In this document: positions 1 through 39,052 of the stretch, piece after piece | How positions within the stretch are numbered: the first letter of the stretch is position 1 | Layout: each line of letters starts with the position of its first letter | From: a virus | IMG/VR virus record: IMGVR_UViG_3300023108_000066 | Span: 1-39,052 of that record | Strand: one strand, 5' to 3' | DNA length: 39,052 nt | Notes under the pieces: model-generated | Seen by the model: only the letters and a program-made list of their open reading frames with translations | What the model was told of the DNA's origin: nothing | Database searches by the model: none | Position numbers and translations under genes: made by a program

Positions 1-60
1 TTGTATTTAACTAATGATATAATACTATTACGAATAGAGGACATTCTAGAGGACATTTAA
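1..60 (+). CDS. Possible C-terminal end of an upstream gene (partial)
   Basis: The first reading frame is open from the window edge to a TAA at 58-60 and would encode the last 19 residues of a protein (ending RIEDILEDI). An open stretch this short can arise by chance, so this is only a possibility. What supports it is the acidic, protein-like composition and the fact that the next promoter (110-138) follows at a normal distance. The remaining bases up to about 105 show nothing I recognise. Confidence 0.3.
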   Translation: MYLTNDIILLRIEDILEDI

Positions 61-109
61 ATCGTTATAATAAACTCGTTTTATATAACAAAATGTTCTA
101 AAAATACTA

Positions 110-138
110 TTGACATTATGAGAGAAATAGACCATAAT
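110..138 (+). promoter_or_regulatory. Early sigma-70-type promoter P1
   Basis: TTGACA at 110-115, a 17-nt spacer and CATAAT at 133-138. It shares the extended ACTATTGACATT core with four other promoters in this arm. The predicted transcript starts near 145 and carries the ribosome binding site of the gene at 177. Confidence 0.8.
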
Positions 139-176
139 GGTACCATAAATTGTTGAAAGGAATTTGGAGAACTATA

Positions 177-377
177 ATGGATTTCGTTAAAAATATTGAC
201 CGAAAGGTCTTGGCGCTTCAAGAAGCTGAAATGGCAATGCTATCGTTGAATAGCCATTTAGGAAAAGAGTATTTCCCTCCAGAAACTCTTGCTATGATTA
301 GTGAGTTAAAGGTTGATTTAGCTGATATTCGTTACGAACAGGAACTTCGCTCTGAAACTTTTGGTGAAATTTCTTAA
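177..377 (+). CDS. Small hypothetical early protein (66 aa)
   Basis: I do not recognise this gene. It encodes a 66-aa soluble, largely helical and acidic protein with no membrane segment or cysteine motif. I start it at the ATG at 177, because GGAGA lies 7 nt upstream and the sequence then reads MDFVKNIDRK; a TTG at 150 in the same frame would lie almost at the predicted transcript start and has no ribosome binding site. It has its own promoter (110-138) and is followed immediately by the next one (397-425), so it appears to be a single-gene unit of the kind typical of phage early host-takeover regions. Function cannot be inferred from sequence. Confidence 0.75.
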   Translation: MDFVKNIDRKVLALQEAEMAMLSLNSHLGKEYFPPETLAMISELKVDLADIRYEQELRSETFGEIS

Positions 378-396
378 ACTTTTTTCATAAAAACTA

Positions 397-425
397 TTGA
401 CATTCATTCTCATATAGAGTATAAT
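397..425 (+). promoter_or_regulatory. Early sigma-70-type promoter P2
   Basis: TTGACA at 397-402, exactly 17 nt, TATAAT at 420-425: a full consensus match. It is preceded by CATAAAAACTA, the same upstream sequence found before promoters P3 and P5. The predicted start is near 432. Confidence 0.9.
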
Positions 426-457
426 ATACTAGTAAAATGAAAAAAGGAAAGGAAAAT

Positions 458-772
458 ATGACTAAATTTGATAAAGAGTTGTTCACTTGGGACGGTATGT
501 ATTTGATGTATCGTGGTGATTATGTTGGTTCTAAAACGATGGACGAAGTTCATCCTGACTGTCACCCTTCTTGGGTAGGTAAAGTAAAGCCTGCTTTTAT
601 TGCTAGGAACAAATATGGTTCCTTCCCTTACAAGTCATGGATTAACTGTTTGGTTGATAACTATACAGTTGAAGAATATTTAAAAGTTTCTGAGGAAACG
701 TCACCAAGAGAAGCTGTTTGCGCTGTAGGATACTCTGGTAGGGGTAGATACTATAGCAAAAAAGTTGCTTAA
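458..772 (+). CDS. Hypothetical early protein (104 aa)
   Basis: A 104-aa protein rich in Tyr, Trp and basic residues, with two to three Cys, that I cannot place in a family. The frame is open from an ATG at 437, but that codon lies only a few nt after the predicted transcript start of promoter P2. The ATG at 458 is preceded by AAAGGAAAGG, a good ribosome binding site, so I start there (MTKFDKELFTWDGMY). The central part (GDYVGSKTMDEVHPDCHPSW) and the Gly/Arg/Tyr-rich tail (YSGRGRYYSKK) look like a small globular domain with a basic C-terminus; nucleic-acid binding would be a guess. It is the only gene in its unit, with P3 starting 5 nt after its stop. Confidence 0.75.
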   Translation: MTKFDKELFTWDGMYLMYRGDYVGSKTMDEVHPDCHPSWVGKVKPAFIARNKYGSFPYKSWINCLVDNYTVEEYLKVSEETSPREAVCAVGYSGRGRYYSKKVA

Positions 773-777
773 AACTA

Positions 778-806
778 TTGACATTCTCTCATGAATAGTG
801 TATAAT
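778..806 (+). promoter_or_regulatory. Early sigma-70-type promoter P3
   Basis: TTGACA at 778-783, 17-nt spacer, TATAAT at 801-806, preceded by AAAACTA as in P2 and P5. It starts right after the stop codon of the preceding gene and drives the gene at 838 and probably tRNA-Leu behind it. Confidence 0.9.
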
Positions 807-837
807 TGTTGTATAAATTGGAAAAAGGAAATATATT

Positions 838-1113
838 ATGTTAACTAAAAATGAAATCGCGAAAATCAACACTTTGTTCTCAAAGATGGAAGGTGGAGAT
901 TTTAAAACTGTTGCTTCTCTGTTCAAGCAACATCAAACTAACGTTGCTACTATGGCAACAGGAAACTTCTCGACAGGAGACTCTGTTTTCTTCATAAACA
1001 GGTCAGGAGAAAAAATCTCCGGTGTTGTTGAGAAAGTAATGCAAAAGAACATTAAGGTTTCGACTTCCCAAGGTATTTGGAGAGTCCCAGCCACCATGCT
1101 TAACGCATCATAG
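838..1113 (+). CDS. Hypothetical early protein with predicted SH3-like beta half (91 aa)
   Basis: A 91-aa protein with two parts. Residues 1-35 look helical (MLTKNEIAKINTLFSKMEGG), and residues 47-91 look like a small beta-barrel (GDSVFFINRSGEKISG, then alternating hydrophobics, ending GIWRVPATML). The second half resembles the KOW/SH3-like barrels of small phage and ribosomal proteins, but this is a pattern impression and not a family assignment. The ATG at 838 has GGAAAAAGGAAA upstream and lies about 25 nt after the predicted start of promoter P3. The stop codon leads directly into two hairpins (1113-1125 and 1130-1157) and then tRNA-Leu, so gene and tRNA are probably co-transcribed. An overlapping minus-strand frame is a shadow. 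Confidence 0.75.
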   Translation: MLTKNEIAKINTLFSKMEGGDFKTVASLFKQHQTNVATMATGNFSTGDSVFFINRSGEKISGVVEKVMQKNIKVSTSQGIWRVPATMLNAS

Positions 1114-1129
1114 GTCGTTCTGACCACCT

Positions 1130-1157
1130 GCAGAGCCTGTCGTCTGATGGGCTTTGC
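1130..1157 (+). other. Stable hairpin between the 838 gene and tRNA-Leu
   Basis: GCAGAGCC (1130-1137) pairs over 8 positions, including one G-T, with GGCTTTGC (1150-1157), leaving a 12-nt loop. A smaller GGTC/GACC hairpin (1113-1125) precedes it. No T run follows, so it is not a standard terminator. A processing or stability element between mRNA and tRNA is plausible. Confidence 0.45.
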
Positions 1158-1167
1158 TCTATATGAA

Positions 1168-1253
1168 GCCGCTATGGTGGAATTTGGTAGACACAAGAGA
1201 CTTAAAATCTCTCGACTTCGGTCGTCCCGGTTCGAGTCCGGGTAGCGGTACCA
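1168..1253 (+). tRNA. tRNA-Leu (anticodon UAA)
   Basis: A complete class II tRNA. The acceptor stem GCCGCTA pairs with TAGCGGT, with G-T at the first pair. The anticodon stem is AGAGA/TCTCT with loop CTTAAAA (anticodon TAA), and the long variable arm is CGACTTCGGTCG. The T arm is CCCGG-TTCGAGT-CCGGG. The discriminator is A and the CCA end is encoded (1251-1253). UAA reads TTA/TTG, the favoured leucine codons of an AT-rich genome, so it would supplement a host with a different codon usage. The next promoter's -35 box begins 3 nt after the CCA. Confidence 0.95.
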
Positions 1254-1256
1254 CTA

Positions 1257-1285
1257 TTGACATATGAGTAAAACTTTGTTATAAT
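1257..1285 (+). promoter_or_regulatory. Early sigma-70-type promoter P4 giving a leaderless transcript
   Basis: TTGACA at 1257-1262, 17-nt spacer, TATAAT at 1280-1285, with the shared CTATTGACAT core. A start 6-8 nt after the -10 box falls at 1291-1293, which is the ATG of the next gene, so no 5' leader is expected. Confidence 0.88.
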
Positions 1286-1292
1286 ATACACC

Positions 1293-1856
1293 ATGAATAT
1301 TTTTAGATTAAACGACGACCCAGTAATAGCAGCACAAGACCAATGCGATAAGCATGTGGTTAAGATGATAGTTGAATCTGCACAAATGTTATCAACTGCT
1401 CATCGTATGCTTGACGGAATAATGGAACGTAGGCCGTCAAAATCTGGTCGTGTCATGGTACAATATTTTTATTTAGAAGATGAACGTGAAGATATCTTAT
1501 ACAAAGCCGTTCACTTCAATCATCCTTCAACCGTATGGACAAGAGAATGCAGTGCAAACTATAATTGGCATTATGACCACTTTGTTGCACTCTGCGACGA
1601 ATACACCTATAGGTATGGCAAGGTTCATGGAACCGACATAAAGCTGAGAGAGTACTTAAAGACTCCACCTAAAAACATTAAGAAACGGTTAACCGAAACA
1701 CCATTCAAACTCGCAATGAAGGCAAATCCTGAATGCATGTTTGAAGACCCAGTGAAATCATATCGAGCCTTTTATCATACAAAGCAAGATCGTTTTAGTA
1801 TGATTTGGACAAAACGTGATATCCCTGAATGGTGGAACGGAACAGCAGTTGCGTAA
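1293..1856 (+). CDS. Conserved phage hypothetical protein (187 aa), probably leaderless
   Basis: A 187-aa soluble protein beginning MNIFRLNDDPVIAAQDQCDK, with conserved-looking HVVKM, AQMLSTAHRML, NHPSTVWTRE and NYNWHYDHFVALCDEY segments. I recall this sequence type, with the CDKHVVKM signature, as a widespread family of phage hypothetical proteins. It is sometimes tentatively linked to nucleotide or DNA-repair functions, but I cannot support an activity. The His/Cys/Asp-rich N-terminus (D8, C18, D19, H21) could be a metal or catalytic centre. There is no ribosome binding site: promoter P4 places the transcript start at or 1-2 nt before the ATG. It is followed by a late-type box (1874) that leads into the next gene group. 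Confidence 0.85.
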   Translation: MNIFRLNDDPVIAAQDQCDKHVVKMIVESAQMLSTAHRMLDGIMERRPSKSGRVMVQYFYLEDEREDILYKAVHFNHPSTVWTRECSANYNWHYDHFVALCDEYTYRYGKVHGTDIKLREYLKTPPKNIKKRLTETPFKLAMKANPECMFEDPVKSYRAFYHTKQDRFSMIWTKRDIPEWWNGTAVA

Positions 1857-1873
1857 ATTATAATTAATTAATG

Positions 1874-1881
1874 TATAAATA
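1874..1881 (+). promoter_or_regulatory. Late-type TATAAATA box on the early strand
   Basis: A perfect T4 late promoter octamer on the plus strand, 15 nt before the ATG at 1897. A start 6-7 nt downstream would leave a short leader that still contains the AGGAG site at 1887-1891. Every other exact copy noticed drives minus-strand structural genes. Confidence 0.5.
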
Positions 1882-1896
1882 GGTTTAGGAGTCTAT

Positions 1897-2136
1897 ATGG
1901 AAAAGTTAGCAGAGCAATTACTCGAAGATGCACAAAAGAGGTTTATTCAAAAGGATGACCTTCTAATCGCATGCCTTGAAACTATGACTGAGGACCAGTT
2001 GTATGAAATGGCAATCAAGAATGAATTCATCAAAACGAAAGTTGAAGAAGACGATTATATTGTATTGGAACGTAATGAAGAAATGACTACTCCAGAAAAA
2101 ATCATCGACGCAGTCCTAGCAAGATACGGAGAATAA
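1897..2136 (+). CDS. Small acidic hypothetical protein (79 aa)
   Basis: An unrecognised 79-aa, strongly acidic protein predicted to be mostly helical (MEKLAEQLLEDAQKRF; ETMTEDQLYEMAI; PEKIIDAVLARYGE), with a short beta-like segment in the middle (DDYIVLERNEE). It has no cysteines and no membrane segment. The ATG at 1897 has AGGAG 5 nt upstream. It is the first of four closely packed genes (1897-2740) with gaps of 4 nt or less or a 4-nt overlap, so they form one operon. That operon is driven by P4 read-through and/or the TATAAATA box at 1874. Confidence 0.75.
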   Translation: MEKLAEQLLEDAQKRFIQKDDLLIACLETMTEDQLYEMAIKNEFIKTKVEEDDYIVLERNEEMTTPEKIIDAVLARYGE

Positions 2137-2140
2137 CATC

Positions 2141-2341
2141 ATGGAACAATGGATGTTTTGGACCACTGCAGTAATTTTTACTGTCATTGGTTATTTTATG
2201 GGAATGAGAGAACCACCTTCATTCAACCAATCTAAAAGAATTACTCAAGAGACTATTGATACATTAATTGAAATGGGTTATCTTAAAACTAAAGGTCTTG
2301 GAGAAGATACCGAATTAGTCAAATGGCACGAGGAAATTTAA
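2141..2341 (+). CDS. Small membrane-anchored hypothetical protein (66 aa)
   Basis: A 66-aa protein with one N-terminal hydrophobic segment (about residues 4-21, WMFWTTAVIFTVIGYFMG) followed by a hydrophilic tail with a short helical motif (QETIDTLIEMGYLKT). The topology suggests a single-pass inner-membrane protein with a cytoplasmic C-terminus, or an uncleaved signal anchor. It starts 4 nt after the previous stop and ends 1 nt before the next start, as the second gene of the four-gene operon. I cannot say whether it is a holin-associated, superinfection-exclusion or other membrane factor. Confidence 0.75.
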   Translation: MEQWMFWTTAVIFTVIGYFMGMREPPSFNQSKRITQETIDTLIEMGYLKTKGLGEDTELVKWHEEI

Positions 2342-2342
2342 A

Positions 2343-2531
2343 ATGGAAATCTCAGCATCGTACCCTACAACCTACCCAAACTATTTTCCAAAAGTTGAAT
2401 ACGATACTCGTGTAGTTAAATCAACTGTTCGCATAAATGGAAACGAACAAGCAGAAACCATTTATACATATGATAAACACGGAATGTTAATTTCGTCAGT
2501 AATCAACGCAAAAACTATTGCCGAAGTATGA
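2343..2531 (+). CDS. Small hypothetical protein (62 aa)
   Basis: An unrecognised 62-aa soluble protein with a Pro/Tyr-rich N-terminus (SYPTTYPNYFPKVEYDT) followed by what look like beta-strands (STVRINGNEQAETIYTYD). The ATG at 2343 has GAGGAAA upstream, inside the end of the previous gene, and its stop overlaps the next start as ATGA (2528-2531). Both facts support translational coupling in the 1897-2740 operon. Function is unknown. Confidence 0.7.
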   Translation: MEISASYPTTYPNYFPKVEYDTRVVKSTVRINGNEQAETIYTYDKHGMLISSVINAKTIAEV

Positions 2532-2740
2532 TAACAGATTTCACATTATTTAATGTTCACATTGTAAATACACAGACAATGGAATATATTGACCAAGGTA
2601 TTATGAGGGCAAAACACGCAATGGATCTTGTAAAAAAGATGGATGCTCAAGGAGTACCTTGCGTTGTTGAGGCAATTGATTCCCATTTGGATTACGATGC
2701 CGCTAGTTTTATGGAATATATGTACTCTAAAAATAATTAA
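2528..2740 (+). CDS. Small hypothetical protein (70 aa)
   Basis: A 70-aa unrecognised protein that reads like a small alpha/beta fold: strands TDFTLFNVHIVNT and VPCVVEAI around a helix AKHAMDLVKKMDAQG, then a short C-terminal helix. It begins in a 4-nt ATGA overlap with the preceding gene and ends the operon. The next 20 nt carry CATAAAAACTA, the upstream part of promoter P5 of the large RNA. Such small proteins often turn up as accessory genes in T4-like phages; no function can be read here. Confidence 0.7.
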   Translation: MITDFTLFNVHIVNTQTMEYIDQGIMRAKHAMDLVKKMDAQGVPCVVEAIDSHLDYDAASFMEYMYSKNN

Positions 2741-2759
2741 GTTTTTTTCATAAAAACTA

Positions 2760-2788
2760 TTGACATCATAATGAAACTATAGTATAAT
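2760..2788 (+). promoter_or_regulatory. Early sigma-70-type promoter P5 of the large RNA
   Basis: TTGACA at 2760-2765, 17-nt spacer, TATAAT at 2783-2788, with the shared upstream CATAAAAACTA. The predicted start (about 2795) lies one base before the 5' strand of the helix that closes the RNA (2796-2801). Confidence 0.9.
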
Positions 2789-2794
2789 AGTTGT

Positions 2795-3428
2795 ATATTG
2801 AGGGAAAGGCCCCACCGCGAAAGAGAAAATAGAATTCGCGATTCTATGATCCGGTGAGTAGATACCTTGAGTCGAGAAGAGGACTTTATCAATCCAAAGG
2901 CTCATAACAATAGGTCAAATAACCAGCCTCAGGTTCGCCTGAGACCGAGGAATCGGTTAAACACATGGTTAAATTGCGAATCAATAGAGCGGGTGGGAAA
3001 CCCTGTCCGAGCATGAAGAAACGCTCGATGCTATAGTCGGCTAGGAGCCGCGTACTGAGAACGAGATAGGTTTAGGTCGCAACCTAAACAACACAGAACG
3101 GCAGTTCAGGATCTTTCTTCTTTAGGTATAGGAGTAGTTTGCTACTCTCGAGACTGAAGTTAACAAGTATCAGGTAAATCCGAGACAGGTACCCGCGAAT
3201 TTCTAAGTTTTTTAGATTGGAATATTACGATTAACAATTCCACATTATTTAACGAATTGCGTTAACACAATATTTCCAATCACTAAGGTAGTTTGAAATC
3301 CCTGAGTAGTCATCAGGTCCTTTAGAAAGGCAGTAAGACCAAATGACGATTGTGACACTGAAGTTCAATACCTAGGCGGATCTTGTCATACCTTTGATAG
3401 GCGTATATGGAAGGTCCGCCGTTTTTTT
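2795..3428 (+). ncRNA. Large structured non-coding RNA of unknown class (about 630 nt)
   Basis: No reading frame of useful length crosses this region. It has a consensus promoter (2760-2788), a terminator (3375-3428) and dense potential pairing. TATTGA (2796-2801) pairs with TCAATA (3365-3370), joining the ends. CACCG/CGGTG (2813-2817/2852-2856) encloses a 7-bp hairpin (2829-2835/2841-2847). CTCAGG-TTCG-CCTGAG spans 2928-2943, and ACCGA-GGAA-TCGGT (GNRA-type loop) spans 2944-2957. GGGT/ACCC is at 2991-3003, CGAGC/GCTCG at 3008-3027 and CGGCT/AGCCG at 3038-3050. There is an 8-bp hairpin at 3070-3089 and GAGTAG/CTACTC at 3132-3147. A long stem of about 22 bp lies at 3215-3281, and a three-tier hairpin at 3309-3347. 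Loop TCGCG (2836-2840) is also complementary to CGCGA (2816-2820), a possible pseudoknot. Size, phage setting and adjacent tRNA resemble GOLLD and ROOL RNAs. I cannot confirm membership and it may be a new class. Confidence 0.8.
3375..3428 (+). terminator. Intrinsic terminator of the large RNA
   Basis: GGCGGATCTT (3375-3384) pairs with AAGGTCCGCC (3411-3420). The stem encloses further ATAC/GTAT and CCT/AGG pairs and is followed by seven T residues (3422-3428). The tRNA-Glu gene starts 4 nt after the T run. Confidence 0.85.
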
Positions 3429-3432
3429 ATTC

Positions 3433-3507
3433 GGCCCGTTCGTCTAGTGGTTAGGACACATGGTTTTCATCCATGCAACAGGAGTTCGATTCTCCTACGG
3501 GCTACCA
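3433..3507 (+). tRNA. tRNA-Glu (anticodon UUC)
   Basis: A complete cloverleaf. The acceptor GGCCCGT pairs with ACGGGCT, with G-T at the first pair. The D arm follows GTCTAGTGG. The anticodon stem is CATGG/CCATG with loop TTTTCAT (anticodon TTC), the T arm is AGGAG-TTCGATT-CTCCT, the discriminator is A and CCA is encoded (3505-3507). It matches the usual bacterial tRNA-Glu layout. Because it follows a terminator at once and has no promoter of its own, it must come from read-through or from processing of the large-RNA transcript. Confidence 0.95.
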
Positions 3508-3511
3508 GATT

Positions 3512-3649
3512 ATGAAAGAGATGATACAATTAATAAGAGAAATCGTTTGGTGCTTTACGGCAATTACAATATTAGCAATGTTAATACTTTGGTGGGAAGG
3601 AGCTTTCACTAAAGGTTGCTTAAATTTATTATGGACAGCAATGGTATGA
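3512..3649 (+). CDS. Tiny membrane protein (45 aa), first of three coupled genes
   Basis: A 45-codon frame starts with ATG 4 nt after the tRNA-Glu CCA end. It has a short charged N-terminus (MKEMIQLIRE) and then a hydrophobic stretch over about residues 11-28 (IVWCFTAITILAMLILWW), so it is predicted to be a single-pass membrane peptide. It has no clear ribosome binding site, as expected for a start so close to a tRNA end. Its stop overlaps the next start as ATGA (3646-3649). The overlap chain with the next two genes is the main evidence that it is real. Small phage membrane peptides of this kind include holins and lysis regulators, but no identity can be assigned. Confidence 0.55.
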   Translation: MKEMIQLIREIVWCFTAITILAMLILWWEGAFTKGCLNLLWTAMV

Positions 3650-3780
3650 AAAGAATAACAGAATGGTTAGATATTTGTAAAATACATTGGAAGGAAATAT
3701 TTGCCTTATCTTTTATACTTCATTTCTTTATTGATATCTTTGTATTCTGGCTTGGATTTGTTGTAGGTAGGTATTTGTGA
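3646..3780 (+). CDS. Tiny membrane protein (44 aa), second of three coupled genes
   Basis: A 44-codon frame overlapping its upstream neighbour (ATGA, 3646-3649) and its downstream neighbour (GTGA, 3777-3780). After a basic, amphipathic start (MKRITEWLDICKIHWKE) it has an aromatic-rich hydrophobic segment at about residues 18-40 (FALSFILHFFIDIFVFWLGF), predicted to cross the membrane once. Composition and coupling suggest that the three proteins of this cassette act together in the inner membrane. It has no recognisable family motif. It could be a holin or antiholin component or an exclusion factor, but the sequence does not decide between them. Confidence 0.55.
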   Translation: MKRITEWLDICKIHWKEIFALSFILHFFIDIFVFWLGFVVGRYL

Positions 3781-4001
3781 AAAAAGAAACTAAACGTATT
3801 CATAAAGAAACAGCAACTCAAATCGCAACTGGGTTAGCAATCAATTACCCTCTAAACCTTTTCCTATTGTATATCTATATAGAAAAGTTTGGTATAACAG
3901 AACCTGTCATACTGGGCACTCTAGTGACCGCTGTAATGACGATCGTAGCATACACTCGTATATTCCTATTACGATCTTATTTCTCTAAAAAATATAAGTA
4001 A
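3777..4001 (+). CDS. Two-pass membrane protein (74 aa), third of three coupled genes
   Basis: A 74-aa protein beginning at GTG (3777), which overlaps the previous TGA stop as GTGA. A basic N-terminus (KKETKRIHKE) precedes two hydrophobic segments (about residues 17-35, with NYPLNLFLLYIYIE, and 42-66, with PVILGTLVTAVMTIVAYT), and it ends with a basic tail (RSYFSKKYK). Two transmembrane helices with positively charged ends is a holin-like architecture, but many small membrane proteins share it. The stop codon overlaps the T tract of the minus-strand terminator of the capsid operon, where the two transcription directions converge. Confidence 0.7.
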   Translation: MKKETKRIHKETATQIATGLAINYPLNLFLLYIYIEKFGITEPVILGTLVTAVMTIVAYTRIFLLRSYFSKKYK

Positions 4002-4033
4002 AAAAAAGAAGGACCCATTACTGAGTCCTTCTC
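4000..4033 (-). terminator. Terminator of the capsid (gp23) transcript
   Basis: GAAGGAC (4008-4014) pairs with GTCCTTC (4025-4031). Read on the minus strand, the hairpin is followed by eight U residues (complement of 4000-4007). It closes the rightward-to-leftward late block. On the plus strand it has no T run, so the early transcripts are not clearly terminated here. Two smaller hairpins (around 4037-4050 and 4056-4072) lie between it and the gp23 stop. Confidence 0.85.
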
Positions 4034-4091
4034 AATGATTCCGAGGAATCTCTTGTGGTTAGTTGACCTAACTCTTGTTATTAACTCGTTC

Positions 4092-5402
4092 TTAGAATAA
4101 GTTAGAAATTGTAACTTTTCTGTAGTACTTGTTAACGTCAGCAGTAAGTGCTCCAAGACCTTGGCTAGATACGTCACCTTGTGCGAATGGGTTAGCAACC
4201 ATTCCGTAACGTGTCTTGAATCCAATTTTTGGTTGGAAGCTGTTCTCACCAACCGCACGAACCATTTGTAAAGGTACGTATGGGCAGTAGAATAAACCTG
4301 CATCAAATGCAGATGAACCCTTATAACCAACTACTAAGTAGTTAGCGCCTGCGAATGGGTCAACATATACTCTGAAACGTCCGTTAAGAACACCAGCAAA
4401 AGTATTGCCTGTGTCATCAACTTCAAGAGAGTTAGAATTAAGAGCAGGTGTGTAATCCAATACACCAGCCATTTGTAAAGCAGAGGCTACGTCAGAAGAA
4501 CAAATAACAACGTTACCTTTTCCTCTTCTTGTTCCTTTAGCAATTGCGTTAGCTTCTTGCTCGATTTGGAACATTAAACCTTTGAACTTCTCAACAGACC
4601 ATCTACCGTTTGCATCAACGTCTAAGTCGAATGTACCCGGTGTAGCAGCGCCAGCAGCACCAGCAACAGCAGTATCATAAATTGTTCTAATAACTTCACG
4701 GTTGATTTCTGTTAAGATTTCAGTTTGAAGAATATTAGCTAATTCAGTTTCTGCGTCTAGGCCGTGAACAGCTTTAAGATCCTGAGCAAGCTCAGTTGTG
4801 TATTCTGCTTTTAAAGCACGAGTCTTAGCAGCAACAGTTACTTTCTCGATAGAGAATGCCATTTCTGCATAGTTAGTACCATTACCGTCGCCTAAGGCTT
4901 CAGCAGCTGCAGTAGTCATACCAGTACCAGTTGTGACAGCGCCACCAGGTAAAGTATTTGCGTGAGTACCTGCACCAGCAAAGTCTGTATCAGCTTCGTT
5001 GTACATTGCTTCTGCACCACCTTGTGAACCATATCTTGCACGCATTGCGAAGATAAGACCTGTAGGACCAGTCATAGGCTGAACACCACAGATATCGTAT
5101 GCGATTAAGTTAGGAACAGCACGTCTTACCAATGAGATAAGAATTGGATCATAACCTGCACCAGGACCTGCAGCAGCAGAACCACCTGTAAATCCACCGG
5201 TTGTACCGACGTCATTAGTAGGTGCTTCAGAAAGCAAGCTAGTCATGTTAGCAGATAAGTCACCAGTTTCAGCTAGTGCTTTTTCTGTGTTCTCAAGAAT
5301 TGTAGCAGTAACTGCTTTTCTGTGAGAATCTTGAATAGGTGAAAAAGATTCGTGCGCTAAAATTGGCTCCCACTTTTCCACTAGTCTTGTATAATTATCC
5401 AT
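4092..5402 (-). CDS. 23: Major capsid protein gp23
   Basis: A T4 gp23-type HK97-fold major head protein (436 aa; T4 gp23 is 521). The N-terminus (MDNYTRLVEKWEPIL) is the family's delta-domain start, and the first 59 residues should be removed by the head protease. LLSE at residues 56-59 followed by APTN fits the (L/I)xE cleavage rule, giving a mature protein of about 377 aa. The body contains the conserved-looking RRAVPNLIAYDICGVQPMTG and MRARYGSQGG regions and an alternating C-terminal half (GNVVICSSDVASAL, YCPYVPLQMVRAV, KIGFKTRYGMVANPF). It starts with AAAGGAGA 5 nt upstream of ATG. It is the last gene of the late structural block, directly behind gp22, and is followed by a terminator. It will be the most abundant virion protein. 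Confidence 0.97.
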   Translation of the reverse strand: MDNYTRLVEKWEPILAHESFSPIQDSHRKAVTATILENTEKALAETGDLSANMTSLLSEAPTNDVGTTGGFTGGSAAAGPGAGYDPILISLVRRAVPNLIAYDICGVQPMTGPTGLIFAMRARYGSQGGAEAMYNEADTDFAGAGTHANTLPGGAVTTGTGMTTAAAEALGDGNGTNYAEMAFSIEKVTVAAKTRALKAEYTTELAQDLKAVHGLDAETELANILQTEILTEINREVIRTIYDTAVAGAAGAATPGTFDLDVDANGRWSVEKFKGLMFQIEQEANAIAKGTRRGKGNVVICSSDVASALQMAGVLDYTPALNSNSLEVDDTGNTFAGVLNGRFRVYVDPFAGANYLVVGYKGSSAFDAGLFYCPYVPLQMVRAVGENSFQPKIGFKTRYGMVANPFAQGDVSSQGLGALTADVNKYYRKVTISNLF

Positions 5403-5455
5403 TTTGGATCTCCTTTAATTAAAAAATTTAATTTTAAAACCAAAAATTAATTATT

Positions 5456-6442
5456 CTACTTCTTAGTGTTGAAAGCTTCAACTAAAGCGTTAATAGAAGA
5501 GTAATCAGAAGCTGGTTTAATTTCTTCCTGTTCTTCTAGAATAATTTCGTCGTTTTCCTCTTGAACGTCATGTGATTCCACAATCGGCTTGTCAGAGAAG
5601 AATGACTCCTTAATTACTTGAAGATTTTCTGCGTATGCATCAAGATCTTCAATATCAAGCTTTTCAGACAATACTTTCAATCTCTCTACCTGATTCTCAG
5701 ATAAACCTTCTGAAAGTTCGTCAAATTTTTGTCCTGCTTTGAAAGTTTGAATTTCTTTCTGTAATTCAATGTTCTCATTTACGAGATCATTTGCCTTACC
5801 TTCCAATTCAGAAACAGTTGTCTCTAAGTTTGCTACAACGTCAACTGATTCTTCATCAACTGATACGTTGTGCTCTACGAACAAGTTCTTAAGACCTGAC
5901 ATTAATGATTCTGCCATTTCAACCTTAATTCCAGATTCAATAGCAATTTCATTCTCAGACATCCACTCAGATACAACGTAGTCTAAATACTTATCAACGT
6001 TTGTAGTAATAGTTTCTAATTTCTCAGATACTGCTTCTTCCAACGCTTCGTCTAAAGACTTAGTTAATTCTTCGCGAATTTCTTCAGTTCTTTTGTTTAC
6101 TTCTTCGTTTAATGCGGCTTCAAATACAAGACTAATCTTGCCTTTGAATTCTTCAGATAAATCTTCGCCTTCGATAATTGACTCAATTGAGGATTCTACT
6201 ACAACCTCTTCTTCCACTGTTTCAACTTCAGCTTCAACTTCAGTTTCTTCAGCAGTAGGAACAGGCTTACCTGCATCTTTTTGGCCAGGAATTACTTTCT
6301 TACCATCAGCAGCGCCTTTAGGCTCGTCAGTAGTAGTCTTCTTCAACTTGTCCTTTTTGCCTTCACCACCCTCAGGTGCTACAGGCTCAGGTACTTCTGA
6401 GACTCCATCATCGGCAACGAATTTTTCTTCTATGTTTGCCAT
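5456..6442 (-). CDS. 22: Prohead core scaffold protein gp22
   Basis: Encoded between the head protease and the capsid protein, the fixed place of the T4 gp22 scaffold, and of similar character: 328 aa (T4 269), highly acidic, rich in Glu, Lys and Val. It has predicted long helices and coiled coil over about residues 105-290 (for example EELTKSLDEALEEAVSEKLE). The first 90 residues are a low-complexity Glu/Lys/Pro/Ala linker. In T4 this protein fills the prohead core and is digested by gp21; several I/V-x-E sites here could serve as cleavage sites. It starts at ATG 6442 with AAAGGAGA upstream, and a late promoter box lies at 6506-6513. Gene identity rests on position and composition more than on sequence motifs. 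Confidence 0.88.
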   Translation of the reverse strand: MANIEEKFVADDGVSEVPEPVAPEGGEGKKDKLKKTTTDEPKGAADGKKVIPGQKDAGKPVPTAEETEVEAEVETVEEEVVVESSIESIIEGEDLSEEFKGKISLVFEAALNEEVNKRTEEIREELTKSLDEALEEAVSEKLETITTNVDKYLDYVVSEWMSENEIAIESGIKVEMAESLMSGLKNLFVEHNVSVDEESVDVVANLETTVSELEGKANDLVNENIELQKEIQTFKAGQKFDELSEGLSENQVERLKVLSEKLDIEDLDAYAENLQVIKESFFSDKPIVESHDVQEENDEIILEEQEEIKPASDYSSINALVEAFNTKK

Positions 6443-6505
6443 TATTTTTCTCCTTTAAATTTGTTATAATTTACAAATATCTTTTATAATAAACTTGACT
6501 GTTTT

Positions 6506-6513
6506 TATTTATA
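6506..6513 (-). promoter_or_regulatory. Late promoter (TATAAATA) for gp22-gp23
   Basis: An exact T4 late promoter octamer on the minus strand, at the start of the gp21-gp22 gap, about 64 nt before the gp22 ATG. It supplies the scaffold and capsid genes independently of upstream transcription. Confidence 0.85.
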
Positions 6514-6518
6514 AAAAT

Positions 6519-7196
6519 TTAGTTTCTCAAAGTGCGGATAAATGTTTCAAACATTCTTGTTGCCGCAGCTTCATCAATAGTCCTTACTACTCTGTTTACT
6601 TTTTTCTCCACTTCTTCTTGGATATTTTCGATAGCCTGTTGGGCTCTCCAATTACCAGAAGCAATGTCGTAGTAATATTCTACATTCTCCATGATACCAT
6701 TTACGAATGCATTTGGTGCTGAAGGGTCAGTGACAATATCAACAGTAGCGAGGTGGAAATCCTTTTGTACTTCCATTACTCCGTCTCTACCTGCCTTGAC
6801 CGAACCAAGACCTCGAGTTGAAACTCCGATCTTTACTCCTTCGTCTAATAGGCTCTTAACAATTTCACCCATTGGTGTGGAAAGAATTTTTGCCTTTCCA
6901 TAGAAATCGTTTCCATCGCGTCTCATATCAGTAATCAAATGAGAGACACGATCCCCGTTGATTTGTGGACCATCAGGGTGTCCTAGTTCTCCAAGAGCAC
7001 GTTTAGTTTCGATGAAATCTTTTTGATATCTTTTCATCTCACCTTCTAACGTTGCGCTTGGATAAATTCTGCCATTGCGATTTTTAATATCGCCTTGCAT
7101 GAAAATTCCTTCGATGAAATAATTCTTCTTGCCGTCTTCCTTGGCTTCTGTAATTACTTCAACTGAATCATCTCTGTATTCTGAAATTAAGTTCAT
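6519..7196 (-). CDS. 21: Prohead core protease gp21
   Basis: A T4 gp21-type serine protease (peptidase family S77; herpes assemblin-like fold) that matures the head by cutting the capsid, scaffold and its own protein at (L/I)xE sites. It has 225 aa (T4 212). The catalytic His lies in LGELGHPDGPQI (H73), the catalytic Ser in GVSTRGLGS (S126), and a conserved acidic segment in TVDIVTDPSAP (residues 151-161). The N-terminus (FIEGIFMQGDIKNRNGRIYP) is typical. The ATG at 7196 has GAGGAAAG upstream. It lies directly before its substrates gp22 and gp23 and has its own late box at 7215-7222. The C-terminal 50 residues form a charged helix that is probably trimmed on activation. Confidence 0.97.
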   Translation of the reverse strand: MNLISEYRDDSVEVITEAKEDGKKNYFIEGIFMQGDIKNRNGRIYPSATLEGEMKRYQKDFIETKRALGELGHPDGPQINGDRVSHLITDMRRDGNDFYGKAKILSTPMGEIVKSLLDEGVKIGVSTRGLGSVKAGRDGVMEVQKDFHLATVDIVTDPSAPNAFVNGIMENVEYYYDIASGNWRAQQAIENIQEEVEKKVNRVVRTIDEAAATRMFETFIRTLRN

Positions 7197-7214
7197 ATTT
7201 CTTTCCTCAAAAAC

Positions 7215-7222
7215 TATTTATA
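7215..7222 (-). promoter_or_regulatory. Late promoter (TATAAATA) for gp21
   Basis: An exact late octamer on the minus strand that overlaps the stop codon of the preceding gene and lies 18 nt upstream of the gp21 ATG. Confidence 0.85.
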
Positions 7223-8351
7223 TGTTTGTTTTAGCAAACTCGAGGATTTCGTTATAACCTGCTTCGTCAGCAACGAATACGTTATACATTTCCTCTTTGT
7301 TAGTTTCGTTTAATTCGTCAAACATTTTATTTAGAATATCTGCATCTTCTTCTGAAATTTCAATTACTTCTTTATTTTGTAATTGAAATTCACCTGCTTC
7401 AATTCCTTCATAAGACATCTTGAGGCTATAACCTGCTGATAAAGGTTTGCCATTCACCATTTGGTCTCCTTTACTATAAGCATATAGAGACTTAACATTT
7501 GAGAATACTTCTGCTAATTTATTTTGCCACCATTCCTCTGGATCTTGTCCTTCCATTTTGAGGTATGATTGTATTTCTTCTGACGCATAACATATGAAAT
7601 GTAATTGCTTAAGCATCATAGGAATTTCTTGTTGGGGACTTTCAAGCAATTCTTCCTCGGTTGATACTTTTGCTAACATTTCTTTAAATGTCATTGATAG
7701 CGTTTTACCATTAGAATCTTTAATGGTAACAGATGTAGGACCTGCTTTAGGCTTGTCCTCACCTTTTAAAACTTTTTTCTTTTGTACTTCAGGTTCGATA
7801 GTTTTACCGGAATCAGTCTCAGGAGCATCTTCTTCCTTTTTCTTTCCAGGCTTTTTCTCTGCATTTAATTTGCTACCTGAACAACCACCTTCCTCAATAC
7901 CTTCAATCTTATTACCGCAGCAAGAACAATCTTTACCGATTTCTTCAACCTTATGTTCTCCACCACAGTGTTCACAAGATTCGTCGCAACCGCAAGAAGC
8001 CTTTAATTCTTCTTCCATTGATTCGTCATCTTTCTTTTCGTCTTCTTTTTTCTTGTTAACACCTAAGATTTCAGTAATTGATTTCTTTTCCTCAGCAACC
8101 TGTTTACCTGCACCTGCTCTTCCTGGTAATGTTTGAGCAACTTTAGTTTTGTATGCTAAGTCGTAACTTGAATCGCCTTCTTGGTCAGCAGATCGCTTAC
8201 CATTTACCATTCCTGGTATCTCACCTGTAAAAACGTGGTCAGGAGCAACTGGGTGTTTAATTACCTCAATCGTATGTTGGTCCTTAAAGCGTCTTTCTTC
8301 AGGTGCCTTAGGTTGGGCAACTTCTGAAACGAGATCTTTAAATTTTTTCAT
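7218..8351 (-). CDS. Prohead-core-position protein with Cys-rich centre (377 aa)
   Basis: This gene occupies the gp67/gp68 position of T4 (between portal gp20 and protease gp21). It is much longer than either T4 protein, and I cannot align it to them. It has three parts. The N-terminal segment (residues 1-95) contains VFTGEIPGMVNGKRSADQEG. The middle is Lys/Glu low complexity interrupted by two cysteine clusters: C120, C122, C126, C129 followed by GGEH, then C142, C144, C145 and C157, suggesting one or two zinc sites. A folded-looking C-terminal domain covers about residues 205-377 (MTFKEMLAKVSTEEELLES, then HFICYASEEIQSYLKMEG and WWQNKLAEVFSNVKSLYAYS). A role as minor prohead or inner-core protein is inferred from position. 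Its late box lies at 8384-8391. Confidence 0.8.
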   Translation of the reverse strand: MKKFKDLVSEVAQPKAPEERRFKDQHTIEVIKHPVAPDHVFTGEIPGMVNGKRSADQEGDSSYDLAYKTKVAQTLPGRAGAGKQVAEEKKSITEILGVNKKKEDEKKDDESMEEELKASCGCDESCEHCGGEHKVEEIGKDCSCCGNKIEGIEEGGCSGSKLNAEKKPGKKKEEDAPETDSGKTIEPEVQKKKVLKGEDKPKAGPTSVTIKDSNGKTLSMTFKEMLAKVSTEEELLESPQQEIPMMLKQLHFICYASEEIQSYLKMEGQDPEEWWQNKLAEVFSNVKSLYAYSKGDQMVNGKPLSAGYSLKMSYEGIEAGEFQLQNKEVIEISEEDADILNKMFDELNETNKEEMYNVFVADEAGYNEILEFAKTNI

Positions 8352-8383
8352 GTTTAGTCCCTAATTTATTTGTATATTACCTT

Positions 8384-8391
8384 TATTTATA
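8384..8391 (-). promoter_or_regulatory. Late promoter (TATAAATA) for the 7218-8351 gene
   Basis: An exact late octamer on the minus strand, just after the gp20 stop codon side and 33 nt upstream of the next ATG. Confidence 0.85.
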
Positions 8392-8394
8392 TTA

Positions 8395-9921
8395 TTAGAA
8401 CCCATCGTCCTCTTGGTGTCCACCTTGAGCCTTTTCATCAGCAATCTGGTCTTCCATATCCTGCGCATCTTGTTCAGACATCTGCAAGATATTTGATGTG
8501 ATCCACTGATGAGAGAAATACTTTCCTGTATAATCTGATATATCTCTCAATGTGTTCAATCTTTCTCTCAGTATTTCAGCTTCTTTTAACTCCTCAAAAT
8601 AATTATCTTTAACGAAATCATAACGAATATCATTACGTATTTCATTAAATTCTTCAGGTGTTAAAATACCTTTTAATACTAACTGCTTCTCAAGAACCAT
8701 ATTAAATATCCATGAAAAGCGAGTACGAATCCTTCTAATAAATTTACCAAACTTCAATTCATCACGAGTAATTTCAGATGTTCTTCCAAACGTTGCCATT
8801 GCTTCTGGTTCTAAACGAGTTAAGGGTACCTTCAACGCCTTATATAATTTACGTTGAAAATACTCTAAGTTTTCGTTACCACTCAATCCTGGTGCATTAC
8901 CTCCTGCGAGGGTATCAACTTCAGTTGACCTTTCTCCACCACGACGAGGGAACCAAAAGTCCTCAGTCATTGTCAGCATCTTACGAGAATCGGTAATCTG
9001 TCCCGTATCTGAGTTATACTGTAATTTATTTTTATGGCGAGCCATCATATCTCTCAAATACTGCTCTGCCTTGTTCTTAGGTAAATTACCTACATCAATA
9101 TAAAATATCCTTCTTTCTGGTGCTCTTGTTAATGTATAAATTACAACAGCATCCTCCAACATTCTAAGCTGATTTAAAGCTTTACCTGCTGGATGTAAAT
9201 GAGATAATACTAAACTATTATTCTCATTCATCAATCCCGAAGTGACACGAGCAATCGCATCCTTCGCAATTTTGATTCCTGAAGTACTACTTGCTGGAGT
9301 AGTTGCTCCACCTGTACTTGTATTTTGAAAGCCAGTTTCTGAATACATATAATACTCATTCTTAACTTTCTTAACAGGTATTCCTGAATGTTTGTCTTTT
9401 TGTTTTTTGTCAACTTCGCGAATTAATTTTAATTTACGAGGGTCAACATAACGTAATTCAACAACACCTTTCTTTACATCTTCAGGGTCGATAATAATAT
9501 GATAGTTTAATCTTCCATCTACATAGAATTTATTAAACATATCATATGCATTGTTTGTAAAATCGAACAATGCAAGTATCTTATCAAACTCTTGTCCAAT
9601 AGTCTTCTTTACTTTATCTGATAAATCCGTTTCTCCTAATGAGATATCAACAACTCTATCATTTGTATCAACACTAATTGCTTCATTCACAATGTCATCA
9701 ATTGCCTGAGAAACCTCAGGCTGCATTGCCATGTGACGATATCTTGTAATTAATTCCGATTCCGTTTTAGCGGAACCTTCCATATCCAATATCGTATTAT
9801 AAAAACCACCGAGCGCATTACCAACCGTAATCGCTCCATCATCATTAGAGGGTTCGGCAAACGAGACCGGTAAAGTGGTCTCCTCCTCTGCCCTCTTTAT
9901 ATCAAAGCCAAAAATTTTCAA
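8395..9921 (-). CDS. 20: Portal vertex protein gp20
   Basis: A T4 gp20-type portal protein (508 aa; T4 524). Twelve copies would form the ring through which DNA enters the head and onto which the neck docks. The N-terminal third (ITRYRHMAMQPEVSQAIDDI, then DIVNEAISV), the central APERRIFYIDVGNLPKNKAE and PRRGGERSTEVDTLAGG, and LKVPLTRLEPEAMATFGR are hallmark portal segments. The acidic C-terminus (QDMEDQIADEKAQGGHQEDD) is typical. The start is a TTG (9921) preceded by AGGTGA, reading MKIFGFDIKR; the next in-frame ATG is about 46 codons inside the conserved region, so TTG is very likely the true start. It sits 17 nt after gp19, as in all T4-like genomes. Confidence 0.97.
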   Translation of the reverse strand: MKIFGFDIKRAEEETTLPVSFAEPSNDDGAITVGNALGGFYNTILDMEGSAKTESELITRYRHMAMQPEVSQAIDDIVNEAISVDTNDRVVDISLGETDLSDKVKKTIGQEFDKILALFDFTNNAYDMFNKFYVDGRLNYHIIIDPEDVKKGVVELRYVDPRKLKLIREVDKKQKDKHSGIPVKKVKNEYYMYSETGFQNTSTGGATTPASSTSGIKIAKDAIARVTSGLMNENNSLVLSHLHPAGKALNQLRMLEDAVVIYTLTRAPERRIFYIDVGNLPKNKAEQYLRDMMARHKNKLQYNSDTGQITDSRKMLTMTEDFWFPRRGGERSTEVDTLAGGNAPGLSGNENLEYFQRKLYKALKVPLTRLEPEAMATFGRTSEITRDELKFGKFIRRIRTRFSWIFNMVLEKQLVLKGILTPEEFNEIRNDIRYDFVKDNYFEELKEAEILRERLNTLRDISDYTGKYFSHQWITSNILQMSEQDAQDMEDQIADEKAQGGHQEDDGF

Positions 9922-9937
9922 AATATCACCTATTTAA

Positions 9938-10471
9938 TTATGTAGTTGGAATACCAGTATTTCCTTCAACTGTCCACATATCGTAGTCGAAGTCAACTGT
10001 AAATTCCTGTATAGCATCAGCGCCATCCCAAGTCATAGCCATTGTACTGACTGATGTTGGGAATAACCCTTCAAACTTATATGATCTTAACGGATCTCCA
10101 TTTTTACTGTAGTGTGTAATCAATGCATCAGTTTTATAATCCTGAGGCAAACCTGAAACATTACCCTCGTGTGAATTAATTGCATTCATCCAAGCTTCCA
10201 TTGAGTTTCTGATTTGATAATCCTCATCATTAATAACTGTCACCTGCCAAGTGGCAAAGGTTCTTGTTCCTGCGTATGCAATCGTTCTTCCAAAATAAGT
10301 TGTTTTAAATGAACTTATGTCTGAAGAAGGAATGTTTGCTGCTTTAACCATAAATGGAACTTTAAAATCAGCAACTGGGTCAACAGGGTTGAGAATTTGC
10401 ACTTGGAAAAGGTTAGCACGAGCGCCACCGCCAGTTAACTGGGATTTGAACTCATTAATATTAAATGCCAT
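9938..10471 (-). CDS. 19: Tail tube protein gp19
   Basis: The inner-tube subunit of the contractile tail: 177 aa, against 163 in T4. It begins MAFNINEFKSQLTGGGARAN and continues with the family's NLFQVQI, FMVKAANIPSS and TFATWQVTVINDEDYQIRNS segments, ending in the WDGADAIQEFTVDFDYD region that forms the inter-ring beta-barrel. It follows the sheath gene by 29 nt, the normal gp18-gp19 pair. ATG 10471 has AAAGGAGAA upstream. A weaker late-like box (AATAAATA) lies at 10495-10502. Confidence 0.97.
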   Translation of the reverse strand: MAFNINEFKSQLTGGGARANLFQVQILNPVDPVADFKVPFMVKAANIPSSDISSFKTTYFGRTIAYAGTRTFATWQVTVINDEDYQIRNSMEAWMNAINSHEGNVSGLPQDYKTDALITHYSKNGDPLRSYKFEGLFPTSVSTMAMTWDGADAIQEFTVDFDYDMWTVEGNTGIPTT

Positions 10472-10494
10472 TCTTATTCTCCTTTATTAAAAAT

Positions 10495-10502
10495 TATTTA
10501 TT
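10495..10502 (-). promoter_or_regulatory. Late-like promoter variant (AATAAATA) for gp19
   Basis: One mismatch to the late octamer, at its first base. It is placed 24 nt before the gp19 ATG and overlaps the end of gp18. Probable but weaker than the exact boxes. Confidence 0.5.
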
Positions 10503-12429
10503 ATGTTAGTGACCCAACAATTTCATCAAACTCAACTCCGCTTCTTGTTGCTACGAAGGTCAATTCAATTACATTGATTGAACGTGCAGGCTTAATAAAG
10601 ATATTAGCTCTGAACTTACCTTGGTCAACAATTGACGGTGTATTTACTGTAGAATCAGAAACTACTCTGAAATCAACAATACCTCTCTTTCCTTGAATAT
10701 CTCTCAAGAAAGGTTCAACGATTCCTTTGAATTGTGCTTGAGTAAACTCATCGTTCAATTCAAATAAGAATGATTCAGCAGCATTGGCAATTGCCTTTTC
10801 AACTGCGATGAATAATCTTCTAACGTTGATACTATCAAATGCACTGTTAGCACCTAATCCTGTCTTATCACCGAATAGAACAATTCCTCGTCCTACTTGT
10901 GCCATGACTGGGTTAACGTTTGCACTGTATAGTTGGTCTCTTTGAGCTTTATTAGGATTGAAAGCAAGTTTAACAACATTCTTGATTACACCCTTACGGA
11001 AACCGGCAGGAGATTCAAAAGGTTCAACTCTTGAAGAAAGACCTGCGATATCACCATTAAGTGGAGTATATCTATATACATCGTTGTATCTGTCGTATCT
11101 ATACTTATAACCTGAATCCATTACATAGTAAGAAGAACTTGGTAATCCGTTCTTAAATGCAATAATATTTGCTAATTTTGCTTCAGTTTTACTTTCATCA
11201 ACAACATCAGATTTAGCAGGCGAAACAAACGCAACTGCATCTTTTCTGTAATCGGCAATATTTGAAATCAGATATGTGGCAAGATTACCATTGTCATCAG
11301 ATTTACCACCTAACACAAACGATACATCAATTTCATTTGAAGATTTGAATAAATCGTATGCTGGTGCAAGGTCAGCCAATGTTGCTGCAGTTTCTGTTCT
11401 ACCGTCTACACCATTTGCTAATACTTCATATTCAGAAGTTTGAGCCTCGAAGTGAGCGGTGTTGGCAACTTTAACCCAAGAAGATTCTTGGTCAATTACA
11501 TCTTTATAGTAATTTGTTTTGCCATTTGATAGTTTAGCGGATTGAGTAGTAGATACATCAGAATAAACTTCTAAGATTGAATCTGCCTCTCCAGTAATTC
11601 CGCCGTCATTATCAATAACTGCGATGTGATAGTTTCCTGTACTTGGAGCTCTTCCAAATACACCTGAATATCCCCATTTCTTAGTGATGCTTAATTTATT
11701 TAAATCAGTCTCTGCTAATCTATAAGCTTGTCCTAATGAAACGGTATATGCGTATGAAGTAGTTAATGAAGTATTTGCTGTCTCATCGCCAACTGCATCC
11801 CTTGCTTCTTCTGTAATAGCGGAAACTGGGATTGATTGATAACCAACTGAATCGTTACCTACGACAAATAAATCGCCAGCATCTACGGTTGTTGTATCAA
11901 TTCTGTTAGCAGGTGCAACTTCAAACACCATTGAAGTACTGTTAAATGAAATTGTTTGTTCAGTAGCAAGTATAGCACTGTTGGCACCTGTAATCCTTGT
12001 AGCAGGAATATCGCCAACTGCTTGTAAAGCACTTTCAAAATTTGCGTCATCAACATAAGCAATTTCTAATGAATTACCTAATGCTCCAGGATATAATGCA
12101 TCAAATGCACCAAATGTATGGAGTTGAGTATTTGCACTTGAAGTATCAGATGCAGAAGCAGCTACAGCGCCGTTATCTGCACGAGAAACCCATAATGCGT
12201 TTGCATATGAAAGATAATCTGCTGCGACAAAGAATGTTTCGTAGTTATCATCGGTTGGTTCACCGAAACGTTGAACTAATTCATTCTCTGAAGAAACAAG
12301 TACTGCTTCACCTACAGGACCCCATCTAAAAACACCAGCTACTGCTGCAGGCGGTGTTGCGATGGCAGGAACCGATGCTGATGCGTCCACCTCTCGAACA
12401 ATTACGGAAGGACTTACGGAAAAAGCCAT
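10501..12429 (-). CDS. 18: Tail sheath protein gp18
   Basis: The contractile sheath subunit: 642 aa, against 659 in T4. The start MAFSVSPSVIVREVDASASV and the nearby GVFRWGPVGEAVLVSSENEL and RFGEPTDDNYETFF are classic gp18 features. The variable, beta-rich middle (about residues 120-370) forms the outer protrusion domains. The conserved C-terminal half carries FRANIFIKPARSINVIELTF and ends RSGVEFDEIVGSLT, the strand exchanged between neighbouring sheath subunits. ATG 12429 has AAAGGAGAA upstream, and two tandem late promoter boxes (12470-12477 and 12491-12498) precede it, as suits a protein needed in about 140 copies per tail. Confidence 0.97.
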   Translation of the reverse strand: MAFSVSPSVIVREVDASASVPAIATPPAAVAGVFRWGPVGEAVLVSSENELVQRFGEPTDDNYETFFVAADYLSYANALWVSRADNGAVAASASDTSSANTQLHTFGAFDALYPGALGNSLEIAYVDDANFESALQAVGDIPATRITGANSAILATEQTISFNSTSMVFEVAPANRIDTTTVDAGDLFVVGNDSVGYQSIPVSAITEEARDAVGDETANTSLTTSYAYTVSLGQAYRLAETDLNKLSITKKWGYSGVFGRAPSTGNYHIAVIDNDGGITGEADSILEVYSDVSTTQSAKLSNGKTNYYKDVIDQESSWVKVANTAHFEAQTSEYEVLANGVDGRTETAATLADLAPAYDLFKSSNEIDVSFVLGGKSDDNGNLATYLISNIADYRKDAVAFVSPAKSDVVDESKTEAKLANIIAFKNGLPSSSYYVMDSGYKYRYDRYNDVYRYTPLNGDIAGLSSRVEPFESPAGFRKGVIKNVVKLAFNPNKAQRDQLYSANVNPVMAQVGRGIVLFGDKTGLGANSAFDSINVRRLFIAVEKAIANAAESFLFELNDEFTQAQFKGIVEPFLRDIQGKRGIVDFRVVSDSTVNTPSIVDQGKFRANIFIKPARSINVIELTFVATRSGVEFDEIVGSLT

Positions 12430-12469
12430 ATTATTCTCCTTTAATATTATCTATTTAAACCTATTTACT

Positions 12470-12477
12470 TATTTATA
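12470..12477 (-). promoter_or_regulatory. Late promoter (TATAAATA), proximal of a pair, for gp18-gp19
   Basis: An exact late octamer on the minus strand, 40 nt upstream of the gp18 ATG. Confidence 0.85.
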
Positions 12478-12490
12478 GTTATCACAGTTT

Positions 12491-12498
12491 TATTTATA
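12491..12498 (-). promoter_or_regulatory. Late promoter (TATAAATA), distal of a pair, for gp18-gp19
   Basis: A second exact octamer 21 nt (two helical turns) upstream of the proximal one, just behind the gp17 stop. It is the only tandem pair I see in the window. Confidence 0.82.
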
Positions 12499-12510
12499 AT
12501 AATTCCATTT

Positions 12511-14130
12511 TTATATTTCAAAAGTTCTTTCGGGTCTGTATTCAATCCATCCATGCTCATCAGGCTGTGGATCTCCAGTATCTATAAAACCGAAAGGAAG
12601 TAATTCTGAGTCAAGTTGTTCTTCTGTTTTTTCTTTTAAAGCTGCTAAAGTATTAATGTCTGTTAACTCTCTAAAGAATCTTTGGTCTGATAACCACGCA
12701 AATAAAACTAAGTTCATTACGAGATCATCATTCCAGCCAGATTCAGCTTCATAAGAATTACCTTTTTTACTAAATCGTGATAACTCCTGTATTGTATTAT
12801 AATCTTGTACTATTAACTGATTTTGTTCAATTAATAGCTTCAAAATAGAACAACCTTTTGACTTTACTTGTCTTGTTGTTCTAATTCCATGATCTGCTCG
12901 CTTCCCTCCAAAACCACTTGAAACTTGTTTCCCGGCTCGGCCGGCGTTTTCAGTGAAGAGAAGATTCTCATAGCCGTAGTCCATTAAGAGTACATCAGAA
13001 ACCTGCTCACCGATGTCATTGATTTCTACTAAGACTGCACTCTCATTATACATCAGCCCTATTCTATATATAACCGATGCAAAGTCTACTGGACTTATTG
13101 TATTATCTTGGAAACAACATACTTGCTTATAAGGCATTTCTGTCACATCCATCATTGTAAATGTTGAATAGTCGAGACCTTTACCTCTCGATACATCAAC
13201 CGTCATAACATATGAGTGACCTGGTATTGCTTTTTCATATTGCACAATACCTTCACTTTCATTAATGGCAATTGACGGAGCAAGTTCTTTGAGTTTGGCT
13301 CCACTTATTAGAGTACCTGAACTGCCTAAGAACTGACAACAATATTCCTGCTCAAACTTTTCTTGGTCAAAATCCAACGCTTCTAACGTTTCATCTTTCC
13401 ATTGTTCGTCTCTACCAGGAACGTCATACCACATAACCTCAACATATTCATAACCGTTTGTTCCTTCTTTGGCACCTTTACAAGTTTTCCAAAAATGGTT
13501 CAATCCGTTTGGTGTTGAAGTCATCAATAATTTTGTACTTTGACCTGATGAAATTGTTGGATATACTGAAGCAAAGAATTCATCAAATCCTTCAATAAAT
13601 GCAACCTCATCAAGATATAGGAACGAAATAGATTTACCACGAATTGCTGAACTTGTTGTTGTTCCTGCGTAAATCTTACATCCGTTCTCTAATGTTATAT
13701 TACCTTTATTCCATTCTTCAATACCTTGCTGCATCCATTTAGGTAAAGCTTCATAAGCAAGTTGTATTCTTCCAAGTACTTCTCTTGCTGCATCACCTTT
13801 GTTTGCCAATATCGCAACGGTCTTAAATTCATTAAATAAAATATAATGTAATATAACTGCAGTTGCTGTTGTAGTCTTTCCGCTCTGTCTTGCGGTTAAT
13901 ACAGCAACTCTTCTACTTTTTGTAATCTTTTCTGTAATTTCTTTCTGATAATCATACATGTCCAAATTGACTAAACCTTTATCAACATGAACAATCTTAA
14001 TATAATTCTCAGCAAAATAAACTGGATCCTCGGCACACTTCATATACTCCTTAAGCATTTCAGGAGTGAACTCAATTTGTTCTCCTACCTTTTTGAGATA
14101 TGAATTACCTAAGTATCCGCGGTCTATCAT
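12511..14130 (-). CDS. 17: Large terminase subunit gp17
   Basis: The packaging motor and headful nuclease: 539 aa, against 610 in T4. The N-terminal ATPase has Walker A (TARQSGKTTT, residues 79-88, with K85) and Walker B (SFLYLDEVAFI, D174 and catalytic E175), with the coupling motif TSTPNG at 205-210. The C-terminal RNase H-like nuclease shows D312 in VMTVDVSRGKG, the acidic VLVEIND (369-372 region) and NDDLVMNLVLFAW near the end. The start codon overlaps the gp16 stop (ATGA, 14127-14130), coupling the two terminase subunits. Compared with T4 it lacks part of the C-terminal extension, as is common in marine relatives. Confidence 0.98.
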   Translation of the reverse strand: MIDRGYLGNSYLKKVGEQIEFTPEMLKEYMKCAEDPVYFAENYIKIVHVDKGLVNLDMYDYQKEITEKITKSRRVAVLTARQSGKTTTATAVILHYILFNEFKTVAILANKGDAAREVLGRIQLAYEALPKWMQQGIEEWNKGNITLENGCKIYAGTTTSSAIRGKSISFLYLDEVAFIEGFDEFFASVYPTISSGQSTKLLMTSTPNGLNHFWKTCKGAKEGTNGYEYVEVMWYDVPGRDEQWKDETLEALDFDQEKFEQEYCCQFLGSSGTLISGAKLKELAPSIAINESEGIVQYEKAIPGHSYVMTVDVSRGKGLDYSTFTMMDVTEMPYKQVCCFQDNTISPVDFASVIYRIGLMYNESAVLVEINDIGEQVSDVLLMDYGYENLLFTENAGRAGKQVSSGFGGKRADHGIRTTRQVKSKGCSILKLLIEQNQLIVQDYNTIQELSRFSKKGNSYEAESGWNDDLVMNLVLFAWLSDQRFFRELTDINTLAALKEKTEEQLDSELLPFGFIDTGDPQPDEHGWIEYRPERTFEI

Positions 14131-14654
14131 TCGTTATTATCGCCTTTAATCATCTTTAATAAATCGGCGGTTGATACAATTAAGTTATTATTCGTAACCT
14201 GTGTGGAAGGACCTGCCTCTTCTTCTTTCGCATATCTTTTCTTTGTTGACATTTCAACATAATCTTTGTTTGCATCAAGTAATGTTTTCATTAATGTAGA
14301 TACAACTTCAAATGCTCGAGGAGATTCAGATTGTTTCGCAATTGATGTCATTTCTTTAACTGCATCATCACCAAGATTAATAATATTCTCAATGTTTTGT
14401 TTTGCTAATTCAATATCTTTTAAATTTTCTTCGGCTTCTTTACTTATAACAGCAGGAACTTGAGCTACACTTTCTTGCGGTAGATTCTTAACTGAATCTA
14501 CACTTTCTTCAGCTTCGTCGTTTGTTGTGAAAGCATTCGCAGGTAAGTCAGGAAGTTTATCTGGATTTAATCTATCCAACGCTTCTTGTCTTTCAGCTTC
14601 AACTTCTTCGAGAGGTCTCATATTTAATGCTTGTGCTATTTTATCATCTTTCAT
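14127..14654 (-). CDS. 16: Small terminase subunit gp16
   Basis: A 175-aa protein directly upstream of, and overlapping by 4 nt, the large terminase gene, the invariant gp16 position (T4 gp16 is 164 aa). It has an acidic N-terminal segment (MKDDKIAQALNMRPLEEVEA) and a central helical hairpin (DIELAKQNIENIINLGDDAV to SPRAFEVVSTLMKTLLDANK) of the coiled-coil type by which gp16 assembles into rings. The C-terminus (QVTNNNLIVSTADLLKMIKG) resembles the conserved end of the T4 family. It regulates gp17 and recognises viral DNA for packaging. The start at ATG 14654 lies 8 nt after the upstream gene's stop. Confidence 0.93.
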   Translation of the reverse strand: MKDDKIAQALNMRPLEEVEAERQEALDRLNPDKLPDLPANAFTTNDEAEESVDSVKNLPQESVAQVPAVISKEAEENLKDIELAKQNIENIINLGDDAVKEMTSIAKQSESPRAFEVVSTLMKTLLDANKDYVEMSTKKRYAKEEEAGPSTQVTNNNLIVSTADLLKMIKGDNNE

Positions 14655-14662
14655 AATACTAT

Positions 14663-15109
14663 TTATCCTTCCTCAGTCATCTTCCAATCGCCATCTTTAT
14701 TTACCCAAGCACAAGATTTTCTTAAAGCTGATGTACTAAATCGGTGATCTCTTTTATTAAAAAATAGTTCAATACTTTTCTTTTGACAAACATCCTTTCC
14801 TGTAAATTCTTTATTACGATATTCTTCGCCTAGAATACGAACATCAATACGATATAATTCTAATATATCAATTAAGTCTCGTTCTGTTTTATAAGGAATG
14901 ATTTCATCAACATAACTTATTGCTTTCAATTGAGTATATCTTTCAACGATAGTTTGAATAGGAGGGTTCTTTTCTTTCGGTCGGTCAATAGAAGGATCCA
15001 TTTGTAATCCTACCATTAAATAATCGCACTGTTCTTTTGCGTCTCTTAGCATTTGAACGTGTCCTGCATGAAGTAGGTCAAAGCTACTACAAGTAAATCC
15101 AATTTTCAT
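14663..15109 (-). CDS. HxGH nucleotidyltransferase (glycerol-3-phosphate cytidylyltransferase-like)
   Basis: A compact 148-aa member of the cytidylyltransferase superfamily. It shows the nucleotide-binding motif H14-AGH17 within GFTCSSFDLLHAGHVQML and the second signature HRFSTSALR (122-130), equivalent to RTxGIS/RxSTS. Enzymes of this family (TagD/GCT-like) join a phospho-sugar or phospho-alcohol to CMP from CTP. ERYTQLKAISYVDEIIPY (56-73) matches the usual segment after the catalytic core. The gene lies between gp15 and gp16, which are neighbours in T4, so it is an insertion within the structural block. A role in making an activated sugar/alcohol for virion or host-surface modification is inferred; the true substrate is unknown. 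Confidence 0.9.
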   Translation of the reverse strand: MKIGFTCSSFDLLHAGHVQMLRDAKEQCDYLMVGLQMDPSIDRPKEKNPPIQTIVERYTQLKAISYVDEIIPYKTERDLIDILELYRIDVRILGEEYRNKEFTGKDVCQKKSIELFFNKRDHRFSTSALRKSCAWVNKDGDWKMTEEG

Positions 15110-15128
15110 AATATTGTATTCCTAAAAT

Positions 15129-15986
15129 TTAACTGGGTTCAGTGTCTGATATCTGTTCGACGTAATCCCAGTTGTCATCAAATTCAATTAAACTATAATC
15201 AACTGTTTGTGTTATATCTGTTGTTGGTTCGTTGTTTGCTGTCATACCAGGTTGAATAGTTTGGAACTCCTCAAACGCAGTATTCGCAAGAGTATCAGTT
15301 GCATACCTTGTATCAATAAACCTAATTGTATTCTTATCCTTCTCAGGACCGAAGAACCAACCTTTCATTGTAAAGTTTAGTGTATATACGATACTTCTTC
15401 TTGTCGTGAAGGCATCTTCATAAACATCTTCACTACTTACACTCGATAAAATTAAAGGTATATCCATCGGCTCCAATCCATCAATCAATCTTACTGTGCT
15501 TGTAAATTCTGGATTGAAGAAAGGTAAAATTTGTTCTAATAATTTAACAGCATCTTCATTATACTTTGCCATAATGTATAAGCTGAATCCCATATTATAT
15601 GGAGTACCTGAATATACAAATCTGCGATTTCCGTTTGCTTCATCAACTGCAGTCTTTCTTAATTTTCTTGTCGGGGCAACTTTTCTTTCAGCATCGTATT
15701 CAAAACTTGTAAGCTCAAATGCCATACGAGGTAATGTCATCGCATAAGGTTGACCTGCTGCTACATTTCCTTCTGCATCCAAACTTGCTCCACCTAATAT
15801 GGCAGGGTCTTGGTCAAGTCTTACTAAAATCTTTTGATATGGACCATAAGAGATAGGTACAACCTGCCTCTGATTGAGTGTCCCATCAGTACTTGTTCTT
15901 CTAACTTCTAACTGATTAAAATATGTACCAAATAAGGCAACATATTTACGAATCGTTGAATTGTAAAAATAATTTGCTATTGCCAT
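15129..15986 (-). CDS. 15: Tail completion/terminator protein gp15
   Basis: A T4 gp15-type protein (285 aa; T4 272). It forms the hexameric ring that caps the finished tail tube and sheath and docks to the neck. The start MAIANYFYNSTIRKYVALFG, the region RQVVPISYGPYQKILVRLDQ and YTLNFTMKGWFFGP are characteristic. Its ATG shares one base with the gp14 stop (TAATG, 15984-15988), so gp13-gp14-gp15 are tightly linked. The C-terminal 50 residues (TIQPGMTANNEPTTDITQ) are a looser acidic tail. Confidence 0.95.
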   Translation of the reverse strand: MAIANYFYNSTIRKYVALFGTYFNQLEVRRTSTDGTLNQRQVVPISYGPYQKILVRLDQDPAILGGASLDAEGNVAAGQPYAMTLPRMAFELTSFEYDAERKVAPTRKLRKTAVDEANGNRRFVYSGTPYNMGFSLYIMAKYNEDAVKLLEQILPFFNPEFTSTVRLIDGLEPMDIPLILSSVSSEDVYEDAFTTRRSIVYTLNFTMKGWFFGPEKDKNTIRFIDTRYATDTLANTAFEEFQTIQPGMTANNEPTTDITQTVDYSLIEFDDNWDYVEQISDTEPS

Positions 15987-16675
15987 TAGGTATCACTTAT
16001 TTGTATATTTTCACTAAACGGATCCACTTCTGAGAAATCAATAATACTATCAGCTTCTAATTCAAAGTTGAGATTTCCTGCGTTGTCATCAGTAGATGCG
16101 AGTGCGGTTAATGTTGCGTTGTTTGCATCAATAACGATATCAGTATTATATGCTTTAAAGTAATCATCAATCTCAGACCTTCCTGTATTGAATCTCTGAT
16201 TACTGTATTCAATTAATTCGCAAGTCATATCAAATACTTGTGTCTTGCCCATTTGATAGAATACGCTTTCGTGTTCAACAAACTTAATTTCAAAAATCTT
16301 TTCGTTGAGAGGGAAATAAATTAAATCACCTTCTCGTGGTCGAATAAGTTCAACAACTTCTCGAGTCACATGTCTTTCAAAAGTTCTGTTAGCAACTGTA
16401 AGAGTTAATTGGTCTCGGATTTGTAAACCAAACTTGGATAGGAAATCGCCTTCACCTTCAAACCCTTCATTATTTTTAACATAAGCTTCAAATTCAAATG
16501 TTTCGTTATATTCAGGAAAGTCATCTTCGTTAAAGATCTTATCACGACCTTTAATTGCTCTACTGATATAAATGACATCAACACCATACTGCTTGATAGA
16601 TTCAATAACTAAATCATCAATAAGTTCTTGCTCTGAGAATCTTGAGTAATTGTTGAAGAATACGTTAGTTGCCAT
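15986..16675 (-). CDS. 14: Neck protein gp14
   Basis: A T4 gp14-type neck subunit (229 aa; T4 256) that with gp13 closes the filled head and receives the tail. The N-terminus MATNVFFNNYSRFSEQELID is diagnostic, followed by VIESIKQYGVDVIYISR and DRTLTLTVAN-like strands (QLTLTVANRTFERHV). DLIYFPLNEKIFEIKFVEHE is the conserved core. It starts 5 nt after the gp13 stop and overlaps gp15 by one base. The C-terminus is acidic and disordered-looking. Confidence 0.95.
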   Translation of the reverse strand: MATNVFFNNYSRFSEQELIDDLVIESIKQYGVDVIYISRAIKGRDKIFNEDDFPEYNETFEFEAYVKNNEGFEGEGDFLSKFGLQIRDQLTLTVANRTFERHVTREVVELIRPREGDLIYFPLNEKIFEIKFVEHESVFYQMGKTQVFDMTCELIEYSNQRFNTGRSEIDDYFKAYNTDIVIDANNATLTALASTDDNAGNLNFELEADSIIDFSEVDPFSENIQISDT

Positions 16676-16679
16676 TTAC

Positions 16680-17423
16680 TTATCCAATATAGTTATAACT
16701 GAGAGGTTGTAAATTCTGCACTGCTTCTTCTTCCATTAATCTCCTCTCTTCCTTTGCATCGGAAAGTATTTGTTCTCCGTTAAATGATACGCCGCCTACA
16801 AGTTGCATACCTGTAAACTTAGTTAAATTTGAACCCCATTGTTCTTTGACTAAACAACTTGCATAATTCTGAAGCCAACGGTCACCCCAAACATCTGCAT
16901 AAGTAGATGGGTCAATTACATCATATGCTTCAATAATAATGTATTCGCCAACAACGAGTAAACCTGGGTCTGTGTCAAGATATAATCTATTCACATGTTT
17001 ATTATAACGAACCATTGGTTTACCTACAAGCATCTCTTGTAAGAATTCCAAATGAGACATGGACATATAATAGTTTGTAATATTATATCCTGTGATGTCT
17101 TCAAGATTATTTAAGACGAATTGGTATTGAACATTAAAGATACCTGAACCAGTAGAAATACTTGACTGCATATTAAAGATACCTGAAATACCAAGTAATC
17201 CTGCTGGTAAATCAATGTATCCGTTATCTTTGTTTTCTTGTGTGATTTGATGTTTTAAATAAACAAGCTGACTTCCATTGTAATGATAATCTCTCCAGTA
17301 ATCTACAGCTTCATCAATACGATCATCTATCTGTTCGTCTGACACATTGATGTCAATGACAGGTGCTCCTAACTTACGGAGTACCCAATCTTTGAATTCT
17401 TGTCTTGTTGTAGGTTGTGCCAT
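16680..17423 (-). CDS. 13: Neck protein gp13
   Basis: A T4 gp13-type head-completion/neck protein (247 aa; T4 309, shorter in marine relatives). The opening MAQPTTRQEFKDWVLRKLGA and the helical VSDEQIDDRIDEAVDYWRDY are the family signature. MSHLEFLQEMLVGKPMVRYN and the C-terminal CLVKEQWGSNLTKFTGMQL complete the match. It is the first gene of the gp13-gp14-gp15 neck group. A late-like box (GATAAATA, 17443-17450) lies 20 nt upstream of the ATG. Confidence 0.95.
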   Translation of the reverse strand: MAQPTTRQEFKDWVLRKLGAPVIDINVSDEQIDDRIDEAVDYWRDYHYNGSQLVYLKHQITQENKDNGYIDLPAGLLGISGIFNMQSSISTGSGIFNVQYQFVLNNLEDITGYNITNYYMSMSHLEFLQEMLVGKPMVRYNKHVNRLYLDTDPGLLVVGEYIIIEAYDVIDPSTYADVWGDRWLQNYASCLVKEQWGSNLTKFTGMQLVGGVSFNGEQILSDAKEERRLMEEEAVQNLQPLSYNYIG

Positions 17424-17442
17424 TTTATTTTACTCTTTTTAT

Positions 17443-17450
17443 TATTTATC
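17443..17450 (-). promoter_or_regulatory. Late-like promoter variant (GATAAATA) for the neck genes
   Basis: One mismatch at the first base of the late octamer; well placed 20 nt upstream of the gp13 ATG. Confidence 0.5.
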
Positions 17451-17451
17451 T

Positions 17452-18219
17452 TTAGTACGAAGCGCTAGCATACGCAGCAACACTAAGCTCAGCCTTATAT
17501 AGTAATGTATCGTTATAACTCCCAATTGCTTTTACCCAACATTCAATTGTATGTACTGTCCACTTTCTTGAATCATTAGTTCCACCTGCTGAAGCAGAAG
17601 CATCATTGTTAATATTTACTTTTATTCCAACGCTATCGTTCGGTACATCAATTCCTGACTGACCACCAATATTGTGTAAACTAAACCAAGTATCATTTGT
17701 GTAAGTACCTAATGATTGAGGAGCACCTGATGATGCACCATTGTAATGATATTCTTGCATTGAAAGCGAATGGGCCCCATTACCAACTGTTTGAATAGTT
17801 GACATACTATGTTTAATTTTTATTTGGTCAGCAGGACCAGGATAAGATTGTCCTGATATAGCAGAATCGTTAAAGTAGTGTATTTTACTTCCAGTAGCTC
17901 CGTGAGCCTGAGCAACACCAGCAGTTGTGATAGAATCAAAATCTGTAGTTGTAGTATCACCGCTTGCGCTACTACCATCATTGGTTGTCATAACTGTTAA
18001 ACCGCCACCAATAGTATCATAGAAAAAATCAAAGTCAACGTTAACGTCAACTGAGCTCACAGTGTCTTGTCTAAATGCAAAGTAATCTACATCTACTGTT
18101 GTAGATGGGGCTTGTCTGTGATAAACATTTCCTGCTGGGTAATCGTTTCCTCCAACTCCACCTGAGCCTGCAGTATTTTGACCACCTGCGATTGTATTAA
18201 ATGAATGTGATAGTGCCAT
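17452..18219 (-). CDS. Putative virion/tail surface protein (255 aa)
   Basis: An unrecognised 255-aa protein rich in Gly, Ser, Thr, Asn and Asp, with almost no Lys-rich helical parts. That is the composition of phage fiber or head-decoration proteins. It opens with MALSHSFNTIAGGQNTAGSG, has a beta-rich core (VDVDYFAFRQDTVSSVDVNVDFDFFYD), and ends with a hydrophobic strand pattern (WTVHTIECWVKAIGSYND). A repeated-strand jelly-roll or fiber-tip domain is likely. It lies 10 nt behind the last of the three paralogous tail proteins and directly before the neck genes, where other T4-like phages carry neck-whisker or fiber genes. It shares no obvious similarity with those paralogs. Confidence 0.7.
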   Translation of the reverse strand: MALSHSFNTIAGGQNTAGSGGVGGNDYPAGNVYHRQAPSTTVDVDYFAFRQDTVSSVDVNVDFDFFYDTIGGGLTVMTTNDGSSASGDTTTTDFDSITTAGVAQAHGATGSKIHYFNDSAISGQSYPGPADQIKIKHSMSTIQTVGNGAHSLSMQEYHYNGASSGAPQSLGTYTNDTWFSLHNIGGQSGIDVPNDSVGIKVNINNDASASAGGTNDSRKWTVHTIECWVKAIGSYNDTLLYKAELSVAAYASASY

Positions 18220-18228
18220 GTTTTCCTC

Positions 18229-19089
18229 TTATGCCGTTCCGTTAACTTCCCAATAATAATAACCTGTTGCTACAATATTTGAACCACTTGAGTCAGACGC
18301 AATTTCTATTTTCATTATTCCTTCTAATGTACCTACCGTGCTTCGTGGTCCATTAACTCTATATCTAAACTGCGGAGATCCTGTTAATGCAACCCACGTA
18401 TTTATTGAAGCACTATCAGATCCTGATGTACTGAGAGTCATTGGGAAAGACAGATTTCCATTATCGTTTGATGCTCTGATATAATATGTTTGTGAAGGTG
18501 TAATATTATTCCACTTAGATGTACTAAATGTCCAATATCCAGTTTGTCCTTGAGCAGTACCGTTAGTATATTTTTCAATATTTCCATCAGCCAAAAACCT
18601 CATGCCAAAGATAGCATCTGCAGTCGGAGGCATAGATGTTGTTGTAGAGTTTGCTTGAGAACCTCCAGCAGCATTACCTGTTCCATGCAATGATATTGAT
18701 TCTGTTGGAGTTGAACCAGTAAATCCTACAGCAGTTCCACGAATATCATTTGTGTCAACATATAAGAAAGTAATCTGCCAATGTTGATAACTACTCCATG
18801 TTGGTTCTGTATTGTTTATCCAATTAATATCAGAAGGCCATGTTGGTGCATAAGGAACCGAAGATGTATCTAAAAGCAACATACAACTTCTACCTGTTGC
18901 TCCACTTGATACCGTAAATGTTGTAGCAGCACTTAAAGTACAAGTCATAATTGGAGTTGTAAAATTAATGTTGTTTGTTGTTGCTGTAGCTATTGCGTGA
19001 AGATCATCATAGAATCCACTTGTGTCAGCGACATTACTTACTGTGAAGTCGTCATCAATTATAATTGTATTACTTACTTTAATCGCCAC
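18229..19089 (-). CDS. Tail/fiber paralog A (286 aa)
   Basis: One of three paralogs in this region (with 19271-20989 and 21002-21934). Residues 1 to about 125 form the shared module: MAIKV start, a PIM-x-CTLSAATTFTV segment, GATGRSCMLLLDTSS, then EPTWSSYQHWQITFLYVDTN and a closing RGTAVGF. The C-terminal 160 residues (about 126-286) are unique to this copy and look beta-rich (YWTFSTSKWNNITPSQTYYI, then FRYRVNGP, ending MKIEIASDSSGSNIVATGYY). This fits a common virion anchor with exchangeable tips. Its first 11 nt overlap the end of the upstream 63-aa gene. Structural role inferred from location and composition. Confidence 0.7.
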   Translation of the reverse strand: MAIKVSNTIIIDDDFTVSNVADTSGFYDDLHAIATATTNNINFTTPIMTCTLSAATTFTVSSGATGRSCMLLLDTSSVPYAPTWPSDINWINNTEPTWSSYQHWQITFLYVDTNDIRGTAVGFTGSTPTESISLHGTGNAAGGSQANSTTTSMPPTADAIFGMRFLADGNIEKYTNGTAQGQTGYWTFSTSKWNNITPSQTYYIRASNDNGNLSFPMTLSTSGSDSASINTWVALTGSPQFRYRVNGPRSTVGTLEGIMKIEIASDSSGSNIVATGYYYWEVNGTA

Positions 19090-19270
19090 TTGATGCTCCT
19101 ACTAATTTTTCTTTACATTTAGCAAATTCAGCTTGGTCTAATTCTTCATCACCATGATATGGTGCAAGCATCCATACTTGTTCAAATTCATTGTCAATGG
19201 GGTTCCTTACAATGAACCCATAATTAATTACTCCGTTAGTTATGTAATCTTTTTTGAAATCAATTGCCAT
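19079..19270 (-). CDS. Small hypothetical protein (63 aa) in the tail cluster
   Basis: A 63-aa soluble protein starting MAIDFKKDYITNGVINYGF, with FIVRNPIDNEFEQVWMLAPY in the middle and a small C-terminal helix (DQAEFAKCKEKLVG). Its ATG (19270) immediately abuts the stop of the Hint-bearing gene (TAAATG), with GAGGGG in the end of that gene as ribosome binding site. Its own end overlaps the next start by 11 nt. This tight packing is why I keep it. It could be a chaperone or small tail component for the adjacent paralogs, but there is no direct evidence. Confidence 0.65.
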   Translation of the reverse strand: MAIDFKKDYITNGVINYGFIVRNPIDNEFEQVWMLAPYHGDEELDQAEFAKCKEKLVGASSGD

Positions 19271-20989
19271 TTAGATATCCCCTCGCTTAGCGTAATCACC
19301 ACTAACAGTAAATGTGGTATCTCCAGCTTCGTTAAACACCTCAAACGAACCGTGTTCAGTTTCAACATAAACTGTATTAACGTTTCCTTCGTTATATGTT
19401 TTACTTCCTTCATAATCTTCTGCCAATATCCATTCATTATTATCACCATCTTTATCAATTAATATTGGGTGATCGTTTGTAATTTCCAACCAATCATCTA
19501 GTAAATAGAATCCTTCACGTGGATGGTCTTTAATAATATTTACAACTTTTGTCCAACCAGAATTTGACCAAATCTTATCACCAATTTCAATATCGTAAAC
19601 TCTTTCTAATGTGGCCGATGTTGTTTTATGTAATACTTTAACTAACATATCATTTGTTAGACAAACAGATGCACTTCCAGTACTTGAAGCAGACGTAATT
19701 ACGTGTATTCTTATTTCCTTAAGTAATGTATCGAGAGATGTTGCATCTCTACCATATATACTTAATGTTCCTGTTGTTATGTAAGTATGCGTTTCTTCAT
19801 TATACGCAGTTGGCCCAGGATGATTAATTGCTAGAGTAATACCAGTGCTCATGGCAGATGATGTTGTTTTCCAACCAGAATCAGTTGTCCCAGTACTAAA
19901 CGCACCACCGTTAAAAGTTCTTAAAGGTAAAACTTGTCCAGATGCATTTGATGCCGCTGAGCAATCCCAAACTGCTCTGATTCCCGTTACATTATTTGTA
20001 GCAGTAAAGTCATAAAACTTTGTTGGTGGTGGAGTATAGGTTAAACGATAAGTCGCAGTACCGGCCCCATTACCTTGAATGCTTCCTGTTGTTGATACCT
20101 GTGTACCCCTAGTATATGTATATCCATCACTTGGGTCTGGTGCATATTGTGAACCTGGGTATATAATTGTATTATATCGTGTAGTTCCACCTCTTTTAAT
20201 TGTATAAGTAACAAGATATACTCCTTCACCATCTGGAGCATCCCACGATTCATACCACTCATCCACACCGGCGCTATACGCATTAGTTACGGTGTCAACG
20301 TTATCTAACCAGCTGGTGATAGCATCTCCACTTACCCATCCTGGTGGGAATGCGGAGCAAGATGGATTATTTCCAGCAAGATTGCCGGTCATATCGGTAC
20401 CTTTATCTTCTACTTCAACTTCTATTGATTTGGTTCCTGATAGGAATACTCTATATTCAGTCGAAGAATCACATGTTACAGAGCTTGTAGCGTAATTACT
20501 TGCTAAACCACCTGAACTGAATCCAACTAAGTTACTGCCTCCGCCATCATCAGGACTACGAACATTATTCATTGTTGTAGTACCTGCTAAATTAGACTGA
20601 GCAGGTGCTTGTGTACCATCCCATGCAGTTGCGACCACTCTTACAGTATTTCCATCCCAAGCAGTAAGACCAATTTGCCAATATCGTGTACCTGACCAAG
20701 TTGGTTCGGTATCTTCGGCAAACTTAAAACTTGAAGGAAATGTTGGTACGTTTCCGGCTGAACCGACGTCTAAAAGAAGAATCGCTGTTTTACCTGTTGC
20801 TAAATTAGTCGCAGTAAACGTTGTAGCTGCAGATAGTACGACTGACATAATAGGTATGTCCATATCAATAACAGTTGTGATGGTTTCAGCATTAGCATAA
20901 AAAGATGAATATATTCCAGACAAAGACCCAAAATTTTGAATCTTAAATGAATCTGTAATTACTTCTGTTGTTGCTATTTTAATTGCCAT
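19271..20989 (-). CDS. Tail/fiber paralog B with C-terminal intein-like Hint domain (572 aa)
   Basis: The first 130 residues are the module shared with its two paralogs (MAIKIATTEVI start, VVLSAATTFTATNLATGKTA, EPTWSGTRYWQIGLTAWDGN). A beta-rich, Gly/Thr/Ser-rich middle (about 130-440) follows. The last 130 residues (443-572) match a Hint (hedgehog/intein) fold. They start at C443 in ASVCLTNDMLVKVL, then show VYDIEIGDKIWSNSGWTKVV and the histidine block WLEITNDHPILID, and end with VETEHGSFEVF and TTFTVSGDYAKR. The usual intein C-terminal His-Asn and a following extein are absent, so splicing is not possible. N-terminal acyl shift with cleavage or attachment of the upstream protein to a nucleophile is possible. 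The family assignment is from motifs I can see; autoprocessing is inference. Confidence 0.82.
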   Translation of the reverse strand: MAIKIATTEVITDSFKIQNFGSLSGIYSSFYANAETITTVIDMDIPIMSVVLSAATTFTATNLATGKTAILLLDVGSAGNVPTFPSSFKFAEDTEPTWSGTRYWQIGLTAWDGNTVRVVATAWDGTQAPAQSNLAGTTTMNNVRSPDDGGGSNLVGFSSGGLASNYATSSVTCDSSTEYRVFLSGTKSIEVEVEDKGTDMTGNLAGNNPSCSAFPPGWVSGDAITSWLDNVDTVTNAYSAGVDEWYESWDAPDGEGVYLVTYTIKRGGTTRYNTIIYPGSQYAPDPSDGYTYTRGTQVSTTGSIQGNGAGTATYRLTYTPPPTKFYDFTATNNVTGIRAVWDCSAASNASGQVLPLRTFNGGAFSTGTTDSGWKTTSSAMSTGITLAINHPGPTAYNEETHTYITTGTLSIYGRDATSLDTLLKEIRIHVITSASSTGSASVCLTNDMLVKVLHKTTSATLERVYDIEIGDKIWSNSGWTKVVNIIKDHPREGFYLLDDWLEITNDHPILIDKDGDNNEWILAEDYEGSKTYNEGNVNTVYVETEHGSFEVFNEAGDTTFTVSGDYAKRGDI

Positions 20990-21001
20990 ATCTTATACCT
21001 C

Positions 21002-21934
21002 TTATACCGACTTCTGGGTTCCGTATTGTGCTTGTAATAACATTCCAGCACTCTTCGTAGTAGTTAATTCGCAAGTTGAATATAATGTTCCTTGGTCGCA
21101 TATAATTCTAATGCGAAAATCCGGATTTGAACTATCAAATGCTGCAGCCGTGTTTGTGGATGTGGTTGTGCTGTTTGCTTCAGCAACCCACCAAAATCTT
21201 ACGAACCCGTTATAATAAGTACCTGAACTATACCCATCGTCTGGAGGAGTAGGACCTGTACTATACCCAGTACACATTCCTGAGCAAGATTGACCAGAAA
21301 CATTGTATTGGAACTGACACGAAGTAATATTTGTTAACCCAGTATAATTAACGTAGGTATATTGAGTGGCAGACGCCGCTGTAGAATCACCACTCCACCA
21401 ACCTACTTGAATTCTATTATTACTAGGTTGATGCTCAAATGATACCGCACACCAACATTGAGCACTTACACTTGAATTGACTACATTCCAAGTATCAAAG
21501 CTTGTATCTTGAGAAAATGTAGAAGGTAAGTTTGTTGAAGGAGTACCTGGGTCAGCATACCCAATAGCAGTTGCTCTTACATTAGTGGTATTCCAACATA
21601 AAAATGTAATAACCCAATGCCTATAAGTAGACCAAGTAGGTTCGCCGCCAGGAAATTCTACTGCAGAGTCAAAAGATGGTGTATGAGGAGTTGCTGTTGT
21701 ATCTAAAATTAAAATTGCATCTCTGCCGAAATTTTTATCTGTAATTGTGAAAGCAACATTACCTGTCATATCAACTTTTTGAATAGGAGTCAACATTGAA
21801 AAGTTAAGAGTTGCCGCAGATGTGATTGATGTTTCGGCTGGGTGAAAATTAGAAAAAGTCCCAGAGGCTCCGGATAAATTTTCTAACTCATAAGAATTGT
21901 TAATGACGGAAACGCCGCCTACCTTGATTGCCAT
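21002..21934 (-). CDS. Tail/fiber paralog C (310 aa)
   Basis: The third paralog, and probably the first gene of this transcription unit, with an exact late box at 21978-21985. The shared N-terminal module covers about residues 1-130 (MAIKVGGVSVINNSYELENL, then NFGRDAILILDTTATPHTPS, EPTWSTYRHWVITFLCWNTT, ATAIGYAD). The remaining 180 residues are unique, Ser/Thr/Tyr/Cys-rich and predicted beta. They include FQYNVSGQSCSGMCTGYSTG and a C-terminal DFRIRIICDQGTLYSTCELT. The unusual number of cysteines in the unique part could be for disulphides or metal. A surface/tail role is inferred from cluster and composition. Confidence 0.72.
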   Translation of the reverse strand: MAIKVGGVSVINNSYELENLSGASGTFSNFHPAETSITSAATLNFSMLTPIQKVDMTGNVAFTITDKNFGRDAILILDTTATPHTPSFDSAVEFPGGEPTWSTYRHWVITFLCWNTTNVRATAIGYADPGTPSTNLPSTFSQDTSFDTWNVVNSSVSAQCWCAVSFEHQPSNNRIQVGWWSGDSTAASATQYTYVNYTGLTNITSCQFQYNVSGQSCSGMCTGYSTGPTPPDDGYSSGTYYNGFVRFWWVAEANSTTTSTNTAAAFDSSNPDFRIRIICDQGTLYSTCELTTTKSAGMLLQAQYGTQKSV

Positions 21935-21977
21935 CTTCGTCTCCTGACTATTAGCAGTTAGTATAATTGTATAGTTT

Positions 21978-21985
21978 TATTTATA
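21978..21985 (-). promoter_or_regulatory. Late promoter (TATAAATA) for the tail-paralog group
   Basis: An exact late octamer 44 nt upstream of the ATG at 21934 and just before the end of the glyco-cassette gene at 21988. Confidence 0.85.
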
Positions 21986-21987
21986 CA

Positions 21988-22740
21988 TTAATCGCGGCGT
22001 TCAATATCATCTTCTGACAATTTGTCTCCAAGCCATACTTCAATTACTTTCGCAGGTTCTGTTCCTACGTTTGTTGCTTTGTGCCAAACACCTTTTGGAA
22101 TATCAATACTTTGCCCTGCCCAGTATACTCGAGATTCTTTCTTTCTCATACCGTAATCTAATTCCATAAGTATAGCACCATCAACCACGTGCCAATGTTC
22201 TGACCTATGTTCATGTCTTTGGTCACTTAAAGAATTGCCTGGGTCAAAAGATAATTCTTTTACTTGCCATTTACCGTTTGTATGTAATACAGTATAAGAT
22301 CCCCATTGTCGGTTGACTGTAGGTTGTGACCATTCTTTTAATATCCAACTTGAGGAATTTCTTTTATCTTCACCACCGATACCGAACTCAAAATCAACTC
22401 CCTCTACAGCCATTTCAGGAATGTTATCGGACGTTCTATCGCCACCATTTACAAATACAACAGTATCATTGGGGTATAGTGCTTTAACTTGTTCTAAACA
22501 GTGTATGGCGCTGCCATCTTTATCGTCAAATGATAAAACTTGGTCAACACAAGATAGTGCGCCAACAATAGAAGCGCGTTCTTCCCAAGGCATAAAGTAT
22601 CTACCTTTCTTTCGTTTTAACCAAGAGTCTGAATTTACTCCGACAATTAATCTCATACCACAAGTAGCAGCTTCTTCGAGATATTTAATATGTCCTGAAT
22701 GTATTGGGTCAAAGCCTCCTGTAGCAACTACTGTAATCAT
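21988..22740 (-). CDS. Cytidylyltransferase-cupin fusion (RfaE/HldE-C-like plus sugar-isomerase-type cupin)
   Basis: A 250-aa two-domain protein. Residues 1 to about 130 are a nucleotidyltransferase of the RfaE/HldE C-terminal type (GGFDPIHSGHIKYLEEA with H14 and H17, VGVNSDSWLKRKKGRYFMPW, SIVGALSCVDQVLSFD, VVFVNGGDR). This type charges a sugar phosphate with a nucleotide. Residues about 140-245 form a cupin resembling the C-terminal domain of mannose-6-phosphate isomerase/GDP-mannose pyrophosphorylase (HEHRSEHWHVVDGAILMELD, DIPKGVWHKATNVG), with metal-binding His pairs. I start at the ATG at 22740 because GGAGGAATT precedes it. A longer frame from 22764 adds eight residues over the ribosome binding site. 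The start overlaps the previous stop (ATGA). Likely a sugar-nucleotide enzyme acting with the two genes upstream. Confidence 0.88.
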   Translation of the reverse strand: MITVVATGGFDPIHSGHIKYLEEAATCGMRLIVGVNSDSWLKRKKGRYFMPWEERASIVGALSCVDQVLSFDDKDGSAIHCLEQVKALYPNDTVVFVNGGDRTSDNIPEMAVEGVDFEFGIGGEDKRNSSSWILKEWSQPTVNRQWGSYTVLHTNGKWQVKELSFDPGNSLSDQRHEHRSEHWHVVDGAILMELDYGMRKKESRVYWAGQSIDIPKGVWHKATNVGTEPAKVIEVWLGDKLSEDDIERRD

Positions 22741-23957
22741 AATTCCTCCATAAAGTAATCCCATACAAAGTTTAAGTCTTTTGTTGTTTTCATTTCTTTT
22801 GGTAAATCAATAACGTCCGGGTGATAATACCAATCTTCGTATGGATGATTTGGAGCAAAGCTAACATTAGGTACTGCTAATTCATAGCCGTGAGATTTTA
22901 GAAGTTTTCTTGCTTCATCTTTTCTTTCATTTCCTAAACGATAAGAATCATGTTCAAATGTAATTACACCAAACTTATATCTGTGAAAAGGAATATTCTT
23001 TAAGATATCAATTGATACATCATCACAGTCAACTTGTAAATAATCAATCGTAGGTTCCATACAATGTTTACTAAATAAATCTTCATAATTAATTTGTGTT
23101 GCATCAGCACAAATAACTGTATTGTTTCTATTCTCTTTAAATTTATAACATAAAGCTTCTGATGCGTCAATAGAAATACCTTTCCATCCATATTCTTGTT
23201 CAAGCAATGCGGTATTGTTATGAACGAAAGGATCACCTGAACCAATTTCTAAATAAGTGCCATTCTTTTTACCATCATACATTGATAAAATAAACATATC
23301 TTGAAAATGCTTTGAATGATTCTTATGAATTCTTTCTAAGTTTTTAAATAAAAATTTAAATCTTTCAAAATCATCGGCACAATATTGAATTACATCAGGA
23401 TAGAAAATATTACCTATGATTTCATCAACTTCTGCTTTAAGTGTAGGCTTTAATTTATGTCTATATTTTAAATCAAAGAATAACTGTTTTCCGTTTTGCT
23501 GACCGCTAATATACCAAGTTGCTAATGCTTGATAATATAATAACCTTTCTTCTCCAGGAAATCCTAGTTCGCAATTTTCTGAAAGATGCATATTTGTAAG
23601 AGCAGAATTTGCATGAGCTAAACAATGCTTCCAATAACTTCTCTCTGTATAATATTTACATAAATGATAATGGGCTTCAGGTCTTTCAGGAAGCAGAGCA
23701 ACCGCATCAAGTAATGCACCTTCTACTGTAAATCCTCTATCTCTTTGTCTATTATAACAACGAGCAATACCTATCATACATTTATATTGTAATTCTTTAT
23801 TACCAATAAATTCTGACTCAGATAAATCAGCAGCCTTTAAATATAAGGATACTGCCATTGCTCCTTGTTCTAATTTATCGTATTCTTGAGCTAAGTCATA
23901 ACACTTGTAAGGATTCTTTCCATCATATATATGAGCTTCTAATAATTTCTGTAGCAC
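22737..23957 (-). CDS. TPR-like protein fused to FkbM-type methyltransferase (406 aa)
   Basis: The first 225 residues consist of paired helices of TPR character (NPYKCYDLAQEYDKLEQGA, AMAVSLYLKAADLSE, PEAHYHLCKYYTERSYWKHC). The C-terminal 175 residues are a class I SAM-dependent methyltransferase of FkbM type. Motif I is GTYLEIGSGDPF (233-244), the acidic residue after strand 2 is in GWKGISIDAS (D264), and motif II/III is in PTIDYLQVDCDD (302-313), followed by FGVITFEHDSYR. FkbM enzymes usually O-methylate sugars or antibiotics. The gene ends in an ATGA overlap with the cytidylyltransferase-cupin gene and begins at the stop of the propeller protein (23957), so the three form one operon. The TPR part could recruit the glycosylated or carbohydrate target. 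Confidence 0.88.
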   Translation of the reverse strand: MLQKLLEAHIYDGKNPYKCYDLAQEYDKLEQGAMAVSLYLKAADLSESEFIGNKELQYKCMIGIARCYNRQRDRGFTVEGALLDAVALLPERPEAHYHLCKYYTERSYWKHCLAHANSALTNMHLSENCELGFPGEERLLYYQALATWYISGQQNGKQLFFDLKYRHKLKPTLKAEVDEIIGNIFYPDVIQYCADDFERFKFLFKNLERIHKNHSKHFQDMFILSMYDGKKNGTYLEIGSGDPFVHNNTALLEQEYGWKGISIDASEALCYKFKENRNNTVICADATQINYEDLFSKHCMEPTIDYLQVDCDDVSIDILKNIPFHRYKFGVITFEHDSYRLGNERKDEARKLLKSHGYELAVPNVSFAPNHPYEDWYYHPDVIDLPKEMKTTKDLNFVWDYFMEEL

Positions 23958-24991
23958 TATCCTCTCCCCACAAAATCAAAGAATACCTTCTCAGGCATCT
24001 TCAATAAAAACGTTCCATTGTCTTGATATCCAAACGCGATAATAATTTCACCATTTAAAAATGTCATTCCTGTCGCAAATTCAATATTATATTCATATCC
24101 TGTCGTTGGGTCAATTTGTGTACCCATAAAATGGAAGTCACGAGTTTTATGAATCAGATTCCAATCCTCATCCCATACAATAACTCTATGATTATAATGA
24201 CCGTCCTTTCTATTAAAAGTATCTCTTGTTAAATCTACTTCATGAGTAAGTGTAATTCGCTTTCCTTCACCGATAGGATATACTTGTGTACCACCTCGCA
24301 GGTCTCTATGCATTGGTTCATAACTATCATTTTCATGATGGACTGTTTCGGTTGTTCCTTCTTCAATATCAAACTTAACTACTTCAGTAGGATTACACCA
24401 CTTTACAAAATGCCATGGCATATCAATAATTGGCATCCAATTCTTTTCGCAATAAGTTGAATCATCACCCGGTGCAGGAATAGGATGCCGAGCAACTTCT
24501 TTCCATTCACCATCTATAAATTCAATCTCTTGCATCTCCATACGACCTTTACCTTTATCGTCATAACAATCTCGACGAACACCACAAAGGAATAAACGAT
24601 CATCCCAACTAAACAAACGACCGTCTTCAAGGCCGATAAAATTCCAAGTCGGTTTTGTATCTAATTCTGAAGTATTGATTCTTCCTGCGTTCAAGATATT
24701 CAATTCGCTGTCTAACTCACACATAATATTGTAAGTAGTCAAACTGATATCGTTTTCAGGATGCAAGTATTGAAGTGGACCCCAAGTATGAGGAAAACGT
24801 TTACCTTCTGAATGGTAAAGCGTATAATTAACATGGCGAATATTGAGTAAAATTCTTCCATCGTGTATAAAGATAGAAGGATTCATTATCCCAGTTTCGC
24901 CAGTTAATTCTTTAGGTAGTGTAATTGGATGGATACTTCCGCCACGTTTCAGTGCGTAGTGCACCAATCCGTGATGACGCAAATCATGCAT
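23957..24991 (-). CDS. Predicted beta-propeller glycosidase/glycoside-phosphorylase-like protein (344 aa)
   Basis: The repeated blade-like pattern (MNPSIFIHDGRILLNIRHVN, then FIGLEDGRLFSWDDRLFLCG, CEKNWMPIIDMPWHFVKWCN, RDLRGGTQVYPIGEGKRITL, FATGMTFLNGEIIIAFGYQD) is that of five-bladed propeller enzymes of the GH130/GH32/GH43 kind. The EDGR (122-125) and EKNW (182-185) segments could hold catalytic or sugar-binding acids. I recognise the general type with moderate confidence, not a specific activity. It is the first gene of the cassette with the TPR-FkbM and cytidylyltransferase-cupin genes. It has a late-like variant box (AATAAATA, 25020-25027) upstream. Acting on glycans of the host surface or of the virion is inferred from this company. 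Confidence 0.7.
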   Translation of the reverse strand: MHDLRHHGLVHYALKRGGSIHPITLPKELTGETGIMNPSIFIHDGRILLNIRHVNYTLYHSEGKRFPHTWGPLQYLHPENDISLTTYNIMCELDSELNILNAGRINTSELDTKPTWNFIGLEDGRLFSWDDRLFLCGVRRDCYDDKGKGRMEMQEIEFIDGEWKEVARHPIPAPGDDSTYCEKNWMPIIDMPWHFVKWCNPTEVVKFDIEEGTTETVHHENDSYEPMHRDLRGGTQVYPIGEGKRITLTHEVDLTRDTFNRKDGHYNHRVIVWDEDWNLIHKTRDFHFMGTQIDPTTGYEYNIEFATGMTFLNGEIIIAFGYQDNGTFLLKMPEKVFFDFVGRG

Positions 24992-25019
24992 ATGAACTCC
25001 ATTATATAAATCAAAATTT

Positions 25020-25027
25020 TATTTATT
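25020..25027 (-). promoter_or_regulatory. Late-like promoter variant (AATAAATA) for the glyco cassette
   Basis: One mismatch at the first base, 28 nt upstream of the ATG at 24991 and overlapping the previous stop. Function probable but not certain. Confidence 0.5.
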
Positions 25028-25358
25028 AATTCCAGGGAACGCCTTTCTCGACCTTGCCTATGGAATTAATATTCTTTGCTATCTTTGAATCGTATTTAGC
25101 AATTTGGTCGGCAGATATATTAGATTCTAACCAACCAATAACTTGTGCTTCAGTTAAATCAGCAAAAGGAGTAAAGTCAGCTTGAGCTACATCATCGGCA
25201 TATACGTCCGTATGTCCGACAACCTTTGATGTTTTGCCGTCAGCATCAACTCCAATCCTTCGCCATTTAATTTCAACAACAGCATCCGTTAACGATACGC
25301 CATCAGCGTTCGTCACATCTCTTGTAGATAGCTTAACTATTGCCCATGAGTAATTCAT
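25026..25358 (-). CDS. Conserved hypothetical protein, paralog of the next gene (110 aa)
   Basis: A small soluble protein, related to its upstream neighbour at 25373-25807. Both read (W-x-W or YSWAIVKL)-x-D/E-VTNADGVSL then DAVVEIKWRRIGVDADGK, and both end with a DLTEAQVIGWLESNISADQI-like helix (DLTEA-x-V-x-GWI/L). I know this pattern from short proteins near tail-fiber genes in marine phages but not a function. The gene lies between the glyco cassette and its paralog and directly follows the paralog's stop. It probably accompanies tail-fiber assembly or is a minor virion protein. Confidence 0.72.
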   Translation of the reverse strand: MNYSWAIVKLSTRDVTNADGVSLTDAVVEIKWRRIGVDADGKTSKVVGHTDVYADDVAQADFTPFADLTEAQVIGWLESNISADQIAKYDSKIAKNINSIGKVEKGVPWN

Positions 25359-25372
25359 GTATTACTCCGAGT

Positions 25373-25807
25373 TTATTCTGGTGCTGATTCTTCAGCGCCT
25401 TCTTCTTCAACAGGGTCTGCTTCAGCGCCAGGATTTGGGGTGACCTCTTCAGGTGCCCAAGGCATCTGTGCGTCTTCAATATTAGTTTCATCAATTTGTA
25501 ATGCAATTCTACTTGAAATATGATCTGCATAACCTTGGTCGCTATTTACGACATCTTGAATCCAACCTAAAACTGTTGCTTCAGTTAAATCTTCAAAAGC
25601 AACAAAAGATCCTGCTGCGACATTAGCAGCACTGAAAGGAGTAGCTCCTGAGAACTCACCTTCATTACCGTTAGCGTCAACACCAACAACTTTCCAATAT
25701 GTTTGGACAACAGCTCCGCTTAAAGAAGCGCCTTCAGAATTAACTTCGTCTTTCTTCTTCAATCCGGTGACTGACCAAGTCCAAGTGTAATCTGTACTAA
25801 GTGCCAT
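25373..25807 (-). CDS. Conserved hypothetical protein with acidic tail (144 aa)
   Basis: The first 110 residues are paralogous to the 110-aa protein encoded next (YTWTWSVTGLKKKDEVNSEG, then AVVQTYWKVVGVDANGNEG and DLTEATVLGWIQDVVNSDQG). The last 30 residues form a Pro/Glu/Ala-rich acidic tail (PNPGAEADPVEEEGAEESAP) not found in the shorter copy. ATG 25807 has GGAGAAAAT upstream, and an exact late box lies at 25851-25858, so it opens the transcription unit that runs into the glyco cassette. The paralogy suggests a recent duplication of a small phage protein. Function unknown. Confidence 0.75.
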   Translation of the reverse strand: MALSTDYTWTWSVTGLKKKDEVNSEGASLSGAVVQTYWKVVGVDANGNEGEFSGATPFSAANVAAGSFVAFEDLTEATVLGWIQDVVNSDQGYADHISSRIALQIDETNIEDAQMPWAPEEVTPNPGAEADPVEEEGAEESAPE

Positions 25808-25850
25808 TTTAATTTTCTCCGTTATTAAATAACATTATAAGTTATAGTTT

Positions 25851-25858
25851 TATTTATA
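25851..25858 (-). promoter_or_regulatory. Late promoter (TATAAATA) for the paralog pair
   Basis: An exact late octamer 44 nt before the ATG at 25807, adjacent to the stop of the preceding gene. Confidence 0.85.
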
Positions 25859-26293
25859 TTAATCTTCAGTACACCCAGCATAATAATCTAAGCTCTTTAG
25901 ATGATTATACGCTTGTACTAAATCTGTGTCAGCGGAATCCATATCTAACATGAATTCACACCTTTGGTCGAGGCCTGGTGTACCAATTGATAGCTCGGCT
26001 TCAACTTCTGTTGCGTCTAAACCGGCATAACCTATAGGTTTCATACCATCTAACCTTGCCTGTTTTGTTGCCCACATGGTTACCCATACTCGACAAACAT
26101 ATCCTGCTTGCCAAAATAATTCTGTTCCTTCGTCCCTAACACCGTCGTTAGTCAACCCAGATTCTGTTGAATTATCAGGCGGAAGTGGAATTTCCTGTGT
26201 TCTTTTATGAACTTTTAAATCGGTAATTACGTGATAAGCATCCGGCACTGTCACGCCAGTACCTTGTATTTCATAATCTTTAATTAGTGCCAT
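25859..26293 (-). CDS. Conserved tail-fiber-adjacent hypothetical protein (144 aa)
   Basis: A 144-aa soluble, acidic protein (MALIKDYEIQGTGVTVPDAY, VITDLKVHKRTQEIPL, YVCRVWVTMWATKQARLDGM, then RCEFMLDMDSADTDLVQAYN) with mixed alpha/beta character. Its start overlaps the last 14 nt of the giant fiber gene, which strongly suggests translation follows the fiber. Its position at the fiber's end is where T4 keeps its fiber-assembly factors (gp38/gp57A-like). It has no detectable similarity to those, so an assembly or tip role is only inference. The overlap and the pairing with a large fiber make it a good candidate for a dedicated accessory protein. Confidence 0.72.
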   Translation of the reverse strand: MALIKDYEIQGTGVTVPDAYHVITDLKVHKRTQEIPLPPDNSTESGLTNDGVRDEGTELFWQAGYVCRVWVTMWATKQARLDGMKPIGYAGLDATEVEAELSIGTPGLDQRCEFMLDMDSADTDLVQAYNHLKSLDYYAGCTED

Positions 26294-29200
26294 TCTTACT
26301 ATTCTCCATTATTGATTGCATATTATATACCATTTCTTTCAACATGTCAATATCTTTCTGCATATTATTTATTGTTTCTTCTTGAGTCTTAACAATTGAA
26401 TGTTGGTCCTTAATACCTTCAACAAGTAAACCGACCATCTTCGGATAATCAAGACCGTATTGGTCAATTTCTTCAGCGTATGATACAACCTCAGGAACAA
26501 TCTCTTGAACTTCCTGAGCAATCATACCTAACTGACGACCTTTATAAAGATCATCACGTTCATCAACTTTTGATTCTTTTCTGTTATAATAAACACCACG
26601 TAATTGTAATACTTTATCTAATGCATTATCAATTGTAATGATGTTTTCTTTATTACGACGGTCAGAGTAAGCAACCACGTTACCATTACAGTAAAGTGAA
26701 CCGTTAACTCTCATACGATATCCAGAAACTGTACTTGATGAACCTACACCGGTACAGTTTCTGCTACGGCTATGATATAATACCCAACGCCCTAGACCTT
26801 GTAAGTACCAACCACCATTACCACTACTATCCCACATTTCATGAGGATCATATCCTGCTTGAGGATAAGCAACACCATACCAACCACTTCTGCTTCCGTA
26901 TGAAGCCCATGAACCATAAGATGTTTGGTTATTCGGGAACCAGTGAGCACCGTTATATCCATCATAGATACCTACACCGCCACCACCAACTTGTAGCCAT
27001 GTATTCGCAAATGTATAACTCGAGCTACCGTTAATTTGGAATCTAACAGTGTTTGAATTATAATCATTCATGAACCTGAAGCCTTCGTAACTTGGATTTG
27101 CTCCTAACGAAATACCTGTATGATAGTTAATTCTTAAATCAGGATATGGATAACTCCAGCTTCCTGATGCCTGGAATAATTCGTAAGCGTTACCGATACT
27201 CTGTCCTGAGTTACCACCTGTTCCTCTAAATGCGTATCTGTTTGCCGCAGTTACATTAAACTGTGATGTGGACGCGAAGTCACCGTAGTATGATGTACTA
27301 TTTGAATCGTAATAACGCCCGGCATACATTGAACCACCGTTACCCTCGTTAATATCCAATACTGGAATAGTACGCCAAGAGCGGAAACTACTCCACGTTG
27401 AACGGAAACGAAGGTTTTGGATTGGTCCACCAACCATTTGCCAACCATAGCGAGCTGAACCATTAGAATAGTGATATGCCTGAACACCAACCCAGTGAGA
27501 TGTACCTGAAGGCTGGTTAGGTGGGTTACTCCAAGAATCAATAAATCCTGAACCCCAATCAGCAACAGTGTTGGTCATATCTTGACGACCCCAACCCATC
27601 GCACCAGTCCAATAATCAGTATTACTTGTTATACGAGGTCTTGCTCTGTAATATTCACCACTATCTCTTGTATGTCCTGGCTGATTTAACCAAGCCATTG
27701 TTCTATTACTTACACCTTCAAATCTTGTACTATGAGCAGATGCACCATTGAAGTAGTAAGCAGTATTGTTTCTGTCGTAATAAATTGGAGCTCTTACGTC
27801 AGTTCCAACATAAAGATTTCTATAAATTTCAGCGTATGAATTTCCTGGGTTAAGTCTTAAACCCCAGTTTCCTGAACTGTTTAACAGACCGAAACCTGAA
27901 CCATCATAATAGAGATAACCACGGCGGCCTGTACCTGAACCTTGAGAACCTTGATAACGGTCGTATATAATTAAACCACCAGAACCTGAAGCACCATCTA
28001 AGTGCCAATAACTTGAACCTGGGCTATAGAAATGTCGACCTGTAGATTGGTTATATAAACCTTGGCCTGCATTATAGTTTCTGAACCATGCATCATTATA
28101 ACATTCATTAACTCTTGTAGTTCTAAATCTTGCATCACCTGAACTTGAACCGAAGTAATAAGCTGTATTATTTCTGTCGTAGAAAATATTACTTCTTGTA
28201 TCGTTCATCATAGAGATGCTATTACCATTCCAATAATAGTTTGTATCATCTCTATCGTAAATGAAGTTAACTTGTAGTGTACCGTTAATGTAAGTTGTTC
28301 CGCCTACATACCAGTTAATATATGTTCCGTATCCTGACCTTGCGTCAAGGTGTAAGTTACCGTTTGTAGCAGCAACAGAAGCATAAGAACCAGTCCAATG
28401 TCCGTTAGTACCAACTGCAAGATATGCTCCCCAAGTTGGGTTAGGTCCATATAATGTACCACCTCTAATACGCAATGCTGCGTTAGAAGTAGAGTGTGGA
28501 TCCATGTAATACCCAGTATTATTTGAATCATAGAAGATTGGAGCACGATAAGAACCACGGGCCTCCATATATCCTGACTGAGCATATTCTTCCCAAGTAC
28601 CATTGTGGAATATTTCAGTTCTGCCGTTACGACGCCAGATTGTCATCCATTCGTTATCAATGTCGTTGTAAATACCAACTTCATTATTATTGGCTGACAT
28701 CAATACATAACGACCGTTAATTGAATAACCTTCCCAGCCGCCTTTACCGCCACCGTTTGTTTGGATTGAACCATAATTACCAGAAGGCCAATCTAAATAA
28801 ACATCACCAGCATTGTCGTAGCAAGGATAAAGTCGATTTGTTCTGAGTGTATTGAAACGCGAAGTACTTGCTGGGTCAGCATAATAACCTGTATTATTCC
28901 TATCATACATAATAGGAGTATCAAATCTTGACGATACTAATACATGACCATTACCTCTAATAATCTGATTCCAAGAACCTCCAAATCCACCATCACGGAA
29001 GATGAAGTCCTCTCCACCTGATGTAGCAAATTCAAAGTGGTTATCGTTAGAATCAGTTGCTCGTATATAACCTCTTAAGTTTCCAGCACTTGTATAGAAG
29101 TAATGCGGAGTTCCATTTTGATTTCTTAAACTTCCGTAAATGTTTACTTCGTTCATCCTAGAACTAGAGGCAAAGTCACCGTAATAGAATGTGTTATTAC

Positions 29201-32200
29201 TATCATAATAACGTTGTGCATACATATCACCTGTATTAATGTTAACATTATACATCGCGGTAGTACGCATTGATACTTGACGTTCTTTAGTTCTTCCGCC
29301 AGGTAATGACGAGTTTGTAATACTTGTGACTAAGTTTCTATCATCACCGTTTGCATTTCTTACGTGAACAGCGAAGGAGTTCCAATAAGATACTCTTGGC
29401 CACCAGAAACATAATACTCCATTGTATTGGAACATATACATTGTACTGAAACCAGCTTTACCAATGTGTTGACCTGAATAGTTAATAATAGTATTAGCAT
29501 ACAAGTAACCTTGTGCGGTGAACATAAATGGTGGATCACCTGAATAAGATTTACCTGTTGCTTCAAGTACGAACGAAGCACCGTTAGTTGCTGTCGCAGG
29601 AATACTTGTTTGAACAAGAGTACCTGCTGTAAAGTCAGAACCTGTATGATAACGTGTCGTTACATATAATCCTCTCAACTGAAGGTCGTTAAACCTTGAG
29701 TTGTTGTTCATATCAAGATAGTAACCAGTATTATTATAATCGTAAATTAATGGAGTTCTGAATTGAGCAAACGCGTATGTAATACGGTCAGTATCAACTC
29801 TGAATGATTCGTATTGACCAGGTGAGAAAGATCTGAACCTTCTACCCGAGTAATAGTTCATATAAATGTCTAAACCATTTTGAGCATCAATATGTAAATT
29901 ACCACCAAGATAAATTCTACCATTATTATTTACAGATGTGATTGTTGCGCCGTTTTCAATTTGAACATTATTGAATCTAACGTTACGCATTCTTGCATCA
30001 CCTTGGCTTGAACCAAAGTAGTATGCTGTATTTTCACGTTCGTAGAATATGTTAGCTCTTACATCATTCATGTAAGATACACCACCAAAGTCACCGTAGT
30101 ATGAAGCATTATTTGCATCATAGTATACAGGAGCACGCATATGTCTTGTTGCGTGAAGTACTTCAGTAATTAATCTTGCGTTATATTGTACTCTGTCACC
30201 CCAAAGAACAAAGTCAGCTCCAGTTCCATCTGGGTTGCCATCAGATACTCTAATTTCTGCATCAAACGCTGTGTTAATAAATCCGATTCTGTTGCCCGCC
30301 AGCGTCAACGTATTGAAGTGTGATTGACCTGCTGGATTAGCATAGTATCCAGTATTGTCTGTATCGTAAAAGATTGGAGCTCTCCAATCCTGAGAAGCAG
30401 TACCACCAACACCGATTAATCTACCATCATTCGCAATATAAGACCTATCAGAACCATTTTGTCTGAACTGAACAATTCTATTTGAGTTTCCGTTAGATAC
30501 AATGTACCAACGGTTAGAGTGCATTTGAATCTTACCTACACCTGCACCTGGGTTACCTGTCCAGCTTGAATTACCGTCTGAACGAATATCAGAACTTGTA
30601 ATATTAATCGCATTAGCACCGCCGTTGAAATCAACGTCGCCATTAAATACCATTGCATTAAATACAGATGTACTTGCTGGGTCAGCATAATATCCAGTAT
30701 TGTCTCTGTCATAATAACGGTTGAAGTAAGCATTGGAACCATACAAGTTATTTCCAATAATAACTTCACCGCTTGTATTAATTCTAAATCTCTCAGTACC
30801 CCAAGATTGATTGATATGACCGTGATTTTGTTTGATTCTGAAATCGTTATCTACATAACCGAAACCAACTGACCAAGTTGTTGAATTATATCCACTTGAG
30901 AATAAAATAGAAGGTCGGTCAGTACCACTAGGTACACTTTGTGAGCTCCTATCACCAACTCTGAATTCATGAACAATACCCCAAGAGTGATTACCGTATT
31001 GGTTAATTGTCCTTGCTGCAGTATAGTTTCCTGGCGCTGAACCTGTTCTATATACTGTTAAGATATCTGAACTTCTTGTATCTTGTATTTCTAAATCTTT
31101 GAACCTTGAACCTGAGTGAGGATCTACATACCAGGCTGTATCGTTTAAGTCATATACAATAGGTGTTCTGATTTGCCCACGAACGTCCATTCGACCGCTC
31201 GTATTCAATCTCATCTGATAAGTACCTGCGCCATTACCTGATGTGAATTGTAAATTACCGCCTGAGTTAGAACTTAAGTTATCTGGTGATTCATAAATCT
31301 TCCATTCATTACCACCTTTCCAACGAATACCTTCTTGAGGGCCTGGGTCATTGAATGAAAGGTTGTTTAGATTTTCAATTGAACCGTTATTCCAGTTCCA
31401 AGATCCTACAACATTACTTCCATCTTTAGGGTCAATATAATATCCAGTATTATCTCTATCTCTAAATCTTCTTGCATCAATAATGTCAGCTGTAATATCA
31501 TCAACAGTTAAGTCACCTGTTATGGTTGCATCTCCGCCGATTGTCACATCATCAAGTACTTGTAAATCATCAACTAATAAATTAGATTCAGCATTACGAC
31601 GCTTGAGCATAATTCCAGCAAACTGTCTTAAAGCACCGCCAGAGTTATAGTTCATTAAGATACGAATTCTTACGTAATAACAACCACCTCCGTCTGACCC
31701 ATTATATGGAGTATGAGATGTTGGAATTGTTGTATGGTTCCTATATGTATTCCAAGATGTACCTGTATAGTTTGCACCACCAACTACAAAGTATGTTGTA
31801 CCTGTGTTTCCAGCAATAGGTCTCTTCTGACTATCAAATCTTTCAATACCATAATAAACCAAACCGCCTGAACCTGAAATACGCTTAACAGAAATTTCAC
31901 CGTATAATTCTTCACCAGGAGCAACAGGAATGTAATCTGAATAGAACGTTCTATAAGCAGATGTTTGTAATACATAAGAACCTGCGAAAGGACCGTCTGT
32001 TGTTCTAACAAATTCTGATGTTGTACCTGTAAGCGGACTTTCGTTAGGTGCCATTGCTTTGATGACACGCTTATCAAAATATTCTGTTCCATCAAATAGT
32101 ACTAAGTCAGCTCCACCTGAACCGTATGTTTTAATAATTTCAATGTTTTCGTTTCCACCGTTAAGTGCAAAACTACCTGCTGACACAGTACCATTAAAGT

Positions 32201-35200
32201 GAGCATCACCAGTATCAAGGTCAATACTTGCTCTTAAGTTTCCATTACCTATGAATACAATTTCATTAGGATTAGATGTACTGAAATGTGAACGATATGG
32301 ATTATTATTACCTGCCCACATGATACCCCAGTCAGTAGCTGTATTCCAAATCCAATGAGTATAATCTTGAGCCTCTAATAATTTATTATTATTGCCATCG
32401 CCTGATGTATCAAAACCTTGTCTGAATATTCTACCGTCAATCATTAATGCACGGTTTGTATTACCTGCAGCTGGGTTTAAGTAATAAGTTGTATTGTTTG
32501 AATCGTAATAGATTGGTGCTCGCATTTGATTGTTTGCGAGTAAATATCCACTTCTTGTTTCTGCTTGAACTATTCCATTATAATAAATTAATGCTCCTGC
32601 ATTTCTATACCACTGTTGAGCCCATTCATTATCTACATCGTTGTATATACCTGCACGGTCGGCGCTTGGAGACATAAAGTTCCATTGACCTTGAATAGAA
32701 TATCCTGCCCAACCATTCTTCTGACCACCAACTTCCATTGAACCATAATCACCTGATGCTGCATCAGCGTAATATGTAGTTGCGTGGTTAAAGTAATATC
32801 TTAATGCTTGAACTGCATTGAATCTTGATGTATTATTAGGATCTACATAATAGCCTGTATTATTTGAATCGTAGAAGATTGGTGTTCTTAACTGTTGATT
32901 CGCAAGGAAGTATCCGTTTTCAGTTCTTGCACGCTCAACACCCGCATGCATTAACCTCATTACTCCACCACGTTCACCATACCAGAACCACTGATTGTCT
33001 ACATCGTTATAAACACCTGTGACGTTTCCGCCATCGTGCATAAAGACAGAACGATCATTAATACTAAATCCTTCGTATCCATTTCTTCCACCACCGCTTA
33101 CGGCAAGTGAACCAAATGTTCCTGTAGGTTCCCTTAATATAACAGCGTTACCATCAAGCTTGATTGTATTGAGTCTAGATTCGCCGTTTGGATTTGCGAA
33201 CCAAGAAGAATCATTTAGGTCATAATAAATTGGTGAATAGGTAGCAGTATCAACTCTTAATGAACCAAATATCTGAGAGGTATAGCCTCCGTTCGAAGCA
33301 CCTGAAGAACCTGAGAAAGTACCCCATCTTTGTAATGGTGACCAAGCTGCAGTACCAATTGTTTGTGAAAGATATATTGGAACTCCACCACCGTGGTCAA
33401 ACTTATGTAATTTATGAGCCCAGGTATTACTATTGTAATTACCTCTCATCATCAATCCGTTAGTGCTTGAGTTTGCTCCGCCAATATTTTCATTACCAAC
33501 ATTGATGTTCATAAACTGTTGATAAGAAGTACTTGCTGGGTCAGCGTAATATGTGGAATCATTCCTATCATAGTAACGATAGAAGTAAGCATTATTACCA
33601 GTTACATTACCTGAGAAATCACCTGTTCCTGCGTATACTGAACCCCAACGATAACTTGAATTACCTAAACTACCAGAGTTGTTAACGACTGGGACAAGAT
33701 TACCACCAGCTGCTCCGCCGTTTGTTCCAAATACGTAATGAGTAATTGCTTCGGAAGAATTAAAATACCAAGCGGCGTTAGAACCTGTAGTGACAGCTCC
33801 ATCAGCATGCCAAAATGTAATAGAACCTTGCTGTAATCCACTTAATCCTGGTTGCTCTCCACTGTTTTGGTCTGATACTGTAAGTCCTACACCACCGCCA
33901 TTACTTTGTTTTTGTATTTCAATTCCACTTGAGTAGAATTGTACTGTATTGTTTCTTGACCTAAATGCACCGTTATTAATCTGTAAACGATTCACACCAT
34001 TTGTTTGGAAAAGTAATGTATCGTTACCTGAGAAACCAATTAAAGTATTTGTATCACCACGATGTCTTATATAATCATCAATGTCAACTGTATTTAATTG
34101 TGAATCACCATCTGCATCAAGGTAATATGCTGTATTCTGATATGAATAATATCTGTTAAGGTGAGCATCACCTGTAGAATAAATTGTTTTATTATTTCTG
34201 ACTCTTAGGTATGTGCCATCTTGCATATACCAACCGCCACCCCAACCAAAGGCAAGTTCTTCGTCTTTCAGGAAGGATGCTGTACCACGACCAAAGATAA
34301 TACCGTCGTTATTTCCATTTAAATAAATTGAACCGCCAACATGGACTTTTGCATTACTTGGTGTTGTTGTTAATGCTGTGTTATCACCACCGTCTGTATA
34401 AGTAGGTGAAGCACCTGCATTCATCATTATATTTGCGCTATCGTCAACAATTAATATTTCACTTGCGCCTGATGTCCACCATCCCCAATTTGTTCCGCCT
34501 TCTAAAATTTGATATAAGTTGCCTGAACTATCACCACGAATTGACGAACCGCCTGCTCCGTCGTGTCTAAATTCTATGTACCTTTGACCATTATTAAATG
34601 GATTACTTGTTGGGTCAATTCTGTTAAGATACATTAATGAGTATCCGCCAGAATAATTACCACTGATTGCTACAGTTGTGTTTTGTCCTGAAGCAATATC
34701 GCTATGCCCTGCTAATGCAATACCACCATTACCTGAATTATCATCATATCGAGTATAATTACTGACTGCATCAATACGAATACCACCAGCAAATGTTGCT
34801 GCTAAACTTGTGTCAGCAGGATTTACATAGTATGCATTGTTTTGTCTATCAACAAATCTGTCTGCTTGAATATCACCTTGGACAATAACAGGTTGGAAGA
34901 ATGTTGTATTTGCACCGGTAATATTAACTCTTTCAGCACCACCCGTTACGAATGTAATACTATCATTTGCGTCAAATCCAAGATATGTATTTGTATCACC
35001 ACGATGACGAATATAACTATCAATATCAATTTGTGCCATCTGAGAAGTAGATGCAAAGTCACCATAATAATTTGTATTATTGTTATCGTAGTAAATAGGT
35101 GAACGCATTTGGTTATTTGCTAACACATAAGTATTGTTAACTAATAATCTTTGAGCGTTTCCTGTGACAACTTCAAAACTGTTTGCGCCATTAAAGTTTA

Positions 35201-37601
35201 AATATGTATCAGTATCACCGTCGTGGAAAATAGTTCCGACGAGAGCAATACCATTTAGTCTTGAATTACTTGCTGGGTCTAAATAATAAGTTGCGTTATT
35301 TAAATCGTAATATCTTCCTGCGTATAAGTTAGGGAATATACCATCAACGGTACTTGTAAAGTTTGTGCCATTGATTTCAACTCTTTGTGTTGCATCAGTA
35401 AAGAATTGAATATTGTCGTTTGCGTTAAATCCAAAATAAGTATTTGTGTCGCCGTTGTGAACAATCCAATCATCAATTCCAATTGAGTGTAATACAGAAT
35501 CAGAATTGGGATCCACAAAATAATTTGTATTATCTGAATCTAAAAATCTTGAAGCTGAAAGGTCACCTGTGAATGTACCATTAACTGCTGTGATATCTCC
35601 ATTGACATCAAGGTCGCCATTGATTGTGACTCCTGAATTATTCGCAGTTAATCTCGTTGTGCCATCGGTATCTAAATCAATCGTAGCAGTTTCAAATCGT
35701 AATAATGTATCCGTGTCACCGTTATGGAAAACATTATCATCAACACCAATTTCATGTATTGTTGAAGTACCTGAAGGGTCAAGTATATAACCATTATTGT
35801 TAGTATCAATTAATCTTGGAGCATATAAGTCAGGTTGAACTGTGACCGCACTGTTTGTGACTGTGATACGATTTGTTCCACCTGTAGAAATAACTGCTGA
35901 ATCATTTGCATTGAAACCTACATAAGTATCAGTATCACCACGATGTCTTACATAATCATCAATATCAATACGACTCATTGTTGATGTTGCGTTAGGATTT
36001 ACAATATAATTGCCATCGTTAACATCAATAAACTTCTTACCGTATACATCTTCACCAGCTCTAACGTTTCCTACTGTTGCTTGAACATCGCCCGCGGATG
36101 CTGTAATATTTCCAGATGTTGCTGTAATATCTTGTGCTGCCGTGACATCATTACCTGCTGTCACATCACCTGTTGTAGCAGTTACGTTATTTTGAGCGGT
36201 GACACTATCACCTGCTGTTACGTTTCCTGTTGTTGCTGCGACATTTGTTTGTGCAGTTACGCTTCCTGCTGAAGCGGCAATATTACCTGTCGTTGCTGTA
36301 ATATTATTTTGTGCTGTAATACTATCACCAGCAGTTACATCACCTGCTGTTGCTGATATATCTCCTGTCGTTGCTGTGATATCGTTTTGAGCAGTAATAC
36401 TTGCGCCCGCAGTTACATTTCTGCCTGCTTCAACATCTCGCTCAACTTCAAGATCGCCACTTGCATCAGATTTCATTGCCCAGTTAGCAGCGTTATTTAA
36501 AAATCCGATTTCACCGTTCTGATGATATAAAGTTCTGTTAATACCTTGGCCATCGAAGAATATCTGTGCAGCACCAGCATTATCACCTATTGTAAGGTCA
36601 CCCTCGATTGTAATATTTCCTGCTGCTGTATCATCAACATCACTTCTTAAAAATTGTTCAGCTTCTAGTCCGTCAACTGTATCAGCGTCAAATCCATTAC
36701 CAGGACCTTCATCTGCAGTTGTAATAATTCTACCTAATACTGAACCACCAACTTCAAGTTGCCAATAATCGTTCGTTTCATTCCATACAAGTTTAGGATT
36801 TGCTAAGGTACCTCGTTCAACTTCAATACCACCATTTTCTGTTGGAGCTGAACCTGTATAATTTGCATTAAGTGTAATTACATTATCAGATAATAAAATC
36901 TCTTCGGTATTGACATATGTCGTATTACCTGATACAGTAAGGTCTCCACCTATTGTCACGCTTCCTGCGATAGATGCATTTTGTTGAGCTTCAAGGAATG
37001 CTTTAATTACTGCTTGACCATCAACAGTTAAGTTAGTATCAATTTGAGCAGACCCTGTGACATCAATATCTTGGCTGAAGAATATATTACCTGCTGCAGT
37101 ATCATCAGCATCGGATCTTAAGAATTGACTTGCTTCTAAACCATCAACCGTATCTGCATCTAATCCATTACCTGCGCCTTCATCTGCAGTTGTAAGAATA
37201 CGATTACCTTCAATCGTTGTAGTAGAAAGGCCTGTAAAGTCAGTTCCTGTACTTGTGAATGCTAATTTATTTGAACCTGCATATTTAATAACAATACCTG
37301 CGGTACCGTCATAAAATTCAATACTATTTCCTTGCTGAGGATTTGTGATGGAGTAATCGCCTGTTCCAATATTGCGAATCTGGAGTGAATCAGAATCGCC
37401 TTCAAATTGTGCTACGATTGTGCCAGCAGAAGCTCCACCTGAATTGGTGACTTTTAATGTTGGTGTACTTTGCGTACCTTGTGTAAGGACTGTATCACCG
37501 GTGACTTGAAGCTGTTCTCCAGTATCGGTATTGCTTCCGATTACAGCATTCTCCGGTGTCAAGAGTCCATTCTTGACTATAAATTTTTTGTCATTTGCCA
37601 T
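26280..37601 (-). CDS. Giant modular tail fiber with C-terminal S74 chaperone-protease (about 3773 aa)
   Basis: A single 11.3-kb gene. I start it at ATG 37601 (MANDKKFIVKNGL), with GGGGAG upstream; a GTG at 37610 is an alternative that adds three residues. N-terminal strand/turn modules include two copies of TTADEG-x-GNG-x-DADTVDGLEA. They are followed by a low-complexity TTGD-x-TAG region (about 390-515). Then come more than 20 repeats of the pattern YYD-x-NNT-x-YY-x-DP-x-STS-x-x-N, about six HRGDTNTYLGF blocks and three copies of an 85-residue GYSI/IYNDVDNEW module. The C-terminal 128 residues are an S74-type intramolecular chaperone with SDRRNKENI (S3646, K3651), the Ser/Lys dyad spaced as in endosialidase chaperones. 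It would trimerise, then cut itself off before S3646. It is about three times longer than T4 gp34 and probably the main receptor-binding fiber. Confidence 0.92.
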   Translation of the reverse strand: MANDKKFIVKNGLLTPENAVIGSNTDTGEQLQVTGDTVLTQGTQSTPTLKVTNSGGASAGTIVAQFEGDSDSLQIRNIGTGDYSITNPQQGNSIEFYDGTAGIVIKYAGSNKLAFTSTGTDFTGLSTTTIEGNRILTTADEGAGNGLDADTVDGLEASQFLRSDADDTAAGNIFFSQDIDVTGSAQIDTNLTVDGQAVIKAFLEAQQNASIAGSVTIGGDLTVSGNTTYVNTEEILLSDNVITLNANYTGSAPTENGGIEVERGTLANPKLVWNETNDYWQLEVGGSVLGRIITTADEGPGNGFDADTVDGLEAEQFLRSDVDDTAAGNITIEGDLTIGDNAGAAQIFFDGQGINRTLYHQNGEIGFLNNAANWAMKSDASGDLEVERDVEAGRNVTAGASITAQNDITATTGDISATAGDVTAGDSITAQNNITATTGNIAASAGSVTAQTNVAATTGNVTAGDSVTAQNNVTATTGDVTAGNDVTAAQDITATSGNITASAGDVQATVGNVRAGEDVYGKKFIDVNDGNYIVNPNATSTMSRIDIDDYVRHRGDTDTYVGFNANDSAVISTGGTNRITVTNSAVTVQPDLYAPRLIDTNNNGYILDPSGTSTIHEIGVDDNVFHNGDTDTLLRFETATIDLDTDGTTRLTANNSGVTINGDLDVNGDITAVNGTFTGDLSASRFLDSDNTNYFVDPNSDSVLHSIGIDDWIVHNGDTNTYFGFNANDNIQFFTDATQRVEINGTNFTSTVDGIFPNLYAGRYYDLNNATYYLDPASNSRLNGIALVGTIFHDGDTDTYLNFNGANSFEVVTGNAQRLLVNNTYVLANNQMRSPIYYDNNNTNYYGDFASTSQMAQIDIDSYIRHRGDTNTYLGFDANDSITFVTGGAERVNITGANTTFFQPVIVQGDIQADRFVDRQNNAYYVNPADTSLAATFAGGIRIDAVSNYTRYDDNSGNGGIALAGHSDIASGQNTTVAISGNYSGGYSLMYLNRIDPTSNPFNNGQRYIEFRHDGAGGSSIRGDSSGNLYQILEGGTNWGWWTSGASEILIVDDSANIMMNAGASPTYTDGGDNTALTTTPSNAKVHVGGSIYLNGNNDGIIFGRGTASFLKDEELAFGWGGGWYMQDGTYLRVRNNKTIYSTGDAHLNRYYSYQNTAYYLDADGDSQLNTVDIDDYIRHRGDTNTLIGFSGNDTLLFQTNGVNRLQINNGAFRSRNNTVQFYSSGIEIQKQSNGGGVGLTVSDQNSGEQPGLSGLQQGSITFWHADGAVTTGSNAAWYFNSSEAITHYVFGTNGGAAGGNLVPVVNNSGSLGNSSYRWGSVYAGTGDFSGNVTGNNAYFYRYYDRNDSTYYADPASTSYQQFMNINVGNENIGGANSSTNGLMMRGNYNSNTWAHKLHKFDHGGGVPIYLSQTIGTAAWSPLQRWGTFSGSSGASNGGYTSQIFGSLRVDTATYSPIYYDLNDSSWFANPNGESRLNTIKLDGNAVILREPTGTFGSLAVSGGGRNGYEGFSINDRSVFMHDGGNVTGVYNDVDNQWFWYGERGGVMRLMHAGVERARTENGYFLANQQLRTPIFYDSNNTGYYVDPNNTSRFNAVQALRYYFNHATTYYADAASGDYGSMEVGGQKNGWAGYSIQGQWNFMSPSADRAGIYNDVDNEWAQQWYRNAGALIYYNGIVQAETRSGYLLANNQMRAPIYYDSNNTTYYLNPAAGNTNRALMIDGRIFRQGFDTSGDGNNNKLLEAQDYTHWIWNTATDWGIMWAGNNNPYRSHFSTSNPNEIVFIGNGNLRASIDLDTGDAHFNGTVSAGSFALNGGNENIEIIKTYGSGGADLVLFDGTEYFDKRVIKAMAPNESPLTGTTSEFVRTTDGPFAGSYVLQTSAYRTFYSDYIPVAPGEELYGEISVKRISGSGGLVYYGIERFDSQKRPIAGNTGTTYFVVGGANYTGTSWNTYRNHTTIPTSHTPYNGSDGGGCYYVRIRILMNYNSGGALRQFAGIMLKRRNAESNLLVDDLQVLDDVTIGGDATITGDLTVDDITADIIDARRFRDRDNTGYYIDPKDGSNVVGSWNWNNGSIENLNNLSFNDPGPQEGIRWKGGNEWKIYESPDNLSSNSGGNLQFTSGNGAGTYQMRLNTSGRMDVRGQIRTPIVYDLNDTAWYVDPHSGSRFKDLEIQDTRSSDILTVYRTGSAPGNYTAARTINQYGNHSWGIVHEFRVGDRSSQSVPSGTDRPSILFSSGYNSTTWSVGFGYVDNDFRIKQNHGHINQSWGTERFRINTSGEVIIGNNLYGSNAYFNRYYDRDNTGYYADPASTSVFNAMVFNGDVDFNGGANAINITSSDIRSDGNSSWTGNPGAGVGKIQMHSNRWYIVSNGNSNRIVQFRQNGSDRSYIANDGRLIGVGGTASQDWRAPIFYDTDNTGYYANPAGQSHFNTLTLAGNRIGFINTAFDAEIRVSDGNPDGTGADFVLWGDRVQYNARLITEVLHATRHMRAPVYYDANNASYYGDFGGVSYMNDVRANIFYERENTAYYFGSSQGDARMRNVRFNNVQIENGATITSVNNNGRIYLGGNLHIDAQNGLDIYMNYYSGRRFRSFSPGQYESFRVDTDRITYAFAQFRTPLIYDYNNTGYYLDMNNNSRFNDLQLRGLYVTTRYHTGSDFTAGTLVQTSIPATATNGASFVLEATGKSYSGDPPFMFTAQGYLYANTIINYSGQHIGKAGFSTMYMFQYNGVLCFWWPRVSYWNSFAVHVRNANGDDRNLVTSITNSSLPGGRTKERQVSMRTTAMYNVNINTGDMYAQRYYDSNNTFYYGDFASSSRMNEVNIYGSLRNQNGTPHYFYTSAGNLRGYIRATDSNDNHFEFATSGGEDFIFRDGGFGGSWNQIIRGNGHVLVSSRFDTPIMYDRNNTGYYADPASTSRFNTLRTNRLYPCYDNAGDVYLDWPSGNYGSIQTNGGGKGGWEGYSINGRYVLMSANNNEVGIYNDIDNEWMTIWRRNGRTEIFHNGTWEEYAQSGYMEARGSYRAPIFYDSNNTGYYMDPHSTSNAALRIRGGTLYGPNPTWGAYLAVGTNGHWTGSYASVAATNGNLHLDARSGYGTYINWYVGGTTYINGTLQVNFIYDRDDTNYYWNGNSISMMNDTRSNIFYDRNNTAYYFGSSSGDARFRTTRVNECYNDAWFRNYNAGQGLYNQSTGRHFYSPGSSYWHLDGASGSGGLIIYDRYQGSQGSGTGRRGYLYYDGSGFGLLNSSGNWGLRLNPGNSYAEIYRNLYVGTDVRAPIYYDRNNTAYYFNGASAHSTRFEGVSNRTMAWLNQPGHTRDSGEYYRARPRITSNTDYWTGAMGWGRQDMTNTVADWGSGFIDSWSNPPNQPSGTSHWVGVQAYHYSNGSARYGWQMVGGPIQNLRFRSTWSSFRSWRTIPVLDINEGNGGSMYAGRYYDSNSTSYYGDFASTSQFNVTAANRYAFRGTGGNSGQSIGNAYELFQASGSWSYPYPDLRINYHTGISLGANPSYEGFRFMNDYNSNTVRFQINGSSSYTFANTWLQVGGGGVGIYDGYNGAHWFPNNQTSYGSWASYGSRSGWYGVAYPQAGYDPHEMWDSSGNGGWYLQGLGRWVLYHSRSRNCTGVGSSSTVSGYRMRVNGSLYCNGNVVAYSDRRNKENIITIDNALDKVLQLRGVYYNRKESKVDERDDLYKGRQLGMIAQEVQEIVPEVVSYAEEIDQYGLDYPKMVGLLVEGIKDQHSIVKTQEETINNMQKDIDMLKEMVYNMQSIMENSKNGTN
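26283..26666 (-). other. S74 peptidase / intramolecular chaperone domain of the giant fiber
   Basis: The 128 C-terminal codons of the fiber. The motif SDRRNKENI contains the catalytic Ser and, five residues on, Lys. RQLGMIAQEVQEIVPEVV is the conserved core helix region, and the end is a coiled coil (TQEETINNMQKDIDMLKEMV). The domain helps trimerisation and is released by self-cleavage at the Ser. Confidence 0.9.
36055..36430 (-). repeat. Degenerate tandem repeat region in the giant fiber
   Basis: A low-complexity coding stretch of alternating units built on TTGDVTAG, DSVTAQNN and TTGNI-x-ASAGSV, repeated about a dozen times with variation. At DNA level this gives many near-identical blocks of gct/act/gtt codons. 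It encodes a beta-helical or stalk-like segment and is a likely hotspot for length change by recombination. Confidence 0.8.
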
Positions 37602-37653
37602 TCGGTTCACTCTCCCCAGATAGGCGATTTAAATTGTTCAACTGTTATGTTTT

Positions 37654-37661
37654 TATTTATA
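37654..37661 (-). promoter_or_regulatory. Late promoter (TATAAATA) for the giant fiber
   Basis: An exact late octamer 52 nt upstream of the fiber ATG (37601), just before the stop of the upstream fiber gene. Confidence 0.85.
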
Positions 37662-37664
37662 TTA

Positions 37665-39052
37665 TTAGGCCTCAGTACCTGTTATAATAACTGTAAATAC
37701 TGTGCTCGTAGCAGAAGTTGGAGTACATTGTAGTCTTGAGAACCCAAAGTTCGTATTGACTTCATACGTAGCAAGTTCTCCATTTGGTGCAATACGAGCA
37801 AACTCTGTTGCGTATATATTGCTTCCATCATCAACTGCTAAAATCTTTGTCACATCAACAGTTGACCCGGACTTTGCTGTAATGATATATTCAATACTTT
37901 TAAAGAATCCTTGTATGTTTGAGTCTAAAGTTGTTGCTGATGTTGACGTTGTTGTAGTTTCTTTACTTGTAATTCTTGCGTGCTCTAAATTAAGATTACC
38001 ATCAACATTAATATTTCCTGTCGCTGTCATACTTGGAACAAATAAGTTCCCAGTCATTGTATCGCCAGTTACATTTACATATCTTGAGTCAGCAATTGTT
38101 TGTGTTAGCACAGCAAGATTATTTGTCGTAAAGCTAACAACATGACCAAACTTATCGAAGTTCATACTTTCGATAACTTCAGCATTTGCTAAATCTAATG
38201 TACCTGTATTCGCAACATTTGATGTATCGGCGTGAGTAAGAACAACGTTTGCTGTTAATGGTCCACCACCCGTAACACCGTCGGCACCTGTGACTGACCT
38301 ATCAGACGCTTTTAGGAATAATGTTTCTGTTTCGGTTTCTGTATAATAACGATTATCTAACTGACCTGCATCAAGTTCGGTTTCAGTATAGTATCTGTTA
38401 TCAAGTTGACCGTTATCTAATTCTGTTTCGGTATAATATCTGTTGTCAAGCTGACCTGCATCAAGTTCAGATTCAGTATAATAACGATCGTCTAATTGAC
38501 CGCCATCTAATTCTGATTCTGTATAATAACGATCATCAAAATCAACTTGGTCAAGACCTGTGACATGACCATAAGTATCTAATACTACATCTTGAATTAC
38601 TTGACCGCCACTTCCTAGTACACTTGGTTGTGAACTTGTATCAGCATGGTCAATTGTAATCGTTGAATTAGAGGATTGGTTAACTGTAAATGTACCGCCA
38701 CCATCAATTGCATTTCCTGCTGTAATTGTTATGGTTGAGTCATGTACATTGGCGGCTGCTTGTGATTGGGCCGCAGCAAGAATATCAGCAGCATGTTGTC
38801 CATCAAGTAAATCTGCATCAAGTCCTGAAGTTGCTCCATCAACTGTCTTAATTGCTGTTAATATTTCAGAGGCAGTTTGGTCGGCAGTAGCACCTGCTTC
38901 GATTCCGTCAAGTTTTGCACCATCTACTGATACATCACGACCATCAACCGTTCCTGAGATTGTAATATCACCATTAATATCAATATCGGCAAATTGGTCG
39001 ATAACCGTATTAAAGACAGAACCATCACCTGTATTAATCTGATAGGTATTAT
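37665..39052 (-). CDS. Large fiber-type protein, C-terminal 461 residues (partial, runs off the window)
   Basis: The minus-strand frame ending at 37665 is open to the window edge with no stop, so the gene starts beyond 39052. An ATG at 38165 is only an internal methionine (MNFDKFGHVV). Visible in order from the edge: a Gly/Thr/Asp-rich fiber segment (DINGDITISGTVDGRDVSVD), DGATSGLDADLLDGQHAADI like the giant fiber's DADTVDG modules, strands with DHADTSSQP and DTYGHVTGL, then about five 15-residue repeats (LDNRYYTETELDAGQ type), FLKASDRSVTGADG, a second THADTSNV/DKFGHV block, and TGDTMTGNLFVPS. The C-terminal 120 residues form a compact beta-rich domain. It is probably a second long fiber or baseplate-linked fiber (T4 gp10/gp34-like role), co-oriented with the giant fiber. 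Confidence 0.85.
   Translation of the reverse strand, partial: NTYQINTGDGSVFNTVIDQFADIDINGDITISGTVDGRDVSVDGAKLDGIEAGATADQTASEILTAIKTVDGATSGLDADLLDGQHAADILAAAQSQAAANVHDSTITITAGNAIDGGGTFTVNQSSNSTITIDHADTSSQPSVLGSGGQVIQDVVLDTYGHVTGLDQVDFDDRYYTESELDGGQLDDRYYTESELDAGQLDNRYYTETELDNGQLDNRYYTETELDAGQLDNRYYTETETETLFLKASDRSVTGADGVTGGGPLTANVVLTHADTSNVANTGTLDLANAEVIESMNFDKFGHVVSFTTNNLAVLTQTIADSRYVNVTGDTMTGNLFVPSMTATGNINVDGNLNLEHARITSKETTTTSTSATTLDSNIQGFFKSIEYIITAKSGSTVDVTKILAVDDGSNIYATEFARIAPNGELATYEVNTNFGFSRLQCTPTSATSTVFTVIITGTEA
38351..38545 (-). repeat. 45-bp tandem repeats in the partial fiber gene
   Basis: Four to five copies at 45-bp spacing encode LDNRYYTETELDAGQ and variants (DDRYYTESELDGG). Copies are around 38352, 38397, 38442, 38487 and 38532. 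The RYYTE-x-E-LD motif is common in stalks of marine T4-like fibers. Confidence 0.88.

Follow-up and report, generated by a model that had tools for sequence, protein, structure and literature searches.

A candidate family of large structured phage RNAs, conserved in environmental DNA and without a match in Rfam

Introduction

Phage T4 encodes two stable non-tRNA transcripts, RNAs C and D, which lie by the tRNA genes of this T4-type phage and whose function is unknown. The RNA described here likewise sits beside a tRNA gene, and is much larger than either of them. Among large and ornate RNAs of phages, GOLLD and ROOL have been solved and are, according to PMC12286853, still without a known function; the same paper attributes to GOLLD a conserved 3′ region and a variable 5′ region. 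A homo-oligomeric RNA cage is a further hallmark of GOLLD. With GOLLD the present RNA has in common that it is a large, phage-borne, structured and modular RNA, often located by tRNAs and of unknown function, while it differs in being smaller, in having a conserved core of approximately 395 nt followed by a variable 3′ end, and in being known from its sequence alone. ROOL, likewise large, ornate and carried by phages, has no known function either and is often found near tRNAs; the RNA under study gave no match to the ROOL model. Finally, OLE is about 600 nt long and equally ornate, and it has the ribosomal protein bS21 as a partner, a bS21-like ORF being located near some copies of the RNA studied here; in PMC12054373, bS21 is presented as a component of the OLE ribonucleoprotein (RNP) that binds a mimic of the Shine-Dalgarno (SD)/anti-SD pairing. 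In contrast to the present RNA, OLE is cellular, occurs mostly in Bacillota together with OLE-associated proteins, and full Rfam scans did not return an OLE match.

In the current study, an RNA gene in a virus record from environmental DNA, which an earlier note made from the sequence had singled out as a large, ornate, promoter-driven phage RNA, was compared with its relatives, and its fold, its transcription signals and its neighbourhood were analysed.

Methods

The DNA analysed, referred to below as the window, is the whole 39,052-base stretch of IMG/VR virus record IMGVR_UViG_3300023108_000066, in which the RNA gene occupies positions 2795-3428 of the + strand. Sequence stretches or contigs are designated by L-numbers (L083, L105 etc.). 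Of at least 600 related capsid genes the 80 best were kept, and the loci surrounding them formed the starting set; motifs conserved in the first relatives were turned into search patterns. The covariance model R1, built from 8 seed sequences, represents the central part of the core with 132 positions and 15 pairs.

For the core in its entirety, the consensus obtained with RNAalifold was poor, with length-variable stems misaligned and L093 and L096 mis-cut, and strands were extracted helix by helix in its place. Out of 50 copies, those used numbered 50 for P1, 36 for P6, 30 for P9 (in which the L088 strand was mis-cut), 49 for P10, 48 for P12 and 47 for P15. The strands of P9 and P10 were the best of several registers, and those of P5, P8, P16 and P17 were obtained by a best-helix search; the same choice of register or helix was applied to swapped strands for P5, P8, P10, P16 and P17.

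Results

Genomic setting and coding capacity

The window carries head and tail genes of the T4 type (portal, protease, scaffold, major capsid protein, sheath and large terminase) and belongs to a phage known from environmental DNA. With the capsid proteins of the 15 records listed, out of 2,516 matching phage records, that of the window shares 60.7-65.2% identity, the listed matches including Sinorhizobium phages (65%), Methylophilales phage Melnitz (64.6%) and Pelagibacter phage HTVC008M (60.7%). The RNA gene is flanked by short ORFs on the same strand and by tRNA-Glu (Table 1); the capsid gene, located beyond the RNA and tRNA-Glu on the opposite strand, converges on it. A single ORF of 3,776 codons occupies 26280-37610 of the minus strand.

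The earlier note had assigned no coding capacity to 2795-3428, and this was borne out, as no convincing ORF was identified: the longest ORFs overlapping 2790-3430 encode 51 aa on the minus strand and 49 aa on the plus strand, both from TTG starts, and those with an ATG start encode 42 and 41 aa (minus) and 23 aa (plus).

Within 2.4 kb of the window there are four perfect TTGACA-17-TATAAT sites (397-425, 778-806, 1257-1285 and 2760-2788), each shortly 5′ of an ORF or RNA, which make up a dense array of early-type promoters.

Table 1. Coordinates of the RNA gene's features in the window
Feature	Position	Strand	Basis or remark
Sigma-70 type promoter TTGACA-17-TATAAT	2760..2788	+	perfect consensus match
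RNA core, comprising the P1-closed 5′ domain and the 3′ domain P11-P18	2795..3190	+	~395 nt
P1, closes 5′ domain	2796-2801 / 2981-2986	+	partner in 50/50 copies
P3	2814-2817 / 2852-2855	+	ACCG/CGGT, ACCA/TGGT, AACT/AGTT and others; read from aligned rows
P4 hairpin, self-complementary loop	2829..2847	+	loop UCGCG in window
P5	2868-2873 / 2899-2904	+	0/300 swaps as good; 5.40 vs 4.21 swapped
P6, UUAUCAA-type loop	2881-2883 / 2893-2895	+	30/36 pairs vs 19.0 shuffled, 0/2000
P8	2920-2925 / 2966-2971	+	0/300 swaps as good; 5.25 vs 4.43 swapped
UUCG hairpin inside P8	2928-2943 (UUCG 2934-2937)	+	sits where relatives have P9
P10, GGAA tetraloop 2949-2952, inside P8	2945-2956	+	68/68 paired
P11	2988-2989 / 3055-3056	+	read from alignments; longer in e.g. 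L098, L105
P12	3010-3014 / 3028-3032	+	covariation, 5 pairs in R1 seed test
P13	3038-3041 / 3047-3050	+	covariation, 3 pairs in R1 seed test
P14	3070-3077 / 3082-3089	+	covariation, 3 pairs in R1 seed test
P15	3096-3099 / 3104-3107	+	covariation, 4 pairs in R1 seed test
P18	3109-3112 / 3178-3181	+	read from sequence; unformed in L107, L103 types
P17	3117-3120 / 3156-3159	+	0/300 swaps as good; modest, 3.90 vs 3.25
P16	3132-3137 / 3142-3147	+	0/300 swaps as good; modest, 5.61 vs 5.02
3′ module: long hairpin, AAATGACGATTGTGA element, terminator	3205..3428	+	~220 nt, occurs without core elsewhere
Module hairpin H	3215..3281	+	outer stem 3215-3222/3274-3281, perfect in window
Intrinsic terminator: 10-bp stem that contains an inner hairpin and is followed by a T run	3375..3427	+	fold and sequence
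tRNA-Glu (ttc)	3433..3507	+	adjoins RNA gene

Relatives of the RNA gene

The RNA gene is present in about 50 viral contigs, all of them from environmental DNA. Profile comparison of the capsid-gene loci revealed two relatives, L003 and L014, and L002 holds just the 3′ end of the RNA at a contig edge. The pattern ACACARRACGGCRGTYYNGGRTC, which contains no promoter letters, matched 20 viral contigs, all 20 of which also match R1, while TATAATN{5,9}ATTGAGGGAAN{3,6}CCCC matched 49, of which 47 are R1-positive; the remaining two are without the modelled part, L127 being cut off short of it and L112 having lost it. A relaxed 5′ pattern returned 73 stretches (the 49 known and 24 new), L149, a copy cut at the contig end, being the sole true new member, and a module pattern added L165, the core end also being present in L167 and L168 at contig edges. 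L101 and L102, two of the 17 stretches retrieved with a further pattern, were rejected as not being the RNA.

R1 matches 50 of 57 sources at an E value of 9e-15 or better, the best noise being 0.042, a result that attests to specificity more than to reach because the 50 include the eight seeds and many sequences close to one of these. Applied to 79 capsid-gene loci, the model gave one match, L003, which is the same contig as L082; L014, tested separately, also matched, and six RNA-bearing records searched in full gave one match each. The copies are not independent, corresponding to 32 to 38 distinct cores depending on the cut points.

HTVC008M and Melnitz are isolated phages whose capsid genes are related; scanning their whole genomes with R1 did not detect the RNA (best 0.07 and 0.68, respectively). 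Isolated phages were also searched by blastn with four members as queries, records very near the window possibly having been left out: one query returned 274 records, none covering 80%, the 40 listed matching only its tRNA end (query 723-817); a second returned 43, the 15 listed matching only at a terminator-like stretch; and for two further members none was found. The sole match in cellular genomes, L134 (Omnitrophota), obtained with an exact pattern that would miss diverged copies, is not matched by R1 and was judged a chance occurrence.

Transcription signals

The consensus promoter and the intrinsic terminator described in the earlier note are both present. A −35 element is located exactly 17 nt 5′ of TATAAT in 50/50 copies (TTGACA in 43, TTGACT in seven). 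These copies had been selected on TATAAT and on the start motif, whereas no search pattern included the −35 element. Two of the 20 stretches retrieved with ACACARRACGGCRGTYYNGGRTC, L085 and L090, do not extend to the 5′ end; TATAAT is present in each of the remaining 18, which all belong to the set of 50. The distance from TATAAT to the start motif A[C/T]ATTGAGGG downstream of it is 6 nt in 48 of the 50 copies and 7 nt in two, and transcription is predicted to start at approximately position 2795. In the window, a hairpin at 3375-3420 is followed by seven T, and the segment 3365-3428 folded alone reaches −22.1 kcal/mol; a simple terminator scanner did not report this hairpin.

Fold and covariation of the core

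The RNA of the window folds at −171.8 kcal/mol (z −2.57, from 20 shuffles only). A model built by hand for the window has 19 helices with a total of 100 pairs, each of them canonical, and a fold in which these pairs are enforced (−147.8 kcal/mol) is less stable than the free minimum. Local helices, as described in the earlier note, are confirmed, many of those in the model showing compensatory changes in relatives; P11 was reduced to two pairs in it because the third pair is a C-A mismatch in the window, and it is weak in L114. The UUCG and GNRA-type loops are likewise present (Table 1); GGCA, the P15 loop, was no longer counted as GNRA on account of the C at its third position.

P1 hardly varies, and its pairing is not significant by shuffling (420/2000 as high); it shows a double change, U-A to C-G, in L083 and L014. 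The helix encloses the 3-bp P2, P3, P4, P5, P6, P8 and P10, plus the UUCG hairpin in the window. P4 is missing in 14/50 copies, and its loop reads AAUGCAA, AAACGUA, AGUCGCGA or AGUAAUUAA in relatives, self-complementarity being absent in L083 and L014. A self-complementary tetramer occurs in five of seven P4 loop sequences, an excess noticed after the fact (chance about 0.035; the loop ends were placed by hand). It is a weak hint that the RNA may assemble homomerically through these loops, against which the copies lacking P4 have to be set; no other partner of the loop was common to the 12 sequences looked at. The loop pseudoknot formerly proposed (2816-2820 with 2836-2840) did not hold up, its strands being complementary in the window and L117 and without such a partner at this place in ten others (2/12). 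A pairing between the P4 and P14 loops, which fits L082 and L097 and fails in L104 and the window, was also rejected.

Alignment of homologs revealed strong covariation in the helices tested. In the R1 seed alignment (P12-P15), 98.3% of 120 cells are paired versus 80.2 when shuffled, and 10 of the 15 pairs have changed on both sides versus 3.8; shuffles scored as high in 0/500 cases on four measures and in 1/500 on a fifth (further pair types). Sliding the partners by 1-3 columns lowers pairing to 24.5-41.2%. Strand extraction gave 49/50 pairs over 10 strand types for P12 (0/2000 shuffles as good), 31/32 over eight types for P15 (3/2000) and, for P9, whose choice of register has no swapped-strand control, 26/28 over seven types (0/2000). 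The 36 P6 pairs cover nine strand types, and the P10 pairs, fully formed, cover 17, swapped P10 strands forming 42.2 on average and at most 55 in 2000 trials. P17 is found with six strand pairs (CUUC/GAAG, CUCC/GGAG, UCUC/GAGA, CUCU/AGAG, UCCC/GGGA and UAUC/GAUA) and is unformed in L083. These tests ignore phylogeny, an objection which is answered in part by the slide control and the number of strand types. Taken together, there is almost certainly a conserved structured RNA gene at 2795-3428.

The 3′ module

The long stem of the earlier note (3215-3281) is confirmed as hairpin H, which has conserved ACGA and ACAUUAUUUAAC-type strands and whose outer stem covaries over 23 versions (9.50 versus 6.03 with swapped strands, 0/300 as good); the two types of its inner stems had been fixed beforehand by the patterns used in the search. 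Among the 46 copies with a defined core end, the core is followed by hairpin H in 27, by a second H type in 10 and by neither pattern in nine, of which L110 and L111 carry a diverged H as read from the sequence. A plain terminator lies directly 3′ of the core, with no module, in L083, L093, L096 and L122, and the core of L105, L106 and L123 is without a terminator and has a short ORF next to it.

The module also occurs without a core: in L164 (1843 onward), L166 and L169, whose sequences coincide in this region and may represent one phage, module, terminator and tRNA-Glu lie 3′ of a short ORF, and R1 found no convincing match over the records of such core-less modules (best 0.04). Conversely, L112 (2024-2400) is a natural deletion that has kept the 5′ domain and the module and lost P11-P18, indicating that the full core is not always needed. 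By their occurrence in these sequences, core and 3′ module are two separable units, and the indivisible RNA of about 630 nt originally envisaged gives way to a core of ~395 nt and a module of ~220 nt that is swapped, missing or free-standing elsewhere.

Comparison with Rfam and the literature

At gathering scores, cmscan against Rfam 15 returned only tRNAs in the window, and in 19 loci only tRNAs and one glutamine riboswitch. With E values up to 10, the window gave tRNA and three sub-threshold matches, two of them on the minus strand, which were rejected as chance-level: PreQ1 (minus strand, 20.9 bits against a gathering score of 39), mir-4677 and a CRISPR repeat. The divergent members L105, L083 and L120 gave chance-level matches only. 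RNase P, tmRNA and group I and II introns had no covariance-model match in the window, and ARAGORN found no tmRNA there.

The glutamine (glnA) riboswitch, which is above its gathering score, lies at 1615-1667 of L083, about 500 nt upstream of the RNA.

At the level of covariance models, a distinct RNA class is supported by the lack of an Rfam match beyond chance level in the window and three divergent members, approximately 50 relatives, strong covariation, an own promoter and, usually, a terminator. The RNA exceeds 350 nt, has a covarying fold and its own transcription signals and shows no convincing coding, which are the features of a large structured phage non-coding RNA, and its family is best filed with the large ornate phage RNAs, matching no GOLLD, ROOL or OLE model. 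The family is new with respect to the families that have an Rfam number, a set from which published candidates such as Ocean-VI (PMC2864571) are absent; a description of this RNA was not found in the open-access literature searched.

Discussion

The explanation that best accounts for the whole of the data is that of a stand-alone RNA gene of a new family, the product of which would act in trans as a particle or as the scaffold of an RNP, and to which we assign a probability of roughly 0.55. That the RNA is a stand-alone, trans-acting product is in itself likely, while the particle or RNP mechanism, for which GOLLD, ROOL and OLE serve as analogues (PMC12286853 and PMC12054373), is put forward tentatively and at somewhat less than even odds. 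Since the promoter is near the sigma-70 consensus, the host RNA polymerase would probably transcribe the gene, early in infection. The transcript is predicted to fold into a 5′ domain closed by P1 and a 3′ domain (P11-P18), to be followed by an optional and exchangeable 3′ module and usually to end at a terminator. The RNA itself would then be the product, most likely as a trans-acting folded particle or a protein-bound scaffold.

The genes adjoining the RNA bear directly on whether it might instead be a cis-acting leader or attenuator, in which termination would alternate with read-through into hemC, tRNA-Glu or a small ORF. A tRNA-Glu (recognised by its exact 26-base start) lies within 1.5 kb of 19/46 copies with a defined core end, and a hemC-like start motif within 1.5 kb downstream of 13/46, both counts being lower bounds, with a few copies having less than 1.5 kb downstream. 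Adjacency to a tRNA, which the earlier note names for GOLLD and ROOL, holds in the window and is not general. The hemC-like gene (hydroxymethylbilane synthase), at 1082-1906 in L082 and found with 12 other copies, was confirmed as family TIGR00212 in the two tested, L082 and L097; L088 has both genes downstream, tRNA-Glu first. PMC7029224, on pelagimyophages, mentions porphobilinogen deaminase in one deep-water group and bS21 in pelagimyophages. As read from the sequence, other copies have a capsid-like gene upstream and a tail-tube-like gene downstream (L083 and L122) or an Hsp20-like gene 3′ of the RNA (L093). A leader would be compatible with the recurrent hemC-like motif, with the short ORFs that no terminator precedes in L105, L106 and L123, some copies of this kind being potential leaders, and with L164, L166 and L169, in which a short ORF has the module as its tail and tRNA-Glu comes next. 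However, the downstream genes differ across the family by lineage (tRNA-Glu, hemC, bS21 and others), which argues against one cis-regulatory target and for a product acting on its own; in L083, L093, L096 and L122, with their plain terminator directly after the core, the next gene is equipped with a promoter-like site, a poor one in the case of L083; and a body of ~395 nt is very large for a leader. We consider this explanation unlikely.

A link to translation is suggested by the bS21-like motif found downstream of 10/43 copies with at least 600 nt downstream, where the ORF starts 186-689 nt past the core (L105, L106, L110, L111, L113, L115, L121, L123, L129 and L131) and has a TTGACA/TATAAT site close to its start; the L105 and L110 records were positive for the bS21 family, PF01165. 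The RNA might accordingly be OLE-like and bind the phage's bS21, with P17 and the preceding GGAUC resembling a 16S rRNA 3′ end that is paired to a Shine-Dalgarno sequence. At 3109-3123 of the window, and likewise in L084, L088 and L098, there is a hairpin followed by GGAUC and a pyrimidine run, which ends in CUUCUUU in the window and in CUCCUUU in some members. We take the stretch of GGAUC and CUCCUUU to resemble the 3′ end of 16S rRNA, a comparison made after the fact. The motif GGATC-N(1-5)-CTCCTTT occurs in nine RNA loci and nowhere else in the collected loci (3.0 Mb, both strands), and bS21 binds an SD/anti-SD mimic in the OLE RNP (PMC12054373). Against this, eight of the 33 occurrences of the looser GGATC-N(1-5)-CYYCYTT are in RNA-free loci, and other lineages have CUUC, UAUC, UCUC or UCCC where CUCC would stand. 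Furthermore, the ten copies with a bS21-like ORF represent few lineages, bS21 lies about 30 kb from the RNA in the L097 record, it was not found in 7/11 RNA- or module-bearing records searched, mostly fragments, nor in the window record, itself a fragment, and HTVC008M and Melnitz carry bS21 but not the RNA. We regard this explanation as quite improbable.

A divergent GOLLD or ROOL missed by the Rfam models would agree with the size, the phage origin, the tRNA neighbour and the ornate fold, but neither these models nor OLE gave a match up to an E value of 10 in the window, L105, L083 or L120 (GOLLD RF02032, ROOL RF03087). The GOLLD model found 0/11 records over the cut-off, its best values of 0.56 and 0.69 both lying away from the RNA, with 0/14 control genomes over the cut-off and below-cut-off signal in 5/14; the ROOL model found none in seven records, though no control gave signal either. 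The variable part lies moreover 3′ in the present RNA, as opposed to the conserved 3′ region of GOLLD (PMC12286853). At the level of covariance models, and with the controls as stated, a class apart from GOLLD and ROOL is supported and membership of either is very improbable.

Just as improbable is a single 630-nt RNA whose ends are joined by the six complementary bases at 2796-2801 and 3365-3370, the closing helix of the earlier note, since the 5′ strand has its partner at 2981-2986 in all copies, with the double change noted for L083 and L014, and since the 3365-3370 copy lies in a module that is separable from the core, absent from some members and different there in L097, so that this helix is not a family feature.

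A more far-reaching version of the stand-alone, trans-acting product is that of a third class of ornate phage RNA, in which a modular particle, either homomeric through P4 or an RNP with bS21, would remodel host translation early in infection and the 3′ module would be a mobile cassette; as a whole, we regard this version as doubtful.

Few RNAs of such size and complexity are known. In the present family, the separable domains, the L112 deletion and the module without a core constitute natural experiments on what such RNAs do, and the bS21-like neighbours in some lineages open a link to translation, of the kind reported for OLE, to direct tests. With its consensus, the RNA can be searched for in transcriptomes.
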